NCBI GenBank assembly: GCA_963281255.1
Contig: OY725494.1
Span: 1,625,934-1,689,933 of the forward strand
Direction of reading: 5' to 3'
Length of the DNA stretch: 64,000 bases
DNA from: Aphrocallistes beatrix
Taxonomy: Eukaryota > Porifera > Hexactinellida > Sceptrulophora > Aphrocallistidae
The notes below the pieces were generated by a model. It was not told the origin of the DNA. It worked only from the letters and a program-made list of their open reading frames with translations, and did no database searches. The position numbers and the translations under genes are program-made. This document shows positions 1-64,000 of the stretch, piece after piece (positions within the stretch are counted from its first letter, which is position 1; each line of letters starts with the position of its first letter).

Positions 1-1275
1 ATTACACCCTGTCCCTTATAACAGAGCCAATAACAACTGAATTACACCCTGTCCCTCATAACAGAGCAAGTAACAACTGAATTACACCCTGTCCCTTATA
101 ACAGAGCCAGTAACAACTGAATTACACCCTGTCCCTCATAACAGAGCAAGTAACAACTGAATTACACCCTGTCCCTTATAACAGAGCCAATAACAACTGA
201 ATTACACCCTGTCCCTCATAACAGAGCAAGTAACAACTGAATTACACCCTGTCCCTTATAACAGAGCCAGTAACAACTGAATTACACCCTGTCCCTCATA
301 ACAGAGCAAGTAACAACTGAATTACACCCTGTCCCTCATAACAGAGCAAGTGACAACTGAATTACACCCTGTCCTTCATAACAGAGCAAGTAACAACTGA
401 ACTACACCCTGTCCTTCATAACAGAGCAAGAAACAACTGAATTACACCGTGTCCCTCATAACAGAGCAAGTAACAACTGAATTACACCCTGTCCTTCATA
501 ACAGAGCAAGTAACAACTGAACTACACCCTGTCCTTCATAACAGAGCAAGTAACAACTGAATTACACCCTGTCCCTCATAACAGAGCAAGTAACAACTGA
601 ATCACACCATGTCCCTCATAACAGAGCAAGTGACAACTGAATTACACCCTGTCCCTCATAAAAGAGCAAGTAACAACTGAATTACACCCTGTCCCTCATA
701 ACAGAGCAAGTAACAAATGAATTACACCCTGTCCTTCATAACAGTGCAAGTAACAACTGAATTACACCCTGTCCTTCATAACAGAGCAAGTAACAACTGA
801 ATTACACCGTGTCCCTCATAACAGAGCAAGTAACAACTGAATTACACCCTGTCCCTCATAACAGAGCAAGTAACAAATGAATTACACCCTGTCCTTCATA
901 ACAGTGCAAGTAACAACTGAATTACACCCTGTCCCTCATAACAGAACAAGTGACAACTGAATTACAACCTGTACCTTATAACAGAGCCAGTAACAACTGA
1001 ATTACACCCTGTCCCTCATAACAGAGCAAGTAACAACTGAATTACACCCTGTCCCTCATAACAGAGCAAGTGACAACTGAATTACACCCTGTCTCTCATA
1101 ACAGAGCAAGTAACAACTGAATCACACCCTGTCCCTCATAACAGAGCAAGTGACAACTGAATTACACCCTGTCCTTCATAACAGTGCAAGTAACAACTGA
1201 ATTACACCCTGTCCCTCATAACAGAGCAAGTAACAACTGAATTACACCCTGTCCTTCATAACAGAGTAAGTAACT
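1..1275. repeat. 40-bp minisatellite array with higher-order structure
   Basis: About 32 head-to-tail copies of a 40-bp unit beginning ATTACACCCTGTCCCT and ending TAACAACTGA. The array is cut by the window start, so its full length is unknown. Variants are not random: units 1-8 follow the order A1-B-A2-B twice, a 160-bp higher-order period over 1-320, and a marked pair (CAAATGA end followed by ACAGTG) recurs at 681 and 841, again 160 bp apart. There are no unique spacers, so this is not CRISPR. It degrades into single-copy AT-rich DNA after 1275. Confidence 0.97.
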
Positions 1276-1595
1276 ACTACGAATGATTCATACCTTTGTT
1301 GAATTGTTAATATTTTTATTTAATTATTGTGCATTGCTAATTACTGTTAACATGAATGAGTTTTATATTGGATTTTCTCAACTGGTAATCATAATCTATA
1401 CTACTCTCACGCATAACGCAATAAGATAAATCTACAATTTCTTGTCAACCAATGATGTATTATGCTCCCATCAAATTTAGGTTAACTCAACACTTTGGAT
1501 CAGCCAAATATTTGGCTGAGCCAAAGTTGTTTTTAGCCAAGATTTAGCCAAGATTCACAAATCTTTGGTCCATAACATATACATATATACGTCTA
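1276..1595. other. AT-rich spacer, no gene seen
   Basis: No coding potential recognised. A short inverted motif around TTGGCTGAGCCAA sits near 1510, and the stretch ends at the Hel-A 5' terminus. Confidence 0.6.
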
Positions 1596-1629
1596 TCCTT
1601 ACTATTAAAACTCGATTAATGTATATTTA

Positions 1630-1674
<45 letters not shown>

Positions 1675-2133
1675 GTAACGAATTGATTGAAGAAACTGCC
1701 AGAGTTTTTTGGCTATGGCAAGTTCTCAGCTCAGACCAAAATGTCGACTCATCATGGAATTATGACGTCATTGTTACATTTTTAAAAGTTAAGCAACACA
1801 GTTATTTGGACATAAATCAGCCATTATAGGAGATAGAAGGCTGAAATATTTTAATAGAATCTGTATACTAACAAGTCTCACATATGATACAACAATCATC
1901 AAAAAATGAAGACTCATCACTTCGCTATGACGTCATCATTACTCATCAAAATTTTAAAAATTGACAAATTTTGTGATTTTTCGAGTGATATCGATTTTCA
2001 CAGTAGGACAGACATATTTAGAGATGCTCTCTCCCTCATAATTAACCAATGTGACCCCAGGCGACCGAAGGGAGCCTCCGGCGGACACAAAGTGTCCGCC
2101 AGCCGCGCAGCGAATGCAAGCGAAGCGCGCTTG
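1596..2133 (+). mobile_element. Hel-A non-autonomous Helitron, copy 1
   Basis: It starts A^TCCTTACTATTAAAAC, runs through a TA microsatellite and CTGTAACGAATTGATTGAAG, and ends in a GC-rich hairpin (stem GGCGGACAC, loop AAA, near 2080-2100) followed by GCGCGCTTG^T. The TC start, TACTATTAAAA-like terminus, 3' hairpin, A^T target and lack of duplication are Helitron hallmarks; the 3' tetramer is CTTG rather than canonical CTRR. It carries TGACGTCA at 1763 and 1928. It has no Rep/helicase coding sequence. Small ORFs inside are repeat sequence. Confidence 0.85.
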
Positions 2134-2175
2134 TCCTTACTATTAAAACTCGATTAATGTTTGTACGTATATATA

Positions 2176-2240
<65 letters not shown>

Positions 2241-2729
2241 GTAACGAATTGATTGAAGAAATTGTCAGGCTTAGAAAGCTGATTTTTGGCATGTGGGAGT
2301 CTTTTGGCTATGGCTCCAGTAAGTTCTGAGCTCAGACGAAAATGTTGACTCATCATGGAATTATGACGTCATTGTCACATTTTTAAAAGTTACGCAATAC
2401 AGTTATTCGAGCATAACTCAGCCATTATAGGAGATAGAAGGCTGAAATTTAATAGAATCTTTATACTAACATACCTCACATATGATATAACTATCATCAA
2501 ATAATGATGACTCATCACTCTGTTAATACGTCATCATTACGCATCAAAATTTTAAAAATTGACAAATTTGGTGATTTTTCGAGTGATATCGATTTTAAAC
2601 AATAAGATGGACATATTTAGAGATGCTATCTCCCTTATAATTAACCAGTGTGACTCCAGGCGACCGAAAGTAGCCTCCGGTGGACAAAGTGTCCGCCAGC
2701 CGCGCAGCGTAACAAGCGAAGCGCGCTTG
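2134..2729 (+). mobile_element. Hel-A Helitron, copy 2 in exact head-to-tail tandem
   Basis: Its first base (TCCTTACTATT) follows directly on the CTTG of copy 1, and its own CTTG is followed at once by the next TCCTTACTATT. A seamless tandem like this is expected from rolling-circle transposition. The TA microsatellite is expanded to about 60 bp. The 3' hairpin is slightly decayed. Confidence 0.85.
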
Positions 2730-2774
2730 TCCTTACTATTAAAACTCGATTAATGTGTATGTATGTGTGTATAT
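2730..2774 (+). mobile_element. Hel-A copy 3, 5' fragment split by the KDZ-like transposon
   Basis: A 45-bp Helitron start (TCCTTACTATTAAAACTCG, then TG/TA repeats) that stops at the 8-bp target GTGTATAT (2767-2774). The rest of this copy resumes at 10607. Confidence 0.8.
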
Positions 2775-2825
2775 CATATAATGAAAAGTCGAGTGCGCAT
2801 TCTCACTGAAAAAGGTCGAGTGCGC
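2775..2825 (+). repeat. Left terminal inverted repeat of the KDZ-like transposon
   Basis: Begins CATATAATGAAAAGTCGAG. It contains GTCGAGTGCGC twice in direct orientation about 30 bp apart, a layout typical of transposase binding sites. It pairs with 10556-10606. Confidence 0.85.
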
Positions 2826-3147
2826 TTTGTTAGCTCTTACTTTAGACAACATAGCAACCTATATGAGCCATTAAAATCTTAACTATCATTTTAATTATTA
2901 GCCATTTGACTAGATTCAAAAGACCACAAAAGAAATGCTGAAATTGTACTATATTACAAGAACAAATTGCTTCGAGTGAGTATCTACCACAAATAATTTC
3001 AACTTCCCAGACTGTTACCAGTGTAATTCTTGATTCACTACTAGGGGTATATATATACACATCCTGGCACAAGTATTAGCTTATTGAAGCTATCACAAAT
3101 TGTGACAATTAATTACATTTTATAAATTTTTTTGATATACAAGTAGT
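2826..3147 (+). other. Subterminal and upstream region of the transposase gene
   Basis: AT-rich leader between the left terminal repeat and the first transposase codon. It presumably holds the promoter, but no defined element could be picked out. Confidence 0.4.
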
Positions 3148-6100
3148 ATGTCCGACGAGATAGCTTATAGAATTGTCAACATACCCAATTCAAAGAAGAG
3201 ACAACGGAAAGATGAATTCGAAGAAACACATATCTCCCATCTAACCTTAAGTTCAGAGACGAGTAACGTACATGTTTTCGATGAATCTCTAACCAGAATT
3301 GAAATCAATCAGCAAACAGGTAAATATACTATGATGGATAAAGCATTTTGTTTTGTGTTAGATTTTGTTCCGTTGTTAATAGAATATTGCAAGCATATAA
3401 TTTCCAAAGTAATGTAGGGTGGGTATATACTGGCAAATAAATTTATTATGTTTAACATAACATATTGAGATATTTTGGGGAAATGTTGTCTTTTTAATTC
3501 AATTTAATATACACTAGTAATATATTCATCTTAGAGTAAGCTCCGCCGTTCTGGTTAGCTCCGTTCTGGTTAAATATGTAATGCTTAATTAATGCTCTTT
3601 TATAATCATAGGCACCAATCATGGTTAGGACTTATCCCAATCTGATGATGAAGAAATATCAACTTTACCAATATCAACCTCTGACCAATATACAGCCCTC
3701 TTGATTGTAGAATCTAAGGCATGGCTATTGTGTGAGACAGTATTCGCAGTTGTATCAGATTTCGAATTGAAGACAGGTATGTGTTCTATTCACATTCTGC
3801 GTAATTTGAAATCGAAATGTTATTTAATGAGCTCCGCATTTGTAAATTTTAGAAAAAGTCAAACTAACGAAAAGAAAAGAAAAGATCGGTCTACCATCTG
3901 ATAGCACTATTTGGGCGGTATTTATTTTGATTTTTGTGAGTTAACCCCCTAAAGTTTAGAGTTAATAAAAATTGAAAAATTATTGGAGGTTTTTTACTTT
4001 TACCAATTACCAATTAGTTTTTAACTTATTTGATATGTTTTTAATGATATGGACCTTAACATTGTTTTGGCACCTTTGGAGATTATATAACACAAAGATT
4101 TAAAAGAATGGGCAAAAAAAATCCAAACAAAATAGCTCTATAAGGGAGTTCATTTATATAATACTCGGGAAATCGCAAGTTTGATCTCAGTTATTTAGCG
4201 ATCACTGGGTCAGAAATAAAATTCTGATCGTTTCAAAAAAAAAGTTTGTTCGGATCAGACCATTTGTTCTTGAGATATCGCTTATTATAGGTAAAGTTCG
4301 GGCATAATATCTCTCTATGGTCCCGAAAGAGGGGGATATCATATCTTAAAAACTATTGAAGATATATAATCCATTATATTCTGAACTAAAAGGATATATG
4401 CGAAAATATATAGGTTCCTCGAACATTCCTTTGTCAAAAAATAAATAATTCTCGACTTATCATTGATTTAATTGCAATACAAATTCTATGGAGAACTTTG
4501 AATATATTAGAAAATGGCGAATCTAATCATTAATTCTGTGTCCAAATGTGGTTATTATGCTAAATAATGAATACAATTGTCGTTAATAGTGTGTACAGAA
4601 AAATTGGAGAACTTTTGATAATTATTTTGAAAGTTCTGGCCTTGGACCTCGCAGATTCGGTCAAAAACCCCCATTTAAGGTCCAAAAAGAGATATCTCTG
4701 TAAATATATGTCGAAACTCTTAGTTCTCACTTCCTAATATACTTTTTATAAGTGTACATATATTATTCTATGATAATAATTGCACTACACCCTATGGAGT
4801 GTTAAGTTTTAGATTTATGTCATATGATGACGTAGCATTTTTCGAAAATCCTAACTTGGAAAATAAAAGTCGTAGACTTTCGCTCTAACTTCCTAATATA
4901 CTTTCAGAAGCTATTTAACCATTCTAAACTGATAGATTATACTTCGTATTGCCAGGAATATGAATTATTATTCACAATTATCCCAAACATTCGGGGTAGG
5001 GGCCTCAAGGAAATTTGTGGATTTTCAGGGTACTCTTGCTATTTTTTGTAAATATTTGGTTCAAATATACCTAAATCAGCAGTATAAATGATGATAAATG
5101 TCTGTGAATGCTTTTGTTCATTAATTCATTCTACATTCTTCTTAACATTTAAACTCAAAAGCTCTATATCTCGGGACTTTAATATTTCAAAATTGACCGT
5201 CTTTACAGAATTTTAACTCAAAATTGGTTTGAGATAGAGGTTTGAAAATTTCAAGAGTTGTTCCATATTATTTGCCGATGAAAGTAGGACCACCATTTTT
5301 TCGATATCTTCTAACTTGGTGATTTTATCGCTGATTTCCCCAAAAAACAGACATTTTTGGCCGTTCTTTGTCCCTTTTTTTTCGGAAACCGATAATATTT
5401 AAAATTTTTGTCATTTTAACTTTCTTTTGGTCCTATGAAGTTGCAAATATGGTAGACTATCTATGATTCGATTTTGGAAGCATTTGATTCCTTGTATGTC
5501 CTAAACAATTCCTTAAGTGCCCGAAGTTCTACCATTAAGAAGTGCTAGCGGAAAACGAAAAAAACAGAATTTGAGACACTGTATCTCAAAAACTAGAAAT
5601 GAGAATCAAAAACGGTTTGGAATGTGCCAGTATTTCTTGATGGAGATACCTCCCCACGCTTAACATCTCTTATAGCTCTACTTTCATCGTATGCTGTAAG
5701 CTAAATCATATGTTTTTTCGAGGGTGGTATCCTTAATTAACGAGTATCGAATTCTATGCCAACCCAAATATGCCAATATTTCTACGTTTTTTACTCTCTC
5801 TTTGTCAACAATATTTCTAATTGATAATATGGATTTTCATATCTTCTACAAGGAGGAAATGAAGTGGTTCTGTGATATATGTTTGGGTAAGTGTAGTAAG
5901 TCAGCCACTATGAAAAACATTTTACCTGAAAACAATTTCAACGAACTAACAGCAGATCAGAAATAAATTCAATACCCAGTAGTATCCAATATATCAATAC
6001 CTGTCTCATTTGATGAAAGCATGTCAAATATCTATGAAGAGCAACAACTATGTAACAACCTGAATTTACCGATAGAACTACTTCCGGAAAAGGAACTTTG

Positions 6101-8071
6101 TGAATATAGTAGTAACTATAAATTTAGCAAAGAGAAGATTTCATTGGAGAGAAGAGGGCTCATTCTATATACAGCAAAGACTGTGGTTGAGCTAGCTGAA
6201 CATAAAGGTAAGATTATAACCAAATACTTGCTCCACAACCTGCTCATAGTTCATGTTATTATATATTTGTTCAGTTTATAGTTCTATATGCGAAGGTACT
6301 TGCAAGTGTAGAGCATATTTTGATGGCAGTTCAAGACTCTTGCTGAACATTAACAACAGATACTTCTTACATTATGACTTGCTCTATGAGTATAGCGAAT
6401 TTATGACTTCATCTAGAAACACACTACACGGTTATCTAAGATAAGAATCGCTCCCGAATTACTAGAGAACTCGGGTAGTGCGTGCTTGCATAGGAGACAG
6501 AAAAATTTACGAACTAACCGAGTGTAATAATATAATATCATTATTTAGTACGTAGTACATGAATCTAATTGAATTTTTTCTAGTGCAAATAATAATGTTA
6601 TGAAGAGGCTAGGAAGGAAAACTAAATACCTGTATCACATTCTTAAACACGAGTGGAATGCATACTTAAGGATGGTCAGAATTGACTACAAAGCGAATTT
6701 CACTTGTCCTATATGTAAGGATAACCCAGAAGTAGTAATAATGGATGGTGTAACACTGGGAACTCTGAAACATATCCCTGAAATCTCTCATTCGAAGGAT
6801 AAAGAACAACATTTTAATCTCATCCCAACTAGTGATCGCGTATTCATCTCTAATTCTGCGACAAGAAAAAAGTTAAAAGACTATAGTTTGATGGGTTTGA
6901 CGAAAACCATTTTTTTTGAAATGTTGGATTTTATCAGTAATAAGGAGTTCGTGGACTATATATTGTATAGTAGCGTGGAAACAGACGGATGGAGGAAAAT
7001 TCATGACGACTTCCCTGGCGTAAGTAATCTTATAAGTTTACTAAGCTACCCTTCACCATTATGTGGAATCTTTCAGTGCTCAATACTCACTAAAAGGGAG
7101 CGAGAAATACTAGTATTATTGTCTAAGGGGGGATATATTCCTAAAAATGAACTTCAACAAATATTTCTTGAAAGCAATTCCATGAAAGTTATTCAATTCA
7201 CTTCCAGCCAGAGTAAATGATGATGGACGAATGGCGTTACATTAAATCGTAGCTCCCCTTTTAACAGTGATTCTAACAAAAATTGATCAGCTATTCAAGA
7301 GACCTACTCGTCAGCCTGTAGTGTATCCAGTTCCTGACAATGATTACTTCATGTATTTTCCTGCATTTTCCACCACTTACTACAAGTAAGTTATTTTATT
7401 ACTTATTGGTATATGATATCTCATATTAAGGTACTATTACTTGTACATATTAAATTCAAGGATGCTTTTGCATTTATTTAAATTTTTTAATAGAATACCT
7501 ATTTATGAGCAGTCAAAAAAAGCTCAATCAAGTATGAAATGTTCCAAAATATACCCAAAGTACAACATATTTTCTCCAGGGATGCTTGTAATGGCGTGCA
7601 AACATAAAATTTTCTATGGATTGGAGATCCTAAGAGAACGGGAATCTACTGAAGTAGTCTACAATATGCTGATTAGTATTTTCAAGCAACCACCAAATAT
7701 TATTATCCATGACAACGCGTGTAATTTGCATACAACGTGTATAATGAGGTAAGGTTGATACTATATTTAACATATACTATGTATTGATATTGTATGCACG
7801 TATATTCCAATACTGAATGGCTATCCATATTCTAGGGATCCTGCACTTTTTCGGGGACACAACCTTTTTAGTGGATAGATTTCATTATTCGAACCATAAA
7901 TGCAGTACATCATAATCCATGAAATCTACTCAAACTGAAGAAATCAAGCGTATCAACTCACAAGCTTGTGAACAAATATTCTCAGTTTTAAGGCAAATCT
8001 CAACTCAAATTGTATATATGAGAATTGTAAATGTTTTCTACACAACACAAGATACTTTTTGGTTAATCTAA
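3148..8071 (+). pseudogene. KDZ-like transposase, multi-exon and broken
   Basis: Exon 1 (3148-3319; basic KKRQRK near its start) and exon 2 (3612-3776) both end ACAG/GT. Later exons end at 5886 and 6207, then 6275-about 6430, 6584-7385, 7494-7748 and 7836-8071. Donors and acceptors are canonical and the junctions keep phase (6207/6275, 7385/7494, 7748/7836). Motifs in order: cysteine pair FTCPICKDNPEVV, then MDGVTLG (candidate first acidic residue), HDNACNLH, VDRFHYSNHKC and SQACEQ, the D / D-x-x-C / H-x-x-x-H / E layout known from KDZ transposases. AATAAA lies at 8095. Damage: TAG in exon 2, frameshifts near 6430, 7190 and 7855, and stops near 7246 and 7918. A 1.7-kb repeat fills the exon 2-3 gap. 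Family call is by motif only; the 5' exons are less certain. Confidence 0.62.
3930..5700. repeat. Rep-F repeat within the transposase intron
   Basis: Non-coding AT-rich block. Its first 550 bp or so match 57770-58330 (shared phrases include TTAACTTATTTGAT and GACTTATCATTGA). Internal duplication is visible: CTTCCTAATATACTTT occurs near 4730 and 4890. Its right edge (CGAGGGTGGTATCCTTAATTA at about 5720) recurs near 55515. The class is unknown and the boundaries are approximate. Confidence 0.5.
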
Positions 8072-8182
8072 ATGAACAAATTATGGAAAATATGAATAAA
8101 ACTAATGAAAATTATTAAACTAAATTTGAAATTATTGTTTGACTGGTGGGCATATTGGGTATTTAGGACGAATATTTAGGTA

Positions 8183-8625
8183 CAGTCGAACCTGCTATAA
8201 CGGCCACTCTATATAACGGTCACCTGTCTATAGCGGTCACCAATGAACAGTCCCGTCCGAAATCCCATAATATTGAACCTGTGTATAGGGGTCACCTGCT
8301 CAACGCGGCCAGCGGCCACCCGTTTGTAGTCCCTTACTGACCCTAAAACTGTCTATAACGGCCATTACCTGTCTATAACGTCCACAACTGTCTATAACGG
8401 CCATCACCTTTTCACGTTTTTATGTGTTTATTGTAGGACCTGATACGAACGATAAACAAGTTACAAGTTTCATGTAATTACTTCAAGCAATGGATTTCGA
8501 AAAACTTTATATTTACGTTGATGCCTTTGGGAGATTAAGACAATCACCTGTATATAACGGTCACCTGTGTATAACGGCCATTTTTGTCGTGTCCCTTGGG
8601 TGGCCGTTATATACAGGTTCCACTG
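8183..8625 (+). mobile_element. pogo-like MITE (443 bp) in the 3' part of the Ulp1/PHD gene
   Basis: TA duplications flank ends CAGTCGAACCTGCTATAACG and its inverted partner ending CCACTGTA. The body is built from repeated TATAACGGTCAC / TATAACGGCCA blocks facing inward. A second copy lies inverted at 41471-41875. The insertion destroys the end of the PHD finger and supplies an artificial stop codon (8607) for the protease frame. Confidence 0.85.
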
Positions 8626-10389
8626 TATTTCTTTGTCGTCATCAGGAAGGCCAACACATGGTTTGTGAAACCATCTATCACAATTTGAGCATTCGACGAA
8701 GTAGTTATAAGCAAACTGTGGCAGCCTACAAACACACCACAGTTAATGACAAATGAGGTCATGTGATGGGGGAAGTCTTCATCAGGTCGTGTGCTGGTCT
8801 TTCGAATCGTTTTAAAAGGTGTCAGGACTTCGGTTTCTATGCATTCTTTTAGATGTCTACGCATATTCGATTGGCGCCATCTAATTTTTGCTGGATCATC
8901 TCCAGAAACTAATGCAAGGCATGCTGCCGCAGCAAAGATCCCGCAATCTGCACCCCCTCGCTGTTGCTGCATTGCTGGAACATAGATTTTAGGCTTTGAC
9001 TCATTGTGAGCGTATAAAAGCGCTAGTTGTATATCGATTTCTTCACTAGTTTTTCCAGAGAAGTACGAGTCATAAAGAAATATTCCATCTGGGGTGATCC
9101 TAGAGCAGATCCAGTGCAAATTCCCGTCGTGGTGCATCTGGATGCTATTCATCGGGGCCTTAAGAAATTGTTGAATCTATAAAAGGTGATATAATTTGAT
9201 AATTAGAGATGTCTAAAGTTTACATACTGTTAAGGTATAAACACTGAGCTATACGTAATAAAATAGTCTAAATATTTACCTTCGCAAAATTTGTGTCCTG
9301 CAGGCCAAGTGTACCAGGAAAAGACATCCTTATTAGATCCTAAAAACTCGTAATGTAAAAGGTCATGTAAATTATAGATACTATAGAAATACTACTATTT
9401 ACCATGAAACTGCTTATGCAAATCCTGAGAGGAATGTGTTGGGGCTAGAAAGGAGCTTACAAAATTCGGTCTTGACAGTATCTTCGATTGCTTTGAATTT
9501 TACCCTTAGTGGGGATATAGTCTGCGCATTAGCAAGAACAGCGATGGAAGATGTTGGTGGGACGCAGTCAAGGTCAAAAGTGCTTTCGGGTTGCCTTTCA
9601 TTTTGAAATTGAGAAAGATCGGGCAAAAAAACATCATCTGTTATGTCATAGGTCTCAGATGCATCTGGCATGTCAGAGGTCTTAGATGATGAGGACAAAT
9701 ATCGTAAATGATATCACTTAGCTAGCTCACAAGGTCTTCTGATGACAGAAATATGTCTATAGGATCTGTTCTCAATGAATCTATAGGAGATCTATCTCGA
9801 ACATCCTCTTGCAATAGTGTTGCATTTTCTTGCAATAATGTTGCTCCCCCTCCAGAGGTGTACTTATTGTATGATTGGATTATCTGAATGAGGATAGAGC
9901 GTTTAAAATTTTTCTTGGTGACATTTTGGAGTGGGATGTCAGTTGGCCACCAGATCGGCTTTTTAGAAATGTTGTCCCAGAAATGTCGCGTCGTTCCTAA
10001 ATAATAAATACATATATTCATATACTTAGAGATGAATCTAAGGTGCGAGTGGAGTATTCCCACCTAAATGCTTTAAACCTACCGACAGACTTCTGAGTGA
10101 TCCAAGAAATCATCCTTCTTAGAGACATTACGTTCAATTTCTTTAGGTCACCTTTTATGCTAGCAGCCATCTCAAATTCCTGAGCCGGAATAGAAGAAGT
10201 TATATTGGGGCATGCCAAACTCTCCCACACTTCTGAAGTATGCTCGTTTATTAAATCTGTGAATAAGCTATTTCTAAATACCGATAGGCCCCCTTCCCAC
10301 TTGTAGACTACACCTACCCGCTGTCCTGTTACTTGCTTGAAGCGAGTTAATGTCCTCTGCAGCATAACTCTTGCATTCGCCATGGTCAT
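8607..10389 (-). pseudogene. Ulp1-type (C48) SUMO protease with PHD finger; accessory gene of the KDZ-like transposon
   Basis: Exon 1 (10389-10083; ATG at 10389 or 10383) encodes an N-terminal domain with GLSVFRNSLF. Exon 2 (9996-9731; the 10083/9996 junction is in phase) carries KKPIWWPTDIPLQNV. Exon 3 starts at 9680 after a 50-bp intron. Exon 4 is about 9339-9280. Exon 5 (9177 on) holds the protease: catalytic His in GNLHWICS, Asp in LYDSYF, Gln and Cys in QQQRGGADCGIF. A different frame then gives CVCRLPQ and ECSNCDRWFHKPC, a PHD finger without its last Cys pair. Ulp1 enzymes process or remove SUMO; PHD fingers read histone tails. Breaks: exon 3 runs into TAA, a frameshift separates protease and PHD, and the C-terminus is lost to a MITE. 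The exon 3/4 junction is unresolved. Confidence 0.7.
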
Positions 10390-10555
10390 TAGAGGCACAA
10401 TTATATAAAATTATTGAGAAGCTCGGAAGATATTGAAAAATACTGGGAAATGCGGAAGATACTGAAAAATACTAAGAATGCGGAATATACTTAGAAAATG
10501 TATACATATATGTAAACAAAGCTGGTGTGCCTGTTGTGCCTATAAATATGAGCAT

Positions 10556-10606
10556 GCGCACTCGACCTTTTTCAGTGTGCATGCGCACTCGACTTTTCAA
10601 TACCTC
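10556..10606 (-). repeat. Right terminal inverted repeat of the KDZ-like transposon
   Basis: Inverted partner of 2775-2825 with 6 mismatches in 51. The two GTCGAGTGCGC boxes are present in inverted orientation. Followed by the target duplication GTGTATAT at 10607-10614. Confidence 0.85.
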
Positions 10607-11121
10607 GTGTATATAGTATATATATATATTTCTGTAACGAATTGATTGAAGAAACTGCAAGGCATAGAAAGCTGATTTTTGGCATGTGAGAGTTTTTTGG
10701 CTATGGCTCTAGTAAATTCTGAGTTCAGATCAAAATGCCCACTCATCATGGAATTATGACGTCATTGTCACCTTTTTCATAATTATAAATTTCAGTTTTT
10801 CGACCATAACTCTGCCATTTTAAGTGATAGAAGGCTGAAATTTTGATAGAATGTGTATATTAATAGATCTAACATATGATGTCCTATCGCCAAAAAATGA
10901 TGATTCATCACTCTGTGATGACGTCCTCATTATGCATCAAAAATTGTAAGAATTGTCAAATTTGGTGATTTTTCGTGCGATCTCGATTATGACATTAGGA
11001 CAGACGTGTTTATAGATGTTATCTCCCATATAATTAATTAATGATGACGATAGGCGCCCAAAGGGAGCATCTGGCGGTCACAAAGTGTCCGCCAGCAGCG
11101 CATGCAAGCGAAGCTCGCTTG
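10607..11121 (+). mobile_element. Hel-A copy 3, main body downstream of the KDZ-like transposon
   Basis: Continues the Helitron interrupted at 2774: TA tract, TCTGTAACGAATTGATTGAAG, a TGACGTCA near 10758, a decayed hairpin, and a 3' end CTCGCTTG^T at 11121. Confidence 0.8.
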
Positions 11122-11435
11122 TATATCATAATTATGACGTCAATCTCACATTTTAAAAAGTTAAGCAATACAGTTATTCGAGCATAACTCAGCTATTATA
11201 GGAGATAGAACGCTGAAATTTTAATAGAATCTGTACAATACGATATCTCATACATGATGCAACTATCATCAAAAAATGATGACTCATCACTTTGTTATGA
11301 GTCATCATTACGCATCAAAAATTTTAAAATTGACAAATTTGATTATTATTTGAGTGATATCGATTATCACAGTAGGACAGACATATTTAGAGATGCTATC
11401 TCCCTTATAATTCACCAATGTGACTCCAGGCGACC

Positions 11436-11467
<32 letters not shown>
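11122..11467 (+). mobile_element. Hel-A fragment (middle and 3' part)
   Basis: Begins inside the element (ATTATGACGTCA) and runs to GCGACCGAAGGG, where it stops in a TA tract without the terminal hairpin. Confidence 0.7.
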
Positions 11468-12071
11468 CAGGGTTGAAACCGAATAGTTGATTATTCGGTT
11501 CGACCAAATATTATTTGCAAATAATTGATATTTGGTTTGTAACCAAATATCATTATTTGGTATTCGGTTGAGAACCAAATAATTTGGTCAACCGAATATT
11601 TGGTCAAACGAATAATTTGGTCAACCGAATATTTGGTCAACCGAATAATTTGGTCAACCGAATATTTGGTCAAACAAATAACTTGGATGCTTTCCCAATA
11701 CAATCACACGTTCTTACATGAGGTGGTCCGAACACAAATTAATATAACAGGCCTACTTATACTCGATTATATTTTAGTATAAATATTTATATACATAATA
11801 ATTTATGCAAAAATATAATCAAGTATTATTTGGTTAACCAAATGATTCGGTAGACCAAATATTCGGTTGACCAAATTATTTGGTTGACCAAATATTCGGT
11901 TGACCAAATTATTCGGTTTGACCATTATTCGGTTAACCAAATTATGGTCAGACCAAATAATTTGGTTAACCGAATAATGGTCAAACCGAATCCATTATTC
12001 GGTTAACCAAATTAATTGGTCTGACCATTATTCGGTTAAAATGGTATTTGGTTGAAGTGGTTTCAACCTTG
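11468..12071. mobile_element. hAT-type MITE made of GGTCAACCGAAT-like repeats
   Basis: Ends CAGGGTTGAAACC and GGTTTCAACCTTG match 12 of 13 and are flanked by ATATATAT on both sides, consistent with the 8-bp target duplication of hAT elements. The interior is an array of the palindromic words GGTCAACCGAAT, GGTTAACCAAAT and TTATTCGGTT, so both strands read alike. Small ORFs through it are repeat translations. Confidence 0.75.
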
Positions 12072-12564
12072 ATATATATATATGTAACGAATTGATTGAA
12101 GAAGCTGCCGGGTGCAGAAATCTGATTTTTGGCATGTGGGAGTATTTGCCAATGGCTCCACTAAGTTCTGAGTTCAGACTAAAATGTCTACTCATCATAT
12201 AATTATGACGTCAGTTTCACCTTTTTATAATTCGAAATTTCAGTCTTTCGGCTATAACTCAGCCATTTTAGGTGATAGAAGGCTGAAATTTTAATTGAAT
12301 ATGTATATTAATATTATCCACATATGATACAACTACCATCCCAATATAATTACTTATCACTCTGTTATGACGTCATCATTACCCATCAAAAATTGACAAA
12401 TTTGTTGATTTTTCGAGTGATATCGATTTTAGCAGCAAGACAGACGTATTTAGAGATGTTAGCCCCTTATTATTAATCGATGTGACTTCAGGTGCCCTTA
12501 GGGCGCCTCTGGCGGACACTTTGTGTCCGCCATCCGCGCAGCGCAATCAAGCGAATTGCGCTTG
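12072..12564 (+). mobile_element. Hel-A Helitron copy
   Basis: TA tract, GTAACGAATTGATTGAAG, full body with TGACGTCA motifs, hairpin and 3' end TTGCGCTTG^T. Confidence 0.8.
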
Positions 12565-12634
12565 TAATTTACTATTTCACTCAATATATAGATAATTCTA
12601 TTAATATTTAGCTAATTTGTATGCTTGAAAACAA

Positions 12635-12900
12635 TCTTATATATTAAATACTAGGATATTTTTGTATGTGTTTGTCCGAATTGATTGAAGAATTGGGAAG
12701 TTGTAGAGAAATGAAATTTGGTATGTAGGTGTCAAATGATATGACTACGATTAAGTTCTAAACGAAATTTTTCGCATCTTTTCTATACAATACTATGCAA
12801 GGCTTACTCTCACAATAGAAATCACTGTACGACACTATTGTATGCTGTCATTGTTTTTAATACTTCAAAACAATAACTTATATAAATGTCTCAATTATAT
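12635..12900 (+). mobile_element. Hel-B Helitron-like family, 5' part
   Basis: Begins A^TCTTATATATTAAATAC and then matches 46345 onward (GATATGACTACGAT, CACAATAGAAATCA, GTACGACA). The 3' half is missing. Confidence 0.6.
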
Positions 12901-13067
12901 CATAGTGTGAGCAATAAAAAAGGTTATGTCATAGCCTACTATACATATGGCCTACCAGTAAAAAAACCATGGATATTTCAGAAGTCATATCTAATAGTAC
13001 ATTTCAACAATGTGGTTATCATTTGTATTAATTAATTGACATTTGACAAAAGTGGTAAATTACATAA

Positions 13068-16000
13068 TCAGGAAGTTCTATGTTTCTTTGCACTCTTAAT
13101 ATCACTGTCTATAGTAGTTGGATGTGTTAGTTTCTTAAGTTTTCGAGTAGTTTCCTTTTGTCTTGATTGGGAAATGACCATATAATTGAAATTTTTGACC
13201 TTGTTTGCTATTATGCAGTTTGATCTGATGGTTAAAATTCGTTTAAGATAATCCCACCCAAAAAGATTGCAATTGGGACATTTGTTTCTCCAATGTTCGC
13301 ACTGAGCATCTTCTAGCGAAATGATAGAAAGTTCTAAAAGTGTTTTTTTGGGCGCTCCACTAGCAAATCTAATAAGCAGATCATTATCCTGCTCAATAAG
13401 TCTGAATATCTTCCAAACTAGTACCACAGCATCTAGAACAATATCAGAGTAGCGGTATCAAGAGAAATATCTGACAAACCAAAGATCACATTTGAGTAAA
13501 TATCAATATCACTTGAAGTATCGGTAGTAGTATCATCAGTTGTCGCAGAAAAGGAGCTTATAAAGTCGGACAGAGTTAAGTCATTTGACTGTCGGTAGAA
13601 AATATATTTAGGATAGTAGAGACCTTGAGTCGTCGTTCACTCTCGAGAATTTGACAATAGGAAATGTGGTAGTTGGCTCCCGACATCATTCTGTATAAAC
13701 TAAAATGATGTTCTAATGCGTCTGTTTGCAAAAAGTAAGTCAAGAAGTAAGTAAATCCACGTTCCTTTGTAAGATAGTTAACTATCCTTGGTAACGCAAG
13801 AAATGAGTGTTTGATACTAGTAAAAGTCTGAGCACTAAGTTTCACATCTTTTCCGGGAAGTGATTTCCATTTGTCTAGCCAGTCTACAATTTTAGCTAAA
13901 AAGCCAAAACGAAAGTCATTGTAGTAAAATTGTTCAGAAATATCATCATTAAGGCGGATATTCTTGTTGGGCCTGTTAACATTAAAATCTTCCAAAGCTG
14001 GTTAATCGTATCGATAAATTCTGAAGTGTGTCTTGAACTCCTGAGTATGGGATAAATTCTGAACTTTGATAGCTGAACTGGTGGATTCGCAAAACATTCT
14101 CAGAGCAAGGCTAACATTTTGACGTTCGAAAGATGTCGGCCAGCAAGCCTTTGCGATTAATGTTGGAGCAAGTTTAGCACATTTATATTGTTCTTCCCTG
14201 TATAAAAGACGAATGTCCTCGAAAGAAGCGATGTTCACCTGTTGGAAATCCTCAAAGCTAGGATACTTGAGTATTCTGTCATGGTTCTTGACGTTAAGCC
14301 AGTTATTACGAATCGATTTTAGGACATGAACAAAATCAAAAATCAAAAACAAATTACGAGTGGAATCTACCGGATGTTGTACAACAGGCTGTAGTGTGTG
14401 ATCAGAAGAAAATAATTTGAAGAGATTTACGTTGAGAGGATAGGCATCGGTACTAATTACTTGAACTGAGAGGTTACATTGCTCGACATCACTTATCACT
14501 GATTGAATAGTGGGAAACAATTTCTGGGCAGAAGAACTGCCTAATGGTAAAAGCATAGGCGTCGTAACCCACCCGGTTACCCGGCAATTGCCGGGCGGCC
14601 CAGAGTGAATGCCGGGTACTACCCGGTCTAATGCTCGGTACTACCCGGTAAATGACCGGGTACTACACAGTAAAAAGCTTAGTGCTATTATGTACTGGTA
14701 ATTGGCTGTTACTAATTCCTCATGTAGATCAAGGGTTCACGGCCCATTTGGCTGATGGTAACGCTGGATCAGCTGAAGATACGGCCCGATTAACTGACTG
14801 AACGGCCCTGGATTATTGTGGCCGGGCAGTCCAAGGGTAGGAAATAAAGTTTACGACGCCTATGGGTAAAAGTCGAACTATTGTAGACCATTTTCTGAAA
14901 AGGCTAGATACCATTATGGAGAAGACTGTCTTTGTCGGGTCATTCGGATCTAAAGAACCACCAACAATTTTTCCAGCTTTGTATGTAAGATCTGATTTCA
15001 CATGTATCTCGTCCATTTGTAAAATTACATTCTTCTCTTGAGGGGTGAAATTTGATGTTGCTTGCTTGAGATATGTCGTGAAGTTATCGTCAAGCCCAAA
15101 TGAAGAATACAGCATTTGTATTGTATTGAAATGTGGTAGAGCCAAACATTCTAGAGACTGTAGGAAATTATAACATGTTGAAGAAATGAGGTGAGCCTTG
15201 AGCGCTATAATTTGAGTGATAGTATTATATCTTCGCCTAGTCTTCTGAACACATAAATTTCGGAGCTGACAAAGTGTAAATTGAAGCGAAGGAAGAAGAT
15301 GAATATCATTGGATTTATCATCAAACTCTTCCTGTGAATGATCTTCAAGATGGGATACTGCATTCTGAATATTAGTGATAGCTTCAGCGATCATATCCTT
15401 AGGCTGGGAAATCTTTGTAGAAGAACAGGATATTGCTTCTACTAACTCTGTAAGTAGTGTTTCGATTTGTCTGACATCAGTTATGCAATTAATCCTTAAG
15501 GATATCTCTTTGGATTGAAAGTATCCACGTGCTGTCATCGTAGAATCGATGGTCAATGCGGCTTCGACCCTAATAATTCCTTCTGATTTAGATGGATAAA
15601 TGAAGTTTAGCATGTTGTCCTGTGACAACCACAGAAGCCAAGGATCCGGATAGCAAGAAGTTAATTTCTCCTTCAGATCAGAAAAACAATATACTTTAAA
15701 CTTTTTCGTTTCTATATCTTGTGTTTCGAGGCTAAGATTTCGAGCGGTGATAGATAAATCTTCTTCCTTAGATTCATGCGAAAACCGAGATGGTCCATTC
15801 GTAGAGGATAAATAGCTAGGACATCCAGGAAGTATTGAAGGTATAGCACCTTTAACTAAAATTGGCGTCTCTCGTTTGGTATACTTGATCTCCACGCCAT
15901 CATTTACTCGGATCGTATTTTCAATATCCCGTTCGTGGAAATGCATGGCACACACATAAAATACCTTGGGAGGATTACCATGCTCTCTGTGTAACGCATT

Positions 16001-16111
16001 AATCCAAGCCTGGCATAATTCTGGATCCTCTGGAGATTTAAAGACTGGTATATAAGGATCTTTGGGATAATAGTTGCTCTTACATCCAGGAGCCCAGCAT
16101 CTGTTTGGCAT
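13068..16111 (-). pseudogene. THAP-domain transposase (P-element/THAP9-like)
   Basis: The ATG at 16111 opens a THAP zinc finger in the first 85 or so residues: CWAPGC, then C and H in FYVCAMHF (C2CH spacing), the DNA-binding module of P-like transposases. About 340 residues later comes ILQMDEIHVKS, with the first catalytic Asp of the RNase H-like fold, then KIVGG. The frame is cut after IVRLLP by a 311-bp MITE (14864-14554) and resumes as LGSSSAQK at 14543. It stops at 14002, continues in another frame at 13995-13576, and the tail (CEHWRNKCPNC, LKKLTHP; 13427-13068) is again shifted with intervening stops. No terminal repeats were recognised. Confidence 0.8.
14554..14864. mobile_element. hAT-type MITE (CATAGGCGTCG family) inside the THAP transposase
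   Basis: Ends CATAGGCGTCGTAA and TTACGACGCCTATG, flanked by a perfect 8-bp duplication GGTAAAAG (14546-14553 and 14865-14872). Deleting the insert and one repeat rejoins IVRLLP to LGSSSAQK in frame. It is GC-rich (CCCGG, GCCGGG) against AT-rich surroundings. A near-identical copy lies at 52558-52852. Confidence 0.9.
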
Positions 16112-16715
16112 AATCTCGATATTAAGGCGAATAGTAAAGCTAAATAAAATTTCTAATGTGCAGGGAGAAATTAATAAGAATATTAAACAGGAATGATCAC
16201 ATGGGAAAGGAAATTGGGTAAGATGGGAACCAAAAGATAGAATATACACTATACTAAGTATAATCAGATATGCGAAATAATTACTACTTAATTAATTAAA
16301 AGAAATACTGAATGAATCGTAAAGACAATACTATTATATACTGTAGGGATTATGGTAATGTTATTAATTATTTGTAGTCATCTAAATTTGTAAACACTAT
16401 TTAAGGTTGGGTATTATTTAGTATAACTATTATTGTGAACCCATAATATGTAGCAGATAAAAATAGCATATTGTCGAATGAAATACTCAATAACTTATAG
16501 CTAATCCTTGGTCACAATTTTTCTTTGAGCTGTTGGGCCAGAGTATAGTAGGCTATGGTTATGTATATATTTTCACACATTTATACACATATTTTGAGCA
16601 TTTGACGAATTTTGAAAATTATGCTAGAGACTAGCTTCCAACGGTTGACATGGGGCTTTAAGGGGTGGAGATTTCAGATCGATAATATAAGTTTTTTGTT
16701 CCCTTTTATTTGCAA
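16112..16715. other. Upstream of the THAP gene; Hel-B middle fragment near its end
   Basis: AT-rich. From about 16600 it contains CTTCCAACGGTTGACATG, shared with Hel-B at 46690. No gene recognised. Confidence 0.45.
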
Positions 16716-17239
16716 CAAGCGCTTCGCTTGCTTGCGCTGCTCGGCTGGCGGACAATTTGTGTCCGCCTGAGGCGCCTGGGATCACATTGATTAATTAAAA
16801 GTGGGACAACATCTCTAAATACGTCTGTCCTACTGTTATAATCGATATCGCGCGAAAAAATACAAAATTTGTCAATTTTTAAACTTTTGATGCGTAATGA
16901 TGGCGTCATAACAAAGTGATGAGTCATCATTTTGATAGTAGCATCAATTGTGAGGTATATTAATATACACATTCTGTTAAAATTTCAGCCTTCTATCACC
17001 TAAAATGGCTGAGTTATGGTCAAAAAACTGAAATTTCTAATTATTAAAAAGGTGACAATGACGTCATAACTCCATGATGAGTCGACATTTTCGTCTGAGC
17101 TCGGAACTTAGTGGAGCCATTTCCAAAAATGAGCTTTCTGGGCTTGGCAGTTTCTTCAACCAATTCGTCACAGGTATATATATATATATATAGTATATAC
17201 ACAAACAAACAAACATTAATTGTGTTTTAATAGTAAGGA
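16716..17239 (-). mobile_element. Hel-A Helitron, complete copy, minus strand
   Basis: The 5' end TCCTTACTATTAAAACAC is at 17239 and the 3' end GAAGCGCTTG at 16716, with hairpin stem and TGACGTCA motifs between. T follows the 3' end, as in the other copies. Confidence 0.85.
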
Positions 17240-17254
17240 TAGATATAGTACTAT

Positions 17255-17482
17255 AAAGTAAACAAATTTTAAAAATAGGCTAGAGACTTGCTTCCAACGG
17301 TTCACATGGTGTTTTCAGGGCTGTAAATATAGAATTATTTATTAGATATGGTTTACAATATCTATAAATTAAACAAACTCCTAAAATAGGCTAGATTGAG
17401 TAACTCCAGGTCCCCGCAGGGCAACTCAGCTGACACGAAGTGTCCGCAAGCCATCGCAACGCAAGTAAGCGAAGTGCGTTTG
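17255..17482 (+). mobile_element. Hel-B Helitron-like family, 3' part
   Basis: Matches the right half of 46345-46902 (CTTCCAACGGTT, AGGCTAGAT, ACACGAAGTGTCCGC) and ends GAAGTGCGTTTG^T. Confidence 0.55.
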
Positions 17483-18242
17483 TTATTCATTCAGAGGGCG
17501 TTTAATTGGGGTCCATATGAAGTAATGACTTCGGCCTTTAATTAATCCATGGTTCAAAGTAGTGGTATGGCCTTATATAACGCAAGTCACGACTGCATAT
17601 AATTGTATGATTGTAATAATAATTATTAGATAGAACAGCACTGGAAGTACGTCTCTTACAATCTCGAAGCGCTTACAAAATGGTATAGTTAAAACAATGT
17701 GAGAATTACTATAAATTGACAAGTGCTGTCAAAATTAGCAACAATTATACAATTCACGGTCATTGATTGAAAGTCTGGATTTAGTATCATTCATTGCATA
17801 GAAGATAAGATATCAATCAAAAGTTGAATATAGTAATAGTCTCAGAGGGTATAATATGTTGTGGCAGTAGATATCATATTTTTGGACCATAGGAAGAGAA
17901 AATCTGGTCGCCCTATTTTTTTAATCTAGACCATGTAATCCAACTTGGCGATTATAAATTCATGAATTAGTCATTCTGTTGTTCAGAAAGTTGAAGTTAG
18001 TGACTTGAAAATATGCCTGGAACCTGTGGAGAGGGTTTAAATTTAGAGGAGAAATAAAAGAATTCGGTTTGTCAGGGTTGCATTTAAACATATTTTGTAT
18101 ATCATTAGCTTTAAATACTCCTCGAGGTTTATACGAGAGCCCCTCAACACTCAGGGTGTGGCATCTGTACCAAAGTGTAGATTTTAAATTTCGCTTTTGG
18201 AAATGATGATATGTCAAATTTTATGAGCTATACTTGAATTCA
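17483..18242. other. Spacer without a recognisable gene
   Basis: AT-rich DNA. An 85-codon minus-strand frame (18217-17960) has no recognised motif, and no supporting splice sites were identified. Confidence 0.4.
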
Positions 18243-18675
18243 ATAGCGATTCGCTTGCTTTCGCTGTGCGGCTGGCGGACACAAAGTGTCCGCCAGAGGC
18301 GCCTTTTGGGCACCAAGGCTCACATTGATTAATTATATGATAGCTAACATACTAAATACGTATTTCCTACTGTTATAATCGATGTCACTTGAAAAATCAC
18401 GAAATTAGTCAATTTTTACAAATTTTTATGAATAATGATGACGTCACAACAGTGATGAGTCATCAATTTTTGATGATCATTTTTGAGATATCTTAATATA
18501 CACATTCTCTAAAAATTTCAAATGGTGACAATGACTTCATTATTGCATGATGAGTCGACATTTTCGTTTGAGGGCAGAACTTAGTGGAGCCAGTCTACTA
18601 GACTCCCACATGCCAAAAATCAGCTTTCTGTGCCTGGCAGTCTCTTCAATTAATTCGTAATATATATATATATTA
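18243..18675 (-). mobile_element. Hel-A Helitron copy, minus strand, internally shortened
   Basis: Hairpin stem GGCGGACAC near 18272-18292, TGACGTCA, then CAATTAATTCGTAATATATAT at its 5' side. The 5' terminus is missing where the next repeat begins. Confidence 0.7.
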
Positions 18676-18676
18676 G

Positions 18677-19160
18677 GGTGCTCCAAAAATTTCGAAAGTT
18701 AAATATTTAGATGCACACTCTTCGAATAGTAGACATTGATCACCAAGTATGCACGGTAAATTTTCAAGCAATTAGGAGATAATTTAATGGTCGCGCAAAG
18801 TAGGCTCCTCCTGGCGCAGATTTATAATGGGATATGTCCGGTTTGAGGCTTAAAGTTGTAAAAGACGTACTTCTGATATTCAAATATACAAGTAACTGTA
18901 TTTTTTGTGATATTTGGGGGTGGTTTTATATCAGCTAATAATACATTTCAATAACCTAAAAGCTATCAGTTCGGAGATATTGGTGAAAACATTTGCGACC
19001 CTTAATAATTTAAATGACGAAGACTGATCGCAACTGTTTTCATCAATATCTCCGAACTGGTAGCTTTTAGGTTATTAAAATGTATTATTAGCTGATATAA
19101 AACCACCCCCAAATATCACAAAAATACAGTTACTTGTATATTTGAATATCATTGAATATC
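18677..19160. repeat. Foldback repeat
   Basis: Arms 18870-18990 and 19030-19155 are inverted copies (left GTTTTATATCAGCTAATAAT; right begins with its complement ATTATTAGCTGATATAAAAC), with a centre near 19010. Starts TTAGGGTGCTCCAAAAATTT. No ORF. Confidence 0.7.
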
Positions 19161-19195
19161 ATAAATTTCTGTTAAGGGTGCAGATACATCGTCGT

Positions 19196-19346
19196 CATAG
19201 GCGTAACTCTGGTAGGCAGGGGTAGCGTGCCACCCAGACCTAAATGTTATGTTGACTTGGGGTGGCATGCCACATTAGTTTGATATATGTTTACAAATCT
19301 TGCCACCCCAGCTAACCGTGAAAAAAACAAAATAGTTACGCCTATG
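19196..19346. mobile_element. 151-bp hAT-type MITE
   Basis: Ends CATAGGCGTAACT / AGTTACGCCTATG with a perfect 8-bp duplication ATCGTCGT (19188-19195, 19347-19354). Shares the CATAGGCGT start with the MITEs at 14554, 52558 and 53797 but has a different interior. Confidence 0.9.
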
Positions 19347-19525
19347 ATCGTCGTTAAACGACTATTCTTCCCTACCCAATTCACATTGAACATTTTCTAA
19401 ACACCATTAACGAATTTCAAGAACTCAACAGTTTAGTTCTGGTCTATGTACACTGTTCTTATCCATGATATAAGCTAACAGTCCGGCTGAAGTTGACTAA
19501 TGGAAATTCTTAAGGGCCAAAATTA

Positions 19526-19582
19526 CATTTCGCCTTTCCAACCTGACAACCAGCAGGCTTGTCAGATTGGAAAGGCGAAATG
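19526..19582. repeat. Hairpin with 24-bp stem
   Basis: CATTTCGCCTTTCCAA... pairs with ...TTGGAAAGGCGAAATG with one internal mismatch and a 9-nt loop. Two direct copies of ATTAATTTGGAGCACGTTTA follow at about 19590-19650. Confidence 0.7.
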
Positions 19583-19654
19583 TCCCGATGTTAATTTGGA
19601 GCACGTTTAGATAATTCCGATATTAATTTGGAGCACGTTTAGATAAATTGCACT

Positions 19655-20966
19655 TATCCGAATTAAAAAAAAGGTACTTATGCCCACGTTTTTGTAGTAA
19701 CGAGGATTGCATTTACTAAATTTGGGGGCAATACTTTTTCTTAGTCTTTTAAATTCAGTCAATTGTTTCTACCCAACTTGAGTATGTATATGTATGATTC
19801 TAGAATAATTAACTACATTACTTAAGAAATCACTCACCCGGGGTTTTGTTGATCTGGTAGTATTCACACGTCATGGAATGGCTCAATACCATTTTCACGA
19901 AGAGCACCATCTTTGGGAAATTGAAAAACTTCATGTAGTGTTCCACTCCTCTGTAATTAGAAGTCGAGTCAGGCGCGAGACAAGACATCTCGTCCAAATA
20001 ATGATTTATGCAATTAGTGTTGTCAAGTGAGGTATTATAAATGAGTAATAGAAATAATATGCAGCCCGAAAACAATACATTATTGTAATACACTAGTGTT
20101 GTATGTGAAGTAAATATAAATATTGTGGTTACATAATATTTTCAAAATGAATATTTAAACAATCATGAATTCATAATATGAGATAATTATATAGTTGATA
20201 ATAGCATTTATTTAATTAGCGGTTTTAGGATTGGAGTATTTAACCAATCCATGGTACCAATTTTTGGGTCAGTGCCATTGCCTTAGTATATAGAATGATA
20301 TGGTACATCGTATATGATATACTAATCTTACTCGTTAAATAATCACTATCAAAATTCTAGAACAATTTTCGAAATTCGTTACTCAGGATAATTTCCTGGA
20401 TCCCTCAAGACTTGCTAAATAATAAGGAACATAAAATTACTCAATAATTCTATGAACTATATTACAATAATGGAAATTATTATAGACTAGTTAAAAGTTC
20501 AAAATCCCAGGATCATATTTCATTTCCCTGGATAATCCAAGGATCCCTGGAGGGTTGGTAAGTATGATTTCGATTTCTTGCTTTGAACCATGGCTTACTA
20601 AATATATTTAGTAAGCCATGTTTGAACTTAAGAATGTGTATTAAAATATAAACATATTTCAATTTTTAAAAGCGCAAAATGCAATACGTCATACTTATAA
20701 AATAATTTCTAATAAATAATGGCACTATATTTACAATTTTTATAAATATAGAAGAGTAAAAAAAACATGCACTTTATGAGTCCTTAAATTTGTGAGTGAT
20801 TAATTACGTTAAATTCTCCTAAATTGTGTAATCCGAATGCGTAGAATTCAAATATATACTATCTCTTACATTTCAGGAACATTGGACTCAGCAATAAGTA
20901 CAATTTAGTATTGTTTAAATACGTGTAGAGTAAGCATATATCATTCGAAATGAATTAGACACACAT
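19655..20966. other. Region downstream of the alanine aminotransferase gene
   Basis: AT-rich. It holds a perfect 32-bp palindrome at 20589-20620 (CATGGCTTACTAAATA and its complement) and a weak coding frame at 20093-19840 that ends in a good donor (CCGG/GTGAGT) but lacks a start ATG. No gene could be supported. A minus-strand AATAAA is at 20214-20209, about 750 bp past the stop. Confidence 0.45.
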
Positions 20967-21575
20967 TCAAGAAAAAGTTTTATTTAAATCTTCATGGAAT
21001 TTACTAAATTTTTCCAAACAATAAGAGAGTTTGTCCTCAGAAGGTAATATTGTAACTCGAAAATGCCAGGTGCCGTCTTTCTGACCAAACCCACTTCCTG
21101 GAACAGTTACAATTCCAGTTTTTTCTAATAGTAACATACAATAATATACATCCGGAGTTTGAAGATGTTTAATTTTATTTTCTCTAGCTTCTTCAACAAA
21201 CCTCTTGGGCAAAATAACCTGAGGAAATGCATACATAGAGCCTTGGATTTCATTAACAATTATACCTTGAATAACATGGAGTTTTTGATATATTAACTGA
21301 GCTCTTTTTTTTAGAGAATTCAATATAGCATTCTTTTCCTTTAAAAACAGATCATAAGATGGTTCATGTAGCTTCGGAGGATTGACATAGGTGCTCATTA
21401 ATAATTGTCCTGCAATATTAGGACATAACATAGAAGATAACAATTTCGTAAGTTCATATTTAGTGTCTTTATCAATGCCAATAAGATCAGCGTATCCACC
21501 ACGAAATCCGCATTCTCCCATATATCCTTTCGACAAAGAATGAAAACTTATAATTTGAAGTCCAGGGAAGTCGAT
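20967..21575 (-). CDS. GPT: Alanine aminotransferase, exon 2 (C-terminal 202 residues)
   Basis: Acceptor TTTTTAG/ATCGAC at 21577-21576 opens in phase 0 and follows exon 1 exactly. The PLP-binding lysine is in FHSLSKGYMGECGFRGGY, the motif that carries the internal aldimine in this family; PGSGFGQKDGTWHFRVTIL follows near the end. The exon ends at TGA 20967. With exon 1 the product is 496 residues, the usual length of animal cytosolic ALT. The enzyme exchanges amino groups between alanine and 2-oxoglutarate, linking glycolysis and nitrogen metabolism. No frameshift or internal stop. Confidence 0.95.
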   Translation of the reverse strand: MDFPGLQIISFHSLSKGYMGECGFRGGYADLIGIDKDTKYELTKLLSSMLCPNIAGQLLMSTYVNPPKLHEPSYDLFLKEKNAILNSLKKRAQLIYQKLHVIQGIIVNEIQGSMYAFPQVILPKRFVEEARENKIKHLQTPDVYYCMLLLEKTGIVTVPGSGFGQKDGTWHFRVTILPSEDKLSYCLEKFSKFHEDLNKTFS

Positions 21576-21577
21576 CT

Positions 21578-22418
21578 AAAAATACATAAATCCTAAACTA
21601 AAAGTCAGAGAAATAATACGATGATGGACGCCATAGTTCTAAAGTAAATTGTTGATGACAATTTCAGATAGCAAGAATTTAATTAACTTACGCTGCCTGG
21701 ACAAAAGTATTTGAACACCACAATCATTTGCGTCATAAATAGTTCTAAACTGGTCTATTCATCGAGTTAGATCCATTCAAACTATGAAAGCTATTGCATA
21801 TCTGATATATCAAATTCTTAATCTAGTACATATCCGAGTTACTCAATTTAGCATTAATAATTTTTATGGGGAAATGTTATCACATATGTTACAACAAAAA
21901 GTATGAAGAGCATACTCCTTAGAAGTATGGAGAGCACGCTCCTTAGAGTTACAAAGAACAACTTCTCAAAAATACGGAGGGCATAATAAATTATTATTAA
22001 TTTACTTTTTGAAGCGCTGTGAGCGCACTTAGAAAATAGGAAATGCGAGCTATTCAATCAAATTAACTACGTATTTCATTTCAGGTTATTTAGATCTCAT
22101 TCTTATATTCTATCAGGGAATTAACATGATTAAAAATAGCGGCGCTTCTAGGGATGTCTGGATTAATTATGCTGACATATCCGCACAATAATAGTACATT
22201 TTTGTTATGAGTTTCGTAAATAGTCTAGATGTATTTCAGCAAGTGTGAACAACCACCCTAGATTAGTATGTTATTCAATTTAAGTCTGCCCTTAGAACTA
22301 TTAGTTTGAATCATAAAATTGCTATTCTTGTCAGTTAATTTACATAAATGATTAATGTATACGTAGTGTTTACAACCCTTAGTTCTTAGTTCATGTAAAT
22401 ACGATCCGTTTTATTTTC
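21578..22418. other. Intron sequence, no element recognised
   Basis: AT-rich DNA with an ORF-like stretch (22057-21854) that has no recognised motif. A short repeat of GGAGAGCACGCTCCTTAGA-like words lies at 21900-21960. Confidence 0.4.
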
Positions 22419-22673
22419 TTGAATTTTGGTTTAGCTATTTCGCGAGTGACGAAATCTAACGCGAGTCAACACCTGCAGAATGCTCTAGAATTGTTCTCCA
22501 AAGTCCCAGGAGAAGCTATAGGGGCAAATTTCACTTGGAACAGGCAAGTAAGTGTCTTCAGAGAAACTTTTAAGGAGTTCGCATCGAAACACAAAGAGGC
22601 TGTGTGTCAGGTCTTGGTATCTTCAGTTCACCGCTCGGGGAAAGTAAACGAAACCTTGACCAAACCTGATTAG
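22419..22673 (+). pseudogene. Orphan exon related to the N-terminal domain of the Ulp1/PHD protein
   Basis: An open frame follows a good acceptor (TTTGGTTTAG/CT) and ends at TGA 22673. Its product shares the pattern L-x-x-x-L-x-x-F-x-x-V-x-G, then W, then SVFR, then H-x-x-x-V with exon 1 of the Ulp1/PHD gene at 10389-10083 (compare QVSVFRETFKEF with GLSVFRNSLFTDL). This suggests a second, decayed copy of the same transposon gene, or a wider family using this domain. No neighbouring exons were recognised. The function of the domain is unknown. Confidence 0.45.
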
Positions 22674-22970
22674 GATAGAAATGATCTATGGTTACATTCT
22701 GAAGGATATCTTTATAAACTAAGTGTTCCTATTTATTACAAACTGGTGGGTCTAGTCACGCAGCGATCTATCGGCAAGTTTTAATAATTTTCTGGAGTGC
22801 AGCTTTAGCCTAACGAATTGAAATTAATTCAAATCCTTAACAGATATTATTTTTTGTTTTACATCGGAAACGATTTTTCTGAGGGAATTCGACTCTCAAA
22901 CCGAACTGGTGGCTAAATAAATACTCTTTTACTAATGTCAGAAATTCCAATTCTGGTGTTTTAGTGGATA

Positions 22971-23366
22971 CAAGCGCGCTTCGCGCTTGCTTGCGCTGCG
23001 CGGCTGGCGGACACTTTGTGTCCGCCGGAGGCTCCCTTCGGTCGCCTGGAGGTGACATTGGTTAATTATAAGGGAGATAACATCTCTAAATATGTCCATC
23101 TTAGTGTTGAAAACGATTTCACTCGAATAATCAAAAAATGATGACTCATCACTCTGTTATGACGTCATCATGACGCATCACAAATTTTATAATTGACAAA
23201 TTTGGTGATTTTTCGAGTGAAATCGGTTTTAACACTAAGATGGACATATTTAGAGATGTTATCTCCCTTTTAATTAACCAATGTCACCTCCAGGCGACCG
23301 AAGGGAGCCTCTGGCGGACACAAAGTGTCCGCCAGCCGCGCAGCGCAAGCAAGCGAAGCGCGCTTG
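22971..23366. mobile_element. Inverted pair of Hel-A 3' ends
   Basis: 22971-23130 is a minus-strand Hel-A 3' part and 23131-23366 a plus-strand one, joined head to head, so both hairpins (GGCGGACAC stems) and both CGCGCTTG ends point outward. The junction lacks the 5' half of either copy. The small ORFs in opposite frames here arise from this symmetry. Confidence 0.8.
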
Positions 23367-23903
23367 TAATACATTAAGTAACATTAAAATGAAACTTAGA
23401 ATTCTATTTATGGGAGTGGCGGGAGAAACTTTAGTTGTCAAATTTAATATCCTGAATAGAACCCTACATGACTTGCAGTTAGACATCGAAATGTAGTCAG
23501 CAAAAGATTTCACTCAATAATTTGCAATCGTAAATACACAATTTGTTCTTTGACAAAACTACTAAACTTCTTCTAATCGTTTCGCTCTACATACATAGTA
23601 AGTATTATTATTGGTTTATCATCGATGTTGTGAAATTTTAATTTTCCTTTGATTATTGGTCACGACTTTTGGCTCTGATATCTAGATCGCCTGTTTCCTC
23701 ACATATTGAATTAACAATACCTATGCACTAATCATGTTCATGAATAGATATATGCGACATAATCTTAAGATATAGTAACACTTGAATTCAATAGGATTCT
23801 AACTCATATATTCAAATGTGACAGCGAAATCAGATTGTTCGCTTGTTCTCTTTGCACAAACTGTCGCTTCATTAATTTGATTAATATCTTGATAGCAATA
23901 ACC
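23367..23903. other. Intron sequence, no element recognised
   Basis: AT-rich; no gene or clear repeat boundary seen. The last 9 bases (GCAATAACC, 23895-23903) are repeated after the next element. Confidence 0.4.
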
Positions 23904-24968
23904 ATAGCCTACTCTAATAATGCCTCACAGTAGACTGAAAATCATGGACAAGGGATGAAGCAATAGCCGAATGGATTAATACACGATTAGCCTAAAATCG
24001 TTAACCATGTAGAATAGGCATTAAGAATGTATTACCAGCATATATAAACATGGTATCAAAGTACATATATTCGTTGGAGAAATTTCGATTAGTCATCATA
24101 TCATTGCGCAACAGGTCATTCTAATGACAATTTTAGCGATTTTCTGAGCAGTTTTATCCTTATTTCTAAATGGTATTAAGATGTGATTTTTGTGTTGAAC
24201 CAATATTAGTACGAGTTGATTTGAAAAATTTAGAATTTTCCAATGGAATGTTGTTACATTCCCGCGTTGCTATGGTAACGCATTTTGGTCGGTTTGTGCC
24301 ATTTCGTGCAAACTACAGTAACTAGGTCTTCAAATTTGATCGTGTTTGATAGGCAATGGACTATTTCCTATTAGGTGATAATACAACTTGAACTTCTAAA
24401 TTCAACGAATTTTGAGTTATGGGTTGACTTTAAGAATGTGACCAAAACACTAAATTGTCGCATAACTCTATAGTCTGTGAATTTAGAAGTTTAAATTGTA
24501 TTATTACCTAATAGGAAGTAGCCAATTGCCTATCAAATATGATCAGATTTGATGACCTAGTTCTCACAGTTTGCAGGATATGGCTCAAACTGATCAAAAT
24601 GCTTTACCATAGCAACGCGGGAATGCAACAACATTCCATTGAAAAATTCTAAATTTTTCAAATCAACTCGTACTAATCTTGATTCAATACAAAAATCACA
24701 CCTTAATACCATTTAGAAGTAGGCTTAAAACAGCTTAGAAAATTGGAAAAATAGTGCTTAAAATGACCTGTTGCGGAATGATATGATGACTAATCAAAAT
24801 TTTGACAAAGGATATATGTACTTTGATATCATGTTTATATACGCTGGTAATACATTCTTAATGCCTATTCTGCATGGTTAACGATTTTAGGCTAATCGTG
24901 TATTAATCCATTCGGTTATTACCGCATCCTTGGTTATTTTACTGTGAGGCATTATTAGAGTAGGCTAT
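23904..24968. mobile_element. FB-E foldback element, copy 1 (1,065 bp)
   Basis: Almost the whole element is one inverted repeat, arms about 520 bp around a centre near 24430. Outer ends are ATAGCCTACTCTAATAATGC and its complement. GCAATAACC flanks both sides, and comparison with the other copies puts the true target duplication at 7-8 bp. There is no coding sequence. Other copies: 43840-44902 and 29489-30538. A transcript would fold into a very long duplex. Confidence 0.88.
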
Positions 24969-25579
24969 GCAATAACCTAATCAATGCATGTTGTATATAA
25001 TTATGGATGAAGAATTGATCATGAATAAAAGGTTTAACAGTATATGTTAATATATTCTACTATATGCATCTTAGTACTTAGTATCAAAGCTGTGCTTAAC
25101 TCAGATCAAATCAACCTCAGGAATATACAGTCGATAAGCGTTCATTAGAACTGTCACAAAAGGAATAATTAATCGAATAAAAAAATATTTGAATTATTGA
25201 AAGTTGCAATTGCAATAAAACTATGTAGAACATTAAAATTGATGACAAAATTGAAGTATTAATTATAGATTATACGAGATTCTCTGAGAAATGTAGTTTA
25301 TCAACTTTGAAAATCAGAAATATATCAATACAGTAACAAATTAGTAGTTAAAGAAGTCCGTAATATACGAGTATGACAATATGACATTTTTATATTTTAA
25401 ATATTTCTATAGTATATTTATTGTACACTGTAATTTAATATTAACAATTGTATTTTTATAGTACAGTAGAGATTGGATACAGTGATATTAGATATAGTAA
25501 TATATTGGATCAGTGATAATTTTGTTCGGTTTGGGGTCCCCCACCCCAGTCAAAGACATTCCATACTAATTTTATTGAT
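24969..25579. other. Intron sequence, no element recognised
   Basis: AT-rich DNA; a short GATATAGTAATATATTGGAT-like repeat lies near 25480-25520. Nothing else seen. Confidence 0.4.
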
Positions 25580-25965
25580 ACATTGAGAATTTGACCAGAA
25601 TGCAATTTGGCATGAGTGAAAACTGTTATAACTTTGATAACTGACCCTCTTATGAAGTATAAATACTACAAGTTCGCTTAGCTTGCTTTCGCTGAGCAGC
25701 TTGCCGGCACTTTGTGTTCACCAGAGGTGTTCTTTAGGCTCCCATGCTCACAAGGATTAATTATAAGGTAGATAACATCTCTAAATATAAAAATTTTCGT
25801 CCGCCTCTGGTGAACACAAAGTGCTCGCCAGCCGCACAGCGGAAGCAAGCTAAGAGCTCTTGTAATATTTATACTTTTTCCATAAGAGGGTCAGTTATCA
25901 GAAGTTATAACAGTTTTCACTCGTGACAAATTACATTTTCAAATTCTCAAATTTTCGAGCCTAAA
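25580..25965. repeat. Foldback carrying Hel-A 3' ends in both arms
   Basis: Outer arms GAGTGAAAACTGTTATAACT (25616) and its complement (25900) enclose two inverted Hel-A 3' ends (25672 and 25863). The junction is centred near 25780. Both arms carry the Helitron at the same place, so the insertion came before the duplication or was copied across. Confidence 0.65.
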
Positions 25966-26533
25966 TACTGGGCCTTATTCTCAGAACGACCTAAATTTAA
26001 ATTAAACTTAAACAAGTAAATACTAAGTATTTACTTAGTCTTTTTGTTATACTTAGTATTTACTTATTTTTTGCTAAAACTAGTAAGTTGGTATTCACAG
26101 AAAAAAACAAAGTAGATACTTAGTTTTAGTTTTGGTTGAATATTTTACTTAGTATTTACTTAGTTTTTAACTTAAGAACAATACGATCCAATTTTATCGC
26201 AATTAGAACTCTATTTATTTGTTCAAGAGTCACCATTAGCTGTAGTATGGTTTTGCGACATTGATTTGATGCTTGTAAATACATCACAAAAATTGCTTTA
26301 TTACTCAACATTTTACGTAAACTTGAAGCTGCGAAATAATGAACATGTTACGAGTAGTACTATAAGTATGATAATTATTATGAATTCAATTTCGTTGAAT
26401 GGGTCAATGGGATTTGAGTCATTTGACCTATCTCTTAAATACCTTTTGATTGGCCAAACTATTAAATACTTAGTTTCTATGTCAAAATGAAACAAAAACT
26501 TGTGATTATTAAACTAAGTTAAAGGAATAAGTA

Positions 26534-27869
26534 CAGGGGCATTCAATAAATACTAATCACACCCCACCAAAAAAAAAATTAATTGTGTAAATTGGATGAT
26601 TTTTACTAAGAATGTTCAAAGTAATCTCCTTTATACTTTACAACAGAATTTAGCCTTTTAATCCAATTTTCAAACGTCTTCCTATACTCATCCTTGGGTA
26701 TGACTTCGAGGTATTGGAAAACTGCCCGACCAAGGCTCAGCCGATCTTCAAATTCGCGTCCAGAGAGGTGATCTTTTAGTTTTCTGAACAACCAGAAGTC
26801 ACATGGGGCTATATCAGGGGAGTAAGGTGGATGGAGGACTTCGTGCATACCCATATCTTTAATTTTCTGCCTGACAGCCAAGGTTTTATGTGGTCTGGCA
26901 TTATCATGCAAAATTTTGAGACCACGTGTTCCAGTCTTTGGACGACGCTTAAGGTACGATTTCTCAACCTCAGGTAACACCACATCAGCGTAGAATTGTC
27001 CAGTAAGTGTTTGGCCTTTGGGAACAGGGATCTGGGCTACAGGCCCTAGCCCATCGAAAAATATACAGTATAAGACCTTCGGGGCACGAAAGTCGGACAC
27101 GCAAACAGCTGGGGGCACCTCTCCTTTTTTCAGCCATACCCTACCATCTTGTTTTCTGATCGGTGGCTTGAATTGTATCCAAGTTTCATCCCCTGTTACT
27201 ATCTCTAATAACCGTCTTGGGTCACACCGTTCATAGATTCTGAGGTTTCCTTGGCCATTTCGAGTCTAGCGGCCTTTTGTGGAGAAGTCAGGCAATGTGG
27301 TACCCATCGCACTTGGACCTTCCTCAGTTCCAACTCTGACTTCAGAATCGCGTGTGCACTTCCCGTTGAAATGCCAGCGTTGTTAGCTACGTCCTCAACC
27401 GAAGAATGGGGGAAAGAGTCGACGTATTCCTTTACCTCACTCAATTTGTCACTGTTGGTCGCCAGTTTTGGTGCTCCAGGACGAGGGGCGTCTTGGACAG
27501 AGGCCCTGCCTTCCCTGAACAGGTTTACCCACCTTCTGACTGTCGAATATGATAGAGAATCTTCTCCACATATCATTGCCAGCTCCTCATAAATAGACTT
27601 TGCAGGGATTTCGAGAATAGTGCGAAATTTGACATACGTCCGTTGCTCAATTTCAGAGTAATTAGGACAAGAAGCCATGCAAAATATGATAGTCCAAAAT
27701 GTAGATATCTAAAATCACTGTTACTCGAGAAATAATGGAGTAATCAACTCCCTCTAAGTTTTGTTATAGAGTTAAAATATGGTTGTATATAATTGGATTG
27801 AGTTGACTGGGTTAGTAATACTCTTTCATTGAAATATATTTCGTGATTAGTATTTATTGAATGCCCCTG
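26534..27869 (-). mobile_element. mariner element 1 (1,336 bp), nearly intact
   Basis: TA target duplications flank identical 27-bp inverted ends (outer part CAGGGGCATTCAATAAATAC). Length and single transposase fit mariner. The perfect ends imply a recent insertion. Its decayed relative at 37100-37251 shares the end sequence. Confidence 0.95.
26606..27678 (-). pseudogene. mariner transposase, DD34D, one frameshift
   Basis: ATG at 27678 starts MASCPNYSEIEQRTYVKF. Two helix-turn-helix regions include SYSTVRRWVNLFREG. After TGDETWI (first Asp), LHDNARPH (second) and YSPDIAPCDFWLF (third) come with 34 residues between the second and third Asp, the mariner signature. The C-terminus is KGDYFEHS with stop at 26606. 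A single frame change near 27240 (MAKETSES, then YERCDPRR) breaks the frame. Everything else is intact. The enzyme cuts and pastes DNA at TA sites. Confidence 0.93.
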
Positions 27870-27886
27870 TAATAAATCAAGTAATA

Positions 27887-29335
27887 CGTGGGGCAATCGA
27901 AAAGTTCTAATCCTTAGTCTATATTTATTTTAACAGAAATATTTTATCTTAACTCTTAAGTCAGTTGTTTATTCATATACTTTCCTTATAAATTACAATT
28001 TATAGTTCAATTGTACTATTTTTATTTCAGTTATACTTCGTTAACCCGAGTACGTCCAGGAATGTTGAATTGAAAGTGAAAGTTAATTGAAAGTAAACTG
28101 AAAATGAAAGCTGGGTCATTTCTATTTATACCTTTGACCCCAAGTAATCCTCGGGTTAAACTTAGCTTGGTCTACTACATTGCACAAAATGGCTTCACCT
28201 GAATTCGATTCAGTACAATTTGAATGTCGTACCTATATTAAAATCCGTTCGAAAGTTGGTGAAACTCCAAAGAAAATTCATGATACTTTAGTGGCCTTAT
28301 ATGGATACGATACTATATCATATGCCACGGTAAAACGCTGGGCTCAACGTTTTAGAGATGGACGTCAGGCGATTGGGGATGACTATCGAGCTGGTAGACC
28401 AATTTCAGCATCAACTATTGAAAACATCGCTGAGATATACCGTCTTGTGAAGCAGGATGCAAGACTCACACTCAATGAGATAGCCACATATGTTGGCATT
28501 AGTTCGTCAATTGTTTTTGACATTTTGCATCACAATCTGAGGTTGCGCAAGCTTTGTGCACTTTGGATCCCACATTTCCTTACAGAGTCCCAAAAGGTCG
28601 CCAGGGTCCATTTCGCAAAAGAGATGCTAAAACGGTACAGCTCCGCTGATCGCAGACGACTGTATGAGATCTGTACCGGTGATAAAACATGGGTACATTT
28701 TACGAACCTTCAGGGAAGGAGCACAATAAGCAATGGGTAGCCAAAAATGACCTTCGTCCCACGAATTGTAAGCGGACACAGAGCGGCCAAAAGGTTCTTT
28801 ACACAATTTTCTTCGATGGACACGGTCCTGTACTCCAAATGCCTACTCCGAAAGGAAGGACCATTACAGGAAGCTATTATGCAAACGATCTACTTTCTCA
28901 ATTCTTTAGACATTATAAAAAATCAGACTAAGAACGGGAGCTCGTGGAGTAAAATTATTGCCGATAACGCCCCTACCCATACTTCGATGTGTTGTCAAAG
29001 GATAAATTAGCTGAATATGGAATAGAGGTCCTCCCACATCTACCATACAATCCTGATCTAGCACCATGTGACTTTTGGCTGTTTTCAATAATAAAAGATC
29101 ACTTGAGAGGGAATAGATTTCGAGATCGGAGCGAGCTGGGGACCTCAATATATCAGTATTTAAAACGCCTACCCCAAGAGTTGTTTATAGAAGCATTTTT
29201 TTCTTAGCTGGCGAGGTTGCAAAAGTGTATTAATGTAGATGGGCAGTATTTCGAACAATTGTAATACAATTTATGTTGCATTTATCTTTCAAGTAGAAAT
29301 TATTAACAAGGGATTAGAACTTTCCGATTGTCTCG
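27887..29335 (+). mobile_element. mariner element 2 (1,449 bp), decayed
   Basis: Imperfect inverted ends (CAATCGAAAAGTTCTAATCC left; CAATCGGAAAGTTCTAATCC right, on the complement) with TA on each side. It starts 17 bp after mariner 1 and lies in the opposite orientation. A different subfamily from element 1 by sequence. Confidence 0.85.
28180..29262 (+). pseudogene. mariner transposase 2, several frameshifts
   Basis: N-terminal helix-turn-helix (SYATVKRWAQRFRDG), TGDKTWVHF with the first Asp, IIADNAPTH with the second, YNPDLAPCDFWLF with the third. Frame changes near 28698 (one T lost), 28925 and 28990. A TGG-to-TAG change is likely at 29205-29207, after which LARLQKCINVDGQYFEQL completes the normal C-terminus at 29262. 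Inactive. The family is certain; exact start is the ATG at 28180 or the next one at 28189. Confidence 0.9.
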
Positions 29336-29488
29336 TAACTAAATATTTAGTCAAAACTAATTAAATACTAAGTAGTTCTTAAGTTCGTCGCATAAACTAA
29401 GTAATTACTTAGTATGGATTTAAGTATATGTATAGTTAAGAAAACTTATGAAAACTAAATAATAACTTAGATTAAGTTTAAGTTTAAT

Positions 29489-30538
29489 TCTAAGCTTACT
29501 GTACATAAGGGTTCACAGTACTTGACTAGGGATGCGGTAGAAGATGGTTGAACTAATACATGAGCTGCCTTAAATCATTAACAAAGCACAGTAGAGCTTA
29601 AGCATATATTACCAGCATATATAAATATGGTGTCAAAGTACCCATATCCGTTGTTAAAATTTAGATTAGTCACCATATGGTTCCGCAATAAGTTATATTT
29701 GAGACAAATTTGGTGATTATCAGAGGTCGTTTAAGGGCACTTCTAAGTGCTTTTATTATAAAGTTTTACGCATAGAACTGAGGTGTGAATGGGTTAATAC
29801 GAAAAATGGAATTTTTTAATAGAATGTTGCTAAATTCCAGTGTTTCTATGGAAACGTGTTTTGGTCATTTGGGGTTATATCTTGAAAACCGCGATAGCTA
29901 GACATTCAAATGTAATTCCATTTGATAGCCAATCGACTATTTCCAATTAAGTTATAATATAATTTCGACGTCTAAATTCAATGGTTTACGAGATATTCGA
30001 CAAATGAACAAATGTGGCCAATGTGATAAATTGTCTAATAACTCGTAAACCATTGAATTTAGACGTCGAAATTATATTATCACTTAATAGGAAATAGTGT
30101 ATTGGCTATCAAATGGAATTACATTTGTATAGCTAACGCGGTTCTCAGGATATAACTCCAACTGACCAAAACACGTTTCCATAGCAACATTCCATGAAAA
30201 AATTCCAAATTTTCGTATTAAACCCATTCACATCTCAGTTCTATGCGTAAAACTTTATAATAAAATCACTTAGAAGTGCCCTTAAACTACTCCTGAAAAT
30301 CACAAAATTTGTCACAAATATAACCTATTGCGCAACCATATGGTGACTAATCTAAATTTTAACAACGGATATGGGTACTTTGACACCATATTTATATATG
30401 CTGGTAATACATGCCTAAGCTCTACTGTGCTTTGTTCATGATTTAAGGTAGCTCATGTATTAATTCAACCATCTTCTAACGCATCCATAGTCACAAATCC
30501 GGAAGTTATTGTGAGGCCTTATATACAGTAGGCTATGG
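29489..30538. mobile_element. FB-E foldback element, copy 3
   Basis: Inverted arms around about 30015 (ATTTAGACGTCGAAATTATA on one side, its complement on the other). The right end TACAGTAGGCTATG matches the FB-E end; the left end is diverged. Flanks share GTTTAA. It lies in the right arm of the large foldback. Confidence 0.75.
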
Positions 30539-30585
30539 TTTAAGGTACTAAGTTTAAGTTTAAGTCGATCTGAGAATAAGGTCCC

Positions 30586-31306
30586 AGGTATGTAAGTTAT
30601 AGCCAATGATCCAAGGAATTTTGAAATTTCCACTATACCAATAAAAAATCCAATGAATAATATAAACTTTGAAACTACATATTTGAATGACATTTCATTT
30701 TGCATATATTTAAGGAGAAAACCACTGGTAGTATGTACAAACTCAACTTACAGAAACAAAGAGAAAATAAAGTATTCATATTACTACATTCCGAATTCTA
30801 AAAATATACAGTCAAAGTCCGGTAACTGGAACTCTGGCAAATCAAAATCTGTTCGAGATAGCGAATGCTCCAATTAACGGGTAGCTTCTATTTAATGTAA
30901 TGAAATGTTATTTTACTCAATTTGAGGAAACGGGAAAAAACTATGTTATGTAATCCCATGTTATGGTTTGTCTATGCAAATATATCCTATTTCTTTATAG
31001 AAGATATGAAACTAGCGAGCTAAAGCCGAGTTAAAAATAATGTCAAAATAATTTTTAAATGACTCATAAATATTTACAAAGTTTGAGTTAAAAGGTTGTC
31101 ATTTTCGGGGAAACAGAAATGGGTTTGAGATAAACGGCATTAAAGATAGGGAACGTTTTTTTATATGTAAATCGAATAGAAAAGTGCAGGAATAATAAAA
31201 AAATACATTAAAACAGAATAGAATCCAAACAAGGAAAATATCAGTTAGTAAAATGCATCCTTCAAAACATGTCAAAAGTCCAAGAAAGTCCAAGTTTTGG
31301 AAGACA
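30586..31306. other. Intron sequence, no element recognised
   Basis: AT-rich; overlapping short ORFs on both strands have no recognised motif. Confidence 0.4.
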
Positions 31307-33839
31307 ATTATTTGGCCCCATATTTCTGAAAAGCCGATTCTTAATACAATTCTCTTTGGAATTACTTAGAATTGGTGATATCAACTAATCATATATATTC
31401 TATGTTATCAAAATATCAGTTAAGAATCGCTATAGAAGGAAAGATTTCCCAAAACAGACCATCCGTTCGATAGTTATAACCAAATGATCACGCAGTAAGG
31501 AAAAAATTTCCTATGGGCATAAGGAGCACCGGGCCACAGATATTTCATGGTGCGATTCTCCAGGTTCTCTGGATTTTTTCGAGCTCCCTTCCTATGGATT
31601 TTTTCTAGAACTCTAAGATCTTAAATAGCGCTCCAACATTTTCAATTAGTACCCCAGATTATCTATCCTTTGGGCCGACTGACACAATTTTAATGACATT
31701 TTTTCCAACATGTTGATAAATATCGATCTTGGTTTACATCTATATTTATGAAACATAGCTGCTCTAGAGAGGATCAAACGATAATGAAGAGAGGTGCAGA
31801 AAATTGAATTAATAGAGTCTGAGTTCAAATATACGTATGCAAGGAACGCGATCATTTTTCTTTGTGCTGTTGATGTTTGTATTAGTACTTTCTGTCTACA
31901 ATCCCTATTGGCGACAGAGAGCAAATTATAATGACTCATACGACTTACGTTTTTAAAATATCGATTATGCTCAATTACTGTTCAAAAATTAAAACATTGC
32001 ATTAAATATAATATAGCGATATAAATTTCATGAATTCTTCTCTAAATATAATTACGACAATATACATGTCATTAACGCAAGCAATTCTGCTCCAGATCAT
32101 AATCTAGTGGGTTCAAGAAAAATGTCAAGTTCGAAAATAACTTTTTTCTCCTGATATAGTTAATTATAATTTCAAAATAGTAAAATATGATTATTTCTTT
32201 TGGTTTAAATACTGGTAATCATCAATCAGAACAACAATTGTTAATGTATAATCACATTCTTTGGATTTTTCTCTTCTTTCTAAACACACAAACATTGATG
32301 ATCCACGTGAGCAAATATATCCAGAAATATTGGCAATTGGATTGCAGAATAATTGAAATAATCCTTAAAATTTTCAAGTTAAACGAAATGTCGGATGTTG
32401 GATCAACTTGTGTAAGTATAATACATTTGCAAAATTTGTTGCAGATATTTTGGATCACCCAGTATAACTTAAGTCATTATTAAATTGGGTTCTGTAAAGA
32501 TAAAATTGAATTCACAACATCAATACAAAAACAATATCATATTTGGAAAATAACTTCCTGTAAAGGTTAAACCGGATTGGCGATGAATATTGGTACGGCC
32601 ATGACCGGAACAACATATTCCACCGGTTCGGTCAAAGATATTAGTTCAGCCATGACCGGATCAAGTTGACTAATCAAAAATTGTTCCGGCCAGTTTCAAA
32701 AGATAGTTTCATTCTGGGTCTAAAGTTGAAAACAAAGCAGCATGGAACATTCCAAAACACAGGATGTAAAAATTGATTGCAACATGCTTACATACCAGGA
32801 CAACTTTGTACATTAAAGGTTGTAGCGTGAATGATAGGCCTAAAAATTTGAGAGAGACGAAATCAACTATACTTCAATGAAATTTATGCAATCCAATTCT
32901 TAACGCTGAGGGGAGGAAGCGTGTCGTTAACAATCACTCCTACTATCGATGTTTTTGATTACGAGAAACAGCGAGCAGCAAAACTATTAGTTAGTGGAAA
33001 CAAAGAGATTAAATTGCTAGATTTAATACCAACTTATATTATGCGATTATTCATAATTATCGCACGAATGATCTTAATTTCGAGTATTGAAAATAGCTGT
33101 AATGTTATTGCTATTATATAACTTCAATTATAACGAAAAATATTCGAGGAAAAGGAAATATGTGAACAGCGAGGGCTGCTTATAAATAGCAAAAATGAAA
33201 GCGAAAGTGCTGTATCTCAGGTTGTCAAATAGTAAGCAACGAGCATGCTATGTTGCAGTTTAGAGAGTATTGCGAACTATTCCTATTAATATATAACGAA
33301 AATGACATCATATCCACCAAAAACCAAAAAGCTCAAAATAAAAATCATAAGATCTAACAAATCAATAATAAACGCAAAAGTACTTTCTCGAAATTTAGAC
33401 GTTATTTTGACTCGATTCTGAAAATTGTTCTTTTGAGAAATTTCAAAAACATCTTTCTATTTTGGCGATTTTCTACTTTTGACAAGGGCTATCTCATAAA
33501 AATCGGTTTTCCCTCTAAATATAGAATTATCAAGGTATGGGAAAATACTATTTCTGCAGTCTTTAATCGCAAAAGCTAAGCTCTCAAACATAGTTTTAAA
33601 GTAATGGAATTTCAATAGACTGCAACAAGGGGAAATAGGGTGTACTGCGCGATCATTTGGTTAAAACTGTCGAACGGATAGTCTGTTTAGAAAAATATTT
33701 TCTTCCATGTATATAGCGAGTATTACCTGATATTTTGCTAACATAGAATATCTATATTTATTTGATAACACCAATTCTAAGTAATTCCAAAGAGAATTGT
33801 ATTAATAATCGGCTTTTCAGAAATATGGGGCCAAATAAT
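31307..33839. mobile_element. Foldback element of 2.5 kb
   Basis: Ends ATTATTTGGCCCC / GGGGCCAAATAAT, with inverted arms of about 200 bp (ATGATCACGCAGTA at 31485 against TACTGCGCGATCAT at 33643). The interior includes three short ORFs without recognised motifs and a repeated GCCATGACCGGA near 32600-32660. No target duplication was found. Confidence 0.65.
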
Positions 33840-33844
33840 AGTTC

Positions 33845-34205
33845 ACGTTAATTAATTATAAGCTAGATATCATTTCGAAATGCGCCTGTCTTATTGTTAT
33901 AATCGATATCAGTCGATAAAAAACAAAACTTGTCAATTTTTCAATTTTTGATACGTAATGATGAATTCACGACAAAGTGATAAGTCATCATCTTTTGATG
34001 AAATTCCTATCATATTTGAGATATAGCAACATACACATTCTGTCAAAATTTCAGCTTTCTATCCCCTAAAATGGCTGAGTTATAGTCGAAAAACTGAAAT
34101 TTCTAGTAATAAAAAGGTGACAATGACGTAATAATTCCATGATGAGACGACATTGTGTCTGATGATAGAACTTAGTTTAGCCATATCCAAAAGACTCGCA
34201 TATGC
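33845..34205 (-). mobile_element. Hel-A fragment, minus strand
   Basis: Contains the Hel-A body (CCTAAAATGGCTGAGTTATAG, TGACGTAA) but neither terminus; bounded by the foldback on the left and a small MITE on the right. Confidence 0.65.
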
Positions 34206-34215
34206 AATGTACGAC

Positions 34216-34406
34216 CAGGGTTTCATTTAAACATTGACTCAAGGGATGGCAAAATTTGGGTTTTGAGGAATAAGGGGTGGCGAGGCCGTAACTGCGTGAG
34301 ATAGGGTTGTCTGGGAGCATCCTCCCCCTGGAAATGTCAAGGGATGGCGAATGAGATCCAAGGGATGGCGGGAGCCATCCCTCGCCATCCCCTAAATGAA
34401 ACCCTG
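34216..34406. mobile_element. 191-bp MITE with CAGGGTTTCATTTA ends
   Basis: 14-bp inverted ends; ACGAC flanks both sides (34211-34215 and 34407-34411). The interior repeats AAGGGATGGCGA-like words. Superfamily uncertain, as a 5-bp duplication is not typical of hAT. Confidence 0.65.
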
Positions 34407-34473
34407 ACGACATTTTTCTCTTGCCCGATGGTACGCCGTTATATTCAATCTTCACTGTATATGTGTCTGACGA

Positions 34474-35399
34474 TCAGTAATATATCTTGTTACCATTGCT
34501 GTCGATCACTTTTTGACACCTTTTCGGCATTGAAGACCAGTAAAGTCCCAAAAATTCCGGGGTTATGGAATCCCATATGACAGAAATCCGATCTTTATGA
34601 TTATGTTCTTGGTTGATCTCTACTAAGGTTACGCTTTATCCATCCGAATAGATTCTCTATTGGGTTGATATCAGGACTCTGACTAGCCCAACCAAAGTGT
34701 TTTGAGGCATATTTTGCTGCATCCAACCCCTTTCCTTCTTGCAAGTGTGTTTGGGATCATTATCCTGTACCAAAAACCAATTTCTTTAATGAAAAACATT
34801 TGCTTGCGCCAGTAAATGAACCACTAGAATATTCACAAAGAATTCACCGTTCATATTGTGTTCGAAAATACAGAGTGGAAATGTCCCCATCTAAGAAAAT
34901 CCGGCCCAAATGTTGATCTTATCACTATACTTAACAGTGGGGACAACTCTGAATTCACTTTTCTTAGTCCACATCCTCACTGAGCCACCAAAAAGCCAAA
35001 AGGATGCTTCATCCGCGAAAATTGCTTGATTCCACGGTCTGTCTATATTAGTTCTTGCCCAATCTAGACGTTTGATACGATTAGTCCAGACAACATGTGA
35101 ACAAGAACGGGCTTTGAATAATCTAACTTTTTAAGACAACGATGGATGCTTGTTTTGCTAGCTGAACAAGGTAACTTCGATGAAATTTCGCGAATGAAGA
35201 CCTTTGGATCATCTCTGATTTGTTTAACCACACTTTTCTTAATCGCCTGATAGACTATAGCCGGTCTTCCTGTCCCACGATGGTGATCTAGTGACTGTTG
35301 TTCTGAAATTCGGCGAATTATACGGTAGACTATCGCTAAAGAAACATCGAGTGCTCGCCTAATTTATTTCGGGTTGTATATCTTTGAAACTTGAGACAT
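34474..35399 (-). pseudogene. Tc1-like transposase, broken
   Basis: From ATG 35399: MSQVSKIY, then a helix-turn-helix region with HHRGTGRPA (GRPR-like box) and ASKTSIHRCLKK. A shift near 35100 leads to AIFADEASFWLFGGS (first Asp), QDNDPKHT (second Asp) and SQSPDINPIENLFGWIKR (Glu of the DDE triad), ending NKIYY at 34474. Stops near 35365 and 34893 and further shifts make it dead. The longest intact stretches are under 90 codons. A deletion derivative of the same element lies at 45102-45642. Confidence 0.85.
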
Positions 35400-35569
35400 C
35401 TCAATAACTAGTGAATCTAAGCTCTTTAGAAATTCACAACAAACAAACATTAGTCAGATAGTGCTAGTAATGATGACGCATCACATATTTTTTGTAGAGT
35501 TCATGTATACTCATACTTCCAAAGTTGTAATTAGATATTCTTAGACTGTAATATTTACTATATTTACTA

Positions 35570-36296
35570 CAGGGTGGGGTATAGGTTCTGTCCCCAACAT
35601 TATTGTGCATATTTTTTTCATTACCTCTAATGATTAGATTAGATACTGTAGATAGAATACTGAACGATTTTGTGAGAATTTCCTCAATCAAGAACCTCGA
35701 AATACAATTTGCAGGACAAAGTTTGCAAAGAATAAATGTGTCGTGTGTTGCAACTAAAATCGAGAATATGGGTCAACTGCTTCCCTAACTATCTCTTCAG
35801 CATCGATAATCGGGGATGGATTAGCGCCCGAAATCTTTGTTAAACATTATCAAAGAAATTCATTAAACTTAGTCGAATCGAAAAAGGAAGAAATTCAATT
35901 ACGAGTTGAAATCTGCAAATGACACCATTTTTCAACTACTATAATATCAGAACCAAAGGATTGCCAAATCTCTAGATCTGAATCTAATTTATCACTACAA
36001 CTTTTGTATTTTTAATGGGAATGTCAGATCCAAATTTCTCCAGAATGTAGGGAGTCTAGAGAGGGAAAATTAAGCAGTGGGACCTATAATCTCGATTTTA
36101 GCAGCGGCACGTGACATATTTCTTCACAAAGTTTGTCCTGCAAGATTCCTAGTTCAAGGATCTATATTGGATAAACTTTCACAACATTGTTTAGAATATT
36201 CTATCTACAATATCTAATCATTATAATAATTAAGACTATGAGGGTGGTGGAAAGAATAGACCCAATTATGCTGGGAAGAGCTTTTGTCCCAGCCTG
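35570..36296. mobile_element. Foldback MITE with TA target site (727 bp)
   Basis: TA flanks ends CAGGGTGGGGTATAGGTTCT and a similar inverted right end (CAGGCTGGGACAAAAG on the complement). Inner parts are also inverted copies (ATCGAGAAT / ATCTCGAT; TTTGCAGGACAAAGTTTG / CAAAGTTTGTCCTGCAAG), so the element is close to a full palindrome. Confidence 0.75.
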
Positions 36297-36394
36297 TATT
36301 TCAAGCATATATGCAAATGATATTTAAGTCATGGCATGGCTGTACTACAGAGCTTCAAAAAGTCCACATCCCAAATCTGTACCTCAAATGATAG

Positions 36395-37065
36395 TGAAAA
36401 TAGGATATTTTCGATTTGTCCGTTGTTTATTCCTTAGGGTATCAGCTTACAATTAATATATTGGTTTATTTTAAAAGGACAATTACAGTGGTTCCTACAT
36501 CATATTTTTATACATCGGTTTAAGGTAGTCCCTTTGAAAGTGATTTTGGGGTTCCCTTTAATATATCTCAGTTCTGAGCAAGTTAAGACTGATCCCTCCA
36601 TCGACTTATATGCATCAACTAACATGTAGATTGAGTTCTCTAAAGTATGCTTTAGAATGAGGGAATAATGTGTTTGGAAGTTGTTTACTACTACTACTTT
36701 TGTCCCACTTTTTAAGTGGCGAAAATTAGCCAAAATCTACTAAAAGTGGCATGATATTTTTTCAACACGAGCAATTCTACTGAACACCTCCTGTTTACTT
36801 TTTCACATTGGTTCTTAATTATTTAACCTTTTAATGATCTTATTTTACGATTTTCAAAAATTTGTCTCCAAATTTAGTTTTGAGCCATTTTCAATGGGAA
36901 GAACTCAACTTTTCGACACTACTCAAACCGATGTGCAAAAATCTAATATAGGAACCACAATAATTGTCCTCTTAAAATAAACCAAAGTATAAATTGGGAG
37001 CTGATTCCCTAAGGAATACAAAGGACAAATCGAAAAAATCCGTTTAAGCTATATAAAGAATAAGG
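36395..37065. repeat. Foldback repeat
   Basis: Arms inverted around about 36730: TTTCGATTTGTCCGTTGT and ATTCCTTAGGG at left, with complements CAAAGGACAAATCG and CCCTAAGGAAT at right. No ORF of note. Confidence 0.7.
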
Positions 37066-37094
37066 TTGAGTATAAACCAGGTAACAGTATTTAT

Positions 37095-37251
37095 TTGTCA
37101 CCTGTAACTTGAGAAATAATGGAGTGAAAACTCAGTCTAAGTTTTGTTGGAGAGTAGGAATATGGTTCTATATAATTGCACTGGTTGCGCGATACTATTT
37201 TAGTACATTAATTGAAGTATACACTGTTATTAGTATTTGTTGAATGCCCCA
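37095..37251 (+). mobile_element. Remnant of a mariner right end
   Basis: TGAGAAATAATGGAGT and AAGTTTTGTT...AGAGT match mariner 1 near 27725-27780, and ATTAGTATTTGTTGAATGCCC matches its terminus at 27845-27869. Only this end survives. Confidence 0.65.
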
Positions 37252-37480
37252 GTATCTACATTCACCAGGTGCAGCTGGAGATAGAATTGGAGTTAGTAAG
37301 TTGGGTTGCAGTAGACACCCACTGTTAACTAGAAACCATCCTTTAATTGTCGGTATTTCGCCAAGTGATATTTTCTGATTTATTCCCGGATGTCTCCAAA
37401 TAAAGGCGTCATGGATACTGTCTGGCAATTCAGCTACAACCTTAATGAAATTTTGAATCATTGCTACAAATAGCATTTAG
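37252..37480 (-). pseudogene. PIF/Harbinger (HARBI1-like) nuclease fragment
   Basis: A minus-strand frame encodes KVVAELPDSIHDAFIWRHPG, then IKGWFLVNSGCLLQPNLLTP and GECRYW. This is the DDE_4 core of Harbinger transposases, where the usual text is DSGYPL; here the catalytic Asp reads Asn (LVNSGC). Upstream and downstream parts are absent, and a mariner end abuts it on the left. Non-functional relic. Confidence 0.75.
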
Positions 37481-37489
37481 TTGTTGTAA

Positions 37490-38090
37490 TGAACCCCTTT
37501 ATGTAGATATATTTCTTCATTTTGTGAAGGCGCAAATGTTGGTAGCTGGAAACCATCAATAACTTACTATTAAATCTATTTAGTATTTCTAAGAAGGCCT
37601 GTTAAATTAGCTGTTGCTCCTGGTTATGAAAACAATGTACTCGTTGGCAATGGAACATATCGTATCTGATGCGGAGGATACAGACTACGAGACTGATGTT
37701 TGAGAAATGTGATCCGATGATGCTACTACGGCTTGAAACGGTCCTGAAGTTAGGAACTCCAAGACAACAACAAACCAGGGAGTGGTAGGTATGGAATAAA
37801 TTCATATTGCTGAATATTGAGAATTTTCGACCTTTTAATCGGGGTTCGGAAATAATGCTGTTACCCTATATCATGCAATAAATTCACTATCATTATGGCA
37901 TCTAATGGATTTAATCGATCACGAAAGACTGAAAATTTCAGTTTGGATCATTGTCATTAAGAAAGGAGAAAGAGTCATTATTCAGGGAAATTAAAAATTA
38001 TTTTTCAAGTTTTATTCGACAGAATGGCCTTTTTTATGCAGCATTTATACTAGAAAATAACAATTTTGATAAGGATTTTAAAAGATAAAA
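37490..38090. other. Intron sequence, no element recognised
   Basis: No supported gene. A minus-strand frame at 37805-37602 has no family resemblance that I could see. Confidence 0.4.
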
Positions 38091-38099
38091 AATAATCTA

Positions 38100-38420
38100 C
38101 TCCTGTTCGATAATACTTTGTAGTTCTTTTGGGCCTTAGGTGCTATATATTGTATATTCTTTGTTGGAGAACAGCACAAAAGTTCTTAATAGGAATTAGA
38201 TCTGGACTATTCGACATCTATTGACAAGGATACTCTCGGAAAGCATGTAAGCTGTAGAAAATCATCATCTTATGGACAGTGAGTTGCCTTCTTGTAGTTC
38301 TCAGCTATCTGGATAAGTAAGATATTCGCGGTTTCGATATACATTTGACCTAAAACGTTATAATAATGATTTTAATCGAAATTATCTTCGAATATACTGA
38401 CTGATGTTCGCTGCGAGCGG
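38100..38420 (-). pseudogene. Trace of a Tc1/mariner-type transposase
   Basis: The minus strand contains NSPDLIPIKNF, close to the SPDLNPIENLW block around the third catalytic residue of Tc1-like enzymes, with weak coding similarity upstream. All frames are interrupted. Confidence 0.4.
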
Positions 38421-39221
38421 ATATTCCCACAAAATCAATTTGAGAGTGTGAAGGAGAATAGTATATATTGGTACGAACCCTTTGTTCAAAGTTTAACTTC
38501 TCCAGTGTGTGAGCAGATTGAGCAGTTATCTATAATGAATATTTAACCCACTGAATATTGATAGTTGTTAACCTAAGATAACTCGTTTTGCATCAGTAGC
38601 AGGGGGGGTGATGAAAGATTCTATGATATACACCCACACCTCTTTCCAACTTCAATTGGCTCCTTAAAGTTCACAAAAGTATCCTGTTTGGCTTCGCAAT
38701 TTAATTCCTAGTTATTTACTATCATTCTCAGATAATTTCATCAGTCTCCCAAGCTCATTCGTGCGGTTCAAATTTTCACCATGATGAAACATGATACGCA
38801 CATTATAAACTGATTTCCAAGAGAGGCCACAATATACAAATATATCAATAAAAACAAGTTTATAATGATGTTAAGAGACCACTAATCTTTCAAAGCGCTG
38901 ATTGGAATGCTAATCCGTTTTGCATTGTTACGTTTAGATTTTTAGATACAGCCAATTGGCGGTTGAATATGTAGCGAAAATCAGACATATAACGACATCT
39001 AATTAAAGTTAAATTCAGCCACTTTGAGTGGACAAATTTAGTGACTTTGGGTCAATTTAGTTATTTCTATGAACAGATTGTGCTATTTCAAGAGCATTAA
39101 AATTCAATTTACTATAACAATTCAAAAGTTGATTCATGTTTAACCTATCTATATGGTCTATCATATTGCCCTAAAACACATAAAGAATTAACGCAACACT
39201 AACGGCTAAAAATCAAAGAAT
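38421..39221. other. Intron sequence, no element recognised
   Basis: AT-rich, no coding signal; the right end holds the 3' flank of the Tc1-like pseudogene at 39222. Confidence 0.4.
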
Positions 39222-39391
39222 TCACTTTAAAAAATAACCATCATGTAGTTTGATGCACTTATTTACTCTATTTGGCATTCTATTGTATAAATTTTCAATA
39301 ATATAAAAGAGAAAGTTTCGACCAGGTCAGTTCAATGTTATTTTCAAGCATTCTCAGGTTGTGTAGAAGTGCAATCGCATCTTTGTCCATA

Positions 39392-39927
39392 CAAGCGCAA
39401 TTCGCTTGGTTGCGCTGTGCGGCTGGCGGACACTTTGTGTCCGTCGGAGGCACCCTTTGGTCGCCTGGAGTCACTTTGGTTAATTATAAGGGACATAACA
39501 TCTCTAAATATGTCTATCTTTGCGTGAAAATCGATATCACTTCGAAAATCACCAAATTTGTAAGCTAAAATTTTTTTGATGTGTAATGATGACGTCATAA
39601 CAGAGTGATGAGTTATCATGTTTTGATAATATGCACATTCTATTAAAATTTCAGCCTTCTATCACTTAAAATGGCTGAGTTATAGTGGAAAAACTGAAAT
39701 TTCTAATTATAAAAAAGGTGACAATGACGTCATAATTCCATGATGAGTCGACATTTTCGTCGGAACTCAGAACTTACTGGAGCCATAAGCCAAAAGACTC
39801 CCAAAAGACCAAAAGACTCCCACATGCCAAAAGGCTTTCTGAGCCAGACAGTTTCTTCAATCAATTCGTTACAGATATATACGTATACACACATACACAA
39901 ACATTAATCAAGTTTTAATAGTAAGGA
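39392..39927 (-). mobile_element. Hel-A Helitron inserted in a Tc1-like transposase
   Basis: Complete copy: 5' TCCTTACTATTAAAACTTG at 39927, 3' AATTGCGCTTG at 39392, and hairpin near 39425. The disrupted protein frame continues across the A^T target with no duplicated bases. Confidence 0.9.
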
Positions 39928-40353
39928 TGTTTCTATTGGAATGAGATCTGGCGAGTTCCCGGTCAAATATAATTCCCCCAGAACGAAGCTATAGTATTTT
40001 GTAAAGCGCTCCCCCACACCTGATTTTAGAAAGGTTTAGTTTTATGGGTGAACATTGGGCTTGTCAGGGCACAAATTCGAAAATTCTGCCGAATGGGCAC
40101 ATGGATCAATCAGTTCAAAGAGATATTCATCTGGGAAAATAAACATTTTCCATTCTCATGTTATCCAATTTTGCAGTGCATTTCGATCTGTTTCCTTATG
40201 TTCTTCAGCTAAATTGGGTTGCTGTTGGGGTTTATATGGCTTGATGTTAAGAGTATTCCCTTAAATAGCGGTATACACTGCTGTATGAGATAGAATATCC
40301 CTTAGAATTCAACTTCCGAGGGATGGATCTGGTTGATTGGTGTATTTTCATTG

Positions 40354-40935
40354 CAGGGTTGGGTTTTGTCCAGTCCAAAACTGGTTTTGGATGGACTGTG
40401 GGAAAAACCCGGTTTTTACCGGTCAAAATTGGTCAAAACCGGTCAATACTGGTCAATACTATATCCTTGGATAATAAGAAACTGAAAACGTATAAAACTT
40501 GTTAAGAGGCTATTGACACTAGTTTACAATGAAACAGTAGTGACAAAATGTGTGGTTTCAACTAATTAAATTCAAATAAAGTATGCTTACATATGTTCCT
40601 CCGAAAGGGGTATAATTATCGAAACATTTGTGATAGTATTATTTAATTTGAATACTATCGCGGAGATTGTTTATCCTACTTGAATTGACCAATTTAAAAT
40701 GGCACAAGGAGGAAACCCTATTGATTCAGTGTAGAATTTTTTTCTTTCCACATATTTTCTTCAACTATTATGTATCGGTATATTTATATACATCTTGTTA
40801 AAATATATAAGTAAGAACTAATATGCATTAGTACCATAATTAGGTTTTGACCAGTTTTGTCCAGTCAGGAGGTTTTGGATAGGCCGGTTTTTACCACTAT
40901 GGCTTTTACCGCATGGACAAAACCTGCCAACCCTG
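40354..40935. mobile_element. 582-bp hAT-type MITE
   Basis: Ends CAGGGTTGG...GTTTTGTCC and GGACAAAACC...CCAACCCTG, with a perfect 8-bp duplication TTTCATTG (40346-40353, 40936-40943). The interior has repeated GGTCAAAACCGGTC words at both ends. Confidence 0.9.
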
Positions 40936-41470
40936 TTTCATTGTAGACTTTGTGATGACAAATTTTACTAGTATTGGGACGGATGTTTTTCGTACACGGC
41001 CCCTTTTGTTTTCGAGTGAGTGACCATCAACAAAGCTCAGCCACCAACGAAGAACTCGTCAGATATCGCCACCAATCTGTTTAGCAAACCCTTTTTTGCT
41101 TCAGCCCACCCATTACCATGCCAAAGTTTGAACAGTCTGCTCTTTAACCATTAGATTAGTTAATATTAAAGAAATACCTAATATCGGAGTAAGCAGATCC
41201 AAATAACGATTAAATAGTGCATAATGCTTCATAAAATTTCATTAGAGTCATACTATAGAGATATAAGCTGAATCGTTCAACTAGTAAATAGCACTAGTTG
41301 GTATTCTATAGATATAGAGCCGCTGGTCACGATTTCTGGTATTTCAATGGGAATTCGATTTCTCAAACACTAGAGCCGATTCAACATAAAACCGATGGTA
41401 TTTTTTGCATTCTGTTCACCAAATATACACTAAAATCGATCTAACATTTGAGCCAAAAGAAAAAAGACTA

Positions 41471-41875
41471 CAGTGGAACCTGTATATAACGGCCACCCAA
41501 GGGACTGGACAAAATTGGCCGTTATACATAGGTGACCGTTATATACAGGTGATTGTCTTAATTCCCAAAAGGTATCAGCGTACTGCAATAAATATCAAGT
41601 TTTTAGAAATCCATTTTTTGAAGTAATTACATTAAACTTGTTTATCGTTCGTAACAGGTCCATAAACACATAAAAATGTGAAAAAGGTGATGGTCGTTAT
41701 AGACAGATAGCGGCCGTTATACACAGTTTTAGGGTCTGTAAGGGACTACAAATGGGTGGTCGCTGGCGGGGTTGAGCAGGTGACCGCTATACACAGGTTG
41801 AATATTATGGAATTTCGGACGGGACTGTTCATTGGTGACCGTTATATAGAGTGGCCGTTATAGCAGGTTCGACTG
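41471..41875 (-). mobile_element. pogo-like MITE, second copy (405 bp)
   Basis: TA-flanked. Ends CAGTGGAACCTGTATATAAC and the inverse of CAGTCGAACCTGCTATAACG; same family as 8183-8625 in opposite orientation. Confidence 0.85.
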
Positions 41876-41879
41876 TATT

Positions 41880-42400
41880 TGTTGACCAGTGTAATCAATA
41901 GTTTTTAAGGATGCCATGGCGTCTATCGGAACTAGAAAGGTTTATGCCAAAATTTACTATAAAAAGTCAACTCACGAATCAATCAATGGGAGGATGTAAA
42001 CACTTTTTTTAAAAATTATCAGAATTACTTGTATATTTCTGTTACAATTTTTGCTTGATACCTAGTAATGAACCAGCCATTCCCCAAGCCATAGCCCTTT
42101 GTAAATTATATTACGCCTACTAGCTTGCTTCCACACCACCTCTACCTTAAGGAGTATGCTTCTATTATCCTCTAGCGCAGTGTCGATCCCACAAATGGGC
42201 TGTGTAATGGCATGCGATTGTTAATTAGTCCATTTTAAAATAATGTTATTGATGCTGAAATTGCCACAGGTATACACTGTGGCAAACGAGCGTTTATTCT
42301 TATAATGTCTTTTTCTGAAACAGATTTTCATAATGTTTTCAGACGGAAGGAGTTTCCTATTTGCCCTGCCTATTGTATAACAACTAACAAAGGACAGGGC
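41880..42400. other. Intron sequence, no element recognised
   Basis: No gene or repeat boundary identified. Confidence 0.4.
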
Positions 42401-42411
42401 AGAGTCTACGA

Positions 42412-42729
42412 GTGAAGAGGAGTTGGACGATCATTTTGATTCCAAACGAATGGGATGCAAATGTAGAATTAGCTATTTTAGGTGCTCTAGTGCATATAGA
42501 TATTATATTGAGGATCAATTCAACTAATAATAATCACGAACTTTGGAGAGTGGACACCATTTATGCACACAAAATTGTACCCACTCTTTCCCTAGGCGGC
42601 CCTATCTTTAATGGACAGAGGTTGGGTGTAGTACTGCATCGAATACACAACAGCGACATACATACCATTTCGATTCATTATATTACAGTAGCTCATGGAA
42701 TTTTTTGTGCAGACGAATTCAGGATTTAA
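42412..42729 (+). pseudogene. Possible OTU-like protease fragment
   Basis: A 105-codon frame opening at ATG 42412. NEWDANVELAILGALVHIDI resembles the W-x-x-x-x-E-L-x-x-L...I region of OTU-family cysteine proteases, and a late SIHYITVAHG could be the catalytic HY. The N-terminal Asp-Gly-x-Cys part was not found upstream, so at best it is a partial, inactive copy. Such domains occur in transposon proteins. The call is a resemblance only. Confidence 0.3.
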
Positions 42730-43048
42730 AAGCTATTTAGTATGATTTCATGTAAGTAGAGTCTTTCAAGACATAATGTCATGTGTGGCTACATTGAGTG
42801 TCTTCCTACCTGATTCCTACCTTGAACTTTGATTAATTTAGTTCGAACAACTAGGACTCTTTTATGCTCATATGCTTAATATTTTATTTCAAATGATAAA
42901 ATGTTAAACTGAACAATGTCGAATTATTTCAGAATCAGCACAATTCATTGTCTTTCAGATCAAAGGTATAAAATTACAGGAGTAAGATTATGCTGATTCT
43001 CTTAAACCTTATTTAGAAAGCATTGTATTCACGTCACATTTATATGTA

Positions 43049-43613
43049 CGAGGGTCACTCAATATGTTTTGAGCCTGAAGTAGTTGCTTCCGTTTGATTT
43101 TGTTGGAAATTTCTAGGATTATTCACCTACCTATTATTATCTTTGACTTTGAGTTTGATTTCAATCGGACAAGTTTCTAAAATATTGTAATGAAGAAATT
43201 GTCTAAGATATTTTGTATTAGCATCTATGAAAACACAACCACAAGTGTTGAATTGGGATATCTTTGAACATTTATTTATGTTTTGCAAACGAAATTTAAA
43301 TATGATAATCATAAAATCCCCCCGGATTGTGAATATATCGCATCATTGATAATATTGAATTACCAAAAGTTTGTTCCCAACTATCATTTTTCCATAAAGA
43401 GAATAAATAAAATTCCAAAGGAAATGGCTTGCAAATGTGTCGGAGTCCACAAGGACACTCCATTATATGTGGCATAATATTTTAGAAACTTGTCCAATCT
43501 AACTCAAAGACAAAGATACAAGTAATATTAGGCAGATGAATAATGCTAGGAATTTTCAACACAATCAAATGGAAGCAACTACTCCAGGCTCAAAACTTAT
43601 CGAGTGACCCTCG
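43049..43613. mobile_element. mariner-type foldback MITE (565 bp)
   Basis: TA flanks inverted ends CGAGGGTCACTC...TTTTGAGCCTG. Inner arms are also inverted (ATCTTTGACTTTGAG against CTCAAAGACAAAGAT). ORFs inside are translations of the palindrome. Confidence 0.85.
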
Positions 43614-43839
43614 TAGTATATAGGCGTCCTTCGAACGTCTAGGATTACAATGATTAATTATTAGGTAGATAATATCTCTAAATACATCTGTTTACTGTTA
43701 TTATCGATATCACTTGAAAAATCCAAAAATTAGTTATTTTTAAATTTTTGATGCATAACGATGACGTCATAACAGAATGATGAGATATCATTTTTAATGA
43801 TAGTTGTATCCTATGTGAAGAATATTTATATATACATTC

Positions 43840-44902
43840 ATAGCCTACTCTAATAATGCCTCACAGTAAAATAACCAAGGATGCGGTAATAGCCGAATGG
43901 ATTAATACACGATTAGCCTAAAATCGTTAATCATGTAGGATAGGCATTAAGAATGTATTACCAGCATATATAAACATGGCATCAAAGTACATATATCCGT
44001 TGTCAAAATTTCGATTAGTCATCATATCATTGCGCAACAGGTCATTCTAAGGACAATTTTAGCGATTTTCTAAGCTGTTTTAACCCTATTTCTAAATGGT
44101 ATTAAGGTGTGATTTTTGTGTAGAACAAAGATTAGTCCAAGGTGATTTGAATAATTTAGAAATTTTCGATGGAATGTTGTTACATTCCTACGTTGCTATG
44201 GTAAAGCATTTTGGTCAGTTTGGCCATTTCATGCAAACTGTAAGAACTAGGTCTTACAATTTGATCGTATTCGATAGGCAATTGGCTACTTCCTATTAGG
44301 TAATAATACAAATTTTACTTCTAAATTCACAGACTACAGAGTTATGCGACAATTTAGTGTTTGGTCACAATCTTAAAATCAACCCATAACTCAAAACTCC
44401 TTGAATTTAGAAGTTCAAGTTGTATTGTTACCTAATAAGAAGTAGTCCATTGCCTATCAAACACAATCAAATTTGGAGCTCTAATCATTACAGTTTGCAT
44501 GAAATGGCCCAAAATGACCAAAATGCTTTACCATAGCAACGTAGGAATGCAACAACATTCCATTGAAAATTTCTAAATTTTTCAAATCACCTTGTACTAA
44601 TCTTGGTTCTACACAAAAATCACACCTTAATACCATTTAGAAATAGGGTTAAAACAGCTTTGAAAATCGCTAAAATTGTCCTTAGAATGACCTGTTGCGC
44701 AATGATATGATGACTAATCGAAATTTTAACAACGGATATGTGTACTTTGATACCATGTTTATATATGCTGGTAATACATTCTTAATGACTATTCTACATG
44801 GTTAACGATTTTAGGCTAATCGTATATTAATCCATTCGGCTACTACTTCATCCCTAGTCCATGATTTTCAGTCTACTGTGAGGCATTATTAGAGTAGGCT
44901 AT
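43840..44902. mobile_element. FB-E foldback element, copy 2 (1,063 bp)
   Basis: Full-length inverted repeat, ends ATAGCCTACTCTAATAATGC and complement. Flanks share ATACATTC (43832-43839, 44904-44911). Sequence is very close to 23904-24968. Confidence 0.88.
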
Positions 44903-45101
44903 GATACATTCTATTAAAATTTCTGCATTCTTTGCACTTAAATGGCTGAGGTATAGTCAAAAAACTGAAATTTCTAATCGACATTTTCGTCTGTAGTCAG
45001 AACTTAGTGGAGCAATAGCCAAAGACTCCAACATGCCAAAAATCAGCTTGCTGTGCCTGGAATTTCTTCAATCAATTCGTTACAGAGATATATATAACAT
45101 A

Positions 45102-45642
45102 CAGTCACGAGATTTCAATACCTATTCATCTAAATCTTAGATATTCCTCTATTTGATGGATATTTTCCTATAATTAGTATAGTATAAACTTGGTTTTTTT
45201 TTAAAATTATGCAAAAATATGTGATGTGTCATCATTACTTAGCACTATCTGACTAATGTTTTTTGTTGTGAATTTCTAAAGAGCTGCAAAATATGCCTCA
45301 AAACACCTTGGTTGGGCTAGTCAGAGTCCTGATATCAACCCAATAGAGAATCTATTCGGATGGATAAAGCATAACCTTAGTAGAGATCGACCAAGAACAA
45401 AATCAGACCTTAAAGATCGGATTTCTGTCATAATGGATTCCATAACCCCGGAATTTTTGGAACCTTACTGTTCTTCAATGCCGAAAAGGTGTCAAAAAGT
45501 GATCGACAGCAATGGTAACAAGATAAATTACTGATCATCAGACACATATAGTAATATTCTGCTTAAAATTTAATAATGGAATTGAATAATTGATATTCAT
45601 TTTAGCACTTAGGTGATTCTCAATAATTACGGGACAGACTGT
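45102..45642 (+). mobile_element. Internally deleted Tc1 element with C-terminal transposase remnant
   Basis: TA-flanked, CAGTC at both ends. Frame 45278-45534 encodes SQSPDINPIENLFGWIKH (DDE Glu region) through SMPKRCQKVIDSNGNKINY and a normal stop. Compared with 34474-35475, about 0.65 kb is missing between the 5' leader (ending AAAGAGCT) and GCAAAATATGCC. It is a deletion derivative that presumably depended on a complete relative. Confidence 0.85.
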
Positions 45643-45647
45643 ATACT

Positions 45648-46107
45648 AGGGCATTAGGATCTCTCGATCCATGATCGAAAGATCCGGATCGCGAACCTAT
45701 TTTTGAGGATCGAGATCGGATCGACGATCCTTTTTAAAAGTAGGATCGGGATCGGGATCGGATCGCAACTTTTACTGAATTCGATCCGATCCTTTTTCTT
45801 TTTAATCCCTAAGTTGGAGGTGAAAGTGTTGAAATTTATGTTGATTAAATATATTTGTTTAATGTGTTTTATGGTTTGAATACTAACTTATGCACTAAGT
45901 ACGCCCCCAGGCTGCCGCATACGGGCGGACATTGCACGCCGTCCATGCCATAAGGCATATCCTTCCAGGAGCTGTACTAAAATGATAGTCCTCTGACTAT
46001 TATTGAAAGGATCTTTTTGGGGATCGTGATCGGATCGAAGATCCTTTTATAAGTTAGGATCGGGATCTGGATCTAGATCCTTTTTTTGAGGATTGACTAA
46101 TGCCCTA
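45648..46107. mobile_element. 460-bp hAT-type MITE rich in GGATCG repeats
   Basis: Ends TAGGGCATTAG / CTAATGCCCTA with a perfect 8-bp duplication CTGTATAC (45640-45647, 46108-46115). Both ends carry arrays of GGATCGGGATC-like words pointing inward around a GC-rich core (about 45900-45970). Confidence 0.88.
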
Positions 46108-46344
46108 CTGTATACAAGTATATACACATATACACATTAATCGAGTTAAGGATATTTGATTTATTCTAAACTGCAAAATCAATCCTTTGACCGAAAGTCT
46201 GTACTATGCTGCACATGTGCTATTTTGTAAGGGATAAACTGATATAAATGCATAGCCGTTTCAGTACTTCAGGTACGTTGTTAAGTTTACTAATTATATC
46301 TGATTCATTTCGAAATTTCACAAATACAGTATTAATCGTGAGAA

Positions 46345-46902
46345 TCTTATATATTAAAACGTTAGGATTTTTTTGTGTTTGTCCGAAGTCGTTGAGATAT
46401 GAAAATTGGCATGTAGGTGTCAAATGATATGACTACGATAATGTTCTAAGATCTAAGCGAAACTTCACACCTATGAATAAAAATGGAAAACAATTAATTG
46501 TTTACACATTTTCAATTCAGTATCTATGACTTCACTCTCACAATAGAAATCATTGTACGACAATATAATATATTGTCATTGTTATTATTACTTCAAAGCC
46601 ACAACATATGTTTGATATCTTAATAATAGTTTACTTTTGCTTATAATAGTTACATAAAGTAAACAAATTACAAAAATTGGCTAAAGACTAGCTTCCAACG
46701 GTTGACATGAGGTTTTCAGGGGCGTGTAGTTAGAAGATTTTATTTTCGGATCTATATGAGAAATTATTGTTAACTTTTGTTTACAATATCAATATAAAGC
46801 AAACAAATTAAAAAAATAGGCTAGATATGTAACTCCAGGCGCCGACTCTGCAGACACAAAGTGTCCACAAGCCGCGGACCGCAAGCAAGCGAAGCGCACT
46901 CG
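46345..46902 (+). mobile_element. Hel-B Helitron-like element, full copy (558 bp)
   Basis: Starts A^TCTTATATATTAAAAC and ends GAAGCGCACTCG, joined directly to a Hel-A start (TCTTTACTATTAAAAC). The 3' part shares the ACACAAAGTGTCC stem and GCAAGCAAGCGAAGCGC with Hel-A, so the two families probably use the same 3' end. Confidence 0.7.
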
Positions 46903-47297
46903 TCTTTACTATTAAAACTCGATTAATGGGTATATATACATACGTATATATAGAAATATATAGAAATTTTTATTTCGGCAATAAATCAAACCATTTTAGT
47001 GATAGAAGGATGAAAAGTTCATAGAATATGATATTAATATCCTTCCCATATGATACAACTACATCAAAAAATGATGACTCATCACTCTGTTATGTGTCAT
47101 CGTTATGAATAAAAAAATTAAATATTGACAAATTTGATGATTTTTCGAGTGATATCGATTTTAACAGTAAGACAGACATATCTAGAGATGAAATCTCCCT
47201 TATCATTATTCAATGTGAGCCCATGCGCCCAAAGGGTGCCTCCGGTGGACACAAAGTTTCCCCCAGTCGCGCAGTGCAAGCAAGCGAAGCGTGCTTG
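46903..47297 (+). mobile_element. Hel-A Helitron, internally shortened, tandem to Hel-B
   Basis: TCTTTACTATTAAAACTCG start, deletion of the first 150 bp or so of the body, 3' end GAAGCGTGCTTG^T. Confidence 0.75.
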
Positions 47298-47626
47298 TAT
47301 ATTAATAAAATGTCAGAAAAACAAAAGGAAAACGAAGAAATGATTTAGAAACTAACTAGTGAGGAGGATCCAAAGGAGGAGAATCTTAAGTAGGATTTGG
47401 AGAAAGCGAAAGGGGAACGAAAAGGGGAAAAAGAGGAGGAAGGAATTAAGAAGGAGGGGATGAAATTACGATCACCTTCAAAAAAATTAAATTATTGGAA
47501 AACGGTGAAAGCGTTGAGTTTCTGTGTAATTATTAAAACATACTAAGTAAATTCAATAATAGTATTATGCAAAATACATACTTCAGGGGAATACAACACG
47601 GTTGATTAATTTAAATTTAAATTTAA
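47298..47626. other. Spacer with purine-rich tract
   Basis: A G/A-rich stretch with repeated GGAGGA and GAAAAGGGGA words lies at about 47360-47460. No gene seen. Confidence 0.5.
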
Positions 47627-47727
47627 CTGTAGAATGCCCATCATTTATATGGCTTCTGTGCCATAGAAAATGGCTGGGAGACATCCGCGATATCGGGGAC
47701 ACTGTGTCCCCTCTGGGCATTCTACGG
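47627..47727. mobile_element. piggyBac-like MITE, 101 bp
   Basis: TTAA on both sides (47623-47626, 47728-47731). Inverted ends CTGTAGAATGCCCA / CCGTAGAATGCCCA match 13 of 14. TTAA duplication is the piggyBac signature. Core is GC-rich. Confidence 0.8.
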
Positions 47728-47731
47728 TTAA

Positions 47732-48719
47732 ATTATAATGAGGCAAGCAGAGTTTTTAAATCATGAAAACAAGCAAACATTTTCATTATTTCAACTCATT
47801 TTTGGATCACTTAGTCAGATATGGAACCATGTATATTCTTTTGTAAAAATTGAAATTTAAGTTGACTGAGTTTACATATTTTATGTCTAAATTGTCATTA
47901 ATATTACACTTTTTTTAGTTTTTACATCATATCAAATGAAATTTCGACAGTTCACGATCTTAATATGCCAAGGAGTATGTAAGTAACCTTTTCAGTAATC
48001 ATTAAATTCGAATACATCAATTTAGTGCGATAGGAATCTTATCATTTCCAATAGATATCTCAAACCACTTACAGTAGATAATGACATGTACATACTAGAT
48101 TACTTGCATTTATGAAACAGATAGATCTACTCGATTCTTGCAGTGGTAAACGGATGGATCTACTCGATTCTTGCAGTGTTGGAACAGACACTCATTGATC
48201 ATCGATATTTTATGTTTACTTCTATATTCTATTAATCAATCGATTGTAATCATGGAAAGACAAATTAATAAAGTATAACTTATTCATTAAATTGTTAAAT
48301 TAACTAATACGTACGACATTTTTAATATCCCGCCGTACCTCTTTTCGAAAGGGTGTGCCGCGCTTGGGGAGCATATACAGCAAAATTGTCAGAATTTTAA
48401 AATTGAAATTTAGGTTCGGAGAAGTGGCTGATAAATATTAGATCTAAATTTTAACATCAGCACATCAGAAATTAACAAGGTAAATAAAACCCATTTGGTA
48501 CTAAAATCGAGCTGGAAAACCTAAGAGAATATAATAATGAGGTTTTGCGAGCAAAATTGTGTTGCGATACATTGGTTTAAGAGTGATACCCATTACATCG
48601 CTAATACCATTTATACATATAGTAAACCTCAATGATGAGGTAGAGAGTAGGATCTTGATAAACTTTGCACATTATAGATTTGAAAAGAATATCCATACCA
48701 CTTCTAAGAATTAATTTAC
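47732..48719. other. Donor-proximal part of the intron
   Basis: No gene. Two direct copies of GATCTACTCGATTCTTGCAG at about 48125 and 48156; a GC-rich word CCGCCGTACC near 48331. Confidence 0.45.
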
Positions 48720-49601
48720 CTCAATTGTTGAATATACTTTCCTGAACGAAAGCCAATTGCATTTATCACTGTAAATATTATCTTGATAAACTTCATCTGC
48801 CAATAGCAAAATATCATTTACATGGCAAAATTTTAAAAGTTCCACTTGTTCATTAAATTTTAAACATTGACCAGTAGGATTGCCTGGGTTAATCACAACA
48901 ATTGCTCGAGGTATACAAGTCCCTTTACATTTCTCTAAAATCATAGAAATATCTTGTATATCTAAACCCCATTCTGAATTTTGATCAAGGTAATATGGAA
49001 TGGACTTAATCCCATAATAAGTTAGCGTAGCAGAGTAAAGAGGATATTGAGGGATAGGGATTAGAATACCAGCATTAACGTTGCCCTCATTCTTAGCGAG
49101 GCATGATATGATAACACTTATGATTTTACTAGCACCATCGCTAAGAAAAATATTATTAAAATCAACTTCACAATTATCTCGTGATTTTATAAAATTTGCA
49201 ACCTCTTTCCTAACTAGCTCAAAACCTAAAGAATGTGAATAACCACCAAAACTGGCAATAGAATTAAGAAATATTCGCGCACGTTCGATAACATCATTAG
49301 GAAATATCTGTTTGACATCAATATCTTCGATGAGATCTGGATAACAGCAAAGCGACAATAACTGACGACAGAAAGTAATAGGTTTTTGACCGAGATTCTG
49401 AGGATTACCAATGTTCAAAAAGATAATCTCATTAAAGGGCCAGGAATTATCGTGTTTAAGTTCGTTAGATATATCCAATGCACGATTAAGAATCGGTCCT
49501 CTGACAGCATACTCTAAATTTAAAACATTTGGATTGAATGAGGAAACGGAAAAGGGTTTTGGTTGATTTGTTGTGAGAATTGGAATAGAAGAGTTAGCCA
49601 T
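48720..49601 (-). CDS. GPT: Alanine aminotransferase, exon 1 (N-terminal 294 residues)
   Basis: ATG at 49601 starts MANSSIPILTTNQPKPFSVS; the family block NLEYAVRGPILNRALDI follows by residue 28, as in animal ALT, with no obvious mitochondrial presequence, so cytosolic location is likely. Substrate and cofactor blocks: PITFCRQLLSLCCYPDLI, SFGGYSHSLGFELVRKEV, LIPIPQYPLYSATL, INPGNPTGQ (PLP aspartate-aminotransferase fold) and LLLADEVYQDNIYS, whose Asp and Tyr contact PLP. Exon ends at GAG/GTAAAT in phase 0 and continues at 21575. All blocks intact. No promoter element could be assigned in the AT-rich DNA upstream. Confidence 0.95.
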
Positions 49602-50084
49602 AGAAAATTTAGCAAATAACTAAACTCAATCAAAGAAATAACTGAATTAGGGATTAGTGATGAACTATTTCCAATAAGAGAACAAGATAAATTTACAATT
49701 GACGGATTCTTAAGGATTTTATCGTATGCTAAATGGGGAAATTATAATGCATAAAATAAAACATCACTGCATAGATCAAATTAAGCTGATTAATCCAAAA
49801 TTTCGTACAATTTCACTGATAAATTATTTACTGCAAACAACAGTTGTCATTAATTAATTGTACAGGGCAGACCAGTGGTCCGGGTGTTTAGCTTTACCGG
49901 ACCACTTTTTAAAAGTGGCTCGGTTGGATCGTTTAAACAGGACGAATAATCAAAGGTGATTCCGATTTGTCCAGTTTTTACTGGAATACACTGGATCTTT
50001 AACAATGCAGGTGAACAGCAGAGGAGGGTATTGACTGAACATTTTTTGAATGAGCTGAATCGATCAATACATTTTGAAAAATTA
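49602..50084. other. 5' flank of the alanine aminotransferase gene
   Basis: About 480 bp of AT-rich DNA before the FB-C repeat. It presumably contains the promoter, but no TATA box or site was convincing. Confidence 0.4.
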
Positions 50085-50739
50085 GGCTGTTCAATTAAGG
50101 CTGGCCTTTCCTATGGGCATTTTGTTTTATATCAAAAATTTGACAGACCTTTTTTAATTTTAAATCATTTTTAGATCCCTAAATGGGTTCTAAACATTAA
50201 ATTCGATTTTTAGAATTTCAATGCTAATATTTCGCCACTTGAAGCCACTTGTACTACCTGTTGTCGACCAAAAAAGGACACATTTTTGAAGCGAAATGTC
50301 TCATATCCATAACTTCCTTGAACCATATCAGATCGTCATTTTAATGCTAAATTCGTGCTCAGCACTAAATTTCCAGCAATTTGATATATATATATTGGAC
50401 ACATTTGGAGAATTTTTTGGCTGCGGGTTCAGAGCAACGGCAGGGAATGTGAAAAAATTCTTGGCCGTTGCTAGGCACGGAAAACAAAAAATTCTCGAAT
50501 ATGGTCAATATATATATTAAATTGCAGGAAATTCAATGCGGGACACGAATTCAAAATGCAAATAATGATCTGACATGGTTCAATGAAGTTATCAATCTGG
50601 GATTCCGGCGGATGCTATCGAAATGTGGTGATTTTGGGGCGACCAGTCAAGTTTTTTGCACTTTTGATGGTGAAAAATTTTGATGAACCATATTTTGAAG
50701 CCAAGTACTGGTATAGGTTGTCGAATAAGGATATTTGCA
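50085..50739. repeat. FB-C foldback repeat, copy 1
   Basis: Arms fold around AGAGCAACGGCAGGGAATGTG at about 50440. Landmarks are TTTCGCCACTTGAAGCCAC, GTGCTCAGCACTAAATTTCC and TGGCCGTTGCTAGGCACGG. Related copies at 52336, 57314 and 61285. Followed directly by Hel-A. Confidence 0.65.
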
Positions 50740-51290
50740 TCCTTACTATTAAAACTCGATTAATGTTTGTGTGTGTATATACGAGTATATATATATATGT
50801 AACGAATTGATTGAAGAAACTGCCAGGCGCAGAAAGCTGATTTTTGGCATGTGAGAGTTTTTTGGCTATGGCTCCATGTAAGTTATGAGCTCAGACGAAA
50901 ATATCGACTCATCATGGAATTATGACGTCATTGTCACATTTTTAAAAGTTAAACAATACAGTTATTCGAGCATAACTCGGTCATTATATGAGATAGAAGG
51001 CTGAAATTTTAATAGAATCTGTATACTAACATACCTCACATATAATGCAACTATCATCAAAAAATGATGACTCATCACTTTGTTATAATGTCATCATTAC
51101 TCATCAAAATTTTAAAATTGATAAATTTGGTAATTTTTCGTGCGATATAGATTATAACAGTAGGACAGACGTATTTAGAGATGTTATCTACCTTATAATT
51201 AACCAATCTGACCTCAGGCGACCGTAGGGAGCCTCCGACGGATACAAAGTGTCCGCCAGCCGCACAGCGCAAGCAAGCGAAGCGTGCTTG
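50740..51290 (+). mobile_element. Hel-A Helitron with a paralogous empty site
   Basis: TCCTTACTATT at 50740, GCGTGCTTG at 51290. Left flank ATATTTGCA and right flank TGTTATTTAATATTCC are contiguous, as TTTGCA^TGTTATTTAAT, at 53201-53216, so this copy inserted between A and T without duplication. TGACGTCA is near 50922; TGACTCA near 51067. Confidence 0.93.
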
Positions 51291-52335
51291 TGTTATTTAA
51301 TATTCCAAAGCAGTTAAAACTGATGGAAATTGAGGGACATATATAAATATTTTCTAAATCCTTTTCTGAGACATTTTTTTCAGCATTTATAAAGGTTTTA
51401 ACATTTTGTAAATTCAACATAGGGACGAAAACGCAACGCTTTTTGATAGATCTCGAAGAGTAGAACAAAATGAAAAGACAGATTTTTGATAATACAAATA
51501 AAAAGAACATTATGAAAAAAATAGTGTCAAAATTACTAAAAAAAAATTAATCGGGTGTTTTGGTGTGAATTTTTAACATTTATCAAAATTTCAAAAATCT
51601 GTCTTTTCATTAGTTAGATCATCGATTTATGAATGAATTTGAAAAGTTTCTAAAGGATTGTAAGCATATTGTGTCCGATTTCATCCTTGTAAAATGACCA
51701 ATTTTTAAAAAAAAAAGTTTGTCTGTTGAAATTTTTTAATTATTAATGCAGTTTTGCAGATAACTGTGCCATTCATATCTGCACTGAAAAAATTTAATGA
51801 ATCGATTGAAAAGTCAAAAGTTAGCTATTATAGGAATGGCTAACCTTGAGGTTGGTGTTTCCCATGAGACACTAGCTTATTCTAAAAATGTTCCCAAATT
51901 GCTTTTTTTCCATTTTTAGAACCCCAGCACCAATATTTAAGGTTGGCCTTTCCTATAATAGCTAACTTTTAACTTTTTCAAACGATTCATTTAATTTTTT
52001 CAGTGCAGATTTGAATCGCAGAGTTATCTGCAAAACTGCATTAATAATTGAAATAATTAAAGAGAAAAAAAATTTTAAAAATTTTTTTGTCATTTTACAA
52101 ATAAGAAATCGGAAACAATATGCTTACAATCCATTAGAAACTTTTCAAATTCATTCATAAATCGATGATCTGACTAATGAACAGACAGATTGTTGAAATT
52201 TTGAAAATTGTTAAAAATTCACACCAAAACACCCGAGGAATTTTATTTTTAGTAATTTTTACACTATTTTTTTCTTAATTCTCTTTTTAATTGTATTATC
52301 AAAATTCTGTCTTTATTCTGTCTTTAGTCAAAATT
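51291..52335. repeat. FB-D foldback repeat, copy 1
   Basis: Arms 51291-51850 and 51940-52330 are inverted (TGGTGTGAATTTTTAACA against TGTTAAAAATTCACACCA), with centre near 51895. The left arm recurs at 53207-53766, part of the right arm at 55535-55800. Confidence 0.75.
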
Positions 52336-53206
52336 CTGCATTTTGTTTTTTATCAAAAATTTGCCAAAGGCATTTTTAATCATTTTTAGATCCCTAAAGG
52401 GGTTCTAAACATTAAATTCGATTTTTAGAATTTCAATGCTAATATTTCGCCACTTAGAGCCACTTGTACCACCTGGTCTCGCCCATAATAGGACACATTT
52501 TTGAACCGAAATGTCTCATATCCATAACTTCTTTTAACCATGTCAGTCATAGGCGTCGTAACCCACCCGGTTACCCTGCAATTGCCGGGCGGCCCAGAGT
52601 GAATGCCGGGTACTACCCGGTCTAATGCTCGGTACTACCCGGTAAATGACCGGTTACTACACAGTAAAAAGCTTAGTGCTATTATGTACTGGTAATTGGC
52701 TGTTACTAATTCCTCATGTAGATCAAGGGTTCACGGCCCATTTGGCTGACGGTAACGCTGGATCAGCTGAAGATACGGCCCGATTAACTGACTGAACGGC
52801 CCTGGATTATTGGGCAGTCTAAGGGTAGGAAATAAAGTTTACGACGCCTATGAAGTCAGTTCATCATTTTAATGCTAGATTCGTGCTCAGCACTAAATTT
52901 CCAGAAATTTGATATATATCGGACACATTTGGAGAATATTTTGGCTGGGGTTCCTAGCAACGACCAGGAATGTGAAAAAATTCCTGGCCGTTGCTATGAA
53001 CGGACATCCAAAAAATTCAAAATGATGATCAGACATGGTTCAAAGAAGTTATTGATCTGGAATCCCTGCGGAAACTATCGAATGTGGTTATTTTTGGGTG
53101 TCCAGTCATCAATGACCAGTTTTTCACAATTTTGATGGTGAAAAATTTGATATACCATATTTTGAAGTTAAGTACTGCTATAAGTTGTCGAATAAGGAAA
53201 TTTGCA
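52336..53206. repeat. FB-C foldback repeat, copy 2, with a MITE inside
   Basis: Same landmarks as 50085-50739, interrupted by the MITE at 52558-52852. Its right edge runs uninterrupted into FB-D at A53206^T53207, the empty version of the Hel-A site at 50740. Confidence 0.7.
52558..52852. mobile_element. hAT-type MITE (CATAGGCGTCG family), copy 2
   Basis: Nearly identical to 14554-14864. 8-bp flanks ATGTCAGT and AAGTCAGT match at 7 of 8. Such high similarity at two distant sites implies recent mobility. Confidence 0.9.
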
Positions 53207-53766
53207 TGTTATTTAATATTCCAAAGCAGTTAAAACTAATGGAAATTGAGGGACTTATATAAATATTTTTTAAATCTTATTTTCTGAGACTATTTTTTCA
53301 GCAATTATAAAGATGATAACTTTTTGTAAATTCAACATAGGGGTGAAAACCCAACGGTTTTTGATAGATTTCGAAGAGTATAACATAATAAATAGACAGA
53401 CTTTTGATATTAGGAATAAAAAGAGAATTATGAAAAAATAGTGTCAAAATTACTAAATAAAATTCCTCGGGTGTTTTGGTGTGAATTTTTAACAATTTTC
53501 AAAATTTCAAAAATCTGTCTGTTCATTAGTTAGATAATCGATTTATGAATGAATTTGAAAAGTTTCTAAAGGATTGTAAGCATATTGTGTCCGATTTCTT
53601 CCTTGTAAAATGACAAAATTTTTTAAAAATTTTTTTAATCTTTTGCAATATTTCAATTATTATTGCAGTTTTGCAGATAACTATGCGATTCAAATCTGCA
53701 TTGAAAAAATTTAATGAATCGGTTGAAAAATTCAAAAGTTAGCTATTATAGGAAAGGCCAACCTTA
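53207..53766. repeat. FB-D repeat, copy 2 (left arm only)
   Basis: Matches 51291-51850 and ends near the palindrome centre (GAAAGGCCAACCTTAA), where a Hel-A fragment begins. Confidence 0.7.
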
Positions 53767-53796
53767 AATTTTGATGCCTAATGATGACGTCATAAC

Positions 53797-54092
53797 CATA
53801 GGCGTCGGAATTGGGCCCGCCCGGCCCGAAGGCTCCGGGGTCGGCCCAATCGATTCCGAGGCCGCTACATTCACGGCATAAAACATAATACTGCATGATA
53901 CACGATTCTAGGACTTTGGGAATGTATCGGGTAAGCTTTTACCCAGCCAGGTAGGCCCTCCGGGCGTATCCGGCCCATAACCGACGATACCGGGTAGAAC
54001 CCGACATAGTCCGGGTAGGGCCGGGTAGAGCCGGGCAGCCCCTTAGGGCCGCCCGGCCCATGCCGGGTGGCCGGGTGGGTCCGACGCCTATG
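53797..54092. mobile_element. hAT-type MITE (CATAGGCGTCG ends, different interior)
   Basis: Ends CATAGGCGTCGGA / TCCGACGCCTATG. Flanks GTCATAAC and GTTATAAC match at 7 of 8. Very GC-rich interior (GCCCGGCCC, GCCGGGTAG) unlike the surrounding DNA. Confidence 0.88.
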
Positions 54093-54384
54093 GTTATAAC
54101 AGAGTGATGAGTTATCATTTTTTGATGATAGTGGGTGTCATAAGTGATATATATTAATATACACATTTTATTAAATTTCAGCCCTCTATTACTTAAAATG
54201 GCTGAAATTTATAATTGTAAAAAAGGTGACAATGACGTCATAATTCCACGATGAGTCGACATTTTCGTATGTGCTCAGAACTTAGTGGAGCCATATCCAA
54301 AAACTCGCACATGCAAAAATCAGTTTTCTGCGCTTGGCAGTTTCTTCAATCAATTCGTTACAGATATATAGTATATATATACTA

Positions 54385-54927
54385 CAGTAGGCCCTCGATT
54401 ATCCGAACCTCGATTATCCGACACCTCGATTATCCGAACAGTGTGTTCGAGTACCACTCATTTTATCAAAACTTTTCAATCGAATTTGTGAAAATAATGT
54501 GTCCGGATAACTGAAATAATGTGTTCGATAACTGAAATAATGTGTTCGGATAACTGAAATAATGTGTTCGGATAACTGAAATAATGTGTTCGGATAACTG
54601 AAATGAACTGTTCGGATAACTGAAATAATGTGTTCGGATAACTGAAATAATCGTTTCGCATAATTTAGGAACTACGAATATGGTTTAATAAATCAATTCC
54701 TTAAAAATGTATGTTCCAAAATTGTGCGTAGCATTGTCAATTTGTTTGGCTATACATGCGTGTAAGTAGTATTCAAATCATAATACGTTCTTTAATAACA
54801 TCTAAGTTGGTACATGTGCATTTAAGAGCGTAAAATACGCATTTCGCTTATCCGAACGATTTCACTTATCCGAACACCAATCTTTGAGTTAACAAACGGA
54901 GGTGTTCGGATAACCGAGGGTGTACTG
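54385..54927. mobile_element. pogo/Tigger-like MITE with internal 22-bp tandem repeat
   Basis: TA flanks CAGTAGGCCCTCGATTATCC and, inverted, CAGTACACCCTCGGTTATCC. The CAGTA...CTCG...TATCC end is typical of pogo-like elements. At about 54500-54650, GTTCGGATAACTGAAATAAT repeats seven or eight times, reusing the terminal GGATAA word. Confidence 0.85.
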
Positions 54928-55099
54928 TATATACGTACGTATATATACCCAAACATTAATCCAGTTTTAATAGTAAGGATATCTTTTCAGTTTTCAGTAA
55001 AATAACAATACTTTTAAGTTTCAGTTTTAGTTAGCAGCACTAATTTCTGGCCAGCAAAAATCCTATTTGAAAAATAAATCGTTGTTTGTAATACCTGTA

Positions 55100-55338
55100 C
55101 GAGGATCACTTGGAAAGTTTTGTGACTCGACTAGATTAATTGTTTGAATCTCAACAAATTGAGTGAAATTATTGCATAAAAATTCCAAATATACTGAATG
55201 TCTCAAGTATAAGGTTATAAAACTCAAAAACACGTGAATCGATCAGTATAAAAATTATTCTCTAATCTTCAGATATGTAGCATTCTACTATAACTCTAAT
55301 AATAATAGTGAGTAGCAAAACTTTCCTAATGACCCTAG
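55100..55338. mobile_element. 239-bp mariner-type MITE
   Basis: TA flanks. Ends CGAGGATCACTTGGAAAGTT and, inverted, CTAGGGTCATTAGGAAAGTT. Related by its ends to 43049-43613. Confidence 0.75.
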
Positions 55339-55534
55339 TAACAATACAAATTCTATGAAAAAGTGCTAAATGCTATTTCTGCCGTACTCCTTCCTCTAAC
55401 CAGCATTTAGATTGAGCATAATTGTACTAACCAAAATATTAGAAACAGAATTTTAAGCATAATAATCATATAAAATATAACAGGCGCAAATGAATTAATT
55501 AAGCAAAGATTTTCGACGGCGGTATCCTTAATTA

Positions 55535-55800
55535 TTGAAATAATACAAAAGATAATTTTTTAAAAAAAAGTTAGTCATTTTACATGGAAGAAATCGGACA
55601 CAATATGCTTCCAACTATTTAGAAAATTTTCAAATTCATTCATAAATGCGTGATCTAACAATTAAACAAAATGTTTTTTGAAAATTTGAAATTAGTAAAA
55701 AATCACACTAAAACACCCGAGAAATTCTTTTTTTCAGTAATTTTGAAACTGTTTTTTCATAATTCTCAATTATTCGTATTATCATAGATCTGTCTGTTCA
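55535..55800. repeat. FB-D fragment (right arm)
   Basis: GAAATCGGACACAATATGCTT and AAATTCATTCATAAAT match the FB-D right arm. Preceded at about 55515 by the Rep-F edge word GGTATCCTTAATTA. Confidence 0.6.
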
Positions 55801-55810
55801 TTTTGTTCTA

Positions 55811-56466
55811 CAGGGTGACCAATAAGTTCTGACCCATAATTTAAAACTTACCATTATGTAAGATATGCGAGTATTCACTAGTTTCTATTGGAATAAAGCG
55901 TGATTAGAGCATTCTATTATGATTCTGTTTCACTTTTACTGCATATTAGATTGAAATTTAAAAAATTTACCATGGATCGAGAAAGGGCAGCAATAATTGA
56001 ATTATTTTCTAATGGAAAAAGGCCAGGGGAGATTTTAAAAATGCTCCAGATTTGTAAATCAAGGAGGAAAATTGTTTATCGCACTATCCAACGTTACAAT
56101 AAGACTGGGGACATAAAAGATATGCCAAGAAGCGGTCAACCCAAGTCAGTAAGAACTCCAAGGCTGAAGAAAATTGTGATGGATAAAATACGGCGAAATC
56201 CTCAACAATCCATTCGGAAGATGGCCTCCGAGCTCAAGGTTTCACTTGGATCGATGCAAAACCTTGTGAGAAATGACTTGCACTTCCGATCTTTTAAAAG
56301 AAGGACAGTTCATTTCCTTTCAGAGAGAATTATAGAAAAGCGACTGACCAGAAGCAAGGGCCTGCTTTCCCGGCTCGCAACTCAACCTGTTGACCAGATC
56401 GTATTTTCTGACGAGAAATTATTCACCATAGAGGAAGCGACCAACAAGCAGAATGATCGTATAAAC
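55811..56466 (+). pseudogene. 5' half of a Tc1/mariner-superfamily element with truncated transposase
   Basis: TA then the terminus CAGGGTGACCAATAAGTTCT. ATG 55972 opens MDRERAAIIELFSNGKRPGE, two helix-turn-helix regions (KIVYRTIQRYNKTGDIKD; VSLGSMQNLVRN) and a GQPKSVRTPR box. The catalytic domain begins QIVFSDEKLFTIEEA (first Asp) and ends at KQNDRIN, 56465. After this the sequence belongs to another transposon on the opposite strand. The second and third catalytic residues and the 3' end are missing. Confidence 0.85.
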
Positions 56467-57311
56467 TGTTTTTCTATCCTCAAGCGCCACAGCTGCGACA
56501 AACCCACTGGATTTGAAAAAAATTGCTCACATTTGCTTCCCTACAGATTTCGCCCTTCGTACTTTTGTTGGAGGTGGAGCATCTTTTTCCACCCACTCCT
56601 TCGATTGTTGTTTTGTTTCCGGATCATAATGGTATATCCATGTTTCATCCCTTGTAAGAATATCTGAAACAGCCCTTGAAGTTCCATTATCAAATCTTTT
56701 GAGCATAATTTTGCAAAAGTCAACTCGGGCCGATTTTTGCTCTAAAGTAAAAAAATGGGGAATCCAGCAGGCATACAACTTTCGTAGACAAAGTTCTTTA
56801 TGTATAATGACATTAATAGTTCCCGATGAGAGGCCAGTTTCATGCTCTATCTGAGCGTATGTAACATGAGAATCCTGGATCACTAGTTCCAGTTCTTCAT
56901 CCACATTTTGTTCATTGTGAGAAACACTCGGTCTCCCTGCACGAGGAGCATCTTCTAGAAAAAAGTTCCCATGAGTAAATTCTCTGCACCATCGCTCAAC
57001 TATACTCAAAGAAGGAGCAACATTTGGGAAATGTTCCTGTAAAGTTTCATGGATCTCCTGCCTCGTCTTCTGCATTTTGAATAAAATCAAAATCATTGCA
57101 CGAAAATCACGTCTTGTGAAATCTGAGGATGATGTAAGCAAGTTAGAAGCCATGCAGACTAACATGTAAAATATTTCTGAAAGTATGAAAGATAAATGAA
57201 TTCAATTTTCAATGTACACTAACAGCCGCAAAATGAAACGAATTAGCAATAAATCTTTCTTCTAGATTAATGGTTTCATAGCAAACGTCAAAACTTTTCG
57301 AGTGCCTTACG
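56467..57311 (-). pseudogene. 5' half of a mariner element with truncated transposase
   Basis: Terminus CGTAAGGCACTCGAAAAGTT (complement) next to TA at 57312. ATG 57165 begins MLVCMASNLLTSSSDF; the helix-turn-helix includes SIVERWCREFTHGNFF; ILTRDETWIYHYDPET holds the first Asp. One TGA (56529-56527) interrupts, then AIFFKSSGFVAAVALEDRKT continues to the junction near 56467. The part with the second and third Asp is missing. It meets the plus-strand transposase tail to tail. Confidence 0.88.
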
Positions 57312-57313
57312 TA

Positions 57314-57697
57314 TCGTCCATATTTGGAGAATTTTTGGTTGTCTGTGCCTAGAAACCATCATGAATTTTTCACATTCCTGGCCGTTGCTAGGAAACCGCA
57401 GCCAAAAGTTCTGCAAATGTGTTCAATATATATATCAAATTGCTGAAAATTTCAATTACAATGATGATCTGACCAGCTTGAAAGAAGTTATAAATATGAG
57501 ACATTTCGCTTCAAAAATGTGTCCTTTTCGGGCGACACCAGGTGCTCTAAGTGGCTCTAAGTGGCGAAATATTGGCATTGAAATTTTGAAAAGCGAAATT
57601 AATGTTTAGAACCCCTTTAGGATTCTAAAAATGACTAAAAATGACTTTTGACAAATTTTTGATAAAAACAAAATGCCCATAGGAAGGCCAACCTTAC
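57314..57697. repeat. FB-C fragment, copy 3
   Basis: TTCCTGGCCGTTGCTAGG and TAAGTGGCGAAATATTGGCATT match FB-C on one arm; ends CATAGGAAGGCCAACCTTA. Confidence 0.65.
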
Positions 57698-57769
57698 CGT
57701 AACCCGAAAAAGTTTTGATTTCACTGTATTACTGAGTGGTCTTTCATCTATTCGTACTAATTAAAGGGT

Positions 57770-58330
57770 AGCTATTTTGATTTTTAAGATTTTAAAGTTT
57801 AGAGCTACTGAAAATTGAAAATAATGCGTTTTTAACACATTAATCTGTTGGCTTTAACTTATTTGATTTTTAAAAAATTATACGGACCTCAAACATTGTT
57901 TTAACCTCTTCAGAGATTATATAATGCAATAATTTAGAAGAAAGATCATTAAAAACGATTCAAAACAAGATCCATTATAGAATTCCTATCAATATTACTC
58001 TTGGAAAGGCAGGTTTAATATCAGAAATCCACCGATAATTGCATTAGAAATAAAATTCGGATCATTTGAAAAAAAAACGTGTTCAGATTCGACCATTTCT
58101 TCGTAAGTTATTACAATTTATGGGTAAAGTTTGGGAAAATGTAACTTTCTAGGCCCCGAAATACACCGATGTCATATCTAAAAAACTATTGAAGATATAA
58201 TATTGAGTAATATCTTTAATGAAAGTATATATATGATAATAGATGGGTTCCTCAAACATTCCTTTTTTAAAAACCCAATTTTCTTGACTTATCATTGACT
58301 TTATTGTAATATAAACTCTATGGAGACACA
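57770..58330. repeat. Rep-F repeat, copy 2
   Basis: Parallels 3960-4520 base by base with much divergence (AGAGATTATATAA; AAATAAAATTC; GACTTATCATTGA). Abuts the pogo-type pseudogene. Confidence 0.6.
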
Positions 58331-58355
58331 TTTTTTCTCCGGTTAAATTCCCATC

Positions 58356-59160
58356 CTAGAGAAGATCTAAAACATATGCCATAACTCTCTTTCGGTAAAA
58401 TACCTTGAGATTCATTATATTACCACAGTCGCAAGGTTGGATCACACTAGTTGTGTTGGGAGGTAACATAATACACTCTACATGCGACAAACGTAACATG
58501 TCTGGTTTGTGCACTGAAGCGTTATCCATCAATAAACAGACCTTCCGCTTTTCTCTGCGCATTCTGGAATTGAATTCATCAAGGAATTCATTAAACAATG
58601 CTGCTATCAACCAAGTTTTTGTGCTATATCTGCAGTTGACGGGTAAGGCGTGCATACAACCTTTAAGAGGACGGGGGTTAGCATACTTGCCAATTATGGT
58701 TAGCCTGACATTATCATCAGCGTTGCAACAAACAAGAGCAGCAAATCTTGTTTTGTCTTGCTTAATACCGCGGACAGCCTCTTTATTCTTACTAAATTCA
58801 AATGTGTACTTTGGTAAACATTTGTAGAAAAGTCCAATCTCATCACAATCGAAAGTGAGTAATTAGATCAGGATTGCAGGAATTTGTATACGAAGGAAAT
58901 CGTAGGCAGCGGGTGTGTCAGCAGAGGCGGCTTCTACGTGCTGTTTACAGAAAGAAATGCCATTCCGTTTTCCCCAGCTTTCTAACCAACCACGTAATGG
59001 AATAGGGTCAATGTTGTATATCTCTGCCAAGATTTCAATTTAAGACATTAGAGCATTCCCAACAATGGGAACGGACCTCTCTCGCCCGACCGTAAACCAC
59101 ACTAATAATGCTTTGTCGAGGTATTCATGGGTCGACTTTCGCTTGCGCTTTGCTGCTAGT
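58356..59160 (-). pseudogene. pogo/Tigger-type (CENP-B-like) transposase
   Basis: Minus-strand frame from about 59160: KRKRKSTHEYLDKALLVWFT and VPLRGWLESWGKRNGI-like text (read as IPLRGWLESWGKRNGI) form the CENP-B-type helix-turn-helix. After in-frame stops at about 59040 and 58862 the DDE domain is continuous: FDCDEIGLFYKCLPKYTF (first Asp), VCLLMDNASVHKP (second) and MLPPNTTSVIQPCDCG (third). Stop at 58356. Both stops are single-codon changes, so loss may be moderately recent. The N-terminal start is missing. Domesticated relatives exist (CENPB, JRK, TIGD), but the stops argue against a host role here. Confidence 0.85.
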
Positions 59161-59261
59161 GCTATTCACTGAGTTATCCAGGAGTGCTGAGCGCTCCTTT
59201 AGGCGTATATAATTTTTAGAGCCATTGCTTTAGGCGTCTGCTTTTTCTTGATAAAAGGAGC

Positions 59262-59340
59262 ATCAATGCTCCTTTTTAGGAGCATCAATACTCTTATTTA
59301 GGAGCATCAATGCTCCTAATTAGGAGCATCATCACTCCTA
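59262..59340. repeat. Array of AGGAGCATCAATGCTCCT palindromes
   Basis: Four spaced copies of AGGAGCATCA, three followed by TGCTCCT or a variant, each an 18-bp near-perfect palindrome; a related GAGTGCTGAGCGCTCC lies at 59182. Confidence 0.75.
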
Positions 59341-59559
59341 TAGGAAGTATTATGTGCTAACTGAGTGGTCACGAAAAAATCCTAATTACATATGGATATG
59401 GTTTCAATATACTCAGTATAGAATTGTCTGCTGATATCCTTACTGCTCGTTATATTTACTATTTAGGATAGTCCTTTCAATCAACATCACCTGATGTTTG
59501 TAGAAACTATATTTCTTGTGTACATACGTATATCTTATTCTAATAGTCATTTATTTAAA

Positions 59560-59780
59560 ACTTTTCATTTACCTGCGGGCCACCAAGGAAATAATTTTTG
59601 GATGAGATTCTTATCAGATTCATACACAAGGGCAATGTATCCAGAACATTGTTCGCTGGTAGCAATGCTACTCACAATGCCTTTGGGAAGCTGCTCAGTA
59701 GAGAGATGTTTTCATACACGACCAGGATTGCATGTAATCTGCACTCACTGGCGACCATATATCATCACTGGTCCGCATTA
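59560..59780 (+). pseudogene. Trace of a hAT transposase C-terminus
   Basis: LTMPLGSCSVERCF resembles the hAT dimerisation motif (L-P-x-x-S-x-x-x-E-R-x-F-S), with WSALVKS in another frame after it. It is short, shifted, and has no catalytic part. Could be chance. Confidence 0.35.
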
Positions 59781-59789
59781 GTCAAAAGT

Positions 59790-60390
59790 GTCCCACTTTT
59801 CCTAATTGCTGAGATTAAATTTCCATTTTAAGAGGATAATTCAGAAGATCAATTGAATACCTTCCTCTTAGTAAAGTGGCGTATGAGTCCTCTCCCTTGT
59901 AATTACTTCCTCATACCTATAAGTATATCTATACTCGATATTTCACAACCTTAAAAATTCAACCGTCTATTTATCTCTACATACTATGGACTATGTGCAT
60001 AACCTGATTTGTTTTACATTTGTACTATTTAGGATTCTTAAAAATGGGAAGGGCGAGTTTTTGAAACCTAAAATGCCTTTTAATGTGGTTTCCTCAGGTA
60101 ATTTTTAGTTAACATTAGAATACGTATGAATTTTCTTAATCAGTTGGGAGATTTGACTTAACTGGTAAAATTGAAGGCGTAGGACAAATTAGGGGAATGA
60201 AATTAGGAGCGCTGTTGTCGAAACCTGTATAACTTGCTGGTGCCATTGAATTAGTAATCCAGAAGAATTGCTCTTGATGTTCGATATCCACGATTGAGAA
60301 ATTTGAGATCTCTGTGCAACTTAATTTGATGAAGCCATCACCACGCATTATTTTCCATTGAGTTAGATTTTATATTCACTTATAGTTTCA
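59790..60390. other. Spacer, nothing recognised
   Basis: AT-rich. A 70-codon minus-strand frame (60348-60136) has no recognised motif. Confidence 0.4.
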
Positions 60391-60399
60391 GATATTTTA

Positions 60400-60528
60400 A
60401 TGACTCAAGAAGCAACTAGAAACAGAGTTGCAGCATTACTTCATGGAGGAAAGCACAGTGCGATCGAAATTGCTCAGTTATGTAGTGGCAACAAAACGAC
60501 GGTTTACAGCAGTAGCGGGCAACCTTAA
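60400..60528 (+). pseudogene. N-terminal helix-turn-helix fragment of a Tc1-like transposase
   Basis: ATG 60400: MTQEATRNRVAALLHGGKHS, then AIEIAQLCSGNKTTVY, the usual first helix-turn-helix. It is cut off after 36 codons or so by unrelated GC-rich sequence. May belong with the C-terminal remains at 61773-62510. Confidence 0.5.
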
Positions 60529-60545
60529 TCCTTAAGTGGGCCTTA

Positions 60546-60629
60546 ATTGGGGTCCGCGGGGTTTCTCGCGGACCCCTAATCTATCAGTTCTTGTTACGGT
60601 CACATCACCATGGCCGTAGCAAGAACTGA
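60546..60629. repeat. Two adjacent GC-rich hairpins
   Basis: GGGGTCCGCG pairs with CGCGGACCCC (60549-60577); TCAGTTCTTGTTACGG pairs with CCGTAGCAAGAACTGA (60584-60629) with one mismatch. They stand out in AT-rich DNA and interrupt the Tc1-like frame. Confidence 0.75.
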
Positions 60630-60639
60630 CATTAGAAAC

Positions 60640-61284
60640 CTATATGGAAGCAATGTAACAATTAAAATTATACTTATAAAAGCAAAAATAAGTAAAATAA
60701 ATTGAATCATCATAAAATGATTATAAAAATAGCGGGGGAAATATTGGAGAAACGTGGCATTAAGGTTAACGTTTCCTTCCAGAACCAACTGAAAAAGTTC
60801 TCATTATTTTCTCCTGAATTTTTTTGTACTGTTCTCGATGAGTTATATGCAAAAATACACTTTTAGGAGCACAGGAAGCAAGAAAAAAATTTGTTTTTCT
60901 AAAAAAGGAAAAATATTTTAACGTTTTTCTAAAGTAGAATATAAATTCTGTCTCTATCATTTTGTTCTACGTGACGAAATGTTTCCAAAACCGTCTAGTC
61001 TTCCACTCTACGACCTTTGTAACTAAATATACCTCTTTTGAAAATTGAATTTTTTAAGTGCTAAAAACAGGCTACAAAGCAATTTTCTTAGGAAAGGCTT
61101 GATTTCCATTAGTTTTAATGAATCCAAATATTAAATAACATCCAAACATCTTTAATCAACTACTTGTAATAGTACTTAACTTCAAAATATGGCATATCAA
61201 AAATGTTGACATCATGATACCTTCAAAAGTGGGTAGAAGTTGTCAGTTATGACTGAAGACCCAAATGACCACGTCCAAATGTAT
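60640..61284. other. Spacer, nothing recognised
   Basis: AT-rich; ATTTTGTTCTACGTGACGAAATG near 60960 resembles the left flank of the element at 55811. No gene. Confidence 0.4.
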
Positions 61285-61792
61285 CCGCCGAAATCCCATA
61301 TCTATAACTTCATTTGACTATGCCAGGACGTTATTTTAATACTGAATTCGTGCTCAGCACTAAATTGCCAGCATTTTGATATATATATTGACCATATTTG
61401 GAGAATATTTTGGTTGCCTGTTCCTAGCAACGACCAAGAATGTGAAAAAATTCCTGGCCGTTGCTAGGCACGGACAAACAAAAATTTTTCCAAATATGGT
61501 CACTATATATATCAAATTGCTGGAAATCTAGTACTGAGCATGAATTCAGCATTAAAAAGCTGATCTGGAACTGTTAAAAGAAGTTATAGCTGTGACATTT
61601 CGCATTTAAAATGTGTCGTTTTTAGAGCGACTCCAGGTGATACAGGTGGCTCAAAGTGGCGAAATAATGGGGCTGGAGGTATAAAAATCGGAATTAATGT
61701 TTAGAACCCCTATAAAGATCTAAAAATGATAAAAAGCAATTTGGGCACATTTTTAGTAAAAACTAGTTTCCCATGGGAAATACTAACCTTAA
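61285..61792. repeat. FB-C foldback repeat, copy 4
   Basis: GTGCTCAGCACTAAATTGCC, CGTTGCTAGGCACGGACAAA and CCCATGGGAAATACTAACC follow the FB-C order. Confidence 0.65.
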
Positions 61793-62510
61793 TGTCTCAA
61801 CCAGTACCGTAGACCGATGTATAAAATCTCAGGAATATTCGAAATCGATTCGTTTACCAATGTTATCGAAAAGAATCCCCTCGCATAGTTTCTGGATTCA
61901 TGTGGTAGAGCACGGATGTGGTGAAAGGGTTCAAAGAAAATCAATCAACCAAAAGTCAAACACTTAGCGAAGGTGCATATATGGGAATCGTTTTTCTCAT
62001 TAGGCACGTTCCCTCGGTGTGTATTTATAAAAAATCTGGCTTCACATTTCTTTGTCGAGATTTTGAAGTGGCATTTATCAAAAAAGTTTTTCATGGTGCA
62101 GAATTGTTTTTAATCCAGGATAATGACCCGAAACAGTCGTAGATGCAAGGGTTGGATGTCCGGAAATATGCCGCAAAACAAACTAGATTGGCAGATTCAA
62201 AGCCCAGATATAAACCCAATCGAGAACTTCTTCGCCTGGATGAAATATAACTCGAAATAGACCTAAAGCAATTAAAGACCTAAAAGCACGGTTGAGATAT
62301 TTGGGATTCTATCACCCCAGAAATGAATGCTTGAACCTTATTATTGTTCAATGAGACGTCGTTGTTAGATGGTATTAGAAAATAACGGTTAAAAGATAGA
62401 TTATTGATCTTGAACAACCCTATTTGACAGTAAAATAAAATAAAATACTAATCAATTTGCCGATATAAAATATGCACTCAAATATTGAGTTGCAATAATT
62501 ATGAATTATA
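61773..62510 (+). pseudogene. Tc1-like transposase, 5'-truncated and broken
   Basis: VSTSTVDRCIKSQEYSKS is a helix-turn-helix end. FLIQDNDPKQS carries the second Asp, and IQSPDINPIENFFAWMKY the DDE Glu with usual spacing, in shifted frames with several stops. The right end reaches ...AATTATACTG next to TA, where a hAT-type MITE begins. The left part is lost at the FB-C boundary. Confidence 0.75.
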
Positions 62511-62518
62511 CTGTATAC

Positions 62519-62670
62519 CAGAGGCGTAGCCAGGGTGCGGCACATGGGGCCTAGGCCGCAACCCCAAGGGCTGTGCCCACTAAAATTTCATAAATTAGCA
62601 TTGGGTGCCGCAACACTCCACGGAATAGACTAGAATTGCCGCACCCTAAAATTGTGCTGGCTACGCCTTG
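62519..62670. mobile_element. 152-bp hAT-type MITE
   Basis: Ends CAGAGGCGTAGCCAG / CTGGCTACGCCTTG with a perfect 8-bp duplication CTGTATAC (62511-62518, 62671-62678). After it, ACATATACACATTAATCGAG is a Hel-A 5' fragment (to about 62702). Confidence 0.9.
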
Positions 62671-62904
62671 CTGTATACACATATACACATTAATCGAGTT
62701 TCAATACCAACCGAGTCCTCAAAGTTCTTCCTTTGATGATTCGTTCATATTTACAATGATGTGATAGTTTCAGTTGGGTTTTAAGCTGCCTAACACGTTT
62801 CCTTTTTTGTCAATATTTTGAAATTGATCTAGCTCTTGAATAATCATTATTTCTATTTCTTCAATCATTTAGTTCAATTCATTTTGGAGGATTTTTGATC
62901 GAGG

Positions 62905-63540
62905 TTTCCAATTTGCTTTCAGAATTTTACCAAATATAGAATGCATGTTTGTCCCCTGCTATCATTGGTTATTGGTACGTGGGATTCCATGGTCAAGAAG
63001 AGATCCAAATTGATCTTTCCCGTATTTTCCAGAATGCGGAAGCTAGCTCTCCCAGTGTAACTACCCCCGTGATACTGTTTTGCAGGACCAACGAGCCATT
63101 CCAATGCAACTTTTTGAAATTTTTCCTCAAGCAGTTTTCGAGCTAGTCGACCGACAAACTTTTCACGGAGGCCATGTTGAGTATGGACAACAGCTATCGG
63201 AAGGGCTAGCTTAGGATCGTCAAACTAGAAGTGGGAGAGTTTAAACTCCGGAGTTTTGGCATGTTTTGAATACGAGGCATATATTTTCTGAATTTTGTAG
63301 ACCATACTCTCAAAATGGTTTCAATTTCTCATAAAGCCTTTACCTTCGGACGTTTCGTAGTATGCAGAATATGGGCAGCTGTATGGCTTGTCAAGTCAAT
63401 AGGAGTAACTTTATGATTCAGTTAAATTATCTTTGTTTTCGAAGCCTTCGTTAATGCAAAAATCATGCACCCCTTGAGGTTGTCTTTCTACTGTACCCCA
63501 CGGCGTTATCATAGCAGCGGATTCAGCAGCGGATTCGCAT
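62905..63540 (-). pseudogene. Unidentified decayed coding region
   Basis: Reading the minus strand from about 63540: ITPWGTVERQPQGVHDFCIN, then DDPKLALPIAVVHTQHGL and REKFVGRLARKLLEEKFQKV, then ALEWLVGPAKQYHGG and YTGRASFRILENTGKINLDL, ending near 62919. The text stays protein-like across at least four in-frame stops, so it is a pseudogene, most likely of a transposon. I do not recognise the family. Confidence 0.45.
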
Positions 63541-64000
63541 GTCAGACAAAACCGTTTATAAATCAAAAAATATGAGAGATATCAAGAAACTAATTATACC
63601 AACGTGTAGGGGAGGATTTGGGAGATTCATATATCATGCTCAAAAAATCAAAATATTATATGGTGACCATGGATGGGTACATTTTGTCACAGATAACAGT
63701 TAATAACTTGAAAAATATCCATCTAAAATTATTTTCTTTAAATACAGTTAATATCTACCCTTGGGAGACTCTATGTTTAAAATTTCAGATAAAAATATGC
63801 ACTTTTGAGAAAATAACAAATGTCCAACTTTTCACTACTTTTACATAGAAAATAGGACAAAATAGTACACTGTGTATATGACTAGTATCATACTTTGTAC
63901 TGTACGTATTAGGCACACATCATAATGCAAAAATAAAGTTCAATCTAATATAAATGATTGAACACATATTTGTCCATAATGGGGTAATGAATGGCTACGC
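63541..64000. other. Window end, nothing recognised
   Basis: AT-rich; a 76-codon plus-strand frame (63618-63848) has no motif. Confidence 0.4.

Follow-up and report, generated by a model that had tools for sequence, protein, structure and literature searches.

The element at positions 2775-10606 (7832 bp) of the window, the 64,000-nt stretch of Aphrocallistes beatrix contig OY725494.1 that was analysed, raises the question of how a KDZ (Kyakuja-Dileera-Zisupton) transposon recognises its ends, of which no description was found in the parts of the literature covered, and of what the second gene between those ends is for. The answer preferred here, with a probability of about 0.7 as judged from sequence, is that this KDZ element has two genes, moves by cut and paste, and probably leaves the recognition of its ends, at least partly, to a second protein composed, from N- to C-terminus, of an NRF1-type region, a Ulp1-type protease and a PHD finger.

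The limits of the element given in the initial annotation were exact, with the 8-bp target-site duplication GTGTATAT bordering both sides (left at 2767..2774, all 8 bp matching; right at 10607..10614, an exact copy). The left terminal inverted repeat (2775..2825, plus strand, CATAT-type end) paired with the right one (10549..10606, minus strand, GAGGT-type end, with TGCGCATGCTCA and TGCGCATGCACA) at 45 of 51 bases, which reproduced the pairing reported at first, and the innermost 47 bp of the two ends matched at 94%. Two decayed units of GTCGAGTGCGCATGC were present in the left end. The joined flanks matched uninterrupted copies of a repeat of about 540 bp elsewhere in the window (50740-51079, 85%, as one example), and insertion of the element into another repeat, the putative Helitron of the initial annotation, is thus supported. 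Both ends were read in 10 elements that carry genes; the 8-bp duplication was exact in 8 of them (window, A, B, C, D, E, I and J, with that of family C counted as exact after shifting the end by one base), matched at 7 of 8 bases in family F, and had no matching counterpart in family K.

The transposase gene lies on the plus strand. Exon T1 (5967..6209, limits approximate) was placed by tblastn matches in other copies, and exon T2 (6600..7019), with the first catalytic D (VVIMDG), was 97% identical to the sister copy L060 and 41-46% identical to L061-L064. The D-x-x-C motif (HDNAC) was read directly in exon T3 (7494..7751), and H-x-x-x-H (FHYSNH) and E (NSQACE) were read in T4/T5 (7847..8068). 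The D / D-x-x-C / H-x-x-x-H / E layout, which defines KDZ, was therefore present across T2, T3, T4 and T5 as originally described. The frame enclosing T2 had at least 47 genome matches. The window transposase is broken: its reading frame is interrupted after D-x-x-C and before H-x-x-x-H, ahead of T4/T5, and a TAA lies in the KDZ domain within T4/T5. Assignment to KDZ was borne out by Pfam PF18758 on joined exons of sister families (L060, 35.1 bits; L063, 37.2 bits; cut-off 26.6), with L061 below the cut-off (20.6 bits). Searched exon by exon, PF18758 gave 6 genome matches, none above cut-off, and the separate transposase pieces of the window had no KDZ match in the Pfam scan. No recognised domain was found by the same scan in the upstream piece 5967-6281, the sole upstream piece scanned.

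The second gene lies on the minus strand, convergent with the transposase and spliced like it, in agreement with the initial annotation. Its 3' part comprises a small exon U1 (9283..9330, 88% to L060), the exon of the Ulp1-type cysteine protease (8743..9176, lower limit approximate) and the PHD finger (8623..8736), with Ulp1 and PHD in different frames in the window copy. The match of the protease to PF02902 was weak in the window (12.5 bits, below the cut-off of 20.7) and above cut-off in 2 of the 3 families given (L063 and L052), and profile A2 matched the Ulp1-like SUMO protease 6dg4 (E 2.6e-5). The residues of C48 proteases are His, Asp, Gln and Cys; His, Gln and Cys were invariant in alignment A2 (6/6) and Asp was kept in 5 of 6 rows, with Asp lost in F, K and L044. 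PF00628 was above cut-off (24 bits) in 3 of 3 families given and in the window (31.5 bits), and the nearest solved relatives of the PHD finger were those of PHF2, PHF8 and BPTF. PHD fingers that read H3K4me3 have an aromatic cage; family C, and not family B, keeps Y, M and W at the positions assigned to the cage of PHF2.

At its N-terminal end the minus-strand gene encodes an NRF1-type region, which was absent from the first description of the gene. Exon N1 (10083..10394, minus strand, limits approximate) covers the dimerisation part and the start of the DNA-binding domain, exon N2 (9722..9997, minus strand) holds a further part of the DNA-binding domain (KKPIWWPTDIPLQNV), and a middle segment M (9417..9713, minus strand, 89% to L060) had no Pfam match. 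PF10491 was above cut-off (23.5 bits) in 4 of 4 spliced N-termini given (25.6-35.4 bits), with 25.6 bits for the spliced N1N2 of the window. At E<=1, profile A1, built from nine copies, matched NRF1 and nothing else in the PDB, with two different sequences (4e-11 and 1.3e-9). Positions 35-133 of its 173 aligned to human NRF1 residues about 144-246 (of 54-284), in a numbering derived in this analysis from the A1-PDB alignment, and the likeness of the first part of N1 is therefore by eye only. Exon N2, searched against the host NRF1 locus and nothing else, matched it over 20 residues (2.9e-5), and N1 alone matched neither Pfam nor that locus. Profile A1 against viral contigs, and an NCBIfam scan, yielded nothing useful.

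Base-reading residues were partly conserved. The base-reading residues of human NRF1 are R206, N242 and R244, of which R206 touches the G and T at the centre of the site (PMC10810270, in its available part); the residue aligned to R206 was invariant (9/9 A1 rows), N242 was kept in 8 of 9 rows and R244 in 1 of 9. Outside A1, position 242 was C in J and L022/L052, K in L035 and T in L082. A strict correspondence between residue 242 and the fifth base of the half-site had fitted ten families by eye and post hoc (C in one half-site only), and was broken by new loci: the prediction, written beforehand, of N242 with C at the fifth base agreed in 2 of 4 readable loci and disagreed in 2, and both loci that agreed were close relatives of families already used. 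Six equal-scoring NRF1 matches (L010-L015), considered as another transposon, were found to be family B of the same kind.

The two genes were paired across the genome. A convergent Ulp1 match lay within 6 kb in 31 of 44 transposase-exon loci (counting matches at E<=0.001 and joining those within 1.5 kb), a lower bound because the genome search scores only best candidates, against a chance of about 0.002 per locus; none of the 44 had a nearby Ulp1 match in non-convergent geometry, and 13 had no Ulp1 match within 6 kb in that search. The arrangement of two genes enclosed by both ends was read in the window, L060, L062, C18:2303000 and C2:2026000, the last without a matching target duplication. 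The initial claim that the protease and the transposase move as a single unit is upheld by most of the check proposed with it. Of the findings named beforehand as counting against that claim, ends without genes do exist (L005) and 13 transposase loci do lack a Ulp1 match; the one Ulp1-less locus whose partner side was read, L085, was truncated. Gene-less ends and Ulp1-less loci are read here as non-autonomous or decayed copies. Divergence of Ulp1 was correlated with that of transposase T2 (r 0.66, 0/5000 permutations, 11 families), and the distance correlation of N1 with the transposase, without close copies, was weak (r 0.28 for T2 and 0.15 for T3; 0.51 for T5).

It is highly improbable that the element picked up the second gene on a single occasion and has since kept it as a functionless passenger. 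Some copies do lack it, including C18:1311630 of the window's own family, and the losses of the Ulp1 Asp would suit such a gene, but the three-domain gene still faces the transposase in the divergent L061-L064, whose exons, except the short T4 and T5, are 28-63% identical to those of the window, and the Ulp1 residues are kept in A2 as given above. The KDZ transposase and the Ulp1/PHD gene are an old unit.

The ends of these elements consist of tandem units of about 22 bp with palindromes. In L060 both ends carry exact TGCGCATGCGCA units, the NRF1 site, with intact GCGCATGCGC units numbering 4 and 3 in the two ends; other families carry GAGCATGCTC, GATCATGATC, AAGCATGCTT or CCGCATGCGG. In 7 of the 9 families for which both ends were read, the two ends had an identical perfect 10-bp palindrome. 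Under a null of first-order resampling, which is not an exact shuffle, 0-3 of 1000 end pairs per family shared any such palindrome. The ends of family C had only an 8-bp core in common, and those of family K (C2:2030) had CGACAGTCG units and no CATG palindrome, despite an NRF1-type gene with R206; a CATG centre was common to the families apart from K. For family G, the second end was sought and not found. Pairs of GCGCATGCGC 15-40 bp apart occurred at 148 places genome-wide (reversed control pattern, 0), with a period of 21-23 bp in 50 of 50 pairs among those listed. Of six new loci tested for palindromes, four carried perfect ones, L080 had an imperfect tandem and L081 had none.

These arrays would be bound by the second protein under the preferred reading, and two other assignments were weighed. 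The palindromes might instead be bound by the KDZ transposase, and the NRF1-type region might have another use, such as directing insertion to the vicinity of host promoters. Transposases commonly bind the terminal repeats of their own elements, and the upstream transposase piece in which no domain was recognised could accommodate such binding, but the only solved homologue of the NRF1-type region has as its site exactly the palindrome found in families A, F and G, and the CATG centre recurs in all families except K. This assignment is distinctly unlikely. Somewhat less unlikely, though still doubtful, is that the NRF1-type protein is only a transcriptional regulator or anti-silencing factor acting at arrays on its own promoter side to drive expression or to release it, the transposase alone recognising the ends. 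These arrays do lie in a promoter-like position (about 90-800 bp upstream of N1), the TGCGCATGCGCA families may be read by host NRF1 as well, and NRF1 itself is a promoter factor (PMC10810270, in its available part). Against this, the same arrays are present at the transposase-side end, and the gene-less L005 copy, of 280 bp, has NRF1-type sites at both of its ends, which fits end recognition. The palindromes of B, C, D, E and J depart from the NRF1 consensus, so that host NRF1 by itself does not account for them.

We infer that the second protein is the end-binding factor of the element and that through it a SUMO protease and a PHD finger would reach the complex that carries out transposition. 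As proposed, it would bind the CATG-centred palindromes as a dimer, every ~22 bp (two helical turns), at both ends, pair the two ends and recruit the KDZ transposase. The Ulp1 domain would remove SUMO at the bound DNA, and the PHD finger would contact histone H3 tails at donor or target; the initial annotation had proposed action on SUMO-marked chromatin, or processing of the transposase, as possible purposes. The sequences themselves show the paired genes, the homologies of the domains, the palindrome arrays in the two ends with a sequence particular to each family, and the 8-bp duplications. Binding of the arrays by this protein and its requirement for transposition are predicted from protein and site sequences, and SUMO and H3 are the presumed targets of protease and PHD finger.

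A three-domain protein with matching arrayed sites would give a direct, testable answer on KDZ end recognition, and the several divergent families in one genome provide natural protein-site pairs for the reading of DNA by the NRF1 fold. One transposon protein would link SUMO removal and histone reading, and may act at the element's own ends. The shared module and site also raise the question of the evolutionary source of NRF1, which is an essential regulator in animals. Descent of one from the other, in the bolder direction with NRF1 as a domesticated KDZ end-binding protein, is possible, if rather unlikely; if true, the genomic site of NRF1 would be an old transposon end, and living elements would show the protein-site pair still diversifying.

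Among known systems, En/Spm divides the work in a like manner: its second protein, TNPA, attaches to repeated subterminal motifs, and its transposase is a separate protein. The proteins are unrelated to those of the present element, and we know of no SUMO protease or PHD finger in TNPA. Zisupton was reportedly described by Bohne in 2012 and KDZ by Iyer in 2014. The element shares with that superfamily the PF18758 domain, spliced genes and inverted ends, and differs in its NRF1-type-Ulp1-PHD gene and its CATG palindrome arrays. Zisupton has 8-bp target duplications (PMC12730594, in its available part). Word searches of the available text found no mention of Ulp1, protease or PHD in PMC12730594, of Ulp1, protease or SUMO in PMC9297572, or of NRF1, Ulp1 or PHD in PMC12062965. 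The combination of KDZ with an NRF1-type-Ulp1-PHD gene was not found described in searches of the open-licence literature, a weak claim of novelty. Ginger1 carries a Ulp1 domain, with Ulp1 plus PHD in Ginger1-9_HM (PMC2836005, in its available part), C-terminal to an integrase-like transposase. In the present element these domains are encoded apart from the KDZ transposase, in a neighbouring gene whose N-terminus is NRF1-type. Ulp1 genes are also carried by Mutator-like elements, which are DNA transposons with a transposase of another superfamily; these are mentioned in PMC2836005 and compared by description only. NRF1/EWG/P3A2 have a related dimerisation and DNA-binding region and, for some families of the element, the identical site GCGCATGCGC (PMC10810270, in its available part); they are host regulators, whereas in the present case a mobile element, whose sites vary by family, carries the region joined to Ulp1 and PHD.

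The plus-strand gene of the element at window 2775-10606 is, by its sequence, a KDZ transposase. In agreement with the KDZ membership proposed in the initial annotation, joined transposase exons scored above the PF18758 cut-off in two of the three families given in the HMM check, and none of the single exons did. The minus-strand gene comprised, in order, exons N1 and N2 (the NRF1-type region), a middle part without known domain, Ulp1 and PHD. Ulp1 and PHD shared a single open frame in element families B, C, D, F and I and at loci L044, L052 and L054, and not in the window copy, J or K. Exon order and convergent layout were identical in five long loci (L060-L064).

The search covered 100.5 Mb in 28 contigs. 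A convergent Ulp1 match lay within 6 kb at 31 of 44 transposase-exon loci, with nearby Ulp1 in non-convergent geometry at none of the 44, which supports the earlier proposal that protease and transposase form one unit. Among the best 30 of 69 Ulp1 matches, inspected with 1.5 kb on either side, a transposase exon faced Ulp1 in 27 (at L037, T1 only); L052, L055 and L059 had no facing transposase exon within these flanks. Genome-wide, Ulp1 lay downstream at 38 of 61 NRF1-type loci; 28 of 75 Ulp1 loci had both partners and 34 had neither, many of the latter being weak or fragmentary matches and perhaps including other Ulp1 genes. Protein divergence of Ulp1 and of transposase exon T2 was correlated across 11 families (r 0.66; 0 of 5000 permutations), and that of N1 was correlated more weakly with T2 (r 0.28), not significantly with T3 (r 0.15), and with T5 at r 0.51. 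In family E (L020; C12:3691408-3691941) the nearby Ulp1 was strongly divergent (30-34%), and its protease domain has perhaps been exchanged.

The window element was flanked on either side by GTGTATAT, and its ends paired at 45 of 51 bases, as previously described. Uninterrupted copies of a repeat of approximately 540 bp, many of them within the window, matched its joined flanks. Both genes were broken. A sister copy (L060; C2:4854900-4862000) of 5895 bp had exons 79-97% identical to those of the window copy and an exact target duplication of its own, CAAAAAAA; the window copy was longer, mostly ahead of T1. The left end had 15 matches in the genome, and four loci outside full copies were inspected: an additional copy of the family (L002), a gene-less 280-bp copy with both ends (L005), and two short related copies (L007, L008). 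Repeats of CTATAACGGCCA occupied window 8189-8620, between the 3' ends of both genes, and repeats of this type also flanked an element at C18:2303000.

Other open frames were present in the window. One at 14813-16291 (-) starts with what we take to be a THAP-like zinc finger and is perhaps a P-element-type transposase; two minus-strand frames downstream (13068-14001) may be its C-terminal part. Two overlapping frames on opposite strands, 55897-56667 (+) and 56527-57201 (-), resemble mariner/Tc1-type transposases, and another at 48711-49619 (-) is aminotransferase-like.

Scored exon by exon, the region gave a weak Pfam signal (17.7 bits); with N1 spliced to N2, it exceeded the Pfam cut-off in four of four proteins. 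A profile of nine copies of the region matched NRF1 among solved structures across positions 35-133 of 173, and no other structure at E ≤ 1. The host NRF1 gene itself (C1:8494049) matched PF10491 positions 2-212 of 213 (E 1.3e-47), with NRF1 8k4l as closest solved structure (E 1.1e-35), which makes an animal host probable. According to PMC10810270, human NRF1 contacts its site through R206 at the central G and T, through N242 at the outermost G, and through R244 at the bases lying between. With this numbering assigned here to the element proteins, R206 was invariant across the nine rows, N242 was present in eight and R244 in one; outside the profile, residue 242 differed from N in J, L022/L052, L035 and L082. 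An additional N1-exon fragment was located at window 22446-22616 (+; 35% over 58 residues, E 8.9e-5).

The element ends were arrays of approximately 22-bp units, each with a CATG-centred palindrome: GCGCATGCGC, identical to the NRF1 site, in families A, F and I (and in G, one end only), GAGCATGCTC in B, GATCATGATC in D, AAGCATGCTT in E, CCGCATGCGG in J and CACATGTG in C; H, inspected at one end only, had one copy of TTCGCATGCGAA. The same perfect 10-bp palindrome occurred at both ends in seven of nine families with both ends inspected (in J, one copy at one end and two at the other), and the ends of C had an 8-bp core in common. Family K (C2:2026000-2038500; L070, L064, L071) had the same two genes and end units with CGACAGTCG, and its inspected ends had neither CATG palindrome nor target duplication. 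Pairs of GCGCATGCGC 15-40 bp apart occurred at 148 places genome-wide, and of the reversed control pattern at none; among the matches listed, the period was 21-23 bp in 50 of 50 pairs. Outermost bases were alike between families, CATAT.. at one end (CATGA.. in F, CTTAT.. in D) and (G)AGGT.. or GAGCT.. at the other. Exact 8-bp target duplications flanked eight of ten gene-bearing elements, that of D being obtained from L084 against L072.

After the first families, palindromes upstream of N1 were predicted at 14 further loci, of which six were inspected. Four had perfect palindromes, L080 (upstream of L035) had an imperfect CATG tandem, and L081 had no palindrome upstream of N1. A second prediction for the same 14 loci, linking residue 242 to the fifth half-site base, was rejected: it fitted two loci, both near-copies of families already used, and two other new loci disagreed, so that the rule is not claimed.

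The economical reading, from sequence comparison, is a division of labour between the two proteins, with a probability of about 0.72 (slightly lowered from 0.74 because the NRF1 match covers part of the region). The KDZ transposase would do the cutting, and the NRF1-type protein, as a dimer, would recognise the palindrome arrays at both ends. The main rival, a purely regulatory role for the NRF1-type protein, is judged unlikely. Under the division of labour, bound dimers would lie on one DNA face, as 22 bp corresponds to two helical turns; at ends bound in this way, the fused Ulp1 could strip proteins of SUMO, for example silencing factors or the transposase itself, and the PHD finger, closest to those of PHF2 and BPTF, may contact H3 tails.

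The literature searched, with the founding KDZ papers outside its scope, contained no transposon with an NRF1-type region and no end arrays matching such a region. Transposons that carry Ulp1 together with PHD have a precedent: PMC2836005 reports this pair in Ginger1. KDZ elements, according to PMC12730594, carry extra genes, for example TET/JBP.
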